Shown: in pieces, positions 1-64,000 of the stretch | Position numbering within the stretch: the stretch's first letter is position 1 | Layout of the letters: each line of letters begins with the position of its first letter | Origin: Reyranella sp. | GTDB lineage: Bacteria > Pseudomonadota > Alphaproteobacteria > Reyranellales > Reyranellaceae | DNA length: 64,000 nucleotides | Direction: 5' to 3' | NCBI RefSeq assembly: GCF_004297405.1 | Contig: NZ_SCVC01000040.1 | Location: 62,001 to 126,000 of the forward strand | Made by a program: the position numbers and the translations under genes | Notes under the pieces: model-generated | Told to the model about the DNA's origin: nothing | The model's database searches: none | The model's input: the letters and a program-made list of their open reading frames with translations, nothing else

Positions 1-963
1 TCGTGGGATGCTATCGTATTCGACAGTATCTGTGCGGGGTGGGCTCTGGATCGGGTCCTGCACCACCGGCGGCAGAGCGCTCGACCGCCACACATCGTCT
101 ATGTTGCACACAATCACGAGATCACAGTGGCACGGCGCGTTGCACGCGACGCTCGTGGTTTGAAACGGCTGTTGAAAGTGATCGATCGGATGAAGGTGAT
201 CGAGCTGGAGCGGCGATTGATCGCCTCGGCCGATCTGCTGACGTCCAACACCCCGGATGATTGCCGTCTCTTTGCCGCTGATCGAGGTAACCAGCCCGTC
301 GCATTCCTGCCGCCCGGCTATGGTGGACCGCGGGTGGCTGCGCGCATCATCGATGCAGCAGTGCCGCGGCGCGCGATCCTGGTCGGCAGCTTGGATTGGC
401 CCCCCAAGCGGGTCAGTCTGGAAGCCTTCCTCGTCGCCGGCGCCGCCATTCTTGCCGAGGCCGACGTCGGCCTGCAGATCGTGGGCGAGGTGGAAACGGC
501 CTACCTTGAGAAGCTTCGCCGGCGCTTCCCCTCCGTGGAGTTCGTGGGGCCTGTCCCGGACGTCCAATCCTATATGGCCGGCGCTCGACTGGCGCTGGTG
601 CCTGATCTATTGGGCGGTTTCAAGCTCAAGGGGCTCGATTACGCCTTCAATCGCCTGCCCATCCTCGCGATGCGCATGGGGCTCCCGGGGATGCCGCTGC
701 GTGACGGGCACAGCATTGGCCTGTTCGACAGTCACCAGGCGCTTGCAGAGGGGGTCGTCGCCATGATCGACGACTTTCCGCGCCTGAACGCCTGGCACGA
801 GCGCGCCTACACAGCCTGCGCCGATCGCTTCGATTGGAAGCGTATTGGCCGCCATCTTCTCGCGCACATGCGTGAACCCGCCGATATCAAGCGGCGATCT
901 GGGACAGTCGATCGGAAATCTGATGGAGCGTCTTCTCCGGCTCGTCTGGCGGCAGAAAGATGA
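1..963 (+). CDS. Glycosyltransferase family 4-like, 5' end outside window
   Basis: The reading frame is open from base 1, so the start lies upstream. The visible N-terminus contains a YVAHNHE segment typical of the acceptor-side domain of GT-B glycosyltransferases. The C-terminal half has the donor-sugar domain pattern: a PPGYGG loop, a VGSLDWPPK strand, a VEFVGPVPDV segment and a GGFKLKGLDYA stretch where retaining GT4 enzymes bind the nucleotide sugar. It probably transfers a sugar during surface polysaccharide or glycolipid synthesis; the substrate cannot be read. Its last 77 bases overlap the 3' end of the convergent FkbM gene, so the C-terminal 25 residues are low complexity and may not be folded. 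Confidence 0.8.
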   Translation, partial: SWDAIVFDSICAGWALDRVLHHRRQSARPPHIVYVAHNHEITVARRVARDARGLKRLLKVIDRMKVIELERRLIASADLLTSNTPDDCRLFAADRGNQPVAFLPPGYGGPRVAARIIDAAVPRRAILVGSLDWPPKRVSLEAFLVAGAAILAEADVGLQIVGEVETAYLEKLRRRFPSVEFVGPVPDVQSYMAGARLALVPDLLGGFKLKGLDYAFNRLPILAMRMGLPGMPLRDGHSIGLFDSHQALAEGVVAMIDDFPRLNAWHERAYTACADRFDWKRIGRHLLAHMREPADIKRRSGTVDRKSDGASSPARLAAER

Positions 964-1771
964 AGTTGTAGACATAGCGGCCGAAGCGCTGGCGGGCCTG
1001 CAGCGGGGCGATCAGGTTGGGCAGGTTGACGGGATCCTGCATGCGCGCGATCGAGAACTGCTCGATGAGTTCAAGATGCCCGTCGTAGACAAAGTAGCCA
1101 CGATAGCCCAGGCGATCGAAGTAGGTTCGGGCACGCGCAAGACCGCCGGGCGACAGGCGCTCGTCGAGTTCGACGAGCATGCGTGGCTGGCATCGACGAA
1201 TGGTCCTGGCGGCGCCATCGAGCACTGCCTGTTCATGGCCTTCGACGTCGATCTTGATGAACCCGACATTGCCGCCGTAGATGCTGTCGAGACAGTCCAT
1301 CGGCACCTTGATGGACCGTCGCGTAGGATAGGTGATGGAGGCTGTCGTCGAGATGGTGGAGCATCCGGTCACCGTCACACCATCGACGACCGGCATGTTG
1401 AGTTCAGCCGTGCCAGCCCGATCCGACAGCGCCATGGTCTTGACGATGACGCCCTCGTGGAACTTATGGGTGAGGGCATCGGCAAGTGCTGGCAAAGGCT
1501 CGAAGGCAATGACGCGACGGGCGTAGCGCCGCAGGAAATGCACATAGCTGCCGTCGTTGGCGCCAACGTCGATCGCATCGCAGTTCCGATGACACAGGAA
1601 CTCCAGGAGATGCAGCTCGACTTCGCCATAGCGTCCATAGAAGCGCGCTTCCCGCCAGTTGAGCAGGGCTTGCGGACAATAGGGCGCAAGTGTTCGGCGG
1701 AACTGCTTGAAGAGGCTGCCGTCAGGCGGCTGCCTCGAGATCGAGCCTGCGGCGTTTCCAGGTGTAGCCAT
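887..1771 (-). CDS. FkbM family SAM-dependent methyltransferase
   Basis: The protein is about 294 residues with a Rossmann methyltransferase core. AIDVGANDGSYVH forms the S-adenosylmethionine motif I, VIAFEPLP follows with the acidic residue of motif II, and FIKIDVEGHE is the family-defining motif. FkbM-type enzymes O-methylate sugars or polyketides, and the glycosyltransferase next door fits sugar methylation. I chose ATG at 1771 because a GAGG lies at suitable spacing; a GTG at 1783 would add four residues. The 3' end overlaps the convergent glycosyltransferase gene. Confidence 0.88.
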   Translation of the reverse strand: MATPGNAAGSISRQPPDGSLFKQFRRTLAPYCPQALLNWREARFYGRYGEVELHLLEFLCHRNCDAIDVGANDGSYVHFLRRYARRVIAFEPLPALADALTHKFHEGVIVKTMALSDRAGTAELNMPVVDGVTVTGCSTISTTASITYPTRRSIKVPMDCLDSIYGGNVGFIKIDVEGHEQAVLDGAARTIRRCQPRMLVELDERLSPGGLARARTYFDRLGYRGYFVYDGHLELIEQFSIARMQDPVNLPNLIAPLQARQRFGRYVYNFIFLPPDEPEKTLHQISDRLSQIAA

Positions 1772-1851
1772 CGGAACCCTCACATGGGGAGGGCACCGTA
1801 GGCCGGGACCGCCAGAAAAGGCCGTGATCAGGCGGTGATTTCTCCGCGGCG

Positions 1852-3444
1852 TCAGGTCGCCTTCAGGATATCAGCCATCTTCTCGCCCACCATGATCGAG
1901 GGCGCGTTGGTATTGCCGGAGGGCATGGTCGGGAAGATCGACGCGTCGGCCACGCGCAATCCTTCGAGACCATGCACCTTGAGCTTGTCGTCGACGACAG
2001 TGCCAGGGCCTTGCGGGCCCATGCGGCAGGTGCCGATCGGGTGGTAGGCCGTCTGCGAATTGTTGCGGATCCAGGTGAGGATTTCGTCGTCGCTCTTCAC
2101 CGAAGCGCCGGGCGAATACTCCTCGTCGCGATAGGTGTCCATCGGTGCAGCATCGACGATCTTCCGCATCATGCGGAAGCCCGCGACCATTGCATCCTGA
2201 TCGATCTTGTCGGCCAGGAAGTTGAAGCGGATCGCCGGATGCGCCTTGGTATCGGGCGACTTGATGTGGATCGAGCCCAGGCTCTCAGGCCGGAGCTGAT
2301 AACAGGCGATGGTCATCGAGGGGAAGTCCTGCAGCTTGCGGGTCTTCGGGTCCTTGATGGAGTAGGGCACGAGATGCATCTGCACGTCGGGCGTCTCGAG
2401 TTCCGGCCGCGTCTTCAGGAAGGCAAGCAGGGGCGCCGACGGCAGGCTCATGAAGCCGCCGCCGGTGGCGAGGTACTTCATCATCTGCGTGACGGCCCCG
2501 AGGCCGCGCGCCATGTGATTGTAGGAAACGTTGGCGACCTTCAGGCGCCAGATGATGCGGGCGTTGATGTGATCGCGAAAATTCTCGCCGACGGCCCGCA
2601 GCTCGTGCTTCACCTCGATGCCGTGCTTCTTCAGGAGCTCGGGCTGGCCGATGCCGGAGAGTTCGAGGATTTGCGGGCTGGCGACGCCACCAGCCGAAAG
2701 AATCGTTTCCCTGGCACGCGCCTGGACGATCTTGCCGTCCTTCTCGTACTCGACGCCGACACAGCGCTTGCCGTCGAGCAGGACGCGCAACGTGTGGGCG
2801 TTGGTGACGACATGCAGGTTCGATCGCTTCATCGCCGGCTCGATGTAGCAATGGGCCACGCTCATGCGGCGGCCCTTGTAGATCGAGGTCTGCGTCTTCA
2901 CGACGCCTTCCTGATCCTCGCTGTTGTAGTCCGGGTTGGTCTTGAAGCCGGCTGCTTTCGAAGCGTTGAACAGAGCATCGTAGAGCGGGTTCTGGTCGGG
3001 CACGGTCGAGACCTTGAGCGGACCCTGTGTGCCACGGCCGTTGGAGCCGTCGCCGTCGACGAAATTCTCGATGCGGGTGAAGACCGGCGCGACGTCACGC
3101 CAGCTCCAGCCGCGGCAGCCCATCTGCGCCCAGGTGTCGAAGTCGAGTGGCTGGCCGCGCACCCAGACAAGGCCGTTGATCGAGCTGGAGCCGCCCAGGA
3201 GTTTTCCGCGCGGCACCGGAATGGTCCGGTTGGCCGTGTTGGCCTCCGGCTCGGACTGGTAGAGCCAATTGGCCGCCGGATTGTCGATCAGCAGGCCGAA
3301 GGAGAGGGGCATCCGCGAATAGGGATGACTGGCGGCGCCGGCCTCCAGCAGGAGGACCTTGTTCGTCGCTGTTTCCGACAGACGGGCTGCAAGCGCGCCG
3401 CCTGCCGACCCTGCGCCAACGATGATGTAGTCGTACTCAGCCAT
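1852..3444 (-). CDS. GMC family FAD-dependent oxidoreductase (choline dehydrogenase-like)
   Basis: The protein has 530 residues, the usual GMC length. The N-terminal VGAGSAGGALAARL loop (about residues 9-22) binds FAD ADP. GGSSSINGLVWVRG near residue 84 and GGVASPQILELSGIG near 270 are the two GMC signatures. The catalytic pair is His468 in the HPIGTC motif and Asn in NTNAPS near 511-513. It oxidises an alcohol, with FAD reduced and electrons passed to an unknown acceptor. Choline dehydrogenase cannot be told from alcohol or terpenoid alcohol dehydrogenases by motif alone. No signal peptide is seen. It stands alone, divergent from the RND pump operon. Confidence 0.9.
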   Translation of the reverse strand: MAEYDYIIVGAGSAGGALAARLSETATNKVLLLEAGAASHPYSRMPLSFGLLIDNPAANWLYQSEPEANTANRTIPVPRGKLLGGSSSINGLVWVRGQPLDFDTWAQMGCRGWSWRDVAPVFTRIENFVDGDGSNGRGTQGPLKVSTVPDQNPLYDALFNASKAAGFKTNPDYNSEDQEGVVKTQTSIYKGRRMSVAHCYIEPAMKRSNLHVVTNAHTLRVLLDGKRCVGVEYEKDGKIVQARARETILSAGGVASPQILELSGIGQPELLKKHGIEVKHELRAVGENFRDHINARIIWRLKVANVSYNHMARGLGAVTQMMKYLATGGGFMSLPSAPLLAFLKTRPELETPDVQMHLVPYSIKDPKTRKLQDFPSMTIACYQLRPESLGSIHIKSPDTKAHPAIRFNFLADKIDQDAMVAGFRMMRKIVDAAPMDTYRDEEYSPGASVKSDDEILTWIRNNSQTAYHPIGTCRMGPQGPGTVVDDKLKVHGLEGLRVADASIFPTMPSGNTNAPSIMVGEKMADILKAT

Positions 3445-3608
3445 TTCCCCCGGTTCCCGTGTCTTAATGTCGTGAATGTGAGCCTAGCGCACCGCCATGC
3501 GATTAACAGGAGCAATCTCGTCTCGACAGGATTGCAGGGTCATGTTCCGATAAGCGGTCGCCGTTGCTGGGGAGCCGGCGGCTCAATTTTTGTGGAAGTA
3601 ACGCCAAG

Positions 3609-6600
3609 ATGCTGGCTCTGGTCCGGGTCGCGCTGAAGCGACCCTATACGTTCGTCGTCCTGGCGCTGCTCATCCTGATCGTAGGTCCGCTCGCGGCAAT
3701 GCGGACCCCGACCGACATTTTCCCCGAAATCCGCATCCCGGTGATCGCCGTTGTCTGGCAGTACACCGGCCTGCCCCCCGACCAGATGTCGGGCCGTGTC
3801 ATGCTGAATTTCCAGCGGGCACTCACCACTACCGTCAACGACATCGAGCATATCGAGGGCACGTCGTACACCGGCGTCGGCATCGTGAAGATCTTCTTCC
3901 AGCCGGGCACTGATATCCGCACAGCCAACGCACAGGTCACCGCCATCTCGCAGACCGTGCTGAAGCAGATGCCGCCCAACATCACGCCGCCGCTGATCCT
4001 GAACTACAACGCCTCGACGGTGCCGATCATCCAGCTCGCGCTTTCGGGCAAGGGCATGTCGGAGCAGGCGGTGTTCGACCTCGCCATCAACACGGTGCGC
4101 GTGCCGCTGGTCACCGTGCCAGGCGCGGCGATCCCGTTCCCCTTCGGCGGTAAGTTCCGCCAGATCCAGATCGACCTCGATCCTGCCGCCATGCAGTCGC
4201 GCGGCCTGTCGGCCAACGATGTGGCCAATGCGCTCGCCGCGCAGAACCTGCTGACCCCGGTCGGTACGCAGAAGATCGGCAGTTACGAATACGCCATCCA
4301 GCTCAACAACGCGCCGACCGACTTCAAGGCCTTGGCCGACCTGCCGGTCTTCTCGGCCAATGGCGCCATGGTCTATCTGCGCGACGTGGCACAGGTCCGT
4401 GACGGCAATCCGCCCCAGACCAATATCGTCCATGTCGACGGTGGCCGATCGGTCCTGCTGCAGGTCCTGAAGAACGGCTCGACCTCCACGCTCGCCATCA
4501 TCGACGGCATCAAGGACAGGGTCGGAGAACTCAAGAAGTCGCTGCCCGAGAACCTCAGCATTGCGCTTCTGGGCGACCAGTCGCTGTTCGTGAAGGGCGC
4601 GATCACCGGCGTCGCCTTCGAGGCGGTGCTGGCGGCCGTCCTGACCAGCCTGATGATCCTGCTGTTCCTGGGGAGCTGGCGTTCGACGGTCATCATCGCG
4701 ACCTCGATCCCGCTGGCTATCCTGGGATCGATCGCGTTGCTCGCAATGGCTGGCGAAACGCTGAACATCATGACCCTGGGCGGGCTGGCGCTCGCCGTCG
4801 GCATCCTGGTCGACGACGCCACGGTCACCATCGAGAACATCAACTGGCATCTCGAACAGGGCAAGGATGTCGAGACGGCGATCATGGATGGCGCCCGCCA
4901 GATCGTGACGCCTGCGTTCGTGTCGCTGCTCTGTATCTGCATCGTCTTTGTGCCGATGTTCTTCCTGGAGGGTGTGGCGCGGTTCCTCTTCGTGCCGATG
5001 GCGCTGGCGGTCATGTTCGCCATGGTCTGCTCGTTCATCCTGTCGCGCACCCTGGTGCCGACGATGGCGAACTACCTGCTGAAGCCGCATGACGCGCATG
5101 GCCACGGGAAGCCGCCGACACGCAATCCACTCATCCTGTTCCAGCGCGGCTTCGAAGCGCGCTTCGAAGCCTTCCGCGCGGCCTATCACGACCTGCTGGG
5201 TCTGGCGCTGCGCCATCGCACGGTGTTCATCTGCGCCTTCATGGCGTTCGTGATGGCGTCGTTCCTGTTGGCCCCGTTCCTCGGGCGCAACTTCTTCCCC
5301 ACCGTCGATTCGGGTCAGATCCTGATGCACGCGCGCGGTCCCGTGGGCACCCGTGTCGAGGAAAGCGCCAACGACTTCGTAGCAATCCAAAGGGCCATCC
5401 GTCAGATCATCCCGCCGCAGGAGATCCAGACGATGGTCGACAATATCGGCATGCCGGTCAGCGGCATCAACATGACCTATAACAATACCGGCACGATCGG
5501 CCCGCAGGACGGCGATATCCAGATCAAGCTCACGGAGCACCACGGCCCGACGGCGGACTATGTGCGCGAGTTACGGCGCCGACTGCCCGAGATGTTTCCG
5601 GGCTACACGTTCTCGTTCCTGCCGGCCGATATCATCAGCCAGATCCTGAACTTCGGCGCGCCGTCGCCGATCGACGTGCAGGTCCGTACATCCGACCTGA
5701 ATGCCGGCTTTGACTATGCCAACAAGCTGCTGGCCCGAATCCGCAAGGTGCCGGGCGTCGTCGATGCGCGCATCCAGCAGTCGCGCGCCAGCCCGGTCTT
5801 CGCCGTCGATATCGACCGCACGCGCGCGCAGTATGTCGGGCTGACGACGCGTGACGTCACCAATTCGCTGGTCGTGAATCTTGCCGGATCGAGCCAGGTC
5901 GCGCCGACGTACTGGCTCAATCCAGCAAACGGCGTTTCCTACTCGATCGTGATGCAGACGCCGCAGTACCGGTTAGATTCCCTGTCCGCCCTGTCGAATT
6001 TGCCGATCGCAGCACCGGCGGCCTCGTCGTTGCAGGTGCTGGGTGGCATCGCCGACGTGCGCCGTGACACGGCAAATGCGGTGGTCTCGCAGTATGACCT
6101 GCAGAGCATGGTGCAGATCTATGCTGGCGTGCAGGGCCGTGACCTCGGTGCTGTCGCGTCCGATATTCGGGCGATCCTGAGCGAGCTGGCCAAGGACGCG
6201 CCACCGAGCGTCCGTGCAGTCAAGCTGCAGGGGCAGGTCAAGACGATGGAGAGCGCTTTCTCCGGCCTGCTGTTCGGCCTCCTGGGCGCGATCGTGCTGA
6301 TCTACCTGCTGATCGTGGTCAACTTCCAGTCCTGGAGCGATCCGTTCGTCATCATCACGGCGCTCCCGGCGGCGCTCGCCGGCATTGTCTGGATGCTGTT
6401 CGCCACCAACACTACGCTTTCGGTTCCCGCGCTCACCGGCGCCATCATGTGCATGGGCGTGGCGACGGCGAACTCGGTGCTGGTCATCTCTTTCGCGCGC
6501 GAGCGGTTGCTGGAGTTGGGCGACGCGACGGCCGCGGCGCTGGAGGCGGGCTATGTGCGCTTCCGTCCCGTGCTGATGACCGCGCTGGCGATGATCATCG

Positions 6601-6800
6601 GCATGGCTCCGATGGCCTTGGGCATGGGCGAGGGCGGCGAGCAGAACGCGCCCCTCGGCCGCGCCGTCATCGGCGGCCTCATTTTTGCTACGATTGCGAC
6701 GTTGGTCTTCGTGCCCGTCGTTTTCAGTGTCATTCACCGTCACTACGGCAAGGCGGCGCAAGCGCCCGCCGCCATTCCCGGAGCCCCGCATGTCGCCTGA
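3609..6800 (+). CDS. RND efflux transporter permease (HAE-like)
   Basis: This 1063-residue inner-membrane protein has the RND layout: TM1 after residue 10, a large periplasmic loop, TM2-6, a second loop and TM7-12. It would use the proton gradient to export drugs or other small amphiphiles with the adaptor encoded next. The paired aspartates of TM4 are present as D402-D403. The TM10 lysine of AcrB (K940 in GLSAKN) is replaced by alanine near 954 in GVATANSV, so its proton relay differs from AcrB. I chose ATG 3609, with GGAAG upstream, rather than 3564 because MLALVRVALKRPY is the usual RND start. It precedes and overlaps the adaptor gene by 11 bases. Confidence 0.92.
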   Translation: MLALVRVALKRPYTFVVLALLILIVGPLAAMRTPTDIFPEIRIPVIAVVWQYTGLPPDQMSGRVMLNFQRALTTTVNDIEHIEGTSYTGVGIVKIFFQPGTDIRTANAQVTAISQTVLKQMPPNITPPLILNYNASTVPIIQLALSGKGMSEQAVFDLAINTVRVPLVTVPGAAIPFPFGGKFRQIQIDLDPAAMQSRGLSANDVANALAAQNLLTPVGTQKIGSYEYAIQLNNAPTDFKALADLPVFSANGAMVYLRDVAQVRDGNPPQTNIVHVDGGRSVLLQVLKNGSTSTLAIIDGIKDRVGELKKSLPENLSIALLGDQSLFVKGAITGVAFEAVLAAVLTSLMILLFLGSWRSTVIIATSIPLAILGSIALLAMAGETLNIMTLGGLALAVGILVDDATVTIENINWHLEQGKDVETAIMDGARQIVTPAFVSLLCICIVFVPMFFLEGVARFLFVPMALAVMFAMVCSFILSRTLVPTMANYLLKPHDAHGHGKPPTRNPLILFQRGFEARFEAFRAAYHDLLGLALRHRTVFICAFMAFVMASFLLAPFLGRNFFPTVDSGQILMHARGPVGTRVEESANDFVAIQRAIRQIIPPQEIQTMVDNIGMPVSGINMTYNNTGTIGPQDGDIQIKLTEHHGPTADYVRELRRRLPEMFPGYTFSFLPADIISQILNFGAPSPIDVQVRTSDLNAGFDYANKLLARIRKVPGVVDARIQQSRASPVFAVDIDRTRAQYVGLTTRDVTNSLVVNLAGSSQVAPTYWLNPANGVSYSIVMQTPQYRLDSLSALSNLPIAAPAASSLQVLGGIADVRRDTANAVVSQYDLQSMVQIYAGVQGRDLGAVASDIRAILSELAKDAPPSVRAVKLQGQVKTMESAFSGLLFGLLGAIVLIYLLIVVNFQSWSDPFVIITALPAALAGIVWMLFATNTTLSVPALTGAIMCMGVATANSVLVISFARERLLELGDATAAALEAGYVRFRPVLMTALAMIIGMAPMALGMGEGGEQNAPLGRAVIGGLIFATIATLVFVPVVFSVIHRHYGKAAQAPAAIPGAPHVA

Positions 6801-7968
6801 GCAACCACCTGCCCCCCGACCTCGATCGCGACGTGGCCTCGCGATTGCCGGGACCATCTGTGCCCTGGCTCTTGTCGTGGTCGTTGCTGACGGCATTCGG
6901 GACCGGCAGGCGAGTGAAGCCAAGCTCAAGGAGTGGACGGATACGCAGGCGGTTCCAACGGTCGCCCTGATCAGCCCCTCCCTGCAGGCTAACAAGAGCT
7001 ATCTCGACCTGCCCGGACGCCTCGAAGCCTACTCGCGGGCACCGATCTATGCCCGCGTCGGCGGCTTCCTGAAGGCCTGGCATGTCGATATCGGCACGCC
7101 GGTGAAGGCCGGGCAGCTCCTGGCCGAGATCGAGGCGCCCGACCTCGATCAGCAGCTTCTGCAGGCCAAGGCGGCTTTGGCGAGCGCGCAGGCGGCCGAG
7201 GCCCTGGCGACGGTGACGGCGCAGCGCTGGCAACAGCTTGGCAGCAGCAACGCCGTCTCGAGGCAGACCGTCGACGAGAAGACCGGCGATCTCACCGTCA
7301 AGCAGGCGCTGGCCAAGGCCGCCCAAGCGACGGTGGATCGGCTGGAAGTGCTGTCGGACTTCAAGCGCCTCGTGGCCCCCTTCGATGGCATCGTCACCAC
7401 GCGCAACACCGATGTCGGTGCGCTGATCAATGCCGACTCGAGCGCCGGACTGGCGCTGTTCGTGATCTCCGACGTCCAGAAACTGCGCCTGTCGGTCAGC
7501 ATCCCGCAGAACTACGTGCCGGCGGTGAGGCTGAACACCAACGTGCAGATCACCGTCCCCGAGTATCCCGGCAAGGTCTACAACGGCCAGGTCGAGGCGT
7601 CTGCGCGAGCGGTCGATGCACAGACTGGCACGACGCGCATGCAGGTCGTCGTCGACAATCGCGGGGGTGAGCTCATGCCCGGCGCCTTTGCCAACACGCG
7701 CATCGAGTTGCCGGCCAACACGCAGGCGCTGGCCGTCCCGGCTGGTGCGCTGATCTTCGACCGCAAGGGTCTGCGTGTCGCGACCGTCGGCGCCGACAAC
7801 AAGGTGAAGCTGAAGCAAGTCACCATCGCGCGCGATCTCGGCCAAGTGGTCGAAATCGGCAGCGGTCTGACGGCAGAAGACCGCGTGATCGAGAGCCCGC
7901 CGGATGGTCTGGTCGATGGCGACCTCGTGCGCGTCGTGAATACCGCCAAGCCGCAAGCCGTGCGATAA
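6790..7968 (+). CDS. RND efflux periplasmic adaptor (membrane fusion protein)
   Basis: The protein has 392 residues: a short cytoplasmic N-terminus, one membrane anchor near residues 17-35, then a lipoyl half-motif (ARVGGFLKAWHVDIGTPVKAGQLLAEI), an alpha-helical hairpin around 120-185, the second lipoyl half (VAPFDGIVTTRNTDVGALI), a beta-barrel and a membrane-proximal domain. It bridges the RND permease to an outer-membrane channel. No TolC-like channel gene lies in the window, so one is presumably shared. The ATG lies inside the permease gene, implying translational coupling. The permease-first order is less common than adaptor-first. Confidence 0.92.
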   Translation: MSPEQPPAPRPRSRRGLAIAGTICALALVVVVADGIRDRQASEAKLKEWTDTQAVPTVALISPSLQANKSYLDLPGRLEAYSRAPIYARVGGFLKAWHVDIGTPVKAGQLLAEIEAPDLDQQLLQAKAALASAQAAEALATVTAQRWQQLGSSNAVSRQTVDEKTGDLTVKQALAKAAQATVDRLEVLSDFKRLVAPFDGIVTTRNTDVGALINADSSAGLALFVISDVQKLRLSVSIPQNYVPAVRLNTNVQITVPEYPGKVYNGQVEASARAVDAQTGTTRMQVVVDNRGGELMPGAFANTRIELPANTQALAVPAGALIFDRKGLRVATVGADNKVKLKQVTIARDLGQVVEIGSGLTAEDRVIESPPDGLVDGDLVRVVNTAKPQAVR

Positions 7969-7998
7969 GCTCTCGCCAGAACGGCGGGGGAGACGGCG

Positions 7999-9117
7999 AT
8001 GCTCGAGACGGAAAAGGGCAAGGCAGAGGTATCGAAATTCACGATCGACCTCGCGATCCGCATCGCCCTGATTGCCGGCGTGGTCTATGTGAGCCTGCTG
8101 CTCCTGCGGCCGGTGGCGCCCCTGATCCTGTGGGCCATCATCCTCGCGGTGGCCGTCTTTCCCCTGTTTAGGGTGATGCGCCGGCGCCTCCACCTGCGCA
8201 GCGGCCTGACCGCGGCGGTGCTGTCGCTCCTGCTGCTGGTGCTGCTGCTCACGCCCGTCATCGTTCTCGCGGGCTCGGCTATCGAGACACTCAACGCCTA
8301 CGCGCAGATGCTGCTGCGCGGCGATCACGTCGTGCCACCACCGCCGGAATCAGTCCGCGCCTGGCCCCTGGTGGGCGAACGGGTCTACGATTTCTGGAAG
8401 CACGGCTCAGCAGATATTCGGACCCTGCTGGCCTCCCATGTTGGCGAGATCGCCTCGCTGGGCCGCTGGGTCGGCCGGATCGCCGCCGGGGTCTTCTTTG
8501 AGGTGTTGCAGTTTGCCGGTGCAATCATCGTGGCAGGCGTCCTGCTCGCCTATGCAGAGAAGCTCGCGGAAACGGTGGGCGGGCTGGCCGGCCGTATCGC
8601 CGATGCGCGGGGCCGGCACTTTGTCGAGATCACCGGCTCGACTATTCGGAATGTGTCACAGGGGGTGATTGGCGTCGCCCTGCTGCAATCGGCCCTGCTG
8701 GGCATCGGCATGCTGCTGGCCGACGTCCCCTTTGCCGGTGCCATCACCTTCGTCTGCCTCGTGCTGGCGATCGTCCAGGTCGGCCCCAACATCATCATGA
8801 TCCCCGTGATCATCTGGGTATGGTTCGAGCAGCCGGTGCTGGTGGCTGTGCTATTCACCGCCTACACGGTGCCCTTGCTTCTGCTCGACAATGTGCTTCG
8901 ACCGATCCTCATGGCGCGAGGTCTGCAGACACCCATGGCCGTCATTCTGGCGGGCGTGATTTGCGGGACCCTGGCGGGCGGGTTGATCGGGCTGTTCGTC
9001 GGCCCCGTCGTGCTGGCGGTGTTCTACGATCTGGTGACGGCCTGGATCGCCAGCGGCCACCACATCAACGGCGAGGATACTTCCCCGAAGGTTGAAGCTC
9101 TCGACCGACGCAGCTGA
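7999..9117 (+). CDS. AI-2E family transporter (PerM-like permease)
   Basis: The protein has 372 residues with about eight hydrophobic helices: a pair at the N-terminus, a polar central stretch, then a cluster after residue 170. The late PMAVILAGVICGTLAGGLIGLFVGPVVLAVFYDL segment is characteristic of the AI-2E/PerM family. Members include exporters of autoinducer-2 and Na+/H+ antiporters, so the substrate is open. It follows the pump genes after 30 bases with a GGGGGAGA ribosome site and is probably cotranscribed. The function of the combination is inference. Confidence 0.85.
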   Translation: MLETEKGKAEVSKFTIDLAIRIALIAGVVYVSLLLLRPVAPLILWAIILAVAVFPLFRVMRRRLHLRSGLTAAVLSLLLLVLLLTPVIVLAGSAIETLNAYAQMLLRGDHVVPPPPESVRAWPLVGERVYDFWKHGSADIRTLLASHVGEIASLGRWVGRIAAGVFFEVLQFAGAIIVAGVLLAYAEKLAETVGGLAGRIADARGRHFVEITGSTIRNVSQGVIGVALLQSALLGIGMLLADVPFAGAITFVCLVLAIVQVGPNIIMIPVIIWVWFEQPVLVAVLFTAYTVPLLLLDNVLRPILMARGLQTPMAVILAGVICGTLAGGLIGLFVGPVVLAVFYDLVTAWIASGHHINGEDTSPKVEALDRRS

Positions 9118-9173
9118 CGGCCGTACGTCGTACCGCGCCCGTGTATAGTCATGCACCTCTTTAGGGGAGTTGC

Positions 9174-10868
9174 ATGGTCCGTCGTCTTGTCGCCGTCTTG
9201 TGTAGTGTTCTGGCATTCGTTTTCTGGAGTGGTGGTCCTGCTCTGGCCCAGGCACCGGATGGCGCCCGCGTCTTTCTGGTGCTCGATGCTTCTGGCTCGA
9301 TGTGGGGCAGGGTGGGCAACCAGACCAAGATCGAGGTGGCGCGCGAAACCATCCGTTCCCTCCTGAAGGACTGGCGACCGCAGGACCAGCTCGGTCTCGT
9401 GACCTACGGCCATCGCCGCAAGGGTGACTGCGGCGATATCGAGGTTCTGAGGCAGGTTGGTCCGGTCGATGCCGATGCGCTGATGGCGCAGGTAAACGGC
9501 ATTTCCCCCAAAGGCATGACGCCGATGACCGCCTCCGTGAAAATGGCGGCGGAGCAGCTCAAGTCGAACGAAGGACTGACCAGCGTCATTCTTGTTTCGG
9601 ACGGTGTCGAGACCTGCAAGGCCGATCCATGTTCGGTGGCAGCCGAGCTGAAGAAGGCGGATGTGAAGCTGGTTGTGCATACCGTAGGCTTCGACATTCA
9701 GGACCGACAGGCTGCCAAGCAGCTCGAGTGCATGGCAGCCGCCACCGGCGGCCTCGCTCTGTCGGCCGGCAATGCCGGTGAACTCGGCAAGGCAATTGGT
9801 CAGGCAGTCGAGGCCGCCCGCCAGAAGGCGCCCGTCAAGGCGCCACCTCCACCGGCACAACCGAAGGCCGAACCCAAGCCGGAGTGGAACCTCGAAGGGT
9901 CGGTCCGGCTTGCCGAAGGCGACGATCCACTGGTCGGTAAGGACTACATCGTCTGGGTTTTCTACAAGCCCGCCCCGCGCGGGGTTGATCCCGAATATGT
10001 CCAGACATCCAACAACAGCCAGATAGAGGCGGAGCTCGCGCCAGGCGAATACCTGGTCCAGGTCGATGTCGGTTCCGTCAAATACAAGACGACGGCGAAG
10101 GTCGAGGCCAACAAGATGAACCGCCTCGACGTGGTGCTGAATGCGGGCCGTCTCGCGCTCCGCGCCAAGCGAACCGCCGACGAGAACCAGAAGGGCGACG
10201 TATTCTGGGAGGTCACGGCAAAGAGCGACGGGTCGATCGTGTTCAACTCCTACGATGCCGAGACGTCGACCATTGTTCCGGCCGGCAAGTACGCGGTGTC
10301 GATGACCATGGGGGCCGCAAAGCTCGCGCGCGATGTCGAGGTCGCCGCTGGTGACACGACGGCAATCGAGATCGTGGCCGGCGTCGGCCGCATGCAGGGT
10401 TCGATCTTCTTCGCTAAGGGCGGGCCGGCGCTGCGCGATCCGTTCATCGAGATCTTTGCCGGCGCCGAGCCGGTCGAGAACGAAACCTCCGTCATCAACG
10501 CCTATGACAGTGCGCCCAAGTTCGATCTGGCCGCTGGCGTTTACCGCGCTCACATCAAGTCGGATGCTGTCGATCGTACGTTCAAGTTCGAGATCAGGGC
10601 AGGTCAGCGGCTCGACATCGAGTTTCCACTTGATGCTGGCATTGCTGCCTTCGACGCACCCGGCGTCGACACGATCGAGATCAAGGGTGCTGGCCGCGAC
10701 ATCTACGGCGAGCGCACGAACGTCACCACGCTCTATGAACCGTTCGGTAACTTCGCGTTGCCAGCCGGCAAGTATGTCGTGGTTGCGATCAAGGGCGACG
10801 CCAGGAAGGAGGCGGAATTCGAGATCGCCGCCGGCCAGCGTACGGTGACGAAGATCACGTTGCCCTGA
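9174..10868 (+). CDS. Exported von Willebrand factor A domain protein
   Basis: The protein has 564 residues. Residues 1-26 are a Sec signal peptide ending in ALA. A VWA domain follows (about 31-215) with an intact MIDAS start DASGSM, a threonine in TPMTASV and an aspartate in VSDGVETC. VWA domains bind metal-dependent ligands. A Pro/Ala/Lys linker (about 220-240) leads to about 320 residues of beta-rich sequence with repeated patterns of the type APGEYLV, PAGKYAV and PAGKYVV. These look like tandem carboxypeptidase-regulatory or SpaA-like sandwiches. It is probably periplasmic or surface exposed. Its ligand is unknown, and no chaperone-like MoxR gene lies nearby. Confidence 0.8.
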   Translation: MVRRLVAVLCSVLAFVFWSGGPALAQAPDGARVFLVLDASGSMWGRVGNQTKIEVARETIRSLLKDWRPQDQLGLVTYGHRRKGDCGDIEVLRQVGPVDADALMAQVNGISPKGMTPMTASVKMAAEQLKSNEGLTSVILVSDGVETCKADPCSVAAELKKADVKLVVHTVGFDIQDRQAAKQLECMAAATGGLALSAGNAGELGKAIGQAVEAARQKAPVKAPPPPAQPKAEPKPEWNLEGSVRLAEGDDPLVGKDYIVWVFYKPAPRGVDPEYVQTSNNSQIEAELAPGEYLVQVDVGSVKYKTTAKVEANKMNRLDVVLNAGRLALRAKRTADENQKGDVFWEVTAKSDGSIVFNSYDAETSTIVPAGKYAVSMTMGAAKLARDVEVAAGDTTAIEIVAGVGRMQGSIFFAKGGPALRDPFIEIFAGAEPVENETSVINAYDSAPKFDLAAGVYRAHIKSDAVDRTFKFEIRAGQRLDIEFPLDAGIAAFDAPGVDTIEIKGAGRDIYGERTNVTTLYEPFGNFALPAGKYVVVAIKGDARKEAEFEIAAGQRTVTKITLP

Positions 10869-10872
10869 CGGC

Positions 10873-10911
10873 AAAAACAGAACCCCGCCCGCTTGCGGCG
10901 GACGGGGTTCG
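10873..10911 (-). terminator. Intrinsic terminator read on the minus strand
   Basis: A GAACCCCG stem extended by CCGC pairs across a TTGC loop with one mismatch (10881-10911). On the minus strand the hairpin is followed by TGTTTTTG, so it fits a terminator for the SDR/CaiB operon that ends at 11109. On the plus strand the stem lies just after the VWA stop codon but lacks a T run, so plus-strand termination is less certain. Confidence 0.65.
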
Positions 10912-11039
10912 CTCGGGACATGATCCCCTCCCGTTCAGGAAGTTTGGCCTGCCTGCTTTCCTCGCGGCTGCCGGGATAAATGGCTCGCGGGCTTCCGGTG
11001 CCGCGTCACCCGTTCCGGTTAGGTGGATCCATAGGCGAT

Positions 11040-11072
11040 ACCTACCTCCCTATCCTCTCAGGAAAGGTAGGT
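11040..11072. other. Hairpin in the convergent intergenic gap
   Basis: ACCTACCT (11040-11047) and AGGTAGGT (11065-11072) are perfect 8-base arms around a 17-base loop. The hairpin lies between the VWA gene and the minus-strand SDR stop. There is no T run, so I call only the structure. Nothing else is visible in 10912-11108. Confidence 0.35.
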
Positions 11073-11108
11073 CTGGCACCGGTGGACAATCAAGACAGCG
11101 GCGCTGAC

Positions 11109-11963
11109 CTATTTCTTCTTCGGCCGAATGGCGTCCCACTGTTCGTCTGTCCAGTCGAGCATGGCGGAGGTGTTGGCGCCGCCACCGCCCGATTGCAGCA
11201 TCTTGCCACCATCGATCACCACGGCATCGCCGTTGATGTAGGCCGCACCGTCGCTCACCAGGAACGCCGCGAGATTGGCGAGCTCGATATGCTCGCCGAC
11301 ACGGCGCATCGGGATGGCCTTGGTCATGTCCTCGTTGCCGCCGCGCTCCTTGGGCATGAGCCGGCTCCACGCACCTTCGGTCGGGAAGGGGCCGGGCACG
11401 ATGGCGCAGGTGCGGATACCCTTGGGTCCCCATTCGACGGCTAGGCTCTTGGTCATGGCCAGCACACCCGCCTTGGCCATGGCCGACGGCACCGTGAACG
11501 GCGCGCCGGTGAGCGAGGAGACCGTGAGGATCGACATCACCACCTTGTTGCGTTCGCCAGCGTCGATCCAGCGACGGCCGGCCGCGACGGTGCAATAGGC
11601 CGAACCGTGCAGCACGATGCCGAGGACGGCATCGATCGCCCGCGAGGACATCTTGTGGGTCTGTGCCAGGATCTGGCCGGCGGCGTTGTTCACCAGGATG
11701 TCGAGCGGGCGCTTGGCCCAGATCGTGTCCATCATGGCTTCGACGGCATCAGGCACACGTACGTCGCAGGCCACGGTCTCGATCTCGCCGCCGGTTTCCT
11801 TGGCGAGCTCGGCGGCCGTTTCCTTCAGGAGGTCCTCGCGACGGCCGCAGATCACGACGTTGGCGCCGAGTTCGAGGTAGCGATGCGTCATCGAGCGGCC
11901 AAGGCCCGTGCCACCACCCGTGACCAGGATGCGCTTGCCCTTCAGCAGGTCGGATTGAAACAT
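11109..11963 (-). CDS. SDR oxidoreductase, 2,4-dienoyl-CoA reductase-like
   Basis: The protein has 284 residues: a TGGGTGLG NAD(P)-binding loop near 16-23, a CDVR acidic segment and an NNAAG motif. It lacks the usual YxxxK and instead has PSAMAKAG followed by SLAVEWG, PGPFPTEGAWSRL and ELANLAAFLVSD. That pattern matches mitochondrial/peroxisomal-type 2,4-dienoyl-CoA reductases, whose catalytic Tyr lies elsewhere. The predicted role is NADPH reduction of dienoyl-CoA in oxidation of unsaturated fatty acids. It starts 10 bases after the CaiB/BaiF gene and ends in a lysine-rich tail. Confidence 0.83.
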   Translation of the reverse strand: MFQSDLLKGKRILVTGGGTGLGRSMTHRYLELGANVVICGRREDLLKETAAELAKETGGEIETVACDVRVPDAVEAMMDTIWAKRPLDILVNNAAGQILAQTHKMSSRAIDAVLGIVLHGSAYCTVAAGRRWIDAGERNKVVMSILTVSSLTGAPFTVPSAMAKAGVLAMTKSLAVEWGPKGIRTCAIVPGPFPTEGAWSRLMPKERGGNEDMTKAIPMRRVGEHIELANLAAFLVSDGAAYINGDAVVIDGGKMLQSGGGGANTSAMLDWTDEQWDAIRPKKK

Positions 11964-11973
11964 CGTGCGCGCT

Positions 11974-13179
11974 CTACTTATTGATTTCGGTGAAGGCGAT
12001 GCTGGAAGAGACCAGCTTTTCGATCTCGGCCGCCGAGTAGCCCGCCTCGGCCAGCACGGCCTTGGTGTCGGTACCGAACTTCTTGGGCTTGGTGCGCACC
12101 TCAGGCGGGGTACGCGAGAGCTTCACGGGATTGCCGACGTTCCGCCAGCCATCCTTCTCCCACACCATGCCGCGGTGCTTGGTATGCGGGTGCTCCATGA
12201 CGTCGGGCACTTCGAGGACGGCAGCGGAAGGCACGCCACCCTTCATCAGTTCCTGGGAGAACTCGTTGGCGTCGCGGTCCTTCAGGAGTTCCCGTAGTTC
12301 GGCCTCCAGCTCGGCGCGATGGGCGACGCGTTCCTTGTTGGTCTTGAAGCGCGGATCGTCGGCCAGCTCCGGCTTGCCCAGCATTTGCGTCAGCTTGCGG
12401 AACTGTCCGTCGTTGCCGGCGCCGACGACGATGTTGCGGGTCTTGGTGGGGAAGTTGGAGTAGGGCACCAAGCTCGCATGGCTGTTGCCAACCAGCTTTG
12501 GCTTGAGATCGGCCATGAAGTAGTTCGGCGCATGCGGCTGATGCAGGGCGATGGCGCTGTCGTACAGCGTCGCGTCGACGAACTGCCCCTTGCCCGAGCG
12601 GTTGCGCTCGTAGAGCGCCATCATGATGCCGATGGTGGCGTTCATGCCGGTCGATAGATCGACCACGGGCACGCCGATGCGAACTTGGCCGCCTTCGGGC
12701 GAACCGTTGACCGAGACGAGGCCGGCCGAGGCCTGAACCATCGCGTCGTAGCCCGGGAAGCCACCCAGCGGACCGTCGGCGCCGAAGCCCGAGACGCGGG
12801 CATGGACGAGGCGCGGAAACTTCTTGGAGAGGGTGTCGGCATAACCGATGCCCCACTTCTCCATCGTGCCGGTCTTGAAGTTGTCGATCAGCACATCGGC
12901 CGTCTCGAGCAGCTTCATCAGCACGTCGCGGCCTTCGGGCTTGGACAGGTCGAGGGCGATGGTGCGCTTGTTGCGGTTGATGCCGGCGAAGTAGGCGGAG
13001 ATGCCTTCCTGGTCGAACGGAGGACCCCAGAGCCGGGTCTCGTCACCCTGTGGCGGCTCGACCTTGATCACCTCGGCGCCATGGTCGGCCAGCATCTGGC
13101 CGCAATAGGGGCCGCCCAGAACGCGCGACAGGTCGATGACTTTCAGGCCTTCCAGGGCGCCACGACTGGCCTTGGGCAT
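11974..13179 (-). CDS. CaiB/BaiF family (class III) CoA-transferase
   Basis: The protein has 401 residues, full family length. The N-terminus LEGLKVIDLSRVLGGPYCGQ and the VIDNFKTGTMEKWG segment are typical. The catalytic aspartate is D174 in VPVVDLSTG. It moves CoA between an acyl-CoA and a free carboxylate; the acids are unknown. It is the first gene of a two-gene operon with the dienoyl-CoA-reductase-like SDR, suggesting activation and then reduction of an unsaturated acid. The promoter must lie in the 74-base gap shared with the divergent dienelactone hydrolase gene. Confidence 0.9.
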   Translation of the reverse strand: MPKASRGALEGLKVIDLSRVLGGPYCGQMLADHGAEVIKVEPPQGDETRLWGPPFDQEGISAYFAGINRNKRTIALDLSKPEGRDVLMKLLETADVLIDNFKTGTMEKWGIGYADTLSKKFPRLVHARVSGFGADGPLGGFPGYDAMVQASAGLVSVNGSPEGGQVRIGVPVVDLSTGMNATIGIMMALYERNRSGKGQFVDATLYDSAIALHQPHAPNYFMADLKPKLVGNSHASLVPYSNFPTKTRNIVVGAGNDGQFRKLTQMLGKPELADDPRFKTNKERVAHRAELEAELRELLKDRDANEFSQELMKGGVPSAAVLEVPDVMEHPHTKHRGMVWEKDGWRNVGNPVKLSRTPPEVRTKPKKFGTDTKAVLAEAGYSAAEIEKLVSSSIAFTEINK

Positions 13180-13253
13180 CTCGTTCCACTCCTCAACTTC
13201 GTAGGGAAGGCGGGGTTATAGACCATGCCCGTGCAGGCCGGTACCGTCCGGCT

Positions 13254-13997
13254 ATGATCGAACGCGAGCTTGATATCGCCACGCAAGATGGCGCCATGAA
13301 CACCTATACGGTGCGACCCGACGACGGTGGGCCGCTCCCGGTTGTCCTCATGCTGATGGATGCGCCGGGCGTGCGGGAGGGCCTGCGCGAGATCTGCCGC
13401 CGCATTTCGCAGTCCGGGTACTACGTGCTGCTGCCAAACCTCTACTATCGCACCACGCGCGAATTCGTCCTGGGGCCGACGCGCAATCACCCCGACGGCG
13501 AGGCGAATATGAAGAAGATGTTCGCCATGGTCGCGTCGATCTCCAACGCCAAGGTCGCGGCCGATACCGGCGCCGTGCTCGACGTGCTGCCGACGCTGCC
13601 TGATGCGCGGCCCGGCAAGGTTGGCTTGGTCGGCTACTGCATGAGCGGCGCCTTCGTGACGGCGGCGGCGGCGAAGCATCCCGATCGCATCGCCTGCTTC
13701 GCGTCCTACTACGGAACGCGCCTGATCACCGACAAGCCCGACTCGCCGCACCTGATGCTGGGAGGCATCAAGGCCGAGGGCTACTACGCCTTCGCCGAGT
13801 ACGACACCTACGTGCCTCTGTCGGAGGTGGCCAACTTCGAGACGCTGCTGGCATCGGCGCCCTTTCCGTCGAGGGTGGAGACTGAACTGGGCACGCATCA
13901 CGGCTATGCCTTCTCCGATCGCGGCAACCTTCACGAAGCGGCGCGAGAGAAACACTACGAACGCATGCTGGCGCTCTATCGCCGGCACACCGGTTAG
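13254..13997 (+). CDS. Dienelactone hydrolase family protein
   Basis: The protein has 247 residues with an alpha/beta-hydrolase fold. The nucleophile is a cysteine, C129 in GYCMSG, as in carboxymethylenebutenolidase. A histidine in GTHHGYAFSDRG near 217 completes the triad. The family hydrolyses dienelactone to maleylacetate in chlorocatechol and related ring-cleavage pathways, but many paralogues have other esters as substrates. The iron alcohol dehydrogenase gene nine bases downstream could reduce maleylacetate, which supports an aromatic lower pathway. Confidence 0.87.
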   Translation: MIERELDIATQDGAMNTYTVRPDDGGPLPVVLMLMDAPGVREGLREICRRISQSGYYVLLPNLYYRTTREFVLGPTRNHPDGEANMKKMFAMVASISNAKVAADTGAVLDVLPTLPDARPGKVGLVGYCMSGAFVTAAAAKHPDRIACFASYYGTRLITDKPDSPHLMLGGIKAEGYYAFAEYDTYVPLSEVANFETLLASAPFPSRVETELGTHHGYAFSDRGNLHEAAREKHYERMLALYRRHTG

Positions 13998-14006
13998 GGG
14001 AGCGTC

Positions 14007-15182
14007 ATGCTGAACGGTATTCACGGGCATCAAGATATCGAACGTGTGGTCTATGGCCGGCCGGCAGGTGCGGCGCTGCGGGCCGAAGCCGAGCGCCTCG
14101 GGGCCAAGCGTGTTTTCGTCACGACCTCCAAGTCGGTGGCGCAGAGTGCGCTGCTCGCTTCGGTGATCAGCGATCTCGGCGATCGTTATGCTGGTGTCTA
14201 TGCGGGTATCACGGCGCATTCGCCACGGCCCTGCGTCATCGAAGGCGCGGCGAGGGCGCGCGAAGCCGGCGCCGACCTGATCGTTGCGGTCGGCGGTGGC
14301 TCGGTGATCGACGCGACCAAGGTCATGCTGATCGCGCTCTGGCAGAACGCCACGGCCGTCGACGATCTCGATCTCTACCGGGCCGGCAAGCCGAAGGAGG
14401 GGGCCGCGCCGCCCGCCGAAGCGATCAAGCCACCAGCCGGCGCCATTCGCATGATCGCGGTGCCGACGACGCTCTCGGCCGCGGAATTCAACGCCTTTGC
14501 CGGCATCACGGACCCGCGCAAAGGCATCAAGGAGAGCTTCGGTCACCGCCTGATCGTGCCCCGGGTGATCGTGCTCGATCCTGCCGCGACTCTGGCGACA
14601 CCGATGGATCTCATGCTCTCGACCGGGCTCAAGGCGGTCGACCATGCGGTCGAGCGGCTGTGTTCGCAGCAGGCGCATCCCTTCGTGCTGGGCACGGCGA
14701 CGGAAGCGCTGAAGCTCCTGGCCCGCGCTCTGCCGGCGCACAAGGCCAAGCCCGACGATATGGAAACGCGGCTCGACCTGCAGTTTGGCATGTGGCTGTC
14801 GATCGGCGCGGGCACGTCGGGCGTCGGTGTCGGGGCAAGCCATGGCATCGGCCACGTACTGGGCGCCGCCTGCCATGTGCCGCACGGCCACACCTCCTGC
14901 GTGATGCTGCCGTCGGTGCTGCGCTGGAACTTGCCGGCCAATGCCGAACGCCAGAAGCGGGTCGGCGAGGCTTTCGGCAAACCCGACGCTGCGGCTGGCG
15001 ATCTGGTCGAAGCGTTGGTGAAGTCGCTGGGCCTGCCAGGGCGGCTGTCGGAAGTCGGTGTCGGGCGGGATCGCTTTCGCGAGGTCGCCGAGAAGTCGAT
15101 GCACGACCGCGCCGTTCTCAACAATCCACGGTCGATCGCGGGACCGGATCAGGTGATGGAGATTCTCGAACTGGCTGCCTGA
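14007..15182 (+). CDS. Iron-containing alcohol dehydrogenase / maleylacetate reductase-like
   Basis: The protein has 391 residues. The N-terminal domain holds the NAD(P) loop GGGSVIDATK near 102-111. The C-terminal helical domain carries the metal ligand histidines in KAVDHAVE, ASHGIGH and HVPHGHTS. Group III enzymes oxidise alcohols, while close relatives reduce maleylacetate to 3-oxoadipate. Coupling with the dienelactone hydrolase gene favours maleylacetate reductase, but this is inference. No ring-cleavage dioxygenase of intradiol type is nearby. Confidence 0.85.
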   Translation: MLNGIHGHQDIERVVYGRPAGAALRAEAERLGAKRVFVTTSKSVAQSALLASVISDLGDRYAGVYAGITAHSPRPCVIEGAARAREAGADLIVAVGGGSVIDATKVMLIALWQNATAVDDLDLYRAGKPKEGAAPPAEAIKPPAGAIRMIAVPTTLSAAEFNAFAGITDPRKGIKESFGHRLIVPRVIVLDPAATLATPMDLMLSTGLKAVDHAVERLCSQQAHPFVLGTATEALKLLARALPAHKAKPDDMETRLDLQFGMWLSIGAGTSGVGVGASHGIGHVLGAACHVPHGHTSCVMLPSVLRWNLPANAERQKRVGEAFGKPDAAAGDLVEALVKSLGLPGRLSEVGVGRDRFREVAEKSMHDRAVLNNPRSIAGPDQVMEILELAA

Positions 15183-15214
15183 ATCAGAATTGATTTGGTC
15201 CCCAAACGATATAG

Positions 15215-15231
15215 TCTGGAGTCACTCCAGA
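15215..15231. promoter_or_regulatory. 17-bp perfect palindrome, candidate operator of the importer operon
   Basis: TCTGGAGT and ACTCCAGA flank a single central C. The palindrome is 67 bases upstream of the binding-protein start and follows the alcohol dehydrogenase stop by 32 bases. There is no T run, so it is not an intrinsic terminator. Its size and symmetry fit a dimeric repressor or activator such as a GntR or LysR protein. No candidate regulator gene is adjacent. Confidence 0.45.
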
Positions 15232-15297
15232 GTAGCGTGCGTTCGTATAAGCAAGACAGAAAAGACAAGAGGAAACGCTAGCAAGAGGGGACACGCC

Positions 15298-16497
15298 ATG
15301 ATGCGAATGGCTTTGGGCGCGCTCGCGGTTTCGGCCGCGGCCATGCTCGCCATCGCGCCGGCCTCGGCGCAGGACAAGGTCAAGATCGGCTACGCCATCT
15401 CCAAGACCGGCCCCAATGCCGGTGGCGCCAGCATCACCCAGATCCCGAACTACGAGATGTGGGTGAAGGAGGTGAATGGCAAAGGCGGCCTGATGATCGG
15501 CGGCAAGAGAGTGCCGATCGAGGTTGTAGAATACGACGACCGGTCCAACTCGGAGGAAGCGGTTCGCGCCGTCGAACGCCTGGTCACCCAGGACAAGGTC
15601 GATCTCCTGTTTCCACCCTGGGGCACCGGCCTCAACCTCGCGGTCGGCCCGGTGTTCAACAAATACGGCTATCCGCAGCTCACCTTCAGCGCGGTGACCG
15701 ATCGCGCGCCGGAGCTCGCCAAGCGCTGGCCCAACAGCTTCTGGCTGCTGGGGACCAGCAAGCAATATGTCGATGCGCTGGCCGATCTTCTCAAGAAGAT
15801 GCGGGACGAGGGCAAGATTGGCCCCAACATCGCGATGATCTCGATTGCCGACGGCTTCGGCATCGATCTCAGCCAGGCCGCGCGCAAGAGCTTCGGCGAT
15901 GCCGGCTTCAAGCTCGCCTACGACAAGAGCTACCCGATCGGCACGCAGGATCTCTCGCCGCTGATCGGCGAGGCGCAGCGCTCGGGCGCTGACACCTTCG
16001 TGGCCTTCTCCTATCCGCCCGATACGATGGCGCTCACCGAGCAGTCCAAGGTCGCCTCCTATGCACCCAAGGTGATGTTCCTGGGCGTCGGCGTGGGCTT
16101 CCCGATGTACCCGCAGCGCTTTGGCGCCAATGCCGATGGCATCATGTCGCTCGGTGGCTGGTCCAAGGACAATGCCTCGACAGCGGCCTACGCCAAGAAG
16201 CACGAGGAGATGTTCAAGCGCGGACCCGACCGCTGGGGCAGCCAGATCGGTTACTCCTCGCTGCAGATGCTCGAGCAGGCCATCGAGCGGGTCGGCAAGA
16301 TCGACCGCGCCGCCATCATCAAGGAGCTGCAGACCGGCACCTTCGACACGGTGCTGGGCAAGGTGAAGCTGGTCGATAACCAGATGAAGGACAACTACTG
16401 GCTGATCGGTCAGTGGCAGGACGGCTTCTTCGTCGGTGTTGCTCCGCAGCGTCCGGGCGTCGGCACGCCGACGGTACCCAAGGCGCCTTGGAAGTAG
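15298..16497 (+). CDS. ABC transporter periplasmic substrate-binding protein (LivK/HAAT type)
   Basis: The protein has 399 residues. A signal peptide (about 1-24) ends in PASAQD, and the mature start KVKIGYAISKTGPNAGG matches periplasmic binding protein family 6. It captures a branched-chain amino acid, amide or aromatic/short-chain acid for the permease encoded next. I chose ATG 15298 because an AGAGGGG ribosome site precedes it and the signal peptide begins there. The gene lies in one operon with livHMGF, an SDR and a cupin protein, and those partners argue for a catabolic substrate other than leucine. Confidence 0.9.
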   Translation: MMRMALGALAVSAAAMLAIAPASAQDKVKIGYAISKTGPNAGGASITQIPNYEMWVKEVNGKGGLMIGGKRVPIEVVEYDDRSNSEEAVRAVERLVTQDKVDLLFPPWGTGLNLAVGPVFNKYGYPQLTFSAVTDRAPELAKRWPNSFWLLGTSKQYVDALADLLKKMRDEGKIGPNIAMISIADGFGIDLSQAARKSFGDAGFKLAYDKSYPIGTQDLSPLIGEAQRSGADTFVAFSYPPDTMALTEQSKVASYAPKVMFLGVGVGFPMYPQRFGANADGIMSLGGWSKDNASTAAYAKKHEEMFKRGPDRWGSQIGYSSLQMLEQAIERVGKIDRAAIIKELQTGTFDTVLGKVKLVDNQMKDNYWLIGQWQDGFFVGVAPQRPGVGTPTVPKAPWK

Positions 16498-16538
16498 TGA
16501 GTCCCGGAGAAGGACACCAGACCGGCAGGTAAGCGCCG

Positions 16539-17411
16539 ATGCTGCTCGAAGTGACGCTATCCGGCGTGACGCTCGGTGGCATGTATGCACTGGTCGCGAT
16601 GGGGTTGACGCTGCAATACGGCGTCGCCCGCATCATGAACCTTTCCTACGGAGAGCTGCTGATCGCTGCGGCGTTTGCAGCTCTCTGGTTCTATTCCGGT
16701 CTGGCGCTCAGCCCGCTGCTCGGCCTGCTGGTCGTGCCGCCGCTCGCCTTTGCGCTGAGCTATGCCATCTATCGCATCCTGCTGCAGCCCCTGGTGCGGC
16801 GGGCCAAGACCCGCGACGCACTGGAGGTCGACAGCATCCTGGCGACCTTCGGGCTGCTGTTCGTGATCCAGGGCGTGATGCTGGCGGTCTTCGGCGGTGC
16901 TTACTACAGCTACTCCTTCCTCAGCATCCCTCTGAACATCGCCGGTGCCACGGTCGCGGCCAATCGCTTGCTGGCGCTGGTGCTGGCGGTGGTGATCGGG
17001 CTTGGCCTCTACCTAGCCCTGACGCGCACCCGGCTCGGTACGGCCGTACGGGCCGTGGCTGTCGATCCGGTGGCGGCTCAACTCGTCGCCATCGATGTCC
17101 GCACGGCGTCGGCGCTGGCCTTCGCCCTGGGCGGGGCACTGGTCGCCGCGGCCGGTGTCCTGGTCTCGATGTTCCTCACCTTCAACGCCAACCTCGGCGT
17201 GGTCTTCACCTTGAAGGCCCTGGTCGTGGTGATCATGGGAGGTGTCGGTAACCTTTTGGGCGCGCTGATCGCGGGCTTGATTCTTGGCCTCGTCGAGAAC
17301 TACGTTGCCGTGTTCATCGACCCTGGCCTGACCTTGGCCGCGACCTACGCGATCTTCCTGATCGTGCTGCTGGTGCGGCCACAGGGCCTGCTCGGCCGGT
17401 CAAGCCGATGA
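16539..17411 (+). CDS. livH: Branched-chain amino acid-type ABC permease LivH
   Basis: The protein has 290 residues and about eight membrane helices. The start LLEVTLSGVTLGGMYALVAMGLTLQYGVARIMNLSYGE and the late MGGVGNLLGALIAGLILGLVENY are hallmarks of LivH-like inner-membrane subunits. It forms the translocation path with LivM. It ends four bases into livM, so the pair is translationally coupled. Confidence 0.93.
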   Translation: MLLEVTLSGVTLGGMYALVAMGLTLQYGVARIMNLSYGELLIAAAFAALWFYSGLALSPLLGLLVVPPLAFALSYAIYRILLQPLVRRAKTRDALEVDSILATFGLLFVIQGVMLAVFGGAYYSYSFLSIPLNIAGATVAANRLLALVLAVVIGLGLYLALTRTRLGTAVRAVAVDPVAAQLVAIDVRTASALAFALGGALVAAAGVLVSMFLTFNANLGVVFTLKALVVVIMGGVGNLLGALIAGLILGLVENYVAVFIDPGLTLAATYAIFLIVLLVRPQGLLGRSSR

Positions 17412-18325
17412 GCCGCCGCGAGACCCTCTCGATTCTGGGCGGTGCCTTCACCGCCGCGGCCCTGGCCTGTGTTCCGTTCCTCTTCGGCGACTATGGTCTG
17501 TCGCTTGCCATCAACATCGTGAGCTATGCCGTGCTGGCAACGGCCTGGAGCCTGTTCTCCGGGCCGACGCGCTACGTATCGTTGGCGACCGTCGCCTTCT
17601 TCGGCATCGGCGCCTACACCACGGCCGTCTTCGCCGAGACCCTGCCATGGCCTGCGGTGCTGGCGATCGCGGCCGGTGTCGGCGTTGTGGTTGCGACGGT
17701 CGTCGGCCTGTCGACGCTCCGGCTCTCGGGCGTCTATTTCGTGATCTTCAGTTTCGGCCTCGCCGAGCTGGTCCGCCAGCTCGTGACCTGGTGGGAGGTC
17801 AACAAGACCCGCACGTTGGGCCGCTATGTGTTCACCGACATCACCGCTGCGCAAATCTACTGGCAACTGCTGGCGTTGGCCGTTCTGGTCTTCGTGGCCG
17901 GCTTCCTGATCGGCCGCTCCCGCCTCGGCCTGGCCCTGCGGGCGATCGGCGACGACGAGACGGTGGCGCGGCACACCGGCATCGACACGACGCGCGCCAA
18001 GGTCGCGCTGTTCGTGTTGAGCACCGTTTTCATGACCCTGACGGGTGCCATCATGGCGCCGCGCTGGACCTACATCGATCCCGCCATTGCCTTCAATCCG
18101 GTCGTGTCCTTCACCGTGCTGATCATGGCGCTCCTGGGCGGCGTCCATCGTCTCTATGGCCCCGTACTGGGCGTCGTGCCGCTGGCCCTGCTGTTCGAAT
18201 TCCTGCTGGCGCGCTTCCCGAACCATTTCAGTATCATGGTCGGGCTGGTCTTCATCCTGATCGTCTACGCCATTCCGCGCGGCATTGCGGGCTTGGTCGA
18301 GCAGGCCGTGCGGCGGCCGGCATGA
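17408..18325 (+). CDS. livM: Branched-chain amino acid-type ABC permease LivM
   Basis: The protein has 305 residues and about nine helices. NIVSYAVLATAWSLFSG, FGIGAYTTAV, LRAIGDDETVARHTGID and LLGGVHRLYGPVLG match the LivM family, including the cytoplasmic coupling segment. It is the second transmembrane subunit. The stop TGA overlaps the ATG of livG. Confidence 0.93.
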   Translation: MSRRETLSILGGAFTAAALACVPFLFGDYGLSLAINIVSYAVLATAWSLFSGPTRYVSLATVAFFGIGAYTTAVFAETLPWPAVLAIAAGVGVVVATVVGLSTLRLSGVYFVIFSFGLAELVRQLVTWWEVNKTRTLGRYVFTDITAAQIYWQLLALAVLVFVAGFLIGRSRLGLALRAIGDDETVARHTGIDTTRAKVALFVLSTVFMTLTGAIMAPRWTYIDPAIAFNPVVSFTVLIMALLGGVHRLYGPVLGVVPLALLFEFLLARFPNHFSIMVGLVFILIVYAIPRGIAGLVEQAVRRPA

Positions 18326-19053
18326 GCGTGCTTCTGCAGGTCGAGGGGCTGACGCGCCGTTTCGGCGGGCTCGTGGCGGTGGACGCGCTGTCCTTCTCTA
18401 TAGAACCTGGAGAAGTGGTGGGGCTGCTAGGCCCCAACGGATCGGGCAAGACCACGGTGTTGAACTTGCTGTCCGGTGCGCTCAAGGCCGATGCAGGCAG
18501 CATTGCGTTCAAGGGGCAGTCGATCAGCGGGAGTGCCGTGCACACGATTGCACGGCTGGGCGTCGCCCGGACGTTCCAACTTGTCCGGCCTCTGGCGTCA
18601 CTCTCTTGCCATGACAACGTCCTGACCGGCCTTGCCTTCGGCCGCAGCCGTGCTTGGGGAACTGCGGCACGGGCGACGGCCGATGCGCTGCTCGACCGGG
18701 TGGGGCTCGGCCGAGCGCGCGATACGCTGCCGGGGGAACTTACCTACATCGACCAGAAGCGGCTGGAGCTGGCCCGCGCATTGGCGCTGCAGCCCGACCT
18801 ACTGCTGCTCGACGAATGGCTGGCCGGCCTCAACCCGACCGAATTGGAAGAGGGCATTGCCCTGATCCGCAGCCTCAGCGGACAGGGCATCACCATCCTG
18901 CTGGTCGAGCATGTCATGGATGCCATCCGCTCCCTTTGCGGTCGCCTGCTGGTTATGAACACGGGCCGCTTGATTGCGTCCGGCCCGCCGCAACAGGTGC
19001 TGGCCGATCCCGAGGTCGTGCGCGCCTATCTCGGAGACGATGGCGATGCTTGA
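18322..19053 (+). CDS. livG: ABC transporter ATP-binding protein LivG
   Basis: The protein has 243 residues. Walker A is GPNGSGKTT (about 37-45) and Walker B is LLLLDEWLAGL. The signature loop reads LTYIDQKRLELARAL instead of the canonical LSGGQ form. I believe this variant occurs in a LivG subfamily, so the enzyme is probably active. It hydrolyses ATP on the cytoplasmic face of the LivHM permease. Start and stop codons overlap both neighbours. Confidence 0.92.
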   Translation: MSVLLQVEGLTRRFGGLVAVDALSFSIEPGEVVGLLGPNGSGKTTVLNLLSGALKADAGSIAFKGQSISGSAVHTIARLGVARTFQLVRPLASLSCHDNVLTGLAFGRSRAWGTAARATADALLDRVGLGRARDTLPGELTYIDQKRLELARALALQPDLLLLDEWLAGLNPTELEEGIALIRSLSGQGITILLVEHVMDAIRSLCGRLLVMNTGRLIASGPPQQVLADPEVVRAYLGDDGDA

Positions 19054-19765
19054 GGTCGCCCATCTCTCCGTCCAGTACGGCAGGCATCGCGCCGTAGATA
19101 ATGTTGGCCTGACGGTCGGGGCCGGTGAGATCGTCGTTGTGCTGGGCGCCAATGGCGCCGGCAAATCCTCGGTTCTGAAGGCGGTGGCCGGTCTGCAGCG
19201 TCCCGGTACAGGCACGCGGGTGACGCTCGGCGGGCGCGAGCTGGTGGGATTGCCCGCCCACACCATTGTCGAAGCAGGCCTTGCCCTGGTGCCGGAAGGA
19301 CGCGGCATCTTCGGTGAGCTGACAGTGCGCGAGAATCTGCTGCTGGGCGCCTTCGCCCGCCGTGCCCGCGCCGACGAAGACCGCAATCGAGCCCGCGTCC
19401 TGGCGCTGTTCCCGCGACTGGCCGAGCGGCTGGAGCAGACGGCCCGGACGATGAGCGGCGGCGAGCAGCAGATGGTGGCCATCGGCCGGGCGCTGATGTC
19501 GGCGCCCGAGTTCCTGCTGCTCGACGAACCCTCGCTCGGTCTTTCGCCGCTGCTCTGTGGCGAACTGTTCCGCGCACTGGAGCGTATTCGCGGCGACGGC
19601 ATCTCCGTGCTGCTGGTCGAGCAGAACGCCAAGCGCAGCCTGGCCATCGCCGATCGTGGCTATTTGATCGAGAATGGCAGGGTCGTCGGTGCAGGGAGGG
19701 CGGCCGACCTGGCCCGCGATCCGGCGGTCCAACGTGCTTATCTCGGCGGCACAAGGCAGGGCTAG
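19046..19765 (+). CDS. livF: ABC transporter ATP-binding protein LivF
   Basis: The protein has 239 residues. Walker A is GANGAGKSS, the signature is MSGGEQQ and Walker B is FLLLDEPSLGLSP, followed by the switch region LLVEQNAKRSL. I chose ATG 19046 because GGAGA at 19033-19037 is well spaced for it; ATG 19040 is too close. It pairs with LivG as the second ATPase. The stop codon abuts the next ATG. Confidence 0.93.
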   Translation: MLEVAHLSVQYGRHRAVDNVGLTVGAGEIVVVLGANGAGKSSVLKAVAGLQRPGTGTRVTLGGRELVGLPAHTIVEAGLALVPEGRGIFGELTVRENLLLGAFARRARADEDRNRARVLALFPRLAERLEQTARTMSGGEQQMVAIGRALMSAPEFLLLDEPSLGLSPLLCGELFRALERIRGDGISVLLVEQNAKRSLAIADRGYLIENGRVVGAGRAADLARDPAVQRAYLGGTRQG

Positions 19766-20524
19766 ATGGGAATCCTCGAGAACAAGACCTGCATTGTGAC
19801 TGGCGCGGCCGGCAGCCTGGGCCTCGCAAGTGTGCGGCGCTTCGTCGAGGAGGGCGCCCGCGTCATGCTGGTGGATCGCGATCGCGACGGGCTGAGTGCC
19901 GCGCTCAAGAATCTGCCGGAGGGCCGGGCCACCGCCATGCTCGCCGATGTCGCCGACGCTCGCGATACGGCAGCTTATGTGAACGCCACGGTCGCCCGCT
20001 GGGGGCCGATCGACGTGCTGTTCAGCAACGCCGGCATCAGCGGCGTCATCCGTCCGGTGACGGAATACCCCGAAGAGGTGTTCGACGCGGTGATGGCGGT
20101 GAACCTCAAAGGCTCCTTCCTCGCCTGCAAGTATGGGCTGCCGCAGATGCGCGACGGCGGCAGCATTGTCATGACGTCGAGCGTGGTGGGTGTCACCAGC
20201 GATCCGGGCATCGTGGCCTATGCAGCCTCCAAGCATGGCCTGATCGGACTGATGCGCACCGTCGCCAAGGAAGCAGCACCCCGGCGCATCCGGGTCAATG
20301 TTGTGGCGCCGGGACCGATCGACAACGACTTCCAGCGCGAAGTCGAGAGCGGGCTCACCCAGGCACTGGGCACCGACGCGGGCAAGTTTCTCGATTCGGT
20401 CATCCCGCTCGGCCGGCACGCTAGCGCCGAGGAGGTATCGCGCACGGTGCTGTTCCTGGCCTCGGAGCAGAGCTCCTTCACGACCGGAAGCGTCGTGATG
20501 GCGGACGGCGGCATGCACATCTGA
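19766..20524 (+). CDS. SDR family oxidoreductase (classical)
   Basis: The protein has 252 residues: TGAAGSLG cofactor loop at 12-19, SNAG motif, catalytic serine in MTSSVVG and YAASK active site. An aspartate near the end of beta-2 (LVDRDRD) suggests NAD rather than NADP. It oxidises a hydroxyl or reduces a ketone. It directly abuts livF, so it probably acts on the imported compound together with the cupin enzyme encoded after it. Confidence 0.88.
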   Translation: MGILENKTCIVTGAAGSLGLASVRRFVEEGARVMLVDRDRDGLSAALKNLPEGRATAMLADVADARDTAAYVNATVARWGPIDVLFSNAGISGVIRPVTEYPEEVFDAVMAVNLKGSFLACKYGLPQMRDGGSIVMTSSVVGVTSDPGIVAYAASKHGLIGLMRTVAKEAAPRRIRVNVVAPGPIDNDFQREVESGLTQALGTDAGKFLDSVIPLGRHASAEEVSRTVLFLASEQSSFTTGSVVMADGGMHI

Positions 20525-20547
20525 AAGAAACGACAAAGGAGGAAGGG

Positions 20548-21063
20548 ATGGAATTCTGGCGCAACCTCAAGCCCATCGAGAAGGTCTTCCAGCCCGATGC
20601 CTTGCCGGAGGTCTATACCGCCGACGCGGCGACCGATGACGAGCGCTACTACGTGCCCTTCACCGAGACTGTGTCGTCGCGACCGCTCTGGATCTCGCCC
20701 AGCCAGAACAAATGGTGCGACATCCTGATGGCCAAGGCCGCCGGGCTGGTGAACCGGCACTATCACCCGCACGAGGTCTTCGCCTACACGATCTCGGGCA
20801 AGTGGGGGTATCTCGAGCATGATTGGACGGCCACCAAAGGCGACTTCATCTACGAGACGCCGGGCGAGGCCCACACGCTGGTGGCCTACGACCATCCCGA
20901 CCCGATGAAGGTGTTTTTCATCGTCAAAGGCCCGCTGGTCTGGCTGGACGAGAAGGGCGATCCGGATGGCTACTTCGACGTCCACCAGTACATCGCGCTC
21001 TGTAAGGCGCACTATGACAAGGTCGGTCTGGGTTCGGCCCTGATCGACAAGCTCTATCGCTGA
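20548..21063 (+). CDS. Cupin protein, 2,4'-dihydroxyacetophenone dioxygenase-like
   Basis: The protein has 171 residues with one cupin barrel. The metal motif is NRHYHPHEVFAYTISGKWGY, supplying His residues and a Glu, and ETPGEAHTLV supplies the last His. This pattern is that of the 2,4'-dihydroxyacetophenone dioxygenase family, iron enzymes that cut an aryl ketone side chain into a benzoate and formate. The substrate here is unproven. A strong AAGGAGGAAGG ribosome site precedes it. Its 3' end overlaps the convergent rnk-like gene by 10 bases. Confidence 0.78.
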   Translation: MEFWRNLKPIEKVFQPDALPEVYTADAATDDERYYVPFTETVSSRPLWISPSQNKWCDILMAKAAGLVNRHYHPHEVFAYTISGKWGYLEHDWTATKGDFIYETPGEAHTLVAYDHPDPMKVFFIVKGPLVWLDEKGDPDGYFDVHQYIALCKAHYDKVGLGSALIDKLYR

Positions 21064-21467
21064 AAAGCGGTCTTGCCGCTTCTTACTTCCAGAAGTCGCA
21101 CGGCCCGCGGTGTCCCTTGCGAATCGAGCCACGACATGCGCTGCCCGACGGACAGGCCGAGCAGTGCCGTGCCGACCGAGCTGAGAACGGAGATCATACC
21201 AAGCGACCGCCGACCGCTGCTCGTCACCAGGGTCACGTCGTGAATCGCACCGCTTCGTTCTTCGAGATAGCTCCCCGGCACATGGAGCGTCAGGCAATCT
21301 GCTGGCACCTCCGCCCCGCGGACGATGTGAGCACGATGCAACTCGTCGGCCAAACGTGACGCCGAAACGTAGCGGCCGGCGGCAATCGCCTCGCGAACGA
21401 GTTCGGAAAGGACGGAGAGGTCTTCGCTTGTCACCGTGATGCCGGGACGCTCATCGTTCTTGAGCAT
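21054..21467 (-). CDS. rnk: Nucleoside diphosphate kinase regulator Rnk / GreA C-terminal domain protein
   Basis: From ATG 21467 the protein is 137 residues, the length of E. coli Rnk. The C-terminal domain shows ADELHRAHIV, VPADCLTLH, VTLVTSSGRRSLGMISVLSSVGTALLGLSVGQ and a final RAVRLLEV strand, which is the GreA/GreB C-terminal FKBP-like domain. Rnk-family proteins bind RNA polymerase without the coiled coil that GreA uses for transcript cleavage. The frame stays open to 21584, but the extra 39 residues do not resemble the family. No strong ribosome site is visible before 21467. Confidence 0.78.
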   Translation of the reverse strand: MLKNDERPGITVTSEDLSVLSELVREAIAAGRYVSASRLADELHRAHIVRGAEVPADCLTLHVPGSYLEERSGAIHDVTLVTSSGRRSLGMISVLSSVGTALLGLSVGQRMSWLDSQGTPRAVRLLEVRSGKTAFQR

Positions 21468-21735
21468 TGTGGGAGCATCATCGAGAGCGGTCGCTAACAA
21501 GTCAAAGCGACGAACCGCGCGTCGCAGCCAACTTGAATTCGGTGAGCAAGCCACCACATTGCGAACCATGTCTGCGCGAACCAATGCTCATCAGATGAGG
21601 CTGCCCAATAAGGCGCATGCCTTCTCCCGGGACGGGTTCGCGACCTTCTGACGTCCGCTCCATCCCGGGTCTTCTCGCAACAATACGATCGTTGTGTCGG
21701 CGTACGAACATGCGGCGCCGTGATGGAGGGGGAGC

Positions 21736-21954
21736 GTGGTCGCTCGGCTTGTGGGCTTGTACTGCTACGACTGCAATCGCGACGTGCCGCGTGCGGCCAT
21801 TCGGTGTGTTTGGTGCTTCGGCCGGGTCGAGTTCTTCAGGGGAGATGGTCGCGGCGACGATGGCAGAGACGTCGTTCTTCCGGCGCAGGACACTTTTGAA
21901 TGCGCCCGGCCGGTCATCGCTGCGACGGCCCCATCGACGCCCCGCCGTGTTTGA
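21736..21954 (+). CDS. Putative small zinc-ribbon protein
   Basis: The 72-codon frame starts at GTG with GGAGGGGGA just upstream, a strong ribosome site. The N-terminal half reads YCYDCNRD then RCVWCFGR, that is two CxxC knuckles 15 residues apart, as in a zinc ribbon. The C-terminal half is polar and low complexity. I do not recognise a family. The strong ribosome site and paired knuckles argue that it is real, but a chance frame in GC-rich DNA cannot be excluded. Confidence 0.45.
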   Translation: MVARLVGLYCYDCNRDVPRAAIRCVWCFGRVEFFRGDGRGDDGRDVVLPAQDTFECARPVIAATAPSTPRRV

Positions 21955-22276
21955 CTTCCTGTGCGAAGTATCCCACGTATGTCGGCATCATGCTGAGGTT
22001 CCCGACTTACTGTCGATTCCTTTGCCGTACGGGCAATCTGATCGCGGGCATCTAGCCCCGAGCTCATCGCGCGTCGTCGCATCCCGGGCTCGGGGAAACT
22101 AACACCAAGACAACCGAATACGCTGATCTTGGTGTGACGGGCTCGCTGAAGCGGCCGGAACGACGCTTTCTGACACATTCGGATTTCGCGCTCGCGAGTT
22201 GCACTCGCCAGTGGATCGTCGCGCGCGGGCCCGCGCAGGCTAAAGGCAGGAACGTCCATCGCAGAGGAGGTGGCAC
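21955..22276. other. Leader region of the polyamine locus with hairpin
   Basis: No convincing gene is seen in these 322 bases. ACACCAAGA (22102-22110) and TCTTGGTGT (22127-22135) are perfect 9-base arms around a 16-base loop. The hairpin lies 141 bases upstream of the small ORF that opens the spermidine genes, so it may belong to a 5' untranslated leader. 21468-21735, between rnk and the zinc-ribbon frame, shows no gene I can support. Confidence 0.35.
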
Positions 22277-22483
22277 ATGACATCCGGAACAGACGACAAG
22301 GCTCTGCGGGCGCAAAGCAGATCCGGGATGGAGGGAGCTCGGGACAACGTCGTAACGCTCATTCCCAAAGCCAGAATCGAGACGGCCGCGAAAAAGCGCG
22401 CCACCGAGCTTCCTGTGCCTGATCAGAAGGTCGACCCGCGTCGTCACGATGGCGACGACGATCCTGGACCGAGTGCAGCCTGA
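22277..22483 (+). CDS. Small hypothetical protein upstream of the spermidine genes
   Basis: The protein has 68 residues, charged and probably disordered: rich in Asp, Arg, Lys and Ala, with no hydrophobic core or signal peptide. I do not recognise it. A strong GGAGG six bases before ATG 22277 (in GAGGAGGTGGCAC) supports translation. A perfect 10-bp hairpin starts one base after its stop codon, and speD begins about 90 bases downstream. It could be a regulatory upstream ORF or an independent small protein. Confidence 0.55.
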   Translation: MTSGTDDKALRAQSRSGMEGARDNVVTLIPKARIETAAKKRATELPVPDQKVDPRRHDGDDDPGPSAA

Positions 22484-22507
22484 GCCGATGCCGCATCCGG
22501 CATCGGC
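22484..22507 (+). promoter_or_regulatory. Perfect 10-bp hairpin between small ORF and speD
   Basis: GCCGATGCCG and CGGCATCGGC flank a CATC tetraloop. The stem starts directly after the TGA of the 68-residue ORF. No T run follows, so it is not a standard intrinsic terminator. It may stabilise or process the mRNA or modulate speD translation. Confidence 0.45.
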
Positions 22508-22573
22508 GACGCGCCTGATGCCTCTCTCTGTCTACGTTCATCAGCAGGGTCCCTGCGTAGGAGGGAAAACTGA

Positions 22574-23032
22574 ATGGAGAAAGTCGTTCGCGTCGGCATG
22601 GCGACGCTTCGGAATGAACGCGCCAACGGCCACGACGTTTCGCATGAACCTGCGCTCGACCACGACCACTTCATCGAGCGGGACGGCATGCGATTCGCCG
22701 GAACCCATCTCATCGTCGATCTCTGGCAGGCATCCAACCTCGATGACATCGATGCGGTGGACGCGGCGCTACGCAAGGCGGCAGACGCTGCAGGTGCCAC
22801 TCTCCTCAACATCGACCTGCATTCCTTTACGCCCAACGGTGGGATCACAGGCGTGGCCGTGCTCGCCGAAAGTCATATCTCGATCCACACGTGGCCGGAG
22901 CATGCCTATGCGGCAGTGGACGTCTTCATGTGCGGGGATGCGCAACCCCACAAGGCGGTCGAGATGCTCAAGCGTGCCTTCTTGCCGGGGATGCTGACGA
23001 TTTCCGAGCACAGACGGGGAGTGATGCCGTGA
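22574..23032 (+). CDS. speD: S-adenosylmethionine decarboxylase proenzyme
   Basis: The protein has 152 residues. The motif LAESHISIHTWPEH marks the self-cleavage site between Glu99 and Ser100; Ser100 becomes the pyruvoyl cofactor. A cysteine in DVFMCGD and a histidine in the motif complete the active site of the short prokaryotic class. It makes decarboxylated SAM, the aminopropyl donor for spermidine. An extension of about 35 residues precedes the usual start (GTHLIVDLW). GGAGGG lies 9 bases upstream of the chosen ATG. The stop overlaps the GTG of speE by four bases. Confidence 0.93.
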   Translation: MEKVVRVGMATLRNERANGHDVSHEPALDHDHFIERDGMRFAGTHLIVDLWQASNLDDIDAVDAALRKAADAAGATLLNIDLHSFTPNGGITGVAVLAESHISIHTWPEHAYAAVDVFMCGDAQPHKAVEMLKRAFLPGMLTISEHRRGVMP

Positions 23033-23871
23033 GGTCGTTCCTGGAGAAGTCGTCCGATCACCATTCACAGGTGCTGTCGGTCGATCGGGTTTTGCACCAC
23101 GGCCGGACCGCTTTTCAGGATGTCCTCATCTTCGAGAACCGGCTCTTCGGCAAAGTTCTCGTGCTTGATGGCGTCATCCAGCTGACCGAATGGGACAACC
23201 ACATCTATCATGAGATGATCGCGCACGTGCCGCTGATGGCGCATGGCTTGGCGGAGCGGGTACTCATCATCGGTGGTGGGGACGGGGGCGCGCTCAGGGA
23301 AGTGCTCAAGCACCCAGTCAGGGAGGTCGTCCTGATCGAGATCGATCGCGAGGTCATCGAGCTTTCGCAACGGTTTTTTCCGGACGTGTCGGCCGGAGCC
23401 TTCTCCGATCCACGTTCCACGGTAATCGTGAGCGATGGCATCGAGTACATCGCCGAGACGGAGTCGCACTTCGATGTCGTCATCATAGATTCGACCGATC
23501 CTATCGGGCCCGGCGAGCAGCTTTTCTCTGAGGTTTTCTATCGTCGCTGTCGAAGCCGGCTCTCTCCCGGCGGGATCGTTGTGGTGCAAAGCGGTGTTGG
23601 GTTCCATCAGCCGGAGCCGTTGGCAAACGTCTGCGATCGTCTGGCGGGCGTCTTCGGGACGGCAAAGCCCTTCCTCGCGCCGGTGCCGACCTACGCGGCG
23701 GGCGCGCTGGCGCTCGTTGCCGCCGGCTCGTCCGGCAAGGCATTGCGACCTCCGAAGAAGATCCTGCAGGAACAGTTTCGCCCGCTGGAGGGCAAGACCC
23801 GCTACTATCGACCGGAAGTGCACCGAGCTGCCTTCACCATGGCGCCGGTATTCGGGCAAGGGCGCACCTAG
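23029..23871 (+). CDS. speE: Spermidine synthase
   Basis: The protein has 280 residues. It shows an N-terminal beta domain ending in DGVIQLTEWDNHIYHEM, a cofactor loop IGGGDGGALRE, a VLIEIDREVIE acidic residue and the catalytic DSTDPIGPGEQLFSEVFY. It transfers an aminopropyl group from decarboxylated SAM to putrescine. The GTG start overlaps the speD stop, so the two enzymes of the pathway are coupled. No ornithine or arginine decarboxylase gene lies nearby, so putrescine must come from elsewhere. Confidence 0.95.
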   Translation: MRSFLEKSSDHHSQVLSVDRVLHHGRTAFQDVLIFENRLFGKVLVLDGVIQLTEWDNHIYHEMIAHVPLMAHGLAERVLIIGGGDGGALREVLKHPVREVVLIEIDREVIELSQRFFPDVSAGAFSDPRSTVIVSDGIEYIAETESHFDVVIIDSTDPIGPGEQLFSEVFYRRCRSRLSPGGIVVVQSGVGFHQPEPLANVCDRLAGVFGTAKPFLAPVPTYAAGALALVAAGSSGKALRPPKKILQEQFRPLEGKTRYYRPEVHRAAFTMAPVFGQGRT

Positions 23872-23875
23872 CTGT

Positions 23876-24287
23876 ATGGACGCGCCGCCGAGGAGGATAC
23901 TTCTGGCGACAGATCTCAGCGCTCGCGGCGATCGTGCGCTTCCCAGAACAGACGCTGACAGTCTTCCACGCCTATAGCGCTCCAGTGTCCGGGTTGGTGG
24001 CAAACGCGGCGTCCTATCGGAGGGAGTACCGGAAAGTGGCCGCGCGGGAGTGCGAGGCCTTCCTAGAGACGGTCGCCAGGCCAAAGACCGGCTGGCGGGA
24101 ACCTCGCGTGTTTGTCGAGGACGGCGCTCCAGGCTCCTTGCTGCGCGACTACGTAGAGGACCAGGAAGTCGATCTGGTCGTCCTCGGATCAAGCGGGCGC
24201 AACGCGATCGTGGACGTCCTTGTCGGCTGCGCTGCAAAGTCGATCAGGCACGAAGTGCCCTGCGACACCCTGCTCGTCAGGAGCTGA
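23876..24287 (+). pseudogene. Universal stress protein (UspA family), frameshifted with internal loss
   Basis: Two frames together make a UspA-type protein. ATG 23876 opens with APPRRILLATDLSARGDRA, the first strand and helix start of the family, and then runs into TAG. A different frame, open from about 23934, gives TLTVFHAYSAPV through VDLVVLGSSGRNAIVDVLVGCAAKSIRHEVPCDTLLVRS, the rest of the domain with the GS(x)GR ATP-binding loop. The first helix between the pieces is mostly missing, so the lesion is a deletion of non-triplet size rather than a single slip. A GTG at 23934 could still give a 117-residue fragment lacking strand one. Confidence 0.7.
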
Positions 24288-24298
24288 TTCTATTGTAC

Positions 24299-24321
24299 CC
24301 TCATGAGGTCTTCTCATGAGA
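24299..24321. repeat. Two adjacent 10-bp palindromes
   Basis: CCTCATGAGG (24299-24308) and TCTCATGAGA (24312-24321) share the core CTCATGAG, with centres 13 bases apart. They lie in the gap between the broken stress gene and the CmcJ/NvfI-family gene. They could form a tandem operator or a small hairpin. No function is assigned. Confidence 0.3.
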
Positions 24322-24387
24322 TTCCAGCTCTTGAACGCTGTAGTTCCCTGACGATGTCAGAGGGGCAAACCAGTCACGGGTGCGATC

Positions 24388-25245
24388 ATGCCTGACGTCA
24401 GAGCTGCCGATTCCACCAATCTCGTTCGTCCGCCAATGGCGGCCTGGGTCGAGGCGCCGGTCAATTACCTGGCCGATCTCAGCATCAAGCCGGTCACCTA
24501 CAATCCGCCGCTCGGCACGGGGCTGCCGCGACGTGAAGGGAACTACCGCGACTTCGTGGTGCGCATTCACGACGCCCGGCCATTCGTGCGCGATCTCTCG
24601 CTCGATCGCCAGGCGTTTATCCTGACGCATCATGATACGGAGGTCCGTGACTTCCTCGATGAAGAGGAGGTACGCACCAGATATCACGCCGAGGTCGAGG
24701 CGCTGATCAAGCGCGAAACCGGCGCGGCCAAGGTCGTGGTCTTCGATCATACGGTGCGCACGGCTGATCGCGCGGTGGAGCGTGGTCTACGTACTCCAGT
24801 GCGCAGTGTGCACAACGACTACACCGAAAAGTCAGGCCCTCAGAGGGTGCGTGATCTGCTCCCCGCCGACGAAGCCGAGGTACGGCTCAAGAAGCGCTTC
24901 GCCGAGTACAATGTGTGGCGCAACATCGACCAAGCGCCGATCGAGATGGCGCCACTGGGCTTCGTCGATTCCGAAAGCATGGCACCGCGCGATCTCGCTA
25001 TCTGCGACCTGGTCTATGCCGACCGCACCGGTGAGATCTACCAGGGCGTCTACAACGCCGATCACCGCTGGTGCTACTTCCCGGCGATGACGCGCGACGA
25101 GGCCATCCTGATCAAGTGCTACGACTCGCTGAAGGATGGTCGGGCGCGCTTCTCGCTGCATTCAGCGTTCGACGATCCGACGTCGCCGGCCAATGCGAGG
25201 CCGCGCCAGAGCATCGAGGCCAGGGCCTTCGCTTTCTTCGACTGA
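24388..25245 (+). CDS. CmcJ/NvfI (AsaB-like) family oxidoreductase
   Basis: The protein has 285 residues. The stretches VVVFDHTVR, VHNDYTEKSGPQRVRDLL, NVWRNI, DLVYADRTGEIY, YNADHRWCYFPAM and ILIKCYDS match the family that includes CmcJ of cephamycin synthesis and the fungal NvfI/AsaB proteins. NvfI is an iron/2-oxoglutarate-dependent oxygenase, and the His and Asp in VHNDYT could be metal ligands. The gene stands alone between a broken stress gene and a convergent hydrolase, so context gives no substrate. The start has no strong ribosome site. Confidence 0.75.
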   Translation: MPDVRAADSTNLVRPPMAAWVEAPVNYLADLSIKPVTYNPPLGTGLPRREGNYRDFVVRIHDARPFVRDLSLDRQAFILTHHDTEVRDFLDEEEVRTRYHAEVEALIKRETGAAKVVVFDHTVRTADRAVERGLRTPVRSVHNDYTEKSGPQRVRDLLPADEAEVRLKKRFAEYNVWRNIDQAPIEMAPLGFVDSESMAPRDLAICDLVYADRTGEIYQGVYNADHRWCYFPAMTRDEAILIKCYDSLKDGRARFSLHSAFDDPTSPANARPRQSIEARAFAFFD

Positions 25246-25251
25246 ACGGGA

Positions 25252-25971
25252 CTACGAGTTCGCGATCGCTTCGAGGTGCTCGACCAGTTCCTCGGGATTG
25301 CTGAAGAACGGCGAGTGCCCGCATTCCATCGTGATCACCTTGCACGGTGTCATCTTGACCATCTCGCGCTGCAGCCGGATGCGGATCGCATTGTCGAAGG
25401 TGCACTCGATATACCAGCGCGGCACCGAACCGAATCGGTCCTCCGTGAGCGTCACGGGCGTGGTCGAGATCGAAAGCGGCTGGGGCCGAAGCCGCTCCAT
25501 TGCCTTGTAGCGGTCCTCCGGCGAGACGTCGGAGTAGAAGAGGGCAGGCAGCTTGTCGCGCGCGAATGTGTAAGTCTTGCCATCGGGGCTGACCTGGCGG
25601 GACAGCCGGAACATCGCATCGGGTTCGAGGTTGGTCATGTCCCGGCCGCACTTGCCCGAGGTCGGCAACAGGGCGCAGAGGTAGACCAGTGCCTTCAGCT
25701 TGCGTCGCCGCGCTTCGGCAAGCTGGCTGATCGTGATGCCGCCCAACGAATGGCCGACCAGAATGACCTGGTCGTCCATCTTGTCGAGCAGGCGGGCGAG
25801 CTTTTCGACATTGTCGGCCAAGGTCACGACGGCCGGCGGAGTCTGGTCCTTGCCGAGGCCGGGGAGATCGGGGGCGCAGACCTTGTGGCCGTTGGCCTCG
25901 AGGAGCGGCACGACCTTCTCCCAGGACCAACCACCCGTGCACGCGCCGTGTACCAGTAGAAATGTCGCCAT
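25252..25971 (-). CDS. Alpha/beta hydrolase (esterase, plant methylesterase/HNL-like)
   Basis: The protein has 239 residues. The N-terminus FLLVHGACTGGWSWEKV carries the oxyanion loop, the nucleophile is S75 in GHSLGG, and His219 in ECGHSPF completes the triad. The layout is like plant methylesterases and hydroxynitrile lyases. It may cleave a small ester. It is seven bases downstream of the SDR gene on the same strand and probably shares its mRNA. Confidence 0.85.
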   Translation of the reverse strand: MATFLLVHGACTGGWSWEKVVPLLEANGHKVCAPDLPGLGKDQTPPAVVTLADNVEKLARLLDKMDDQVILVGHSLGGITISQLAEARRRKLKALVYLCALLPTSGKCGRDMTNLEPDAMFRLSRQVSPDGKTYTFARDKLPALFYSDVSPEDRYKAMERLRPQPLSISTTPVTLTEDRFGSVPRWYIECTFDNAIRIRLQREMVKMTPCKVITMECGHSPFFSNPEELVEHLEAIANS

Positions 25972-25978
25972 GATCCGC

Positions 25979-26833
25979 TTAACCCCGACCGACGACGGTA
26001 CGCGCGCCGGGAGCAGGCACGAAGAAATCAGGCATCAGCGGCGTGCCGGGTGAGACCGCATACTGGTCGAAGTTCGTCACGCCTTCGGCTGCCAGCACTT
26101 CGTCGTCGATGAAGAAGTTGCCGGTGCATTGCCGCGCCGGTCGGCAGAAGATCGCATGAGCCGCATCGGCCATGATCTCGGGCTTGCGGCAACGCTTCAT
26201 ACCTTCTTCTCCGCCTAGAATATTCTGGATTGCTGCCGTCGCGATGCCGGTACGGGGCCACAGGCAATTGAAGGCGATACCCTTGTCCTTGAACTCCTCG
26301 GCCATCGCCCAGGCGAAGACCGACATGCCGTACTTGGCGAGCGTATAGGCGGCGTGATTGGCGAACCACTTCACGTCGAAGTCGAGCGGCGGCGAGAGGT
26401 TGAGGACGTGCGGGTTGGCGGCCTTCTCGAGATGCGGGACGCACTTCTGCGAGACCAGGAACGTGCCGCGCGCGTTGATCTGGTGCATCAGGTCGTAGCG
26501 TTTCATCGGCGTGGCGAGCGTGCCCGTCAGGCTGATGGCGCTGGCATTGTTCACCAGGATGTCGATGCCGCCGAACTTCGCGACAGTCTCGGCGACTGCC
26601 TTCTCGACGCTCTGCTCGTCGCGGATATCGCAGGCGAGGGGCAGGGCCTTGCCACCGGCCTTCTCGATGTCCTCGGCCGCCGAGAAGATCGTGCCCGGCA
26701 GGCGGGGATCGGGCTTCACGGTCTTCGCCGCGATCGCGACGTTGGCGCCGTCGCGCGCAGCGCGCAGCGCGATCGCCAGTCCAATGCCACGGCTGCCGCC
26801 GGTCACGAACAGGGTCTTGTTACCCAAACTCAT
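25979..26833 (-). CDS. SDR family oxidoreductase, HSDL2-like
   Basis: The protein has 284 residues. The cofactor loop is TGGSRGIG, and the segment AAKTVKPDPRLPGTIFSAAEDIEKAGG is typical of hydroxysteroid dehydrogenase-like protein 2. The active site YTLAK is present, and the acidic CDIRDE lies where expected. Human HSDL2 has a C-terminal sterol-carrier domain, which is absent here. I chose ATG 26833 because the cofactor strand begins a few residues later; the longer frame to 27148 runs antisense to the amidase gene. Confidence 0.85.
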   Translation of the reverse strand: MSLGNKTLFVTGGSRGIGLAIALRAARDGANVAIAAKTVKPDPRLPGTIFSAAEDIEKAGGKALPLACDIRDEQSVEKAVAETVAKFGGIDILVNNASAISLTGTLATPMKRYDLMHQINARGTFLVSQKCVPHLEKAANPHVLNLSPPLDFDVKWFANHAAYTLAKYGMSVFAWAMAEEFKDKGIAFNCLWPRTGIATAAIQNILGGEEGMKRCRKPEIMADAAHAIFCRPARQCTGNFFIDDEVLAAEGVTNFDQYAVSPGTPLMPDFFVPAPGARTVVGRG

Positions 26834-26914
26834 GGCGCCCCCAAGAAATCTTTGGGCTCTATAGCCGGACCTAGTTGAGGCCGCTAGTGTCGCCTCACTC
26901 AAGGGAGGCATGCA

Positions 26915-28375
26915 TTGAATCCGTGCTTTGAAACCGCCACGCGGCTCGCCCGCGCTATTCGCAGCGGGCGATTGAGTTCCGTCGAAGTGACCGAGGCGCA
27001 CTTGCAGCGGATCGCGCGGGTGAACGGTCCCATCAATGCAATAGTCCTGGTCGATCGGGAAGGTGCAATGAAGGCGGCGCGGGCGGCCGACCGCGCGCTC
27101 AAGGCATACAAGGCGGGCAAAAAGGGCGCGACGCTCGGTCCGCTGCACGGCGTGCCGATCACGATCAAGGAGGCCTTCGATATCGCCGGCCTACCGACGA
27201 CCTCCAGCCACCCGCCGCTCAAGGACAATATCGCCAAGGCCGACGCCAGCATCGTGGCGCGCTTGCGCGCTGCGGGCGCGGTGATCCTGGGCAAGACCAA
27301 TGTGCCCGAACTCTGCGCTGACTTTCAGACCGACAGCCCTCTGTTCGGCACCACCAAGAACGCCTGGGATGCGCGCCGCACGGCGGGTGGCTCGACCGGC
27401 GGCGGTGCCGTCGCCGTCGCAGCGCGACTGTCGCCGCTGGAACTCGGCAGCGACATCGGCGGCTCGGTGCGCAACCCGGCACACTTCAACGGCATCTTCT
27501 CGCTGAAGCCCACGGAGTGGCGCGTGCCCTCGCACGGCCATGTGCCGGACCTGCCTGGCATGACGCGTACCGTGCGTTACATGGGGACCTTCGGTCCGCT
27601 GGCCCGCTCGGTCGACGACCTCGAGACGGCGCTCCGGATCATTGCCGGTCCCGACGGCCACGAAGCCGAAGCCCCGCCCGTGCCTCTCGGGCCGACGCCC
27701 AAATTGTCGGCCAAGGGGCTGCGCATCGCCGTCCTCACCAGCAATCCGCTGGTCACGGTTTCCGCCGACACGGGAGCGGTCGTGGAGACGACTGCCCGGC
27801 TGCTCACCAAGGCAGGGGCCAAGGTGAAGCACGTCTCGCCGCAGGCGCTGGACTGGCAGCAGGCCTGGGACGACTGGTCGGACCTCTTCCAATACCTGAT
27901 CCGTGCATTGCAGCCGCTCGGCGAGCGCGAGCGCTTCTTCGGCAGGGATCAGTCAAAGGACCCATCGACGAGATCGGTAGCGCGGGCCTCACGCCTCGAT
28001 CTCGGGCAGTTCTTCGCTGTCCTCGACCGCCGCGATCAGCTCATCCGCCGTTGCGAGGCCTTCCTCGACGACTACGATGCTTGGCTGATGCCGGTGATGC
28101 CGGACGTGGCCTTCATCCGTCAGCCGCAGAGCCAGCCGCTCAGCATAGACGGCGTCGACCATCCTTATTTCTTTGCCGGCACGTCCTACAACTTCCTGGC
28201 CAACCTCACGGGCCAGCCGTCCATAGTGCTGCCGTGCGGCCTCTCCCGCGAAGGCCTGCCGATCGGGCTGCAGCTCGTCGGCAAGCGCTGGGGGGAGGCG
28301 AAGCTTCTCGGTATCGCCAAGGCGCTTGAGAAGCTCCTACCACCCTGTCCGGTGCCGCCAGACTACAAGGACTGA
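26915..28375 (+). CDS. Amidase (amidase signature family)
   Basis: The protein has 486 residues. The Ser-cisSer-Lys triad is visible as K85 (TIKEAFD), S160 (GGSTGGG) and S184 ([13 protein letters not shown]). It hydrolyses an amide to acid and ammonia. I chose a TTG start at 26915 because GGAGG sits six bases upstream and the nearby ATG 26910 meets a stop after two codons. It diverges from the HSDL2-like gene and converges on a Bug binding protein gene. Confidence 0.88.
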
Positions 28376-28377
28376 GA

Positions 28378-29349
28378 TCATTCCACCTTGACGCCGGCCT
28401 TGTCGATGATCGGCTTCCATTTGGCGAACTCCGCCTTTTGGAAGGCTGCGAAAGCGTCAGGCTGCATTTGGGCGGGCGTCGGGATGTCCTGGCCGAGATC
28501 TTCGAGCTTGCGCCGGATCTCCGGGTCCTTGAGGGCGGCGACCGCCGCAGCGTTCAGCTTGTCGATGATGTCACGCGGCGTGCCTTTGGGCGCCCAGAGG
28601 CCGTGCCAGATCGCGACCTCGATGCCGGGGAAGCCGGCCTCGGCCGTGGTCGGGATATCGGGCGCGGCCGCCGTCCGCTGCTTGGCGGTCACGGCATAGA
28701 CCTTGAGCTTGCCCGCGCGCACATGCGGCAGGGAATTCGAGGACTGATCGATCATGATCTGGATCTGATTGGCGATCAGGTCCTGTACCGCCGGGCCGGT
28801 GCCGCGGTAGGGCACGAGCTGGTAGTTGGTGCCGGTGACGGCGAAGAAGGCCAGCGCACCGATATGGGAGCCTGAGCCCATGCCTGCCGTGCCGCCCGAT
28901 ATTTTGCTCGCATTGGCGTTCAGATAGGCAACGAGCTCCTTCAAGTCCTTCGCCGGAACCTGGTTCGAGGTGACGACCAGCAGCGGATTGGACGGCAGCA
29001 GGGCGACCGGCAGCAGATCGTTCTGCAGGTCGTAGTTCAGGTTCTTGTAGATCGCACCGTTCACCACGTTGGTGCCGAGATGGCCGATGCCGATTGTGTA
29101 GCCGTCGGGCGCAGAGCGGGCGAGCTTGCCCATGGCGATCGATCCCGCGGCGCCCGTCACATTGTCGATGATCAGCTGCTGGCCAAGCTCCTTGGACATG
29201 CGCTCACCCACGATGCGTGCCATCACGTCGGTCGGCCCACCGGCGGAAAAGGGAACAATGAGGTTGATCGGTTTGTTCGGATAGGCCTGGCCGAACGCCG
29301 GGCTCGCTGCCGCCACCGCCAGCATGGCGAGCGCACTTCTACGCAACAT
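28378..29349 (-). CDS. Bug/TctC family periplasmic solute-binding protein
   Basis: The protein has 323 residues with a signal peptide (about 1-20, ending AFGQ). NKPINLIVPFSAGGPTDVMAR and the GAAGSIAMGKLA segment are characteristic of the tripartite tricarboxylate transporter receptor family. It binds a carboxylate in the periplasm. No TctA/TctB membrane genes are present, as is usual for the many orphan Bug genes. GGGAGGA precedes the start. Confidence 0.9.
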   Translation of the reverse strand: MLRRSALAMLAVAAASPAFGQAYPNKPINLIVPFSAGGPTDVMARIVGERMSKELGQQLIIDNVTGAAGSIAMGKLARSAPDGYTIGIGHLGTNVVNGAIYKNLNYDLQNDLLPVALLPSNPLLVVTSNQVPAKDLKELVAYLNANASKISGGTAGMGSGSHIGALAFFAVTGTNYQLVPYRGTGPAVQDLIANQIQIMIDQSSNSLPHVRAGKLKVYAVTAKQRTAAAPDIPTTAEAGFPGIEVAIWHGLWAPKGTPRDIIDKLNAAAVAALKDPEIRRKLEDLGQDIPTPAQMQPDAFAAFQKAEFAKWKPIIDKAGVKVE

Positions 29350-29422
29350 CGCACATCCTCCCTGACTTTCTCGTTGGCAGGGAGCCTAGCGGGCCGATGC
29401 CCTCAACGCCATCGTGGCGATA

Positions 29423-31294
29423 TCAATGCGCAGGGGGATCGAGCGCCATGGTGACCAGCACCGTGCGGTTGGAAACCTGCTGGCCCTCGTGCACGGAGAT
29501 CGCCTCGACCTTGGCATCAAGGGCCGCCTTGAGCTGGTGCTGGATCTTCATGGCTTCGAGCACGACCAGGGTCTGGCCGCGGCTCACCTGCTCGCCGGGC
29601 GCCACTTTGATCGAGACGATGCGGCCATCCATCGGGGCGCGCAGCTTGCCGTCGCTTCCCGCTGCGGCGGTTTCGGGCGGGGCATAGGTCTTGTCGGTGA
29701 AGCGCACGGTGAAGGCATCGAGATCGACCACGATATCGTCGCCGTCGATATGGAAAGGCATCTCGTGGGGAGGCCGAATTCCGTCGACATGGAGCAGGCG
29801 CTCCGCGCCATTGGCCGCCAATCGGATCGGCGTCGGCTCGGGATTGGAGTTACGCCAGCCGCGCAATGGGGCCGGATAGTGTTCCGCCGAAGCCTGCCAC
29901 AGGAGGTTCGCCGCCGCCGTCCAATGCGCATCGCTGATCGCAGGACCTGGGAACTCGTGCTTCGTGAGAAAGGCCGTCGTTGCCTCGCCGGCCGCGAACT
30001 CGGGATGCTCCAGCAGGCGGATCAGGAAATGCCGATTGGTCGTCGGACCCAGCACGACAGTCTCGCGCAGTGCACGGATCAGGCGGGTTCGCGCTTCCTC
30101 GCGCGTGGCGCCATGGGCGATCACCTTGGCGATCATCGGATCGTAGAAGGGCGAGATCGCAAGCCCGTCCTTCATGCCATGGTCGATGCGCACGCCGGGG
30201 CCGGTTGCGGGCCGCCACACATCGATGCGGCCGGTCTGGGGCAGGAAGCCACCATAGGCATCCTCGGCATAGAGGCGCACTTCGATGGCGTGTCCGGCAA
30301 ACGTGATGTGATCCTGCGTCAGCGGCAGCTTCTCACCGCGGGCGACACGGAGCTGCCACTCGACGAGATCGAGCCCGGTGATCGCTTCCGTCACCGGATG
30401 CTCGACCTGCAAGCGGGTGTTCATCTCCAGGAAATAGAACACACCATCACTGCCCAGGAGGAATTCGACCGTCCCGGCGCCGCGGTAGCCGATCGCTTCT
30501 GCGGCTGCAACGGCGGCTGCGCCCATGCGCCGGCGCAGATCGGCGTCCACGGCGGGCGAGGGTGCTTCCTCGATCACCTTCTGATGGCGGCGCTGCACCG
30601 AGCAATCGCGTTCGCCGAGGTGGACGACGTTGCCGTGCGCATCGGCGAAGACCTGGATTTCGACATGCCGGGCATCGACCACGGCTTTTTCCAGGATCAA
30701 CTCGCCGGACCCGAAGGCGCTCTCGGCTTCGGTGCGTGCCGTGCGGATCGCTTCGAGCAGGTCGCCGTCGTGCTCGACCAACCGCATGCCGCGGCCGCCA
30801 CCGCCCGCCGCGGCTTTAACCATGACCGGCAGGCCGATCTTGCGCGCTTCCTTCTCGAGGTTGCCGTCGCTCTGGTCGGCGCCCTGATAGCCCGGCACGC
30901 AGGGGACCTTGGCCTCGATCATGCGCCGCTTGGCGGCGGCCTTGTTGCCCATGGCTGCGATGGCCGAGGCCGGTGGGCCGATGAAGACGATGCCAGCCTT
31001 CTCGCACGCCGCTGCGAATGCCTCGTTCTCCGAGAGGAACCCATATCCTGGGTGGATCGCATCGGCGCCCCTCTTGCGGGCGGCTTCCAGGATGCGGTCG
31101 ATGCTAAGATAGCTTTCACCGACAGGCGGTGGGCCGACCCGGACGGCTTCGTCGGCAAAGGCGACGTGCGGCGCTTCCTTGTCGGCGTCGGAGTAGACTG
31201 CGACGGTGCGATAGCCCATCGCCTTGGCCGTGCGCATCACGCGCCAGGCGATCTCGCCGCGATTGGCGACCAGAACCTTGGTGAAGCCCATCAC
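29423..31294 (-). CDS. Acyl-CoA carboxylase biotin-carboxylase/BCCP subunit (MCC/GCC alpha-like)
   Basis: The protein is about 623 residues. The biotin carboxylase part has KVLVANRGEIAWRV, HPGYGFLSEN, the glycine-rich ATP loop KAAAGGGGRGMR and EMNTRLQVEHPVTE. After a variable linker the carrier domain ends with EAMKIQH, and the biotinyl lysine is about residue 583. It charges biotin with bicarbonate for the carboxyltransferase encoded upstream in this operon. GTG 31294 has the better-spaced GAGGA; ATG 31291 is equally usable. Methylcrotonyl-CoA and geranyl-CoA carboxylases both have this architecture. Confidence 0.9.
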   Translation of the reverse strand: MMGFTKVLVANRGEIAWRVMRTAKAMGYRTVAVYSDADKEAPHVAFADEAVRVGPPPVGESYLSIDRILEAARKRGADAIHPGYGFLSENEAFAAACEKAGIVFIGPPASAIAAMGNKAAAKRRMIEAKVPCVPGYQGADQSDGNLEKEARKIGLPVMVKAAAGGGGRGMRLVEHDGDLLEAIRTARTEAESAFGSGELILEKAVVDARHVEIQVFADAHGNVVHLGERDCSVQRRHQKVIEEAPSPAVDADLRRRMGAAAVAAAEAIGYRGAGTVEFLLGSDGVFYFLEMNTRLQVEHPVTEAITGLDLVEWQLRVARGEKLPLTQDHITFAGHAIEVRLYAEDAYGGFLPQTGRIDVWRPATGPGVRIDHGMKDGLAISPFYDPMIAKVIAHGATREEARTRLIRALRETVVLGPTTNRHFLIRLLEHPEFAAGEATTAFLTKHEFPGPAISDAHWTAAANLLWQASAEHYPAPLRGWRNSNPEPTPIRLAANGAERLLHVDGIRPPHEMPFHIDGDDIVVDLDAFTVRFTDKTYAPPETAAAGSDGKLRAPMDGRIVSIKVAPGEQVSRGQTLVVLEAMKIQHQLKAALDAKVEAISVHEGQQVSNRTVLVTMALDPPAH

Positions 31295-31304
31295 GCGACC
31301 GTCC

Positions 31305-32123
31305 TCATTCTACCGCCCAACGCGGCGGCCGCTTCTCGGCGAAAGCACGCAGCCCTTCGGCAGCCTCAGGACCGCGGCGCGCTTCGGCGAACTTGTCGGC
31401 AGCGAAGTCGAGAACCGACGACAGCGGCTCGCTGCCGACCTTCATCACGACCTGCTTGGTGAGAGCGTTGGCGATCGGCGCGCACTTGTCGATCTGCTTC
31501 AGGATCTCTTCCAGCTTGGCATCGAGGGCTGCGGAGTCCGCCACGAGATAGTGCGCAATGCCGAGCCGCAGCGCTTCGGGACCCTTGAAGCGAGCTGCGG
31601 TGAGGGTGAGATGCCGGGTCTGCGGCACGCCGATGCGGGCGGCGACGAAAGGCGCGATCTGTGCCGGCACGATGCCGAGCGCCGTCTCGCTCATGGCGAA
31701 GCCCGCGCCTTCGGTGCAGATCGCGACGTCGGAGACGCAGAGGATGCCGAAACCACCCGCAATGGCGAAGCCTTCGACGGCGGCGACCACGACCTGCGGG
31801 CTGGTGTTCATCATCTCGAGGAACGACCCGAACTGGCGGTTCCAGACCGCGATCGGGTCCTTCTCGCCGGGCTTGGGCTTCTCGGTGAAGCTCTGCTCCA
31901 TGTTCTTGAGGTCGGCGCCGGCGCAGAAGGTGCCGCCGGCTCCACGCAGGACCACGACCTTGATGTCGCGACGATCACGCAGGATCTCGAAGACGCTGCG
32001 CAGCTCGCCGATCAGGGTCGGGTTCAGCGCATTCTTCACGTCGGGGCGATTGAGGGTGACATGCAGGCGTGAACGATCGCGATGCAGCAGGAGGGTCTCG
32101 TACTTGTCGGCGAACTCGGCCAT
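31305..32123 (-). CDS. Enoyl-CoA hydratase (methylglutaconyl- or isohexenylglutaconyl-CoA hydratase-like)
   Basis: The protein has 272 residues with the crotonase fold. The oxyanion-hole segments are FCAGADLK and the EGFAIAGGFGILCVSD loop. The acid/base position after the second loop has ETALGIVPAQIAP, similar to LiuC and AtuE. It hydrates the carboxylated enoyl-CoA made by the flanking carboxylase. I chose ATG 32123, with GGAGC upstream, over TTG 32135. It lies 10 bases before the biotin subunit gene. Confidence 0.86.
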   Translation of the reverse strand: MAEFADKYETLLLHRDRSRLHVTLNRPDVKNALNPTLIGELRSVFEILRDRRDIKVVVLRGAGGTFCAGADLKNMEQSFTEKPKPGEKDPIAVWNRQFGSFLEMMNTSPQVVVAAVEGFAIAGGFGILCVSDVAICTEGAGFAMSETALGIVPAQIAPFVAARIGVPQTRHLTLTAARFKGPEALRLGIAHYLVADSAALDAKLEEILKQIDKCAPIANALTKQVVMKVGSEPLSSVLDFAADKFAEARRGPEAAEGLRAFAEKRPPRWAVE

Positions 32124-32168
32124 TGGGAGCTCCAAACTTGTGTCAGCGATCCAGGTCGGCGAATCAGG

Positions 32169-33329
32169 TCAGCGATTTTCCAGACGGGGCAGGGTGCCCA
32201 TCAGCTTGGAGATGATCTGCAGCATCACCTCGTCGGCGCCGCCGCCGATCGAGGCGAGGCGTGAATCGCGGAAGGCGCGTGCCGTGGGCGACTCCCACAA
32301 ATAGCCCGCGCCGCCCCAGTATTGCAGGCAGCCATCGGTCACCAGGCGCACCATGCGACCGGCCTTGAGCTTGGCCATCGAGGCCAGCATCGTGACGTCG
32401 GTGCCGTCGAGATACTCCTCGCAGGCGCGATAGCAGAGGGACCGCACCAGTTCGACCTCGGTGCGCAGCTCGGCGAGCTTGAAATGGATCACCTGGTTGT
32501 CGAGCAGCGGGCGGCCGAACACCTTGCGCTCGCGCGTGTATTCGATCGTCTGGTCGATCAGCCGCTCCATGCCGACCACGGCGCTGATGGCGCCCCACAG
32601 CCGCTCCTCCTGGAACTGCTGCATCTGGTAGACGAAGCCCATGCCTTCCTGACCGATCAGGTTTCGGACCGGCACCTTCACATCATCGAGGAAGATCTGT
32701 GCCGTATCGGAGCTGCGCATGCCGAGCTTGTCGAGCTTCTTCACGACCTCGACGCCCTTGGTCTTCATCGGCAGGCAGATCAGCGACTTGTTCTTGTGGA
32801 CCGGACCCTCGCCCGTGCTGGCCAGCAGGCACATCCAGTCGGCCTGGGTGCCGTTGGTCGTCCACATCTTGCCGCCGTTGATCACCCAGTCGCCGCCGAC
32901 GCGGCGGGCCGTGGTCTTGATCGAGGCGACGTCCGAGCCGGCGCCCACTTCCGAGACGCCGAGGCAGGCGACATAGTCACCGGCAATCGACGGCGTCAGG
33001 AATTCCTTGCGCAGCTCATCACTGCCGTAGCGCGCCAGTGCCGGTGTGGCCATGTCGGTCTGCACACCGATCGCCATCGGCACCGAGCCGCAGTTGATGT
33101 GGCCCAACTCCTCGGCCATCACCATGGCGTAGGAATAGTCGAGCCCCATGCCGCCGTATTCGACCGGCTTGTTGATGCCGAGCAGGCCGGCATCGCCCAG
33201 CTTCTTGAACACCTGATGGGCGGGGAAGATGCCGTCCTCTTCCCATTTGTCGACATGCGGATTGATGTCCTTGTCGATGATCGCCCGGAGCGTGCGGCGG
33301 ATCTCGTCATGTTCCTGTGTGAACTGCAT
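32169..33329 (-). CDS. Acyl-CoA dehydrogenase, second of a tandem pair
   Basis: The protein has 386 residues, the SCAD/IVD length. It has CLGVSEVGAGSDVASIKT (FAD and substrate binding), WVINGGKMWTTNG, ERKVFGRPLLDNQVIHF and QYWGGAGYLWE. Near the C-terminus, GGGADEVML aligns with the region holding the catalytic glutamate in SCAD-type enzymes. It makes the 2,3-double bond that precedes carboxylation. It is the same length as the gene just upstream and about three quarters identical by eye, so the two arose by tandem duplication. Confidence 0.9.
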   Translation of the reverse strand: MQFTQEHDEIRRTLRAIIDKDINPHVDKWEEDGIFPAHQVFKKLGDAGLLGINKPVEYGGMGLDYSYAMVMAEELGHINCGSVPMAIGVQTDMATPALARYGSDELRKEFLTPSIAGDYVACLGVSEVGAGSDVASIKTTARRVGGDWVINGGKMWTTNGTQADWMCLLASTGEGPVHKNKSLICLPMKTKGVEVVKKLDKLGMRSSDTAQIFLDDVKVPVRNLIGQEGMGFVYQMQQFQEERLWGAISAVVGMERLIDQTIEYTRERKVFGRPLLDNQVIHFKLAELRTEVELVRSLCYRACEEYLDGTDVTMLASMAKLKAGRMVRLVTDGCLQYWGGAGYLWESPTARAFRDSRLASIGGGADEVMLQIISKLMGTLPRLENR

Positions 33330-33338
33330 GGCGCGCTC

Positions 33339-34499
33339 CTACCGGTTGCCCAATCGGGGCAGGGTGCCCATCAGCTTGGAGATGATCTGAAGCATGACTT
33401 CGTCGGCGCCGCCGCCGATCGAGCCCAGTCGTCCGTCGCGGTAGCCGCGCGCCACCGGATTGTCCCAGAGATAGCCCGCGCCGCCCCAGTATTGCAGGCA
33501 GGAGTCCGACACCTCGCGGCGGAGCCGACCGGCCTTCAGCTTGCCCATCGAGGCAAGCATCGTGACATCCTTGCCGGCGAGATAGTCCTCGCAGGCGCGG
33601 TAGACGATGGATCGCAGCGCCTCGACCTCGCTCTTGAGCTCGGCCAGGCGGAAATGGATCACCTGGTTGTCCAGCAGCGGCCGGCCAAAGACCTTGCGTT
33701 CGCGGGTGTATTCGATGGTGGCGTTGATCAGCCGCTCGCAGGTCATCAGGGAGCCGGCGCCCGCCCATAGCCGCTCTTCCTGGAACTGCTGCATCTGATA
33801 GATGAAGCCCTGGCCCGGCTGGCCGATCGTGTAGCGCACAGGCACCCGGACATCGTCGAGGAAGGTCTGCACCGTGTCCGAGGCACGCATGCCGAGCTTG
33901 TCGAGCTTCTTCACGATGGAGACACCCTTCGTCTTCATCGGCACGACGATCAGCGACTTATTCTTGTGTGCCTGGCCGTCGCCAGTGTTGGCCAGCAGGC
34001 ACATCCAATCGGCTTGCGCGCCGTTGGTCGTCCACATCTTGCCGCCGTTGATCACCCAGTCACCGCCGACGCGGTGTGCCGTGGTCTTGATCGAGGCGAC
34101 GTCGGAGCCTGCGCCGGTCTCCGAGACGCCGAGGCAGGCGACATAGTCGCCGGTGATCGATGGCGCCAGGAACTCCTTGCGCAATTCGTCGCTGCCGTAG
34201 CGGGCGAGCGCCGGTGTCGCCATCGAGATCTGCACGCCGGTCGCCATGGGGATCGAGCCGCCATTCACCATGCCGAGCGATTCCGCGCAGATCATGGCGT
34301 AGGAGAAATCGAGGCCGGAGCCGCCGAATTCGACCGGCTTGTCGACGCCGAGCAAGCCGGCATCGCCCATCTTCTTGAAAAGCTCGTGGGCGGGGAATTG
34401 GCCTTCCTGCTCCCACGCGTCGACGTGAGGATTGATCTCGCGATCGATCAGCGTCTTCCAGGTCTGGCGCAGCGCCTCGTGCTCGGGGGTGAATTTCAT
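33339..34499 (-). CDS. Acyl-CoA dehydrogenase, first of a tandem pair
   Basis: The protein has 386 residues and matches its downstream neighbour over the whole length without gaps: same FAD motif (GVSETGAGSDVASIKT), same VFGRPLLDNQVIHF and same GGGADEVML end. The N-terminal helices and the HINCG/MVNGG region facing the acyl chain differ most, which fits divergence in chain-length or branching preference. AtuD (citronellyl-CoA dehydrogenase) occupies this operon position in Pseudomonas. Nine bases separate the two dehydrogenase genes. Confidence 0.9.
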   Translation of the reverse strand: MKFTPEHEALRQTWKTLIDREINPHVDAWEQEGQFPAHELFKKMGDAGLLGVDKPVEFGGSGLDFSYAMICAESLGMVNGGSIPMATGVQISMATPALARYGSDELRKEFLAPSITGDYVACLGVSETGAGSDVASIKTTAHRVGGDWVINGGKMWTTNGAQADWMCLLANTGDGQAHKNKSLIVVPMKTKGVSIVKKLDKLGMRASDTVQTFLDDVRVPVRYTIGQPGQGFIYQMQQFQEERLWAGAGSLMTCERLINATIEYTRERKVFGRPLLDNQVIHFRLAELKSEVEALRSIVYRACEDYLAGKDVTMLASMGKLKAGRLRREVSDSCLQYWGGAGYLWDNPVARGYRDGRLGSIGGGADEVMLQIISKLMGTLPRLGNR

Positions 34500-34502
34500 T
34501 CG

Positions 34503-36119
34503 CTACATCCTCGCGACGCCGAAGGTGATGGGATTGAGGGGCCGCACGATCGACTCGCGGGCAATCGACAGGGTGAAGGCGAGCACGCGGCGCGTGTCGC
34601 GCGGATCGATGATGCCGTCGTCCCAGAGATGCGCTGTGCCATAGAGCGCCGTCGATTCGCGCTCGAACTGGTCGACGATGCTCTTGAACATCTTGTCGAT
34701 CTGCTCGCGCGGCGGCTCCTTGCCTTCGCGCTGGAACTTCTGCTCCGTCACCGTCTTCATGACGCCGGCCGCCTGTTCGCCGCCCATCACCGCCGTGCGG
34801 CTGTTGGGCCAGGCGAAGATGAAGCGCGGATCGTAGGCGCGGCCACACATACCGTAGTTGCCGGCCCCGAAGCTACCGCCGATCACGATGGTGATCTGCG
34901 GTACGGTGGCGTTGGCGACGGCCTGGATCATCTTCGAGCCATGCTTGACGATGCCGCCACGCTCGGCCTCGGTGCCGACCATGTAGCCGGTGGTGTTCTG
35001 CAGATAGACGATCGGTGTGCCCTGCTGGCAGCAAAGCTGGATGAACTGGGCCGCCTTCACGGCGCCCTTGGTGGTGATCGGGCCGTTGTTGCCGATCAGC
35101 GCCACCGGCTCACCCTCGATCTCGGCCCAGCCGCAGATCGTCTGCTGGTCGAACAGGCCCTTGAATTCGAGGAAGTCCGAACCGTCGACCAGCCGCGCGA
35201 TGACCTCGCGTACGTCGTAGGGATCCTTGTGCGATGGCGGGACGACGCCGCAGAGTTCGTCGATGTCGTAGAGCGGGTCCTTGAACGGCTTGGTCTTGCT
35301 CGGCGGCAGCTTGTCGTTCCAGTGCCACTTGGCGATCACGTCGCGCGCCATACGGACGCCGTCGGCATCGTTCTCGGCCATCCATTCGGCAACGCCGGAC
35401 ACAGTGGCGTGCATCTCCGCGCCGCCCAGATCTTCGTCGGTGGCGATCTCGCCGGTCGCGGCCTTCAACAGCGGCGGCCCGGCCAGGAAGACCTTGGCCT
35501 GGTTGCGCACCATGATGACGTAGTCGGAGAGGCCGGGCAGATAAGCGCCGCCGGCCGTCGACGAGCCGTGCACGACCGTCACCTGGGGAATGCCGCGGGC
35601 CGACATGCGCGCCTGGTTGGCAAAGCCACGGCCGCCGGGAATGAAGATCTCGGCCTGATAGAGAAGATTGGCGCCGCCGGATTCGACCAGGTTCACAACC
35701 GGCAGCTTATTCTCCATCACGATCTGCTGGACGCGCTGGCCCTTGCGCTGGCCGGAGGGCGCGACGGTGCCGCCTTTGATGGCCGAGTTCGACGCCGTCA
35801 CGATGCAACGCACGCCCTCGACATAGCCGATGCCGGCGACGGAGCCGCCGCCCGCGCTCGAACCATCCTTGTCGTCATGCATGCGATAGCCGGCCAGCGG
35901 CATCAGTTCGAGGAATGGCGCGCCGCGATCGAGCAGCAGGGCAATGCGTTCGCGCGGCATGAGCTGCTTACGTTTGCGGAAACGCTCACGTGACTTCTCG
36001 GACGCGGCCTGCACGCTCGCCTCGGCGTCGCGGAACTCCTGGATCGCCGCCAGCATGCGCTCGCGGTTCTTCTTGAACTCGTCGCCGTTGCGGTCGACCT
36101 GGCTTTCGATGATGGGCAT
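34503..36119 (-). CDS. Acyl-CoA carboxylase carboxyltransferase subunit (MCC/GCC beta-like)
   Basis: The protein has 538 residues. The N-half contains ESGGANLLYQAEIF, GSSTAGGAYLPGLSD and GPPLLKAATGE, and the C-half contains QNTTGYMVGTEAERGG, KHGSKMIQAVANA, IGGSFGAGNYGMCGRAYDPRF and VMGGEQAAGVM. These are the two crotonase-like halves of the beta subunit. It transfers carboxyl from biotin to the gamma position of a branched enoyl-CoA. The QNTTGYMVG and AVANATVPQ wording recalls AtuC more than LiuB to me, but only a phylogeny would decide. Confidence 0.9.
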   Translation of the reverse strand: MPIIESQVDRNGDEFKKNRERMLAAIQEFRDAEASVQAASEKSRERFRKRKQLMPRERIALLLDRGAPFLELMPLAGYRMHDDKDGSSAGGGSVAGIGYVEGVRCIVTASNSAIKGGTVAPSGQRKGQRVQQIVMENKLPVVNLVESGGANLLYQAEIFIPGGRGFANQARMSARGIPQVTVVHGSSTAGGAYLPGLSDYVIMVRNQAKVFLAGPPLLKAATGEIATDEDLGGAEMHATVSGVAEWMAENDADGVRMARDVIAKWHWNDKLPPSKTKPFKDPLYDIDELCGVVPPSHKDPYDVREVIARLVDGSDFLEFKGLFDQQTICGWAEIEGEPVALIGNNGPITTKGAVKAAQFIQLCCQQGTPIVYLQNTTGYMVGTEAERGGIVKHGSKMIQAVANATVPQITIVIGGSFGAGNYGMCGRAYDPRFIFAWPNSRTAVMGGEQAAGVMKTVTEQKFQREGKEPPREQIDKMFKSIVDQFERESTALYGTAHLWDDGIIDPRDTRRVLAFTLSIARESIVRPLNPITFGVARM

Positions 36120-36124
36120 GGGTC

Positions 36125-36988
36125 TCAGCCGCCCAACACTTTGGGCGTCTTGGCGAGGTGGAAGCCGTTGAAGGCCTGGGACTTGTCAGTGGCGGGCAGG
36201 TCGACGGACCGGTTGGCCAGCGGCACGCCGCCGTCGATACGGATTTCCGTGCCGGTGATGTAGGCCGACGCGTCGCTCAACAGGAAGCAGACGGCGGCTG
36301 ACACTTCGCTCTCCGTACCGAGGCGGCCGAGCGGGCAGTAGCCCTTGAGCTTGGGGATCTGCTCCTTGAACTCGCCAGTATAGGTGTCCATGCCGGAGGA
36401 GGCGATCCAGCCCGGCGCGACGGAATTCACGCGCACGCCGGCCGCCGCCCATTCGTAGGCGAGCGTCATGGTGAGGTTTGCCATGCCGGCGCGGGCGGCG
36501 CCGGTATGAACCATGTTGGGAAAGCCGTTGCGATAGTCGGCCGTCATGTTGACGATCGAGCCACCGTGGTTCTGCATTGATTGAGTGAAGACTTCGCGGC
36601 TGACCAGGAAGCCGCCGGTGAGATTATTGCGCACCACCACGTCGAAGCCTTTAGCGCTGAGCGACGCGGCCGGCGAGGGGAACTGGCCGCCGGCATTGTT
36701 GAACAGGCCATGGATGCGGCCGTTGTTGGCGACCATCGCGGCCACCGCGTCCTTGACCTGGGTTTCCTCGCGGATGTCGAAGACATGCGTCTCGCAAGAG
36801 CCGCCAGCCGCTTCGATCTCGCCCCGAACGGTGTCGAGCTTCTCCTGCTTGCGGCCGCAGATCGCGACGTGGGCGCCGAGGGCGGCGATCTCGTGGGCAG
36901 TGCAGCGGCCAATTCCGCTGCCGCCGCCGGTCACGATGACGGTCCGGCCGTTGAACAGTCCCGGCGTGAAGACCGAGCGATACGACAT
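36125..36988 (-). CDS. SDR family oxidoreductase at the head of the carboxylase operon
   Basis: The protein has 287 residues with the cofactor loop TGGGSGIG. Instead of YxxxK it has HTGAARAGMANLTMTLAYEWA, the dienoyl-CoA-reductase-like variant also seen in the SDR at 11.1 kb. Pseudomonas atuB, also an SDR, holds the same operon position. I chose ATG 36988 because GGAGG lies four bases upstream; the longer frame to 37036 runs into the promoter. It is the first gene behind the MerR-type palindrome at 37078. Confidence 0.85.
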   Translation of the reverse strand: MSYRSVFTPGLFNGRTVIVTGGGSGIGRCTAHEIAALGAHVAICGRKQEKLDTVRGEIEAAGGSCETHVFDIREETQVKDAVAAMVANNGRIHGLFNNAGGQFPSPAASLSAKGFDVVVRNNLTGGFLVSREVFTQSMQNHGGSIVNMTADYRNGFPNMVHTGAARAGMANLTMTLAYEWAAAGVRVNSVAPGWIASSGMDTYTGEFKEQIPKLKGYCPLGRLGTESEVSAAVCFLLSDASAYITGTEIRIDGGVPLANRSVDLPATDKSQAFNGFHLAKTPKVLGG

Positions 36989-37077
36989 GTTTCCTCCGCC
37001 TTTGACACGGCAGTTATCGGCCGCCCGCTGGTGCATCCAAGCATCTTGTGATGTGCGGTTCGTTACTCGGGCTGTAT

Positions 37078-37099
37078 TTGACGTTTACGTAAAGGTCAA
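37078..37099. promoter_or_regulatory. 22-bp palindromic operator of MerR (LiuR-like) type
   Basis: The left arm TTGACGTTTAC is followed by the right arm GTAAAGGTCAA, complementary but for one position. An almost identical 22-mer lies before the MerR regulator gene at 54280-54301. It sits between the divergent SDR (start 36988) and SCP2 (start 37150) genes. TTGACG at its left edge and TAAG 17 bases later may be promoter elements for the SCP2 gene. Confidence 0.75.
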
Positions 37100-37149
37100 G
37101 TAAGCCGGGCCAGGTCATTTCATTGGGCAATTCGACCTGGGAGCAAGCC

Positions 37150-37446
37150 ATGACGTTGCAGGAAATCACCGCGAAAATGACGGAAGGGGCCTCGAAGAAG
37201 TCCGCCTTCGGGAACTCTGTGAAGTTCGCCACGGATCAAGGCATCGTGCACATCGACGGTAACCAGAATCCGCCGGCGGTGAGCAACGACGACAAGGCCG
37301 CCGATTGCACCATCAAGATGGATTTCAGCGATTTTGCCGACCTGATCGGTGGCAAGCTCGACGGCATGACGGCGTTCATGACCGGTAAGCTGAAGATCGA
37401 AGGCGACATGGGCGTCGCCATGAAGCTGCAGAGCATCCTGCGCTAA
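37150..37446 (+). CDS. SCP2 sterol-binding domain protein
   Basis: The protein has 98 residues, a single SCP2 domain: an N-terminal helix, the strand VKFATDQGIVHIDG, ADCTIKMDFSDFADLIGGKLDGMTAFMTGKLKIEGDMGVAMKLQ at the end. The GKLKIEGD motif is diagnostic. Such proteins carry sterols, fatty acyl-CoAs or other lipids in the cytoplasm. I chose ATG 37150 with GGGAG upstream. It diverges from the acyl-CoA carboxylase operon across a shared operator, so it probably serves the same lipid-like substrate. Confidence 0.9.
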   Translation: MTLQEITAKMTEGASKKSAFGNSVKFATDQGIVHIDGNQNPPAVSNDDKAADCTIKMDFSDFADLIGGKLDGMTAFMTGKLKIEGDMGVAMKLQSILR

Positions 37447-37471
37447 CGCGCTCGACAAGCTCGATACAGAC

Positions 37472-37495
37472 AGGGCCCCTTGCGGGGCCCTTTTT
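37472..37495 (+). terminator. Intrinsic terminator after the SCP2 gene
   Basis: AGGGCCCC and GGGGCCCT form a perfect 8-bp stem with a TTGC loop, and the right arm runs directly into a T tract. It lies 26 bases after the SCP2 stop codon and before the convergent CGNR gene. Confidence 0.92.
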
Positions 37496-37506
37496 GTTTG
37501 CGGGAC

Positions 37507-38058
37507 TCAGGCCTCTCGGCTCTTGTGATAGTGCCGCTTGGCCTTGGCGCGGTTGCCGCAGCTTTGCATCGAGCACCAGCGCCGTTTGCCAGCGCGGCTG
37601 TCGTCGAAGAAGAGCCAGCCGCATTCGGGATTGGCGCAGCGGCGCACGCGGTCGAGTCGCGGACCCGCCAGCAGGTCGCCCGCTGACCACAGCACGGGCG
37701 CCAGCAGTGCCAACGCCGTTCCCGACCGGATATCGACATCCCAACCATAGAGGCCGCGCTCGCGACGCAGGGTCGTGCGGGCAGGGGCCTCGGCCAGTGC
37801 GTGGTTCAGAGCCTCGAGATCGCGCGCGGCCGGCGCCTTGTCCTGCGCCTCGGCATCGAACAGCCGGTGGATCAGTTCGCGCAGCTCAATTGCCTGACCA
37901 AACTCCTTGCGAACGAGTGGCTTTGCGCTTTTCGGACCTCCGTTGGCGGCACTCCAAACCGCAAGATCCTCCGGCTGGTTCAGGGTTTCCGTCGGTGTCG
38001 CCTGACCGCGCCAATAGCGGGTGTTCACGAATTCCAGGCAGAGGTCGGGGCGGTTCAT
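37507..38058 (-). CDS. CGNR zinc-finger (ABATE domain) putative regulator
   Basis: The protein has 183 residues. The N-terminus LCLEFVNTRYWRG starts the ABATE domain (stress-induced regulator family). The C-terminus holds the CGNR zinc finger: RRCANPECGWLFFDD, then RRWCSMQSCGNRAKAKRHY, with four cysteines. Such proteins are thought to bind DNA. It diverges from a VOC gene across a strong inverted repeat, so it probably regulates that gene and itself; this is inference. Confidence 0.85.
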   Translation of the reverse strand: MNRPDLCLEFVNTRYWRGQATPTETLNQPEDLAVWSAANGGPKSAKPLVRKEFGQAIELRELIHRLFDAEAQDKAPAARDLEALNHALAEAPARTTLRRERGLYGWDVDIRSGTALALLAPVLWSAGDLLAGPRLDRVRRCANPECGWLFFDDSRAGKRRWCSMQSCGNRAKAKRHYHKSREA

Positions 38059-38076
38059 GGGCGGGACTTACTAACC

Positions 38077-38136
38077 GGTTGACAGGTTGACAAGCCGATT
38101 GGCTCATCTTAACCATATAACCAGTTATATAGTTAA
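38077..38136 (+). promoter_or_regulatory. Promoter/operator region of the VOC gene
   Basis: GGTTGACA occurs twice in tandem (38077-38084, 38085-38092), giving two possible -35 boxes. Downstream, TTAACCATATAAC and GTTATATAGTTAA (38109-38136) are 13-base arms with one mismatch around CA. The inverted repeat covers the expected -10 region, as expected for a repressor site. This stretch is strikingly AT rich. Confidence 0.6.
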
Positions 38137-38151
38137 ACAGGAGGAATTGCC

Positions 38152-38523
38152 ATGTTCGACCATGTTTCCATCGGCGTTGCCGACATCGCCCGCACCCGGA
38201 AGTTCTACGACGCAGCGTTGAAGCCATTGGGCTACACGCTGTTGAGCGACGGCGAGAGTTCACTGGGTTACGGCGACAAGGCCGTAGGTCTCTGGATCAG
38301 TGCGACGGGCAAGCCCGTGAAGGCCGACATGGAGTCGGGCCTGCACTTCTGTCTCGTCGCCGAGGATCGCAAGGCGGTCGACGCTTTCCATGCGGCGGCG
38401 CTCAAGGCCGGCGGCAAGGACAACGGCAAGCCCGGCGTCCGCGCCGACTACAGCCCGAACTATTATGCGGCTTTCGCCATCGACCCTGATGGTTATCGCA
38501 TCGAAGCTTACTGCGGGAAGTGA
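38152..38523 (+). CDS. VOC family (glyoxalase/dioxygenase fold) protein
   Basis: The protein has 123 residues, one VOC module: FDHVSIGVADIARTRKFYDAALKPLGY at the start, a LHFCLVAEDRKAVDAFHAAALKAGG helix, and AFAIDPDGYRIEAYC at the end with the metal-ligand glutamate. The first His (FDHV) is the other likely ligand. Reaction unknown. AGGAGG precedes the ATG. It is divergent from the CGNR regulator gene. Confidence 0.85.
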   Translation: MFDHVSIGVADIARTRKFYDAALKPLGYTLLSDGESSLGYGDKAVGLWISATGKPVKADMESGLHFCLVAEDRKAVDAFHAAALKAGGKDNGKPGVRADYSPNYYAAFAIDPDGYRIEAYCGK

Positions 38524-38591
38524 ACCGATCCTGCCTTGCAAGCGGCGCCTTCGGGACCATCTTGAAGGCGACCGCATCCAGCAGGGCAGCC

Positions 38592-39185
38592 ATGACCGCA
38601 CACACCGTCAAGTCCGCAACGCCTGCTGAGATCGCGGATGTTGCGGATCTGTTAACGCTGGCCTTCAGCACCGATCCGGCGGCACGCTGGAGCTGGGCTG
38701 ATCCCCGGGTTTATCTCGCGAGCTTCCCGCGCTTTGTCCGGGCGTTTGGCGGTGCCGCATTCCAGCGCGGCACGGCGCATGTCACCGAAGGCAACAAGGG
38801 CGCGGCGCTTTGGCTGCCGCCCGGCGCCGAACCGGATGAAGAAGCGATGGGTATCCTGATGCAGGAGACCGTGCCGGAACATATCGGCAAGGACGCGATC
38901 ACCGTGATGCAGCAGATGGGGAACTACCATCCCAAGGAGCCGCATTGGTATCTGCCGTTGATCGGCATCGATCCGATGCATCAAGGTAAGGGCCTGGGCG
39001 GTGCCCTCATGCGGCATGCGTTGGCAGAGTGCGATCGCGACGGCAGTCTCGCTTATCTCGAATCGAGCAATCCGCGGAACGTCCCGCTCTATCAGCACCT
39101 CGGCTTCGAGCTGCTTGGCACCATCCAGGCCGGTTCTTCACCACAACTCTTTCCCATGCTGCGCAAACCGCAACGGAGGACGTGA
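38592..39185 (+). CDS. GNAT family N-acetyltransferase
   Basis: From ATG 38592 the protein is 197 residues. The acetyl-CoA binding motif A is LIGIDPMHQGKGLGGALMRHAL, followed by LESSNPRNVPLYQHLGFELLG (motif B). The acceptor is unknown. A GTG at 38520 overlapping the VOC stop would add 24 residues, but the domain begins soon after 38592. The stop overlaps the next start. Confidence 0.85.
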   Translation: MTAHTVKSATPAEIADVADLLTLAFSTDPAARWSWADPRVYLASFPRFVRAFGGAAFQRGTAHVTEGNKGAALWLPPGAEPDEEAMGILMQETVPEHIGKDAITVMQQMGNYHPKEPHWYLPLIGIDPMHQGKGLGGALMRHALAECDRDGSLAYLESSNPRNVPLYQHLGFELLGTIQAGSSPQLFPMLRKPQRRT

Positions 39186-39577
39186 TGCTGAAAGGCCGCT
39201 GCTTCTGTGGTGCTGTCCGCTACGAGACTACGGCCAGCCCGTCCGAAGAAACCGCCTGCCATTGCTCGATCTGTCGCCGGACGACGGGTGCGCCGTTCGT
39301 CGCCTGGTTCACCGTACCGCTATCGTCGTTGACGATCTCCGGTAACACGACGACGTTCCAATCCTCGCCGGCAGCCTCGCGCAGCTTCTGCCCGAAGTGC
39401 GGCACGCAGATCACATTCCAGTCGTCGCATCATCCCGATCTGATTGATCTTACGACCTGCTCGCTGGAAGATCCGGAGCAGGTGCCGCCAATCAATCACA
39501 CCTTCGACGAGTCACGGCTCGCCTGGGTGAAGCTCGCGGACGAGCTTCCCGTCTGTCCGAAGTCTCGGCCGAGCTAG
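39185..39577 (+). CDS. GFA family (CENP-V/glutathione-dependent formaldehyde-activating-like) protein
   Basis: The protein has 130 residues. Zinc ligands are in GRCFCGAVRYE, CHCSICRRTTGAPF and FCPKCGTQ, the complete GFA pattern. Family members bind glutathione or act as S-formylglutathione-forming enzymes; most are uncharacterised. GGAGG lies five bases before the ATG, which overlaps the GNAT stop. Its 3' end overlaps the convergent gamma-glutamyltransferase gene by four bases. Confidence 0.88.
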   Translation: MLKGRCFCGAVRYETTASPSEETACHCSICRRTTGAPFVAWFTVPLSSLTISGNTTTFQSSPAASRSFCPKCGTQITFQSSHHPDLIDLTTCSLEDPEQVPPINHTFDESRLAWVKLADELPVCPKSRPS

Positions 39578-41172
39578 AAGCCGACAGCCGCGCCGTCGCG
39601 GCGGCTTTCCGACGCGCCAAGGTAGGGGCCGCCGTCGGGATAGCGCCAGATGATCTGGCTGGAGCCGAAATCGAAGCTGGGCATCTTGGTGCGCGTGAGC
39701 CGGTGGCCACGCGTCTCCAGCCCCTCGAGCGTTCCGTTCGGCATATGCTCCTCGGTCCACACCGTGCCGTCAGTTTCGTGGACGCGCCAGCGCGGTGCAT
39801 CGATGGCGGCCTGCGGGTTCTGGCCGTAGTCGACGATGCGCGAGAAGACCTGCATGTGGCCCTGCGGCTGCATGGCGCCGCCCATCAGGCCGAAGGTCGC
39901 AACCGGCTTGCCATCCTTGGTGATGAACGCAGGGATGATCGTGTGGAAGGGCCGCTTCTTCGGCCCGACTTCATTGGAATGGCCCTTGGTCGTGACGAAG
40001 CCCGTGGCGCGGTTCTGTAGCGCAATGCCCGTGCCCGGGACGACGACACCGGAGCCGAAGCCCGTGTAGTTCGACTGGATCAGCGACACCATCATGCCCG
40101 ACTGATCGGCGGTGCCGAGATAGATCGTGCCGCCATCCCTCGGCGTGCCCGGGCCGAAGTCCTTGGCCTTCTTCGGATCGATCAGCTTGGCGCGGCTCTT
40201 GAGATAGTGCTTGTCGAGCAGCTGCGCCGGCGTCACTTCCATGAAGCGCGGATCGGCTACGTAGCGGTAGATGTCGGCGAAGGCGAGCTTCATCGCCTCG
40301 ATACGGAGATGCGTGACTTCAGGGCCGTCGCAGTCATGTCCGGCAATCTCGAAGTTCTCGAGGATGCCCAGCGCCATGCAGGCGGCGATGCCCTGACCGG
40401 ACGGCGGGATCTCGTGCAGCGTCGTGCCGCGATAGGTGAGGCCGATCGGATCGACCCAGTCGGGTTGGTGGGAGGCAAGATCGTTCTTGCGCAGCGCGCC
40501 GCCGGTCTCGCGAGCATACCGGTCCATCGCCTCGGCGAGTTCACCATGATAGAAGGCCTCGCCCTTGCTTTCGGCGATCTTGGTGAGCGTCTTCGCCTGG
40601 TCGGGAAACTTCCAGATTTCGCCCGGCTTCGGGGCGCGACCGTTCGGCAGGAAGGCCTTCACCCAGCTTTCCTGACCCTTCAGCCGGTCGATGGCGCGAT
40701 CCCACTGTTGGGAGACCATGTAGGAAACGCGGAAGCCGTCGTGCGCGTACTTGATTGCCGGCTCGAAGAGATCGGCGAAGGGCAGCTTGCCGTAGCGCTT
40801 GTGCAGTTCCATCCAGAGTGACACCGCGCCCGGCGTCGTCACGCTGCCCCAGCCGACATGGGGCATCTTGTCCTGCCCGGCATACTGGTCGGGCGTCATC
40901 AGCTCCGGCGAGTGGCCCGACGCATTGAGGCCGACGAGCTTCTTGCCGTCCCACAGGATGCAGAAAGCGTCAGCACCGATGCCGTTCATCGTCGGCTCGA
41001 CGATGGTGATGGCGATCGCGCTCGCGATGGCGGCGTCGACGGCATTACCGCCCTTGGCCATCATGCGCAGGCCGGCCGTGGCGGCGAGGTGCTGGGAGGA
41101 GGCGACGACGTTGTCGGCGAAGACCGGCAGCTTCTTGGTGCTGTAGGGAAAATCGTACGTGAAAGACGGCAC
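39574..41172 (-). CDS. Gamma-glutamyltransferase family protein
   Basis: The protein is about 532 residues as one precursor chain. The N-half has SSQHLAATAGLRMMAKGGNAVDAAIASA, and IGADAFCILWDG follows. The processing site is the threonine in DGGTIYLGTADQSG, which would become the N-terminal nucleophile of the small subunit. No signal peptide is seen, unlike E. coli GGT. It may hydrolyse glutathione or other gamma-glutamyl compounds. I chose GTG 41172 because AAGGA lies seven bases upstream; the longer frame overlaps the lipoprotein gene. Confidence 0.87.
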   Translation of the reverse strand: MPSFTYDFPYSTKKLPVFADNVVASSQHLAATAGLRMMAKGGNAVDAAIASAIAITIVEPTMNGIGADAFCILWDGKKLVGLNASGHSPELMTPDQYAGQDKMPHVGWGSVTTPGAVSLWMELHKRYGKLPFADLFEPAIKYAHDGFRVSYMVSQQWDRAIDRLKGQESWVKAFLPNGRAPKPGEIWKFPDQAKTLTKIAESKGEAFYHGELAEAMDRYARETGGALRKNDLASHQPDWVDPIGLTYRGTTLHEIPPSGQGIAACMALGILENFEIAGHDCDGPEVTHLRIEAMKLAFADIYRYVADPRFMEVTPAQLLDKHYLKSRAKLIDPKKAKDFGPGTPRDGGTIYLGTADQSGMMVSLIQSNYTGFGSGVVVPGTGIALQNRATGFVTTKGHSNEVGPKKRPFHTIIPAFITKDGKPVATFGLMGGAMQPQGHMQVFSRIVDYGQNPQAAIDAPRWRVHETDGTVWTEEHMPNGTLEGLETRGHRLTRTKMPSFDFGSSQIIWRYPDGGPYLGASESRRDGAAVGF

Positions 41173-41185
41173 CTCGAAATCCTTT

Positions 41186-41776
41186 CTACTTCTGTTTCGA
41201 GGCCGTGAGGGCCTCGATGCGCGCCACAAAGCGCGGCGTCTGCAGGAACTGCCGGTGTTCGGCGGCACTCTTGCCGAGGAGGCGGGACAGGTCGAACAGG
41301 CCGGAACCCGCGATCTCCCCCATCCGCCCGGAGAGCATCACGCGTTCGCCAAGCCGCAGGGTTTTTAGCGCCGCGATGGCCGCTTCGGAAAGGCCCGGCG
41401 GCGGCGTCGCACGCGATCGTGTGGAGAACAGGTCGGCGACGGAGCCGGCAAAGGCCAGGGCCCAGTCGTTGAATGCGTAGAGCGAAACTTGGCGGCCGAC
41501 GTCGATGGTGAGGGCCACATCCTGGGCATTGCCCTCGATCTTGGTCAGCGTTCCGCACCAGTCGGTGAAGGCACCGGTCTTTCCGGCCAGGGCAATGCTC
41601 TGCTTGGCGGCTTCTTCGACCTGCAGCGGATTGTTGGAGGCAAGCGCTGGCTTGGCCAGCGCCTGCAACCCATCGAGGAAAGCCTTCTGCTCGGGGTTAC
41701 GCTCATGGCAGGGCCGGTCGAAACAGCCCCCCAGCACGAAGCTGGCGCCGCCAAAAAGGATTGCTCGTCGCTTCAC
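41186..41776 (-). CDS. Hypothetical lipoprotein
   Basis: The protein has 196 residues. A signal peptide with a lipobox ends at Cys18 (FVLGGC). The mature part is mostly helical, with a Trp-Cys pair (DWCGTL) and no domain I recognise. It is followed within 14 bases by the gamma-glutamyltransferase gene, so the two are probably cotranscribed. Membrane-anchored periplasmic location is inferred. Confidence 0.7.
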   Translation of the reverse strand: MKRRAILFGGASFVLGGCFDRPCHERNPEQKAFLDGLQALAKPALASNNPLQVEEAAKQSIALAGKTGAFTDWCGTLTKIEGNAQDVALTIDVGRQVSLYAFNDWALAFAGSVADLFSTRSRATPPPGLSEAAIAALKTLRLGERVMLSGRMGEIAGSGLFDLSRLLGKSAAEHRQFLQTPRFVARIEALTASKQK

Positions 41777-41791
41777 GCTCTCATCTTAGCG

Positions 41792-41822
41792 CTCCCCGCC
41801 CCATCGATTGAAGGGCGGGGAG
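41792..41822. other. 10-bp GC hairpin between fatty acyl-CoA ligase and lipoprotein genes
   Basis: CTCCCCGCCC and GGGCGGGGAG are perfect complements around an 11-base loop. No T tract follows on either strand. It could weaken transcription between the two minus-strand genes or stabilise an mRNA end. Confidence 0.45.
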
Positions 41823-41838
41823 GGAAGAAGATGACCGA

Positions 41839-43563
41839 TTACGCCGCCTTGGCTTGGGCCTTGGCGCGCTCTTCCTCCTTGAGTTCCTTCTTGGAGAGCT
41901 TGCCAACCGGCGTCTTGGGCAGTTCGGCGCGGATTTCGAGCGCGACCGGCATTTCGTGCTTGCCGACACGCGTAGCCAGATGCGTCTTCATCTCCTCGAA
42001 GGTGAGCGCAGCGCCGGGCTTCAGCTTCACGAACACCTTGGGCGCTTCCTGGCGATAGGGATCGGCGATGCCGATCACGATGCACTCGTCGACCGCCGGG
42101 TGCTCGTACATGGCCTCTTCGATCATGCGCGGATAGACGTTGTAGCCCGAGGAAATGATCAGGTCCTTGGAACGGTCGACAAGGAACAGCCAACCGGCTT
42201 CGTCCATGTAGCCCATATCGCCGGTACGCAGGCCCATCCAGTTGCTCGCAGGATGGCGGAACAGAACCTTCTCGCTTTCCTCCGGCTTCTTCCAATAGCC
42301 CTTCATGACCTGCGGGCCGATGATGCAGACCTCGCCGACATGCTCCTTGCCGGGCGGCAGGACGCGGTCGGGATTCTCCATGTCGCGGATCTCGATGATC
42401 GTGCCCGGCATCGGTACGCCGCATGAGCCGACCCGGCGCACGCTCTTGTCGACCGGGCAGATCGCGCCGGTGGGCGACGTCTCGGTGAGGCCGTAGCCTT
42501 CGATCAGGGTGGCGCCCGTCAGCTTCTCGAAGCTCTGCTGCACTTCGACGGGCAGCGGTGCGCCGCCCGACATGCAGATCTTGAGCGACTTGAGGTCGAG
42601 GCCCTGTGCCTTGGGATGCTTGTTGATCGCGGTGTAGAGCGTCGGCACACCGGGCAGGAATGTCGGCTTCTTCTTGCCGAGATCGTTCACGATCATGTCG
42701 ATGTCGGGCCGCGGATAGAGGATGAGCTGGTTGCCGTTGCGCACTGCGCCCAGCATGATTCCCGACAGGGCGTAGATGTGGAACAGCGGCAGCACGCACA
42801 CGACCTTCTCGGTGCCGGGCGTCGTGTACGGCGTCGTCCAGGCCTGGCCCTGGCTCATCGCGGCCATGACGCAGCCATGCGTGAGCATCGCAGCCTTCGG
42901 CAAGCCGGTCGTGCCGCCGGTGTATTGCAGCAGCGCGACTTCGTCCCAGAGGTTCTCGCTCGCCGGCTTGTGCGGCGTGTATTTGCCGTCGTTGGCGAGG
43001 AGGTCCTTGAACGCCATGTGCCAGTCGTCGCGTGGCCAGACAGACAGCTCTTTCTTCTTGGCGATCGGATAGAGCCAGTTCTTGGGCCAGGGCAGATAGT
43101 CGGCGATCGATCCGACGATCAGCTTCTTCAGCCGCGTCTTGCCGCGCATCGCGGCCATCTTCGGATAGAGCGCGGTGACATCCAGCGTCACCAGGATGTC
43201 GGTTTCGGAGTCGCCGATCTTGAACTCGAGCTCGCGCGCTGCGTCGAGGGGGGAATAGTTCACCACTCTGCCGCCGGCCTTCAGCACGCCGAAGAAGGCA
43301 ATCAGGTAATGCGGTGTGTTGGGAAGATAGAGGCCGACATTGACGCCGGGCTTCACGCCGAGCTTCTGAAAGCCGGCCGCCGCCTTGTCGGAGGCTTCCT
43401 TGTACTCCTGGAAGGACATTACCTTGTCGAGGAAGTCAGTGAACGGCCGGGCGCCATACTGCGCGCAGCATTCGTCAAAGATCTGGTGAATGGTCTTGTT
43501 CGGTACTTCGAGCTCCCACTTCACGCCCGGCGGATAGCTCTTCTCCCAAGGATAGTTAGCCAT
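41839..43563 (-). CDS. Long-chain fatty acid--CoA ligase (AMP-forming)
   Basis: The protein has 574 residues. The AMP-binding motif is YTGGTTGLPKAAMLTHG, followed by GYGLTETSP, then WLFLVDRSKDLIISSGYNVYP and the C-terminal lysine motif PKTPVGKLSKKEL. It activates a carboxylic acid as acyl-AMP and then acyl-CoA. The length and motifs are FadD-like. I chose ATG 43563, with GGAGG ten bases upstream. It could feed the acyl-CoA carboxylase operon nearby, but it may serve general fatty acid use. Confidence 0.9.
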   Translation of the reverse strand: MANYPWEKSYPPGVKWELEVPNKTIHQIFDECCAQYGARPFTDFLDKVMSFQEYKEASDKAAAGFQKLGVKPGVNVGLYLPNTPHYLIAFFGVLKAGGRVVNYSPLDAARELEFKIGDSETDILVTLDVTALYPKMAAMRGKTRLKKLIVGSIADYLPWPKNWLYPIAKKKELSVWPRDDWHMAFKDLLANDGKYTPHKPASENLWDEVALLQYTGGTTGLPKAAMLTHGCVMAAMSQGQAWTTPYTTPGTEKVVCVLPLFHIYALSGIMLGAVRNGNQLILYPRPDIDMIVNDLGKKKPTFLPGVPTLYTAINKHPKAQGLDLKSLKICMSGGAPLPVEVQQSFEKLTGATLIEGYGLTETSPTGAICPVDKSVRRVGSCGVPMPGTIIEIRDMENPDRVLPPGKEHVGEVCIIGPQVMKGYWKKPEESEKVLFRHPASNWMGLRTGDMGYMDEAGWLFLVDRSKDLIISSGYNVYPRMIEEAMYEHPAVDECIVIGIADPYRQEAPKVFVKLKPGAALTFEEMKTHLATRVGKHEMPVALEIRAELPKTPVGKLSKKELKEEERAKAQAKAA

Positions 43564-43623
43564 TCTTTGTGTTCCTCCCTGCATCAACTATGCGAGGGCG
43601 GTGGCTGCAGGGTCAAGGCGAGG

Positions 43624-44370
43624 TCATGCCGGCGGTAGCCAATAGGTGTAGGCGTAAACCGTGCGGAAACCCTGAGCCTCGTAGAGGGGAAGGGCCGCTG
43701 CGTTGGCAGCGACGACCTGCAGATAGGCGTAGCGGGCGCCCTGCTGCCACGCCCAGGCATAGAGGCTCTCCGTGACACGACGGGCCAGTCCCTGACGCCG
43801 CGCCTCTGGCATCACCAGCACATCGAACAGGCCCATGTGATCGCCGTCGACAGCGCCGATCGCCATGGCCATTGGGCGGCCCTCATGCTGGACCAGGGCG
43901 AAGCCTTTGGGCGTAGCGATGGCGGCAAGCATCCTCTCCATCGTCTCGCGATGCTCCGGCCGGACCGGACTATGCGCACAAAATGCCTCGATCCAGGCAG
44001 GCGTCGGTTGCGGCTGGATCTCGACGACAGGATCGGTTGCGAAGCCCTCATGGAGTGGACAGCGCTGGACGAGACTGCGTTCGACGTTGCTGTAGCCGCG
44101 CGCTGCGAGCAGTTCGGGCATGACCGCTGGCGCCAGGGGGCTCAGGCGCCAGGCCGGACGCTGGCCTCGCGCCCGATATGGTGCTTCCAAAGCTTCAATG
44201 TCGGTTGAAGCATTCTCTTCTAATGCATTGATTGAATTGGTTCTTTTTGTATAGCCATTGGAGAACCGCAGACGCCAGCCATCGAGATCGCGGCTTTCCA
44301 GTGCGGGCCAGCCGCGGAAGGCCAGCTCTTCGAGCCGACGAACTTCATCCAATTTATGAGGAGGTGACAT
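43624..44370 (-). CDS. GNAT family N-acetyltransferase with N-terminal extension
   Basis: The protein has 248 residues. Residues 1-100 form an N-terminal domain (WRLRFSNGYTKRTNSINAL), and the C-terminal GNAT domain has LFDVLVMPEARRQGLARRVTESLYAWA and LQVVAANAAALPLYEAQGFRTVY. The acceptor is unknown. AGAGGA precedes the ATG. The 5' end and the DNA upstream are much richer in A+T than the neighbours, and a seven-codon ORF lies in the leader. Confidence 0.85.
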   Translation of the reverse strand: MSPPHKLDEVRRLEELAFRGWPALESRDLDGWRLRFSNGYTKRTNSINALEENASTDIEALEAPYRARGQRPAWRLSPLAPAVMPELLAARGYSNVERSLVQRCPLHEGFATDPVVEIQPQPTPAWIEAFCAHSPVRPEHRETMERMLAAIATPKGFALVQHEGRPMAMAIGAVDGDHMGLFDVLVMPEARRQGLARRVTESLYAWAWQQGARYAYLQVVAANAAALPLYEAQGFRTVYAYTYWLPPA

Positions 44371-44390
44371 TGAGCGTCCTCTGTGATAAT

Positions 44391-44414
44391 TTAATATTCA
44401 ATAATAACAGTCAT
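44391..44414 (-). CDS. Possible seven-residue leader peptide upstream of GNAT gene
   Basis: GCAGGAGG is followed eight bases later by ATG and six more codons, giving MTVIIEY and TAA. The ribosome site is better than that of the downstream gene. It lies 20 bases before the GNAT start in an AT-rich leader. It could be a regulatory upstream ORF or chance. Confidence 0.3.
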   Translation of the reverse strand: MTVIIEY

Positions 44415-44439
44415 TTATTTTTCCTCCTGCAAGTTGCAC

Positions 44440-45243
44440 ATGAAGTTCGACCGCCCCTTCGTCGACTTTTGTGTTTGCTGGCAGTCGCCCCGTCGCCATT
44501 CCTCCCACGCGATCGGTCTCCGGCTGCCAGCGATCCTTCCGGTCGTCCTGCTGATCTGCCTGGCGCTCGCCGGCTGCGGAAGCTCCGGTCGCTCAGGCGC
44601 AGGCTACGCTGATAGTCCGCCCCGCGACCGGGTTGCCCTGACCGCCTGGCAGGAATGGACCAAATTCGGCCGCGCGACAGTCGTCTATGGCGGGCAGGCC
44701 GGTGGCTACGTCAACCGGCCGGGCATTACCGAGCGGAGTGAGCCTCTCGCCAGCCGGGTCGGCGATTATTGGGGAGCCTGTGGTCGGCCCGAGTGGAATG
44801 GGCGGACGTCGGGTAGACCTTGGTCGGGGGCCTTCGTCACCTGGGTGATGGCCCGGTCTGGCTACAGTGCCTCGGCCTTCCCGCGGGACGGCCGCCACGG
44901 CGCCTATCTGTCTGCGCTCTATGATCGCGAACGGGCCTCGCGCAGCGCACCTTTCCGCCTTCATGCCCCCAGCGAATACGCGCCCAAGCCTGGCGATCTC
45001 GTCTGTACGGGCACTGCCGGGCCGACCTGGCGTTACTCCGACCCCCGGACGGCTCACCGACGCCTCGACAATACGGCCAACCACTGTGACATCGTCACCG
45101 ATGTACGCGGCGGCTATGTCCAGGCTATTGGCGGCAACGTGAAGAACAGCGTGGCTATGAGCCTCTATCCCGTCGATTCGCGGGGTCGACTGGTGCCTGT
45201 TTCCGGTCGGTCGTGGCTCGTCGTGGTTGAGAAACGTTCCTGA
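44440..45243 (+). CDS. DUF2272 lipoprotein (first paralogue)
   Basis: The protein has 267 residues. A hydrophobic stretch ends at lipobox Cys46 (LALAGC) after an unusually long N-terminal region of about 28 residues, so the true start may differ; TTG 44434 is also in frame. The DUF2272 domain has GDYWGACG, RPWSGAFVTWVM, HAPSEYAPKPGDLVC, NHCDIVTDV and AIGGNVKNSV. The layout resembles NlpC/P60 or CHAP hydrolases with serine where those have cysteine. A paralogue lies at 52.2 kb. It precedes the type I secretion genes. Confidence 0.75.
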   Translation: MKFDRPFVDFCVCWQSPRRHSSHAIGLRLPAILPVVLLICLALAGCGSSGRSGAGYADSPPRDRVALTAWQEWTKFGRATVVYGGQAGGYVNRPGITERSEPLASRVGDYWGACGRPEWNGRTSGRPWSGAFVTWVMARSGYSASAFPRDGRHGAYLSALYDRERASRSAPFRLHAPSEYAPKPGDLVCTGTAGPTWRYSDPRTAHRRLDNTANHCDIVTDVRGGYVQAIGGNVKNSVAMSLYPVDSRGRLVPVSGRSWLVVVEKRS

Positions 45244-45385
45244 CCACTGCGCCTTCGGGCTTAGTTGCCTGCTGGATGAAATATTTTTTAAAGTTGTACT
45301 GCCAGCGATATCCCTGGCAGCGCGCTGTGTAATAGAGTTGGCAATCCCCGGTAGTGATGGGGTCGATCAGAGAAGGGTACGCTGA

Positions 45386-47170
45386 GTGGCGGGGATAATG
45401 CGACCTCCTGTTATCGGGGATGCACGTTCGGAATTGGCGAAGGCACTGGCGACCTGTCGGTCGTCTTATGTCGGCGTCGCGGTGTTCACGGGTATCCTGA
45501 ACATCCTTTACCTGACGGGCTCGTTCTTCATGCTCCAGGTCTACGACCGGGTGCTACCGAGCCGTAGCGTACCGACCCTGGTCGGCCTCTGTGTGTTGGC
45601 GCTCGTCCTCTACGGCTTCCAGGCCCTCCTCGACATTCTGCGCAACCGTGTGCTGATCCGCATCGCCGGCGGCTTTTCCGACCAGCTCGATTCCCGGATC
45701 TATCAACTCCTCATCAAGTTGCCGCTGCGCGCACCGGGTATGGGCAATTTCGAACCGGCCCGCGATCTCGATCAGATCCGTGGCTTCATGTCGGGCGGCG
45801 GACCGGCCGCGTTGTTCGATCTACCCTGGCTGCCGCTCTATCTCGGCATTTGCTACCTGTTCCATCCGTTGATCGGCGCGACTGCGACAGTGGGTGCAAT
45901 CATCCTGGTCATCATTACAGCGCTGACCGAGGTGAAGGTCCGCAAGCCGTCGATCGAGGCCTCTGCGCTGTCCGCGCAGCGCAACAGCCTTGCCGAGGCG
46001 AGCCGCCGCAACACCGAGGTGTTGCATGCCATGGGCATGGTCGGGCGCTTTTCTGCCCTCTGGACCGAAACCGGCCGCCGTTATCTCGCCGCGCAGCAGC
46101 AGGCCGGCGACATTACCGGTGGCATGGGCGGTCTCTCCCGTGCACTGCGCATGATGTTGCAGTCGGCGGTGCTGGCTGTGGGCGCCTATCTCGTCATTCA
46201 CCAGCAGGCCTCGGCCGGCATCATCATCGCAGGCTCGATCCTGTCGGCGCGTGCTCTCGCGCCGGTCGAGGTGGTGATTGCGCAATGGCGGGTCTTCGTT
46301 GCGGCGCGCCAGAGCTGGCGCCGTCTCAACAACCTGCTGGCCCGCATGCCCGTTGAGCCGGCAATGATGGAGCTGCCCAAGCCGCGCCACACGCTCGCCG
46401 TCGAAGGCATCAGCGTCGCGCCGCCGGGCTCCAATACGGTGGTCCTCCAGGATATCGCTTTCAGCCTGAAGGCAGGGCAGGGGCTGGGCATCATCGGACC
46501 GAGCGCGTCGGGCAAATCGACGTTGGTGCGGTCGATCGTCGGTGTCTGGATGATCGCGCGCGGCAAGGTGCGGATCGACGGCGCATCGCTGGACCAATGG
46601 TCGCCCGAAATGCTGGGCCAGCATGTCGGCTATCTGCCTCAGGACATGGAACTGTTCGCCGGCACCGTTGCCCAGAACATCGCCCGTCTCGATCCCGAGC
46701 CACCTTCGGACAAGGTCATCGCGGCCGCTCAGGCTGCGGGCGTGCACGAGCTGATCCTCGGCTTGCCCAACGGCTACGAAACACAGATGGGCGAGGGTGG
46801 TGCGGCTTTGTCGGCGGGCCAGCGGCAGCGCGTTGGCCTGGCGCGCGCGCTCTACAACGACCCCTTCCTCGTCGTGCTCGACGAGCCCAATTCCAGTCTC
46901 GACCATGAGGGTGACGAAGCGCTCACGCGCGCCATCATGGGCGTTCGCGCCCGCGGCGGAATTGCGATCGTCGTCGCGCACCGTCCCAGCGCATTGGCGG
47001 GCGTCGACAGTCTTCTGGTCCTGCGGGGTGGCCGTCAGCAGGCCTTCGGCCCGAAGGACACCGTATTGCGCGAAGCGATGAAGGCAGCGCCAGCGCCTGG
47101 CCCTGCCCCCGCAGTGGCCCAGGGCACCGCACCACAACAGCTTCGCGTTCCTGGAAGGGCTCCGTCATGA
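45386..47170 (+). CDS. Type I secretion system ABC transporter (PrtD-like)
   Basis: The protein has 594 residues. An exporter-type membrane domain (about 25-320) with FFMLQVYDRVLPSRSVPTLVGL is followed by an ATPase domain: Walker A GPSASGKST, LPQDMELFAGTVAQNI, signature LSAGQRQRVGLARAL and Walker B LVVLDEPNSSLD. It would drive one-step secretion of a protein with a C-terminal signal. GTG 45386 or ATG 45398 may be the start. It overlaps the adaptor gene by four bases. No RTX-repeat or protease gene is next to it. Confidence 0.9.
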   Translation: MAGIMRPPVIGDARSELAKALATCRSSYVGVAVFTGILNILYLTGSFFMLQVYDRVLPSRSVPTLVGLCVLALVLYGFQALLDILRNRVLIRIAGGFSDQLDSRIYQLLIKLPLRAPGMGNFEPARDLDQIRGFMSGGGPAALFDLPWLPLYLGICYLFHPLIGATATVGAIILVIITALTEVKVRKPSIEASALSAQRNSLAEASRRNTEVLHAMGMVGRFSALWTETGRRYLAAQQQAGDITGGMGGLSRALRMMLQSAVLAVGAYLVIHQQASAGIIIAGSILSARALAPVEVVIAQWRVFVAARQSWRRLNNLLARMPVEPAMMELPKPRHTLAVEGISVAPPGSNTVVLQDIAFSLKAGQGLGIIGPSASGKSTLVRSIVGVWMIARGKVRIDGASLDQWSPEMLGQHVGYLPQDMELFAGTVAQNIARLDPEPPSDKVIAAAQAAGVHELILGLPNGYETQMGEGGAALSAGQRQRVGLARALYNDPFLVVLDEPNSSLDHEGDEALTRAIMGVRARGGIAIVVAHRPSALAGVDSLLVLRGGRQQAFGPKDTVLREAMKAAPAPGPAPAVAQGTAPQQLRVPGRAPS

Positions 47171-48471
47171 CCGGTCCGAAGCGCTTAGAGCATTCGACAC
47201 GCAAACCCCTGATGATGGGCTTCGTCGCTGTTGCCCTTCTCGTGGTCGGGATCGGAGGATGGGCGGCCGCGACGCAGATCTCGGGCGCGGTGATCGCCCC
47301 GGGCAAGCTGGTGGTCGATAGCAACGTCAAGAAAGTCCAGCATCCGACCGGCGGCGTCGTGGGTGAGCTGCTGGTCAAGGAAGGCGATCAGGTCAAGCAA
47401 GGCGATGTCGTGGTGCGGCTCGACGGCACGCAGGCCCGCTCGAGTCTCGCCGTGGTCAACAAAGCGCTCGATGAATTGATTGCACGACAAGCCCGCAACG
47501 AAGCGGAACGCGATGCCGACAAGTCGGTCGTCTTCCCGGCCGATATGGTAGAGCGCAAGGGCGATCCCGAAGTGGCGCGCCTGATGTCTGGCGAGCAGCG
47601 GCTGTTCGAGATGCGCAAGGCGGCGCGCGAGGGGCAGAAGGCGCAGTTGCGCGAGCAGATCCAGCAGCTCCAGCTCCAGATCGAAGGCACGCAGGCGCAG
47701 GAGGCGGCCAAGGCCAAGGAAGTTACGCTCCTGATGCAGGAGCTCGAAAGCGTCCGCGTGCTGTGGAAGCAGAACCTCGTGCAGATCAGCAGAGTCACGG
47801 CGCTCGAACGTGACGCTGCCCGCCTCGAAGGCGAGCGGGCATCGCTGGTCGCGGCGGTAGCGCAGGGCCGCGGCCGTATCGCCGAGCTCGAGCTCAAGAT
47901 CCATCAGATCGACCAGGATCTCAGCACCGAAGTCGGCAAAGAGCTGGCCGAGATCCGTGCCAAGAAATCCGAACTTACGGAGCGGCGCGTTTCCGCCGAG
48001 GATCAACTCAAGCGCATCGACCTCGTGGCGCCTCAGGATGGCCGGGTCTTCCAGCGCAATGTGCATACGGTAGGCGGCGTCATCCAGGCGGGCGAGCCTG
48101 TCATGCTGATCGTGCCCCAATCGGACGCGCTGATCATCGAGGCCAAGGTGGCGCCGCACGATATCGACCAGATCCATATCGGCCAGCACGCCGTATTGCG
48201 CTTCGCCGCTTTCAACCAGCGCACGACGCCCGAGCTGAACGGTGAGGTAATCCATATCGGCGCCGACGTGGCGCAGGACGACAAGGCGACCGAGCCCTAC
48301 TATTCGGTGCGTGTCCGCGTCAGCGACGGCGAGCTTGCGCGCCTCGATGGCTTACAGCTTCTCGCCGGCATGCCGGTCGAAGTGTTCATTCAAACGACGC
48401 CGCGCACGGTCGCGTCGTTCCTGGTGAAGCCGCTCACTGACCAGCTCGCCCGCGCCTTCCGCGGCCGCTGA
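47167..48471 (+). CDS. Type I secretion HlyD family periplasmic adaptor (PrtE-like)
   Basis: The protein has 434 residues: one membrane helix (about 16-37), lipoyl half PTGGVVGELLVKEGDQVKQGDVVVRLD, a long coiled-coil region (about 95-275, rich in Gln/Glu/Arg), second lipoyl half VAPQDGRVFQRNVHTVGGVIQAGEPV and a beta-barrel. It links the ABC transporter to an outer-membrane channel not encoded here. Its 3' end overlaps the convergent glycosyltransferase gene by 38 bases. Confidence 0.92.
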   Translation: MTGPKRLEHSTRKPLMMGFVAVALLVVGIGGWAAATQISGAVIAPGKLVVDSNVKKVQHPTGGVVGELLVKEGDQVKQGDVVVRLDGTQARSSLAVVNKALDELIARQARNEAERDADKSVVFPADMVERKGDPEVARLMSGEQRLFEMRKAAREGQKAQLREQIQQLQLQIEGTQAQEAAKAKEVTLLMQELESVRVLWKQNLVQISRVTALERDAARLEGERASLVAAVAQGRGRIAELELKIHQIDQDLSTEVGKELAEIRAKKSELTERRVSAEDQLKRIDLVAPQDGRVFQRNVHTVGGVIQAGEPVMLIVPQSDALIIEAKVAPHDIDQIHIGQHAVLRFAAFNQRTTPELNGEVIHIGADVAQDDKATEPYYSVRVRVSDGELARLDGLQLLAGMPVEVFIQTTPRTVASFLVKPLTDQLARAFRGR

Positions 48472-49621
48472 GGATCCTCGTAATGGCGGTTTTCAGGATA
48501 TCGTCGACGTCGTCGTGTGATGTCGACGCCGTGCGGGCGTGTGACGTCAGGTCGTCGATCTTCTGCAGGGCCTGCAGCACGGCAGCGGCGACACTGGACG
48601 CATCGTGCCGTGGGATTTCGACACCCCACCCCGCCTCGAATGCGGGTTGGGCGAAGCCGCATCCCTTTGTGGCAATAACCGGAATGCCGAGGCGGCGCGC
48701 TTCGAAGAAAACACCCGAGCCGCGCGTCTCGTAGACCTTGGGATCGTAAGGCAGCAGGACCAGATCGGCCTGGCCGAGCCACGCAAGATAGTCGGACTGC
48801 GATAGGACCTCCGTGCTTACGGTTACGCGTGGTCCCAGTTCAGCGAGCGCCGCGAAGACGGGTGCCTGGTCCCGTGCATCGGAGCCTTGAAAGAAGCCGT
48901 GGATCATGAAGCGTACTTCGTGGTCTCGGTCGATCACCTCGCGCAATGCCTCGGGAAGAAGCCGATAGCCCTTGGCTTCGTTGGCGAAGCCGATGCAACT
49001 CACGATGGGGGCGCCGTCTTGGTGGTGAACGCGCTTTCCGCTGATCAGGCCGGGGCCCGGGGCGACGCCGAAGTCGAAGCCCGCCAGGTCTCGATAGATG
49101 TCTGCCATCTGCGGCGTCTCGCAGAAGGCCGAGATACGCTCGAGGCCAACGATCCTCTGGAGTGCAGCGAAGGCTTCGCGTGTCTCGCGCCGTAGATGGG
49201 TCGCCGTGGGATCGTCGATCGACTTGTTGTGATGCGGCGCGTACAGCGCCCAGAGCAGGAGATGCGGCGCCGGCCTGAATCGAAAGTATCGCGCCAAAGC
49301 AAATGCGAGGATCTGATCACAGCAGGGCAAAATGAAGAGATCGAACTTTGGCCGCTGCTTCAGGGCGACTGACAGTTCCTTCACCCTCGTCTGAACATGC
49401 TGCTCGAACTCTTCCGGTTCTTCGTAGGCGCGGCCATAGACGGACTTGGTGAAGCAAGGTGCGCAGCCGAGTTCGCGGACCGTCTGTGCATCGGCGTTGG
49501 CCGATCCGAGGCAATCATGTTCGATACCGAGCGCCGACAACTTCGCCTTCAGCGCAAGCGTCGCGTTGTAGTGATGGCCGCCCATCGAATGCAGGGCAGG
49601 GTCGATGATGAGGGCTCTCAT
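48434..49621 (-). CDS. Glycosyltransferase family 4-like protein
   Basis: The protein has 395 residues. The GT-B pattern includes an N-terminal HSMGGHHYNATLALKAKL loop, ISAFCETPQMADIYRD, PIVSCIGFANEAKGYRLLPEAL at the start of the donor domain, and DLVLLPYDPKVYETRGSGVFFEARRLGIPVIAT with the donor-binding glutamate. The acceptor and sugar are unknown. It overlaps the upstream glycosyltransferase gene by four bases, so the two act together. Confidence 0.85.
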   Translation of the reverse strand: MRALIIDPALHSMGGHHYNATLALKAKLSALGIEHDCLGSANADAQTVRELGCAPCFTKSVYGRAYEEPEEFEQHVQTRVKELSVALKQRPKFDLFILPCCDQILAFALARYFRFRPAPHLLLWALYAPHHNKSIDDPTATHLRRETREAFAALQRIVGLERISAFCETPQMADIYRDLAGFDFGVAPGPGLISGKRVHHQDGAPIVSCIGFANEAKGYRLLPEALREVIDRDHEVRFMIHGFFQGSDARDQAPVFAALAELGPRVTVSTEVLSQSDYLAWLGQADLVLLPYDPKVYETRGSGVFFEARRLGIPVIATKGCGFAQPAFEAGWGVEIPRHDASSVAAAVLQALQKIDDLTSHARTASTSHDDVDDILKTAITRILSGRGRRGRAGQ

Positions 49622-50532
49622 CGCTGATCCGGCAGCAGCACACGCCAGGGTGGTCTCACAAGCTCAGCCAATCGTCGCACCTGCATGCGCAAACGCCAGC
49701 GAAGGGAGAATTCGTCAGCACTGTAGAGATGCTGCCGCGGCGCCTGCACGATCAGCGATGGAAAGATGTGAAGCTGGCCGCCGGCCTCGCCGATTGCACG
49801 GTTGAAGGCCACGTGCTCGGAGACGGGGCGATCCTCCTCGTCGAGTCCGCTGTAGGCGCCATGGTCCGCGAAGCGCATCTTGTAGAAGCCAAGGCCGCCG
49901 AAAGCCGATTGTACGGCGATCGGCGGCAGGGTTGGTGGCAGCACGATCTGACGGGAGAAGGCCTCGCGGAACTTCGCGGCTTCGAAGCTCTGGTGCGCCG
50001 GTCGTCCCCAGATCGCGTGCCAACAGTCGCTCGGGCACCAACTCTCGTGACGCAATGCCCAGACGTCGTAGTAGCGTGGAGTTGCATTGGCGAACACGCC
50101 GGCACGATCGGGCGTGGCGTCGAGCCAGTCGGCTGCTTGCCTCACGGCATCGATTGCAAGGTCACCATCCAGGACGTCGTCGAGATCGACCACGATCAGA
50201 TGATCGTACTCCGCAGCGATCGATCCGCGCACGGTGTCCAGGCAGGCATTGCGGGCGTGGGCAATGCGCGCCGATCGGACGGGAATGGTGGGCTCGAGAG
50301 TGCCGAGGTCGAGGACACGGCCTTTACGACCGTTCGCCAGCCACGTCTCGAGCAAGGAGAAGGTATCGTCGGCGGAGTCGCTGACAGCGAAGACGAAGAA
50401 CGTCTCCGCGTAGGTTCCGGCAATTCGCTCGAGATTGTCGAGGACCCTCGGCAGGTGCCTGGCGCAATCGCGCGCCGCGCCAACGATGGCAGCTTTTCGC
50501 CGGGGATGCGCCACGTCGGCAGCGCGGTTCAT
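49618..50532 (-). CDS. GT-A-type glycosyltransferase
   Basis: The protein has 304 residues. The start AAIVGAARDCARHLPRVLDNLERI and the metal motif VVDLDDVL near 115-122 fit a GT-A glycosyltransferase, close in pattern to the family of fungal CAP59/CMT1-like and bacterial related enzymes. FANATPRYYDVWALRH and GGLGFYKM follow. It probably extends the same glycan as the GT4 enzyme encoded after it. GMC and secretion genes flank the pair without obvious functional link. Confidence 0.78.
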   Translation of the reverse strand: MNRAADVAHPRRKAAIVGAARDCARHLPRVLDNLERIAGTYAETFFVFAVSDSADDTFSLLETWLANGRKGRVLDLGTLEPTIPVRSARIAHARNACLDTVRGSIAAEYDHLIVVDLDDVLDGDLAIDAVRQAADWLDATPDRAGVFANATPRYYDVWALRHESWCPSDCWHAIWGRPAHQSFEAAKFREAFSRQIVLPPTLPPIAVQSAFGGLGFYKMRFADHGAYSGLDEEDRPVSEHVAFNRAIGEAGGQLHIFPSLIVQAPRQHLYSADEFSLRWRLRMQVRRLAELVRPPWRVLLPDQR

Positions 50533-50553
50533 GGCAGCGTCCCCGGCGACGCT

Positions 50554-52158
50554 TTAATTGGTCAGACCCTGCTCGTGCATGATCGCTGCGGTGCGCTCGG
50601 CGATCATCATGCTGGGCGCGTTGGTATTGCCGCCGATCAGGGTCGGCATGATCGACGCATCGACCACCCGCAACCCTTCCACGCCATGCACCAGGAGCTT
50701 GTCGTCGACGACGGCCATCGGGTCAGTAGCCGGCCCCATCTTGCAGGTGCCGACCGGGTGATAAATCGTCTCACACTTGGCGCGGATCCATTGCTCGATC
50801 TCGGCATCCGTCTTGGCCGCTGCGCCCGGCTGGAATTCGTCGGCACGGTAGGGATCGAGACCCGACTGGGCGAAAATCTCGCGGCCCATCTTCACGCCTG
50901 CGATCAGCGTATCGAGGTCCTGCTTCTCGGCGAGATAATTCGCGTCGATCAGCGGATGCTCCTTGGGATCCTTGCTGCGCAGCCGGATCGTGCCCTTGCT
51001 CTCCGGCCGCAAGGTGCAGATGTGCAGGCTGTAGCCGTTCTTGTTCATCTTGGTGCGGCCGTGATCGACCACGAGCACCGGCAGGAAATGGAACTGGATG
51101 TCGGGTGCGGCAAGCCCCGAGCGCGTGCGGGCGAAGCCGCCGGACTCGGCGATCGGCGATGTGCCGGGGCCCTTCTTGTTCATCACATACTGGTAGAGCG
51201 AGACCAGCTTGTTAGCGGTGTCATAGGTGTCGCGCGTCTTGCAGAACTGCAGCAGCGCGGCGTCGAGATGGTCCTGCAGGTTGCCGCCAACGCCCGGCAG
51301 ATCGTGGATAGGCTTGATCCCGACCGACTCCAGATGAGCGGCCGGGCCGACACCCGAGAGCATCAGGAGCTGTGGCGAGTTCACCGCGCCGCCGCACAGA
51401 ATCACTTCTCGCGTCACGCGGGCGACCTCGTCGCGGCCGTTCAACGAGTAGCGCACGCCCATGGCGCGGCCCATGTCGAAGATGATGCGCTCGGTCAGCG
51501 CGCCGGTGATGACCTCCAGATGCGCGCCGCTGTTCTCGACAGCCGGCCGGAGATAGGCGCTGGCAGCACTCCAGCGCCGCTTGTCCTTTTGGGTTACCTG
51601 GTAGAAACCGACACCATCCTGCTCGGCACCGTTGAAATCGGTGACGCGCTTGTGGCCAGCCTGTTCGGCCGCTTTCAGGAAGGCTTCGTTGATCGGGCTG
51701 GGGTCGACCTGGTCGGCGACGTTCAGCGGGCCGCCGCTGCCGTGGAAGCCATCGGCGCCGCGCTCGTTGTTCTCTGCCATCTTGAAGTAGGGCAGGACGT
51801 CCTCGTAGCTCCAGCCCTGATTGCCGAGCTGGCGCCACTGGTCGTAGTCCCAGGCATGCCCACGAATGTAGAGCATGGCATTGATCGAAGAGGAGCCACC
51901 CAGAGTCTTGCCACGCGGCCAATACATCTGCCGGTTATTGCAATGCTTCTGGGGCGTGGTGGCGTAATGCCAGTTGTAGGGGGAGTTTTCGCCCAGACTG
52001 GCGAAGCCGGCGGGCATCTTCAGCATGAACGACTTGTCCGGACCACCGGCTTCGAGAACCAGGATCCTGAGCTTGGGGCGACCCCAGGCCAACCGAGCGG
52101 CAAGCGCACAGCCGGCCGAGCCGGCGCCCACGATGATGTAGTCGTACAGCGAAGACAT
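50554..52158 (-). CDS. GMC family FAD-dependent oxidoreductase, second copy
   Basis: The protein has 534 residues. FAD loop VGAGSAGCALAARL, signatures GGSSSINAMLYIRG and GGAVNSPQLLMLSGVG, catalytic His467 in the HPVGTC motif and Asn in NTNAPS near 511-513 are all present. It is a diverged paralogue of the gene at 1.9-3.4 kb, matching choline dehydrogenase and alcohol dehydrogenase AlkJ-like enzymes. The substrate is an unspecified alcohol. GGAAGGA precedes ATG 52158, which follows the DUF2272 gene stop by eight bases. Confidence 0.9.
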   Translation of the reverse strand: MSSLYDYIIVGAGSAGCALAARLAWGRPKLRILVLEAGGPDKSFMLKMPAGFASLGENSPYNWHYATTPQKHCNNRQMYWPRGKTLGGSSSINAMLYIRGHAWDYDQWRQLGNQGWSYEDVLPYFKMAENNERGADGFHGSGGPLNVADQVDPSPINEAFLKAAEQAGHKRVTDFNGAEQDGVGFYQVTQKDKRRWSAASAYLRPAVENSGAHLEVITGALTERIIFDMGRAMGVRYSLNGRDEVARVTREVILCGGAVNSPQLLMLSGVGPAAHLESVGIKPIHDLPGVGGNLQDHLDAALLQFCKTRDTYDTANKLVSLYQYVMNKKGPGTSPIAESGGFARTRSGLAAPDIQFHFLPVLVVDHGRTKMNKNGYSLHICTLRPESKGTIRLRSKDPKEHPLIDANYLAEKQDLDTLIAGVKMGREIFAQSGLDPYRADEFQPGAAAKTDAEIEQWIRAKCETIYHPVGTCKMGPATDPMAVVDDKLLVHGVEGLRVVDASIMPTLIGGNTNAPSMMIAERTAAIMHEQGLTN

Positions 52159-52166
52159 GGTCCTTC

Positions 52167-52919
52167 CTACGGCAGTCGATTTTCAATTACGGCGAAAAAT
52201 GGTCGCCCGGATAAGGGCGATAAAAAGCCGTTCGCGTCCAGTGGAAAGACGCTGCGCGTAACGGAGTCGCCCACGTTGCCGCCGATGGCGAAGGCCTGGC
52301 CGGGGCGTACCTCGACGACGATGTCGCAATGGCCGGCGCCTCGATTGAGGTTCTGCAGGGTCGTGCCACTGCCGTTGCGCGACGCGCAGATAAGATCGCC
52401 GACCTGCGGCGCTCGTTCGCTCGGTGCATGCGGAATGAAGGCGGCACCCGGCTTCTTGGCGCGCTCGACGATCCTCTCCACATAGATTGTGTGGGTAGGG
52501 TTCGGGCAAAAGAGATCGCGCGGAACGCCGGCGCTCTCGATGTCCCAGGAGATGAAGGCGGCTGACCATGGAATGTCGTTGAGGCCGGTGCGGCCATGCA
52601 CATCGACGGCGTTCCAGTAGTCGCCGATGCGTTGAGGCGCGTCGCGCTCCTTGATGCCGAGCTGTTCGGTGCGCGGCGGCGCATCGTTGGAGTAGGTGAT
52701 GACCTGCTTACCGAAGCGTCCCCATTCGCCGACCGCCAGCAAGATCATCGAAGTCTTGGGACTGGCCGTCGGCGGCGGCGCTTCCGGTTTCCAGAAAGAG
52801 GCCGGGCAGGGGCCGAGCGGCGGCAGATCAGCAGCCGATACCACGCGCTTGGGCGTCGTCGGCGCTTCGGCGCAGGCGGCCACGACGAGCAGGAGAACAA
52901 ATGCTGCAAGAGAGCGCAT
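52167..52919 (-). CDS. DUF2272 lipoprotein (second paralogue)
   Basis: The protein has 250 residues with lipobox Cys16 (LVVAAC). The DUF2272 domain has GDYWNAVD, IPWSAAFISWDIESAGV, HAPSERAPQVGDLICASR, GHCDIVVEV and AIGGNVGDSV, matching the paralogue at 44.4 kb block by block. I chose ATG 52919 with TAGGA upstream because it gives a standard lipoprotein signal. It sits between a VOC gene and a GMC gene on the same strand with gaps under 10 bases, so the three form one transcript. Confidence 0.82.
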   Translation of the reverse strand: MRSLAAFVLLLVVAACAEAPTTPKRVVSAADLPPLGPCPASFWKPEAPPPTASPKTSMILLAVGEWGRFGKQVITYSNDAPPRTEQLGIKERDAPQRIGDYWNAVDVHGRTGLNDIPWSAAFISWDIESAGVPRDLFCPNPTHTIYVERIVERAKKPGAAFIPHAPSERAPQVGDLICASRNGSGTTLQNLNRGAGHCDIVVEVRPGQAFAIGGNVGDSVTRSVFPLDANGFLSPLSGRPFFAVIENRLP

Positions 52920-52926
52920 GTCGGTC

Positions 52927-53628
52927 CTACCAGCGACCGATGCCACCGATCACGATGGTGGGCACGCCGTCTGTCCGATCTTTGACAGTGAAGACCTGGC
53001 TGCCCGGTCGGCGACCATCGCGCGGTTCGGAGACCTCGATGCCGGCGGCCTTCAGTCGGGCATTGGCCTTGGCAATGTCGGGCACGCGCCAGGAGAGCCC
53101 CCAGAGGTGATCCGGCTCTTCCGATACGCCCTTCTTCAGATCATGCGCGATCTCGACGACGAGATCGCCGCAACGGAAGAAAAGGAGCCGTGCACCCCAT
53201 CGCGGATTGCTGCGGTCGAGGCGCAGATCGAGCCCCAACCGCCCAGCATAGAAGGCGATCGCGCGTTCCGGGTTGGGGGTGCGCACCACCACATGGTCGA
53301 GACCGGAAACGCAGGCCGCTTCGTCGTCGACAAAAGGTGAGGCCGTGTCGCCCGAAGCTGTCGCGAGTTTAAGCGCTACACCATGCCCGGCGAACGCCAG
53401 CGCATCGCCGTCGCTCGTCACGGGCACGGCGCGCCGCTCCAGCAAGGTTGCGGCCTTGCCGAGATCGGCTGTCGCGAAGGTCATCGACTGAAGCCCGGCC
53501 ATGCCTTGCGAGAAGGTGAGCCCGACATTGCCCGTGCGCGGCCGCCCGTCGACGGCGCGGCGGCCCAGCAAGGTTTCATAGACGGCAGCGGAGCCGCCGA
53601 TGACGAGGTGGTCGAGCGCAGTAATCAT
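52927..53628 (-). CDS. VOC family protein (two-module glyoxalase fold)
   Basis: The protein has 233 residues. It begins ALDHLVIGG and has a second module starting LDHVVVRTPNPERAIAFYAGRLGLDLR, ending with a SWRVPDIAKANARLKAAG helix. The N-terminal module is degenerate. It resembles the PF13468 glyoxalase-like group. Metal ligands would be the His of the second LDHV and Glu in VVEIAHD. The reaction is unknown. It starts the transcript that runs into the DUF2272 gene. Confidence 0.8.
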   Translation of the reverse strand: MITALDHLVIGGSAAVYETLLGRRAVDGRPRTGNVGLTFSQGMAGLQSMTFATADLGKAATLLERRAVPVTSDGDALAFAGHGVALKLATASGDTASPFVDDEAACVSGLDHVVVRTPNPERAIAFYAGRLGLDLRLDRSNPRWGARLLFFRCGDLVVEIAHDLKKGVSEEPDHLWGLSWRVPDIAKANARLKAAGIEVSEPRDGRRPGSQVFTVKDRTDGVPTIVIGGIGRW

Positions 53629-53640
53629 GTTCGTACTTCT

Positions 53641-53714
53641 GTCATCCTGAGCGAAGCGAAGGATCTCATGATGTGTCTACCGGCGATGAGGTCCTTCGCT
53701 TCGCTCAGGACGAC
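53641..53714. repeat. Long inverted repeat (REP-like hairpin)
   Basis: TCCTGAGCGAAGCGAAGGA (53645-53663) is perfectly repeated in reverse complement at 53692-53710, and similarity continues on both sides of each arm to about 30 bases. The 28-base centre is single stranded. Such CCTGAGCGAAGCGAAGGA repeats occur as dispersed palindromes in several bacterial genomes. It lies between two minus-strand genes and could end or stabilise their transcripts. Confidence 0.75.
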
Positions 53715-53724
53715 AAGGAAGCCG

Positions 53725-54249
53725 TTACCCGATGCGCTTCAGGTTCGCCTTGTAGTTCTGGCCGCGGTGCACGTAGCTCTCCGCACTCATCGCAAGACGC
53801 GCGGCGTTCTCCTCGTTCAACTCGCGCACGACCTTGGCCGGGGAGCCGAAGATCACGGAGCGGTCGGGGAAGGTCTTACCTTCGGTCACGACGGCGCCGG
53901 CGCCGACGAGACAATCCTTGCCGATCACCGATCTGTTCAGGACCACCGACTGGATGCCGATCAGCGAGCCGTCGCCGACTGTGCAACCGTGCAGCATCAC
54001 CTGATGGCCGACCGTCACGTTCTTGCCAATGGTGAGGGGAGCGCCCGGATCGGTGTGCAGCACGCAGAGCTCCTGGATGTTGCTGTCATCGCCGATCACG
54101 ATCGGCTCGTTGTCGCCGCGCAGCACCGCGCCGAACCAGATGTTCACGCGCTCGCCCAGGATCACCGAACCGATGATCGTGGCTTCCTCGGCGATGTAGC
54201 AGGACTTGGGGATGACCGGGACGCGGTCGTTCAACTGATAGATGGCCAT
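53725..54249 (-). CDS. Gamma-carbonic anhydrase family protein
   Basis: The protein has 174 residues, a left-handed beta-helix with hexapeptide repeats. The zinc histidines appear in VLHTDPG and VGHQVMLHGC, and VIFGSPAKVVREL is the standard end of the helix. Some relatives are active carbonic anhydrases, others (PaaY, CaiE) act as thioesterases or accessory proteins of CoA pathways. It diverges from the MerR gene across two operator-like palindromes, which favours a CoA-pathway role. Confidence 0.87.
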   Translation of the reverse strand: MAIYQLNDRVPVIPKSCYIAEEATIIGSVILGERVNIWFGAVLRGDNEPIVIGDDSNIQELCVLHTDPGAPLTIGKNVTVGHQVMLHGCTVGDGSLIGIQSVVLNRSVIGKDCLVGAGAVVTEGKTFPDRSVIFGSPAKVVRELNEENAARLAMSAESYVHRGQNYKANLKRIG

Positions 54250-54257
54250 GTTTCTCC

Positions 54258-54301
54258 CTTCCGTTTACGTTAACCTGCATTGACGTTTACGTAAACGTTA
54301 A
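54258..54301. promoter_or_regulatory. Tandem MerR (LiuR-like) operators
   Basis: The stronger site (54280-54301) has arms TTGACGTTTAC and GTAAACGTTAA, one mismatch from perfect, and is nearly identical to the site at 37078. A weaker copy matching about 15 of 22 positions lies immediately before it (54258-54279), so the centres are exactly 22 bases apart, on the same helix face. The pair lies between the gamma-carbonic anhydrase and MerR genes. Confidence 0.75.
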
Positions 54302-54317
54302 CTAAGACTTCGTCACC

Positions 54318-54761
54318 ATGTCCGTCGCCGCCTCATCTTCCGCCAAGAGCGCCGTGCCGCGTGACACACAGCGCATCTATAGCATCGCCGAACTGTCACG
54401 CGAGTTTGCGATCACGCCCCGCACGATCCGCTTCTACGAGGACGAGGGCCTGATCAAACCGCGTCGCCAGGGAATGACGCGCCTCTACAGCGTCGGCGAC
54501 CGCACGCGGCTCGGCTGGATCCTGCGCGGCAAGCGGCTGGGCTTCTCGCTCGCCGAGATCCGCGAGCTGCTCGATCTCTACCAGGTCGACCGCACCGGCG
54601 TGCAGCAGTTGCGCGAGCTCCTGCGCCGCAGTCAGCTCCATATCGCCGATCTCGAGCGCAAGCGCGCCGATCTCGATCAGCACATCAACGAGTTCAGGGA
54701 AGTCGAAAATCAGGTGAGTGCCGAGTTGCGTCAGCGCGGTGTCGATCCTGAGAGTGATTAG
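54318..54761 (+). CDS. MerR family transcriptional regulator (LiuR-like)
   Basis: The protein has 147 residues. The winged helix-turn-helix begins with YSIAELSREFAITPRTIRFYEDEGLI, then RRQGMTRLYS in the wing and LGWILRGKRLGFSLAEIRELLDLY. A coiled coil (about 100-140) forms the dimer. It has no cysteine pair for metal and no ligand domain, like LiuR and related acyl-CoA-pathway regulators. Palindromes directly upstream suggest autoregulation, and the matching site at 37078 suggests it controls the carboxylase operon. It precedes a large acyl-CoA dehydrogenase gene. Confidence 0.88.
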   Translation: MSVAASSSAKSAVPRDTQRIYSIAELSREFAITPRTIRFYEDEGLIKPRRQGMTRLYSVGDRTRLGWILRGKRLGFSLAEIRELLDLYQVDRTGVQQLRELLRRSQLHIADLERKRADLDQHINEFREVENQVSAELRQRGVDPESD

Positions 54762-54787
54762 GCCGGAAAGCGACTGAGGAGGAAGCA

Positions 54788-56575
54788 ATGGCCGTCTACA
54801 AGGCCCCGATCAAAGACATCCAGTTCGTTCTGAACGAAGTGCTCGACGTTTCGTCGCTCGCCAAGCTGCCGGGCTACGAGGAAGCGACGCCCGACACGAT
54901 CCACGCCATCGTCGAGGAAGCAGCTAAGCTTTGCGAGAACGTGCTGTTCCCGCTGAACCGCACCGGCGACGAGGAAGGCTGCCACTACGAGAACGGCGTG
55001 GTGCGGACGCCCAAGGGCTTCAAGGAAGCTTATAAGCAGTTCGCCGAGGGCGGCTGGACGGCCGTGACCTGCGATCCCGAGTTCGGCGGGCAGGGCCTGC
55101 CGGCGACGGTGGGCTTCGCGCTGCAGGAGATGTTCACGGCGTCGAACCAGGCTTTCGCCATGTATCCGGGGCTGAGCCACGGCGCCTACGAAGCGCTGTC
55201 GCGCCACGGTTCGGACGACCTCAAGAAGAAGTACCTGCCCAAGCTCACCGACGGCACGTGGACGGGCACGATGTGCCTCACCGAGCCCCATTGCGGCACC
55301 GATCTCGGCATGCTGCGCACGCGCGCTGAGCCGCAGGCCGATGGCAGCTACAAGATCACCGGCACCAAGATCTTCATTTCTGCCGGCGAGCACGATCTCG
55401 CGGAGAACATTCTCCACCTTGTGCTGGCGCGTCTGCCGGATGCGCCCGGTGGCACCAAGGGCATCTCGCTCTTCCTCGTACCGAAGTTCCTGCCCAAGGC
55501 TGACGGCTCGGTCGGTGAGCGCAACGGCATCCGCTGCGGCGCCGTCGAGCACAAGATGGGCATCAAGGCCAACGCGACTTGCGTCATGAACCTCGACGGC
55601 GCGACCGGCTGGCTGGTCGGCGAGCTGAACAGGGGCATGCCGGCCATGTTCGTGATGATGAATGCCGCGCGCCTCGGCGTCGGCATGCAGGGGCTGGGCA
55701 TTGCCGAGACCTCCTACCAGAGCGCCGTCGCCTATGCGCGCGACCGGTTGCAAGGCCGCTCGCTCACCGGTCCGAAGAATGCCGGCGGTCCGGCTGATCC
55801 CATCATCGTGCATCCCGATGTGCGGCGCATGCTGATGATCCAGAAGTCGTTCACCGAGGCAGCGCGCGCGCTGTCGCTGTGGGTCGGCATGTTGATCGAC
55901 GAGGCGCACTCCCATCCCGATGCGGAGAAGCGCGCCGCGGCCGACGATCTCGTCCAGATGCTGACGCCGATCATCAAGGCTCACTTCACCGACATGGGCA
56001 GCGAGTGCGCCAACCTCGCGGTGCAGACCTATGGCGGCCACGGCTATATCCGCGAGAACGGCGTCGAGCAGCTCGTACGCGATGCCCGCATCACTCAGCT
56101 CTACGAAGGCACCAACGGCATCCAGGCGCTCGATCTGGTCGGCCGCAAGCTGCCGATGAAGGGTGGGGCCGCCGCACAACGCCTGCTGGGCGAGATCTCG
56201 TCCTTCGTTGCGACCCACAAGGCCGACGAGAAGATGAAGGAGTTCGTCGAGCCGCTGGAGAAGGCGCTCGGTCGGGTGCAGGACTCGGCGCTCTTCCTGA
56301 TGCAGAACGCCATGAAGAATCCGGACGAGGCCGGTGGCGCGGCGAGCGATCTGCTGCGCTTGATGGCCCTGACGGCCATGGCCTTCATGTGGAACCGCAT
56401 CGCGGTTGCCGCTCACAAGGGGCTGGCGGCTGGCAACGACAATGCCTTCTACGAAGCCAAGCTCGTCACCGCGCGTTTCTACATGGCGCGCGTGCTACCG
56501 CAGACAGTTTCGCTCAACCATCAGATCAAGGCGGGCGCCTCGACCCTGATGGCTTTGCCGGCCGAGGCCTTCTGA
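54788..56575 (+). CDS. Acyl-CoA dehydrogenase, large form (DmdC-like)
   Basis: The protein has 595 residues. Core motifs MCLTEPHCGTDLGMLRTRAEP, YKITGTKIFISAGEH and TQLYEGTNGIQALDLVGRK are clear, with the catalytic glutamate in YEGTNGIQ. An extra C-terminal helical domain (about 465-595) marks the subfamily with 3-methylmercaptopropionyl-CoA dehydrogenase and long-chain enzymes. It oxidises an acyl-CoA to enoyl-CoA. It follows the MerR gene by 26 bases, so it is likely in the same regulon. Confidence 0.9.
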   Translation: MAVYKAPIKDIQFVLNEVLDVSSLAKLPGYEEATPDTIHAIVEEAAKLCENVLFPLNRTGDEEGCHYENGVVRTPKGFKEAYKQFAEGGWTAVTCDPEFGGQGLPATVGFALQEMFTASNQAFAMYPGLSHGAYEALSRHGSDDLKKKYLPKLTDGTWTGTMCLTEPHCGTDLGMLRTRAEPQADGSYKITGTKIFISAGEHDLAENILHLVLARLPDAPGGTKGISLFLVPKFLPKADGSVGERNGIRCGAVEHKMGIKANATCVMNLDGATGWLVGELNRGMPAMFVMMNAARLGVGMQGLGIAETSYQSAVAYARDRLQGRSLTGPKNAGGPADPIIVHPDVRRMLMIQKSFTEAARALSLWVGMLIDEAHSHPDAEKRAAADDLVQMLTPIIKAHFTDMGSECANLAVQTYGGHGYIRENGVEQLVRDARITQLYEGTNGIQALDLVGRKLPMKGGAAAQRLLGEISSFVATHKADEKMKEFVEPLEKALGRVQDSALFLMQNAMKNPDEAGGAASDLLRLMALTAMAFMWNRIAVAAHKGLAAGNDNAFYEAKLVTARFYMARVLPQTVSLNHQIKAGASTLMALPAEAF

Positions 56576-56600
56576 TGCAGGGGGCTCGCCCCCACGAGCC

Positions 56601-57506
56601 GTGCTGACCTCACGAGAGTTGCTGGCGCTGCAGGCATTCGAGCTTGCCGCGCGCACCGGCTCGTTTAAGGCGGCAGGCGAGGAGTTGCACATCACCGCCT
56701 CGGCGGTCAGCCATCGCATCGCCGGTCTGGAACGCCAGCTCGGCGAGAAGCTGTTCGAGAGAGGCCCGCGCGGCGTCGTGCTAGCGCCGGCTGGTCGGCA
56801 ACTCGCCGGCACGACGGGCCGCGCCTTCGGAGAGCTGGCCCGGGCGATGGCGCAGCAGGGTGAGGGCTCGCGACGGCTGCGTGTCTCGGCCGTGCCGATC
56901 TTCGCCTCGCACTGGCTGCTGCCGCGGCTCGGCCAGTTCCTCGACGCTCATCCCGCCATCGAGCTGCAGGTCGAGGCGAGCCCGCGCATGGCCGACATGG
57001 AGGCGGGACTGGTCGACGTTGCGCTTCGCTACGGCGATGGGAGTTGGCCCGACGTCGCAGCCGAAAAGGTTCTGGAACTGCGGGCCGTCCCGGTAACATC
57101 GCCGGCGCTGGCGCGACGTCTCAAGCTCAAGACACCGATCGATCTCCTGCGCGCGCCGCTCGTGCGGGTCTCGCCCTTCGGCATGTCATGGACCGAATGG
57201 GCGAAGGGTGCTGGGCTCGCGCCCGACGGCTTCGCCGAACGTCGTGGCGGTACCAAGGGCGTACAGGTCGATGGCATGGGGCCGGCATTGCGCGCGGCCA
57301 TGCATGGCCTGGGCGTTGCGCTGGCCTTCGATCCGTTGATCGAGAGCGAGATCGCTTCAGGGGCGCTGGTGCGCGTCGGTCCGCAGGTGCCGACGCAGGG
57401 GCATATCTGGTTCGTCTGTCGGTCGCGCGAGCGGTCGGTGCCGACGATCCGAGCGCTGCGCCGCTGGCTTGTCGACGAGATCGCTGCCATGACGGCGGCA
57501 GCATGA
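56601..57506 (+). CDS. LysR family transcriptional regulator (GcvA-like)
   Basis: The protein has 301 residues. The helix-turn-helix is [36 protein letters not shown], followed by [15 protein letters not shown]. The effector domain has [23 protein letters not shown] and a late [11 protein letters not shown], as in GcvA-type regulators. GTG start. Its stop overlaps the YnfA-family gene. The target is not shown by sequence; a gene 26 bases upstream is on the same strand, so no divergent target is available. Confidence 0.88.
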
Positions 57507-57835
57507 AATCGATCCTTGCCTATGTCGGTGCGGCCTTCCTTGAGATCGCCGGCTGCTTTGCGTTCTGGGCGTGGCTGCGTCTGGGCGCTTCCGCTTGGTG
57601 GGTGGTGCCCGGCGCTGTGGCATTGCTGCTTTTTGCGTGGTTGCTGACCTTCATCGATTCCGATGCCGCCGGCCGTGCCTATGCCGCCTATGGCGGCGTC
57701 TATATCGCCGCGACGCTCGTCTGGCTGTGGCTGGTCGAGGGGACGCGACCTGACCGCTGGGATGTCACCGGCGCACTGGTTTGTCTGATCGGCGCTGGCA
57801 TCATCCTGTTCGCGCCGCACCGTACGCCGGGTTGA
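57503..57835 (+). CDS. YnfA (UPF0060) family small membrane protein
   Basis: The protein has 110 residues and four membrane helices. [17 protein letters not shown], the central [31 protein letters not shown] and [20 protein letters not shown] define the family, which belongs to the drug/metabolite transporter superfamily. E. coli YnfA-like proteins are linked to small-molecule efflux. The ATGA overlap with the LysR gene implies coupled translation. Confidence 0.9.
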
Positions 57836-57902
57836 ATCCCATTCAGGGCAGGCGCCCGCCAAAGCGTTTGTCGCCGCCGTTGTGTCGCGGTGGACTGGCG
57901 GC

Positions 57903-58829
57903 ATGGATCTCCTTCTCGCCGCACGCGACGGCGTCAAGCTCGCCGCCAGCCTCTTCGAGCCCGCCACACCGAACGGCCATGCCGTCCTGCTGAACAGCGG
58001 CACCGGAATCCCGCGCCAGTTCTATGGCGCCTTCGCGCGCCATCTCGCCGATCGAGGTTTCACCGTCCTGACCTACGACTATCGCGGCCTCGGCGGTTCG
58101 GACAAACCGCGCGACGCGACGATGGAGCAGTGGGGCAGGGTCGATCAGGCATCGATGATCGACCATCTCGCGGCGCTTGCACCGGATGCCTCGCGTGCTG
58201 TGATCGGCCATTCGCTGGGTGGCCAGATATTGGGTCTCGCCGACAATATCGGCAGCCTCGATGCTGCCGTGCTGATCTGCAGCCAGAGCGGCCATTGGCG
58301 GCATTGGCCGGCTGGGCGCCGTCGCCTGCGCATGTTGGCGCTGTGGTGGCTGCTGATCCCGGGCCTCACCACACTCGCGGGGCGCTTTCCCGGCGCATGG
58401 GTCGGCACGGCCGATCTGCCGAGCGGCGTGGCGCGGAGCTGGGCGCGCTGGGGCCGGTCGCGCCACTACGTTTGCGACGTACAAGGAGCGCCGCTCAGGC
58501 CCCACAACGCAGACGTCACGTTTCCCCTGCGCTGGATGAGCTTCACCGACGATCCTCTCGCGCCTTTCGATGCCGTCGAGGCGATGCGGCCCTATTATCC
58601 GAATGCTGCAATAGAGCGCCGGCATCTCGCACCGGGCGATCTCGGAACCGATGCGGTCGGGCACTTCGGCTTCTTCCGCAAGTCGATGCCGCGACGGGCC
58701 TGGGATGAAATTGCCGATTGGCTCGACAATCGTTTGAGGCAAACTGGCCGGACATCATCACTCGAGGAAGTATCCGCATGTCCGCACCGCACGTTCTCGC
58801 CGAAGTCAAAGACGGCATCGGCTGGCTGA
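57903..58829 (+). CDS. Alpha/beta fold hydrolase
   Basis: The protein is about 308 residues. HAVLLNSGTGIPRQFYGAFARHLADRGFTVLTYDYRGLGGSDKP starts the fold, S100-region GHSLGGQILG supplies the nucleophile, and DAVGHFGFFRK supplies the histidine. It matches the COG4757-type predicted hydrolases. I chose ATG 57903 (DLLLAARDGVKL) over GTG 57882. Its end overlaps the next gene by 52 bases, so the last 17 residues are probably non-native extension after loss of an earlier stop. Confidence 0.82.
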   Translation: MDLLLAARDGVKLAASLFEPATPNGHAVLLNSGTGIPRQFYGAFARHLADRGFTVLTYDYRGLGGSDKPRDATMEQWGRVDQASMIDHLAALAPDASRAVIGHSLGGQILGLADNIGSLDAAVLICSQSGHWRHWPAGRRRLRMLALWWLLIPGLTTLAGRFPGAWVGTADLPSGVARSWARWGRSRHYVCDVQGAPLRPHNADVTFPLRWMSFTDDPLAPFDAVEAMRPYYPNAAIERRHLAPGDLGTDAVGHFGFFRKSMPRRAWDEIADWLDNRLRQTGRTSSLEEVSACPHRTFSPKSKTASAG

Positions 58830-59578
58830 CGCTCAACCGTCCGGACTCGCTGAATGCGCTGTCGATGGAGATGCGAGACCTGCTGGTCGAGCATAGTGCG
58901 GCGTTCGAGAAGGACCCGAAGGTGCGTTGCGTGGTGATCCGCGGTGCCGGCACGCATTTCATGGCGGGTGGCGACATCAGGGGCTTCCACAAGTCCCTGA
59001 CCACGGAGAAGGAGGCCCATCTCGCAGGCTTCGAGATGCGCGTCGTGAAGGCACATCAGGCGATCTACCAGATCCGCCGCATGAACAAGCCGGTGCTGGC
59101 CTCGGTGCAGGGCGCCGCCGCAGGCTTTGGCCTGTCGCTAATCCTGAACTGCGATCTCGCCATCGCCAGCGACGATTCCTTCTTCACTCTGGCCTATCGC
59201 CATATCGGCCTTTCGGCTGATGGCGGTGCGACCTATTTCCTGCCGCGAGTCGTAGGCGAACGGAAAGCACTGGAAATCGCCCTGCTGGGCGAGCGTTTCA
59301 CCGCCCAGGAAGCCAAGGCCAACAATATCCTGAACTGGATCGTGCCGAAGGATCAACTGGCCGCCGAGACAGAGAAGATGGCCCGCAAGCTCGCCGACGG
59401 TCCGACGTTCGCACTGGGCGTCGCCAAGAAGCTGATCCGCAATTCGTTCGACAACTCCTGGGACGAGCACTCACACCGCGAGGCCGAGGGCCTGGCCGCC
59501 TGCGCGGCGACCGAGGACCATTTCGAAGGTCTCAACGCCTTCCTCGAGAAGCGGAAGGCGAACTTCAAAGGGAAGTAA
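58778..59578 (+). CDS. Enoyl-CoA hydratase/isomerase family protein
   Basis: The protein has 266 residues with the crotonase fold. GWLTLNRPDSLNALS, MAGGDIRGF and VQGAAAGFGLSLILNCDLAIAS are the family landmarks; the HIGLSADGGATYFLPR region holds the catalytic acid region typical of PaaG-like isomerases and hydratases. It could hydrate an enoyl-CoA or shift a double bond. I chose ATG 58778 with GAGGAAG upstream. Six bases separate it from the interrupted metallo-hydrolase gene. Confidence 0.88.
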   Translation: MSAPHVLAEVKDGIGWLTLNRPDSLNALSMEMRDLLVEHSAAFEKDPKVRCVVIRGAGTHFMAGGDIRGFHKSLTTEKEAHLAGFEMRVVKAHQAIYQIRRMNKPVLASVQGAAAGFGLSLILNCDLAIASDDSFFTLAYRHIGLSADGGATYFLPRVVGERKALEIALLGERFTAQEAKANNILNWIVPKDQLAAETEKMARKLADGPTFALGVAKKLIRNSFDNSWDEHSHREAEGLAACAATEDHFEGLNAFLEKRKANFKGK

Positions 59579-59583
59579 AGGCC

Positions 59584-60486
59584 ATGCAGGATCGGCTGAT
59601 CGGCGACGTTCGCGTCACGCGCATCGAGGAGCAGATGGGGCCGGGCTTTCCGGCCAAGGACTTCTTCCCCGAATTCGACGCCGACACGTTCGCCGCCGAG
59701 CAGCATTGGCTGGCGCCGAGCTACTTCCAGCCCGAGAGTGGACGGCTGATCGCGTCGATCCACTCCTGGCTGCTGCGCACGGGCAAGCACACGATCCTGG
59801 TCGATGCCTGCAGTGGCAATCACAAGCCGCGACCGGGCATGCCGCGCTTCGACATGCTCGACACGAAGTATCTCGATCGCCTGCGCGAGGCCGGCGTTCA
59901 GCCCGAGGAGATCGACTTCGTGATGTGCACGCATCTGCACGTCGATCATGTCGGCTGAAATACGCGGCTGGAGAACGGCAAGTGGGTGCCGACCTTTCCC
60001 AACGCCAAGTATGTGATGTCGCGCATCGACCACGATCACTGGGCGGCGATGGCGAAGAAGCCCGATACCGAAGCCTACCAGGTCAATACCTACAACGACT
60101 CGGTGCTGCCGATCGTCGAGGCGAAGAAGGCTGAGTTCGTGTCGGGCGAGCACGGCATGTGCGGTTGCCTGACGCTGAAGCCGACACCTGGCCACACGCC
60201 CGGTCAGATCAGGGTCGACCTTGCTTCCAAGGACAGGCGCGCGATCTTTGCCGGCGATGCCCTGCACAATCCGGTGCAGGTGCCTCTGTGGAAGTGGAAC
60301 AGCCGCTTCTGTGAGAATCTCGATCTCGCGCGCAAGTCCCGCCACACACTGCTGGCCGATTGTGCGGAGCAGGGAGCGCTGCTGATGCCCGCGCATTTCG
60401 CGCCGCCGCACGCCGCTTATGTGAAGGCGAACGGCGATCGCTTCGAACTCGACTGGGATTACGACAACGTCCGGGGCCGCGCCTGA
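59584..60486 (+). pseudogene. MBL-fold metallo-hydrolase interrupted by an in-frame TGA
   Basis: The frame from ATG 59584 is one continuous metallo-beta-lactamase-fold protein of 300 codons, broken only at codon 125 (59956-59958). Before it lies THLHVDHVG with H117, H119, D121 and H122; after it NTRLENGKWVPTFPNAKY, and later TPGHTPGQ and IFAGDALHNPVQ carry the remaining ligands. Relatives have tryptophan at the stop (HVDHVGWNTR), so TGG has become TGA. The rest is undamaged, so the change is recent, a sequencing error, or readthrough. Function: probably hydrolysis of an ester or lactone. Confidence 0.85.
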
Positions 60487-60510
60487 GGCGCCGGCCCGGA
60501 CGTATCGGAG

Positions 60511-61482
60511 TTACTGCGTCGTGATCTTCGCCGTCTCGACGATGCTCTTCCATTTCGGCACTTCGGCCGCGATCATCGCGGCGAACTCCTGCGGCGTGCT
60601 GGCCGTTGCGATGCAGCCGTAGCCTACGAACTTTTGCTGGATCTGCGGATCCGCCAGCACTTCGCGGATCGCGGCATTCAGGCGATTGATCACTGGCGCC
60701 GGCGTGCTCGCTGGGGCGAGGATGCCGAACCACACCACGGTTTCATAACCCGGCAGGGATTGGCCGATGGTTGGAGCGCTCGGCATCAGCGGCGAGGGCT
60801 TGGGCGTGGAAACGCCCAGCAGCTTGAGCTTGCCCGACTTGACCGCCGCATCCTGGGTATCCGACGAGGTCGTAAGCAGCAGCTTCACCTCACCGTTCAG
60901 CACAGCCATGGTCGATGGCGCCTGGCCTTTGTACGGCACATGGTTGAGCTTGATTCCGGCCTCCTTGCCGAACAGCTCCGTTGCGAGATGGCCCAAGGAG
61001 CCTGCGCCCGCGGTGGCGTAGTCGATGCCGCCGGGTTGTGTCTTTGCCCAGGCGATCAGCTCTTTCACGTTGGTGGCGGGCACGCTCGGGTGCACCACCA
61101 GCGTGAGGGGCGCGATAGAGACTAGCGAGACCGGGGCGAAATCCTTGACCGGATCGTAGCCTACGTCCTTCTGGATCAGCGGGATGATGGCGCTCGGTCC
61201 GTTGTTGCCGAAGATCAGCGTGTAGCCATCGGGCGGGGCGGTCGCGACCTGCTTTGTGCCGATGGCGCCCGCGGCGCCTGCCTTGTTGTCTACGATCACC
61301 GGCTGTCCGAGTGCCTTCGACAATGGCTCCTGCAGAGTGCGCGCCATGATGTCGGTCGTGCCGCCCGGCGAGTAGGGCACGATCAGCTTGATCGGCTTGT
61401 CGGGGTATTGCGCCATTGCCGTGCCCGGCAGCAGCGCCATCGCCGCGGCCAGGCCAAAAAGAGTCCTCCGTCTCATTCTCAT
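60511..61482 (-). CDS. Bug/TctC family periplasmic solute-binding protein
   Basis: The protein has 323 residues with a signal peptide (about 1-24, ending AMAQ). PDKPIKLIVPYSPGGTTDIMARTL and AGAAGAIGTKQVA are the family hallmarks. It likely binds a carboxylic acid that the CoA-transferases upstream activate. I chose ATG 61482 because GGGAGGAGACA precedes it. It is the last gene of a four-gene minus-strand operon, 19 bases after the CaiB/BaiF gene. Confidence 0.9.
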   Translation of the reverse strand: MRMRRRTLFGLAAAMALLPGTAMAQYPDKPIKLIVPYSPGGTTDIMARTLQEPLSKALGQPVIVDNKAGAAGAIGTKQVATAPPDGYTLIFGNNGPSAIIPLIQKDVGYDPVKDFAPVSLVSIAPLTLVVHPSVPATNVKELIAWAKTQPGGIDYATAGAGSLGHLATELFGKEAGIKLNHVPYKGQAPSTMAVLNGEVKLLLTTSSDTQDAAVKSGKLKLLGVSTPKPSPLMPSAPTIGQSLPGYETVVWFGILAPASTPAPVINRLNAAIREVLADPQIQQKFVGYGCIATASTPQEFAAMIAAEVPKWKSIVETAKITTQ

Positions 61483-61501
61483 TGTCTCCTCCCTTTGTTT
61501 G

Positions 61502-62614
61502 TTATTTGACGCGCGCCAGCACCTCTTTCGTGTCGGCGTCGAGGGCGGGAACCACAGGTTCGACGCCCACCGATCCATCGGCGAACTTGAAGGGCGGGTT
61601 GGGCACCAGGAAATCGCCCGCACCATCCGTGACCGTCGCAAGCGAACCACGCGCCGCGAGCTGCGGATCGGCCATGGCCTCGGCCATGGTGAGGTAACGC
61701 GAGCAGGGCACGCCGGCCTTCATCAACCTGTCCTCGCACTCGCGTGCGGCACGCGCCGAGGTCCAGCCTTCGACCGCGTCCATCAGCGCGTCCCAGTGCG
61801 CCGTGCGGGCCGTGACCGTCACGAAGCGCGGATCGGTCTTCCATTCGGGATGGCCTGTGGCCTCGGCAAGCTGCTCGAAATTGCGCTGGTTGACCGGCGC
61901 CACAATCACGAAGCCGTCGCGTGCCCGCATCGGCACATAGAGCGGCCGGCGGTCCTTCGACGGGAACTGCGCCTCCTGGCACTCGAAGACCAGCAGGTTG
62001 ATCATCGAGTCCATCAAGGCGACGTCGATGAACTGGCCATTGCCGTGACGCAGTCGGCCCACGAGCGCCGTCTGCACGGCGCCAAAGGCATAGACCGCGG
62101 CCAGCACGTCGGCGACGAAGATGCCGGTCTTGGCCGGGCGTTCCTGGCCATCCTGATAGGTGAACTGCACGTGGTCGAAGCCGCTGGCGGCATGGACGAC
62201 CGGTGCATAGGCCGGCTGCTCGGCGCGTGGACCTGTCTGGCCGAAGCCAGAGATAGAGCAGTAGATGAGGTCGCGCTTTGTCGCCGAAAGCGTCGGATAG
62301 TCGAGGCCCAACCGCTTCATGACTCCGGGCCGGAAGTTCTCGACCACCACGTCGCTGCTGGCCGCTAGCTGTCGTGCAGCCTCGCGGCCCTCGTCGCTCT
62401 TGAGGTCGAGCACGACGCTCTTCTTGCCAGCATTCAAATGGCCGAAGTAGGTGCTGTGGCCCTCGCGCAGCGGCGGACGGGTGCGCATGTGGTCGCCGTG
62501 CGGCTCTTCGACCTTCAGCACTTCGGCGCCGCAATCGGCCAGCAGGCGCGTGCAATAGGGACCCGCGATCATGCTGGTGAAATCGAGCACGCGCATGCCG
62601 GCGAGCGGTTTCAT
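61502..62614 (-). CDS. CaiB/BaiF family (class III) CoA-transferase
   Basis: The protein has 370 residues, slightly short. LAGMRVLDFTSMIAGPYCTRLLADCGAEVLKVE and VVVENFRPGVMKRLG are typical, and the catalytic residue is D169 in GIFVADVLAA. It moves CoA between two acids; which acids is unknown. The ATG overlaps the GntR gene stop by four bases. Its operon also carries a class I-type CoA-transferase subunit. Confidence 0.9.
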   Translation of the reverse strand: MKPLAGMRVLDFTSMIAGPYCTRLLADCGAEVLKVEEPHGDHMRTRPPLREGHSTYFGHLNAGKKSVVLDLKSDEGREAARQLAASSDVVVENFRPGVMKRLGLDYPTLSATKRDLIYCSISGFGQTGPRAEQPAYAPVVHAASGFDHVQFTYQDGQERPAKTGIFVADVLAAVYAFGAVQTALVGRLRHGNGQFIDVALMDSMINLLVFECQEAQFPSKDRRPLYVPMRARDGFVIVAPVNQRNFEQLAEATGHPEWKTDPRFVTVTARTAHWDALMDAVEGWTSARAARECEDRLMKAGVPCSRYLTMAEAMADPQLAARGSLATVTDGAGDFLVPNPPFKFADGSVGVEPVVPALDADTKEVLARVK

Positions 62615-63333
62615 CGCTGGGGTCGCTCCTTCATGCGGTCGCGATAGCGGACATGGAGGCTTTCCAGATGCTCGGTCATCTCGGCGACGGCGGCGTCGGC
62701 GTCACGGGCGCTAAGCTTGGCGAGGAAGCGGCGGCGCGCCTTGATGGTGAGGTCGTGCCGCTCGCCGCCGGCGGCATGGGCGAAGTCGCGCATGACGTCC
62801 ATCAGCGCGCCCATCAGCATGACCATGACGGCGTTGTGCGTCGCGCGGGCCAGCAGGTTGTGGAACTCGATATGAACGTCGATCTTGTCTTCGTACCGCT
62901 TGGACAACAGCAATCGTTCCGCTTCGTCGACGTTGGCGGTGAGGGCGGCGAGATCCTTGTCGGTGGCGCGCGCGCAGGCGATGCGCGTGATCGTCGTTTC
63001 CAGCCACAGTCGCGCTTCGGTAAGCGCATCGAGCGAGACGCTGCCGAGCTGATAGAGGTTGCGGAAGCTGTCGCCGATCAGGCCGGGATCGCCCTGGCCG
63101 ATGAAGGCGCCACCGTGCGCACCGGCTTGCAGCGATACGAGGCCAGTACGTTCAAGGCTGCGCAACGCCTCGCGCACGGCGCCCCGGCTGACGCCGAAGC
63201 TCTCCGCCAGTTCGCGTTCCGGCGGGAGCTTGTCACCCGAGCGCAATTCGCCAGAGGCAATGCGCTCCTGGATCTGCGTCAAGACCTGGTCCGACAGCCG
63301 GTTGCGTTTGAGGGGCGCAAAGGCCTGGCTCAC
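62611..63333 (-). CDS. GntR family regulator (FadR/FCD subfamily)
   Basis: The protein has 240 residues. The N-terminal winged helix is LSDQVLTQIQERIASGELRSGDKLPPERELAESFGVSRGAVREALRSLERTGLV. The C-terminal FCD domain has metal-ligand candidates in DVHIEFHNLLARATHN. It probably responds to an acid or acyl-CoA and controls this operon. GTG start overlaps the CoA-transferase stop by four bases, so the regulator is embedded in the operon it may govern. Confidence 0.9.
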   Translation of the reverse strand: MSQAFAPLKRNRLSDQVLTQIQERIASGELRSGDKLPPERELAESFGVSRGAVREALRSLERTGLVSLQAGAHGGAFIGQGDPGLIGDSFRNLYQLGSVSLDALTEARLWLETTITRIACARATDKDLAALTANVDEAERLLLSKRYEDKIDVHIEFHNLLARATHNAVMVMLMGALMDVMRDFAHAAGGERHDLTIKARRRFLAKLSARDADAAVAEMTEHLESLHVRYRDRMKERPQR

Positions 63334-64000
63334 GGTGCCGCTCCGCCCGAGGTCAACGCGGCCAACGCCTGCGCCCCGATCTTGTCGCGATAGGCAGGTT
63401 CGCCGCCGCCATTGCGTACGAACGCATCGAGATAGGAGTCGAAGGACTTCTGGTCACGGCTCGCCGCGACATAGGTCTTGAGGTGAGCCTCGTCCTGATC
63501 GTAGAGGCCAGGGCTGCAACCGGGATGGGCGCCGAACGGCGTCACCACGATGGCATCGACAAAGGCCGAGGGAATTTTGGTGAGCCGCGCCGACTGCCGC
63601 ACCGTGCTCGACGGCACGATGCGATCGACGGAGCAGATCACGTGCTTGGCGGCCTGCGCCATCAGCAGGTCGAAATAGCCCGCGCCGAAGTACTGCACGT
63701 TGCCTTCTTCGTCGGCCTGCTGGCCGTGCAGCAGCAGCACGTCGGGCTTGATCGCCGGCACTTCGAGCAATGGCCGGCTGCCTTCCTGCACGCGGGCCTT
63801 GCGATAGCCGTTGGGGTTTACCTTCGGCAGATCGGTGCCGAGGTCGGGGATCAGCCCATAAGGCAGGTCGCAGGCACCAGCGCGCAGTCCGCCCGCGATG
63901 CCCGGCCCATCCATCTCCAGCACCTTCACCGCACCCGACTGCGCGGCCCGGCGGAAGTTGGGGGCGAGGCCCAGATGCTCGAAGCTGATGAAGACGCAGG
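63330..64000 (-). CDS. CoA-transferase subunit A (glutaconate CoA-transferase-like), 5' end outside window
   Basis: The frame is open to the right edge, giving CVFISFEHLGLAPNFRRAA before the visible part. LPYGLIPDLGTDLP, PAIKPDVLLLHGQQADEEGNVQYFGAGYFD, VDRIVPSS and DAIVVTPFGAHPGCSPGLYDQDEAHLKTYV match the A subunit of class I glutaconate-type CoA-transferases. The B subunit, which carries the catalytic glutamate, is not downstream, where a GntR gene sits instead; it may lie upstream outside the window. Confidence 0.83.
   Translation of the reverse strand, partial: CVFISFEHLGLAPNFRRAAQSGAVKVLEMDGPGIAGGLRAGACDLPYGLIPDLGTDLPKVNPNGYRKARVQEGSRPLLEVPAIKPDVLLLHGQQADEEGNVQYFGAGYFDLLMAQAAKHVICSVDRIVPSSTVRQSARLTKIPSAFVDAIVVTPFGAHPGCSPGLYDQDEAHLKTYVAASRDQKSFDSYLDAFVRNGGGEPAYRDKIGAQALAALTSGGAAP

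Follow-up and report, generated by a model that had tools for sequence, protein, structure and literature searches.

The atu genes of Pseudomonas are regulated by the TetR-type AtuR. LiuR has been described as a repressor of the MerR family that acts on branched-chain amino-acid use (PMC3223726), and a survey table gives LiuR regulons in 103 proteobacterial genomes (PMC5343134). Classical MerR activators are found at promoters with 19-20-bp spacers, and in their 22-bp sites the centre of the palindrome lies 8 bp from the -35 (PMC8113463, PMC5045206). Geranyl-CoA carboxylase is marked by a Gly that replaces the Phe of methylcrotonyl-CoA carboxylase (MCC) and by the absence of the 3-residue insertion before it (PMC4673880). 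In the window, i.e. the whole stretch of 64,000 nucleotides of Reyranella sp. DNA analysed here, a palindrome upstream of a merR gene is a real, conserved site for a regulator of known type whose target set has changed. We consider it likely that this palindrome serves as operator for the LiuR-type MerR protein (gene at 54318-54761), which would repress three operons until an acyl-CoA releases it.

The strong palindromic operator, site A (TTGACGTTTACGTAAACGTTAA, 22 bp, 54280-54301), lies upstream of merR, accompanied by a weaker copy (CTTCCGTTTACGTTAACCTGCA, 54258-54279) placed exactly 22 bp from it. Site B (TTGACGTTTACGTAAAGGTCAA, 37078-37099), in the intergenic region between the SCP2 gene and the carboxylase operon, has 2 mismatches to site A; all three features are listed without a strand. 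Both palindromes and the second copy had been described in a first-pass annotation made from the letters of the sequence, and each was found where it had been placed, the 22-bp spacing of the weaker copy being conserved in 34/56 orthologous promoters. Using pattern searches that allowed mismatches, with the reversed pattern as control, we screened the whole 6.46-Mb genome. The search yielded three sites within 3 mismatches and none for the control, and not the many random matches that would have told against a shared operator. Site A is matched exactly, site B is the second, and site C (TTGACGTTTACGTAAAGGTAAA, G000:C48:38101-38122) is located outside the window on another contig. Within the window no site besides A and B was found at up to 3 mismatches, and dinucleotide shuffles gave 0 (expected 0.00). 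Two further weak sites, C30:12176 and C49:44039 (14-bp core, 1 mismatch), were rejected, the control pattern giving 10 matches; no palindrome of the 22-bp kind was present in their surroundings.

The regulator encoded downstream of site A (54318-54761, forward strand) is a translated protein of 147 aa with no cysteine, carries the Pfam domains MerR_1 and MerR-DNA-bind and reaches no metal-sensor cut-off. Its closest relative is a 99% identical protein of Reyranella massiliensis 521, followed by other Reyranella loci, and a phylum-wide search revealed MerR relatives that are about 50% identical. In several genomes outside the class, which are probably gammaproteobacteria, these relatives precede an (isovaleryl-CoA-dehydrogenase-like) acyl-CoA dehydrogenase gene, and at the one such locus that reaches far enough the MCC beta gene follows the MerR relative, which is the liu gene order. 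Among alphaproteobacteria they mostly precede a large acyl-CoA dehydrogenase or a thiolase. In the tree, a support of 99/98 separates the regulator and its relatives, among them the liu-linked MerR proteins, from the next four MerR paralogs in the genome, these paralogs having long branches. Because of this grouping and the liu-linked gene order of its relatives we call the protein LiuR-type, in agreement with the class proposed in the first-pass annotation. As in its relatives, a palindromic operator stands ahead of the regulator's own gene.

Directly 3' of merR lies the gene for a large acyl-CoA dehydrogenase of 595 aa (54788-56575, forward strand; Pfam), separated from it by a gap of 14-163 bp at all ortholog loci that are long enough; from gene order, the two are probably co-transcribed. 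Site B is flanked by the gene for an SCP2 sterol-transfer-family protein (37150-37446, forward strand; Pfam SCP2, 1e-19), for which we chose the ATG at 37150 from the sequence (the longest ORF begins with TTG at 37123), and by a divergent six-gene operon on the reverse strand. The first gene of this operon encodes a short-chain dehydrogenase (36125-36988; Pfam), its start at 36988 being preferred to 37036; most orthologs align only from residue 10-14. It is followed by genes for an AtuC-like carboxylase beta subunit of the geranyl-CoA-carboxylase type (34503-36119), two acyl-CoA dehydrogenases (33339-34499 and 32169-33329; both Pfam), an enoyl-CoA hydratase in the position of AtuE (31305-32135; Pfam ECH_1) and an AtuF-like biotin carboxylase/biotin carrier alpha subunit (29423-31294; Pfam), whose best solved match is the MCC alpha subunit. 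Among solved structures, the beta subunit matches geranyl-CoA carboxylase best (5ikl, 801 bits versus 555 for MCC). At the selectivity position it has Gly and lacks the insertion (EIFIPGGRGFANQA), whereas the MCC beta subunit of the same genome has Phe and the insertion (EVFPDKTHFGRIFYNQA). Judged by these marks the operon carboxylase is of the geranyl-CoA-carboxylase type, a predicted activity whose substrate would be terpenoid. On the same strand, 73 bp after the carboxylase operon, a gene for a TctC-family substrate-binding protein is found (28378-29349). Far from the operon, the genome has a single AtuA-family (PF07287) match in an 810-aa open frame (L174, G000:C26:75091-76422). A literature search on terpene use by Reyranella returned nothing relevant.

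The genes behind site C encode an acyl-CoA dehydrogenase, a thiolase and a FadB-like protein; lying outside the window, this operon is a regulon member missed by the first-pass annotation, which had predicted one regulon covering the SCP2 gene, the six-gene operon, the large acyl-CoA dehydrogenase and a gamma-carbonic anhydrase. The first three members are retained and the fourth is unsupported. The gamma-carbonic anhydrase gene is divergent from merR in the window and lies 0.6-4.5 kb from it in many relatives, and no conserved TTGAC/TA signature was detected on its side of site A in 56 promoters; on these sequence grounds it is probably not in the regulon. The intergenic region between this gene and a glyoxalase-like gene contains a 30-nt inverted repeat (53640-53715, TGTCATCCTGAGCGAAGCGAAGGATCTCAT) with 93% complementarity and a 16-nt loop, which is REP-like and the sole copy in the window. 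Furthermore, no site was found in the 19 kb surrounding the MCC (liu) operon on contig C49, and thus the regulon differs from the liu regulon after which LiuR is named.

Across Reyranella, sites A, B and C are seen again at the same genes, in nearly all of the congeners searched, where the control pattern gave 0; since all counts that follow are drawn from genomes related to each other, they are not independent. The palindrome precedes orthologous merR genes in 56/56 readable distinct promoters (one further locus, masked at the operator position, is left out), usually 38 bp ahead of the start. Of these promoters, 34 have a second core (at most 2 mismatches in 12) at offset 22, 6 have one at offset 28 and 2 have one at another offset, and 16 show at least 6 mismatches in 12 over the stretch at offset 22; the weaker copy is thus common but dispensable. 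Between the SCP2 gene and the carboxylase operon, site B is present in all 34 genus promoters. Of 30 promoters of the distant acyl-CoA dehydrogenase, 29 have site C and one is without it. Outside the genus, carboxylase loci of the same class with the SCP2 arrangement, from six families, have the site in 12/12 cases at up to 4 mismatches (11 at up to 2), and it is absent in 7/7 carboxylase-beta homologs elsewhere in the class that lack this arrangement (exact probability 2e-5, ignoring relatedness). Moreover, a MerR relative is present in 19/20 of these genomes, the lone exception also being without the site, and across families the LiuR-type merR keeps its operator while the neighbouring genes change. 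In genome G392, the carboxylase locus has a site but the vicinity of the MerR relative yielded none. The carboxylase locus of G497, another genus of the same family, bears an altered palindrome (TTGACGCTTACGTAAGCGTCGC; L237, 446-467), with the merR site altered too and no SCP2 match within the fetched stretch. One congener has an extra, weaker palindrome (ATTGCGTTTACGTAAGCGTCAA; L170, 5153-5174; G001:C128:16152-16173) with no homolog of the queried regulon genes nearby.

At each site the arm that would serve as the -35 of the target gene reads TTGAC and is followed by TA after 17 bp. The combination TTGACG-N17-TAAG, noted earlier for both strong sites, is indeed present at both. The predicted merR promoter, TTGACG-N17-TAAGAC (54280-54308, forward strand), has its whole -35 within the palindrome, and toward merR both TTGACG and the TA at N17 are conserved in 56/56 promoters; the opposite arm is variable at the corresponding position (G 32, A 21, T 3), with no conserved TA beyond it. 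Toward the dehydrogenase, site C has TTGAC in 28/29 and TA in 29/29 promoters, and its opposite arm reads TTTAC in 29/29. Site B has TTGAC in both of its arms in 34/34 promoters. Here TAAG faces SCP2, in the predicted promoter TTGACG-N17-TAAGCC (37078-37106, forward strand; TA at N17 in 34/34), and a second box, TTGACC-N17-TACAGC (37071-37099, reverse strand; TA at N17 in 33/34), faces the carboxylase operon as its predicted promoter. All these promoters are predictions, since the -10 letters past the TA match poorly and a strict consensus promoter scan gave no match in either operator region. We read A and C as predicted one-directional promoters and B as two predicted, overlapping divergent ones. 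The centre of the palindrome lies 5 bp from the -35 and the spacer between -35 and -10 is 17 bp, a geometry that favours a putative simple repression of ordinary promoters.

In the proposed mechanism, a dimer of the MerR protein would bind the 22-bp site and, by covering the -35 and most of the 17-bp spacer, would repress an ordinary promoter until an acyl-CoA intermediate releases it. Site A would govern merR itself and the large acyl-CoA dehydrogenase, and hence provide autoregulation; site B would govern the SCP2 gene and the divergent six-gene carboxylase operon via the overlapping promoters, and site C the distant acyl-CoA dehydrogenase/thiolase/FadB-like operon.

A different mode of action, in which the protein is a classical activator that untwists an over-long spacer upon ligand binding, would suit a member of the MerR superfamily whose palindrome overlaps the promoter region. 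We regard it as unlikely, as the conserved TTGAC-TA spacing is 17 bp with the centre 5 bp from the -35 (the -10 being predicted only) and the protein has no cysteine and reaches no metal-sensor cut-off. Even less probable is that a different, unlinked regulator binds the palindrome and merR is merely among its targets. Palindromes of 20-22 bp are bound by many regulators and the pairing of protein and site rests on sequence, but the LiuR-type merR retains the site across families as its neighbours change, genomes with the carboxylase site have a MerR relative, and a LiuR box has been reported ahead of its own gene, e.g. in Rhodospirillum rubrum (PMC7238569). A chance resemblance of the two window sites, or their origin as copies of a repeat element, is refuted by the scans of genome and genus, and we assign it a negligible probability: the shuffle expectation is 0.00, the reversed control gave 0 in the genome, and the conservation is gene-specific with arm differences particular to each site.

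To our mind it is evenly balanced whether, in several alphaproteobacterial families, a LiuR-type regulator has shifted from leucine breakdown to a regulon of terpenoid and fatty-acid oxidation, in which a single palindrome provides the -35s of two overlapping divergent promoters and position 3 of the arm marks the transcribed direction. The three-operon regulon is directly testable. Through it, in several alphaproteobacterial families, an SCP2 protein and an operon of the geranyl-CoA-carboxylase type become linked to a regulator family that is already known, and comparing the sites shows a way in which the direction of a promoter may be written into one palindrome. If this is true, the compound that induces the regulator would be a pointer to the substrate that the carboxylase uses in nature.

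Compared with LiuR of Proteobacteria (PMC3223726, PMC5343134), the Reyranella regulator is alike in its approximately 50% identity to relatives that precede liu-type genes, in the palindromic operator that precedes its gene and in its predicted acyl-CoA catabolic targets, which include a biotin-dependent acyl-CoA carboxylase. The differences are the geranyl-CoA type of this carboxylase, the beta-oxidation genes that make up the other predicted targets, and the absence of a site at the MCC operon. LiuR of Rhodospirillum rubrum is likewise alphaproteobacterial, with a box before its own gene and before catabolic clusters, but there the ILV boxes precede ivd and the liu clusters (PMC7238569); this likeness is by description, the letters of the box not being given in the text. 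With the Atu pathway of Pseudomonas (PMC4097962, PMC4673880), the carboxylase operon shares a short-chain dehydrogenase, carboxylase beta, acyl-CoA dehydrogenase, hydratase and carboxylase alpha (AtuB, C, D, E, F) and the geranyl-CoA carboxylase signature of the beta subunit, whereas two dehydrogenases, the divergent SCP2 gene and the LiuR-type operator set Reyranella apart. The DNA-binding fold and a palindrome overlapping the promoter are shared with MerR, CueR, ZntR and EcmrR, from which Reyranella differs by a spacer of 17 bp instead of 19-20 and a -35 wholly within the palindrome; unlike the metal-sensing MerR activators, its protein is without cysteine and reaches no metal-sensor cut-off. 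Alphaproteobacterial LiuR orthologs were reportedly assigned to fatty-acid degradation by Kazakov et al. in 2009. If that is right, the operators of merR/large dehydrogenase and of site C would be expected, and the geranyl-CoA-carboxylase-type operon with SCP2 would be the new part of the regulon.
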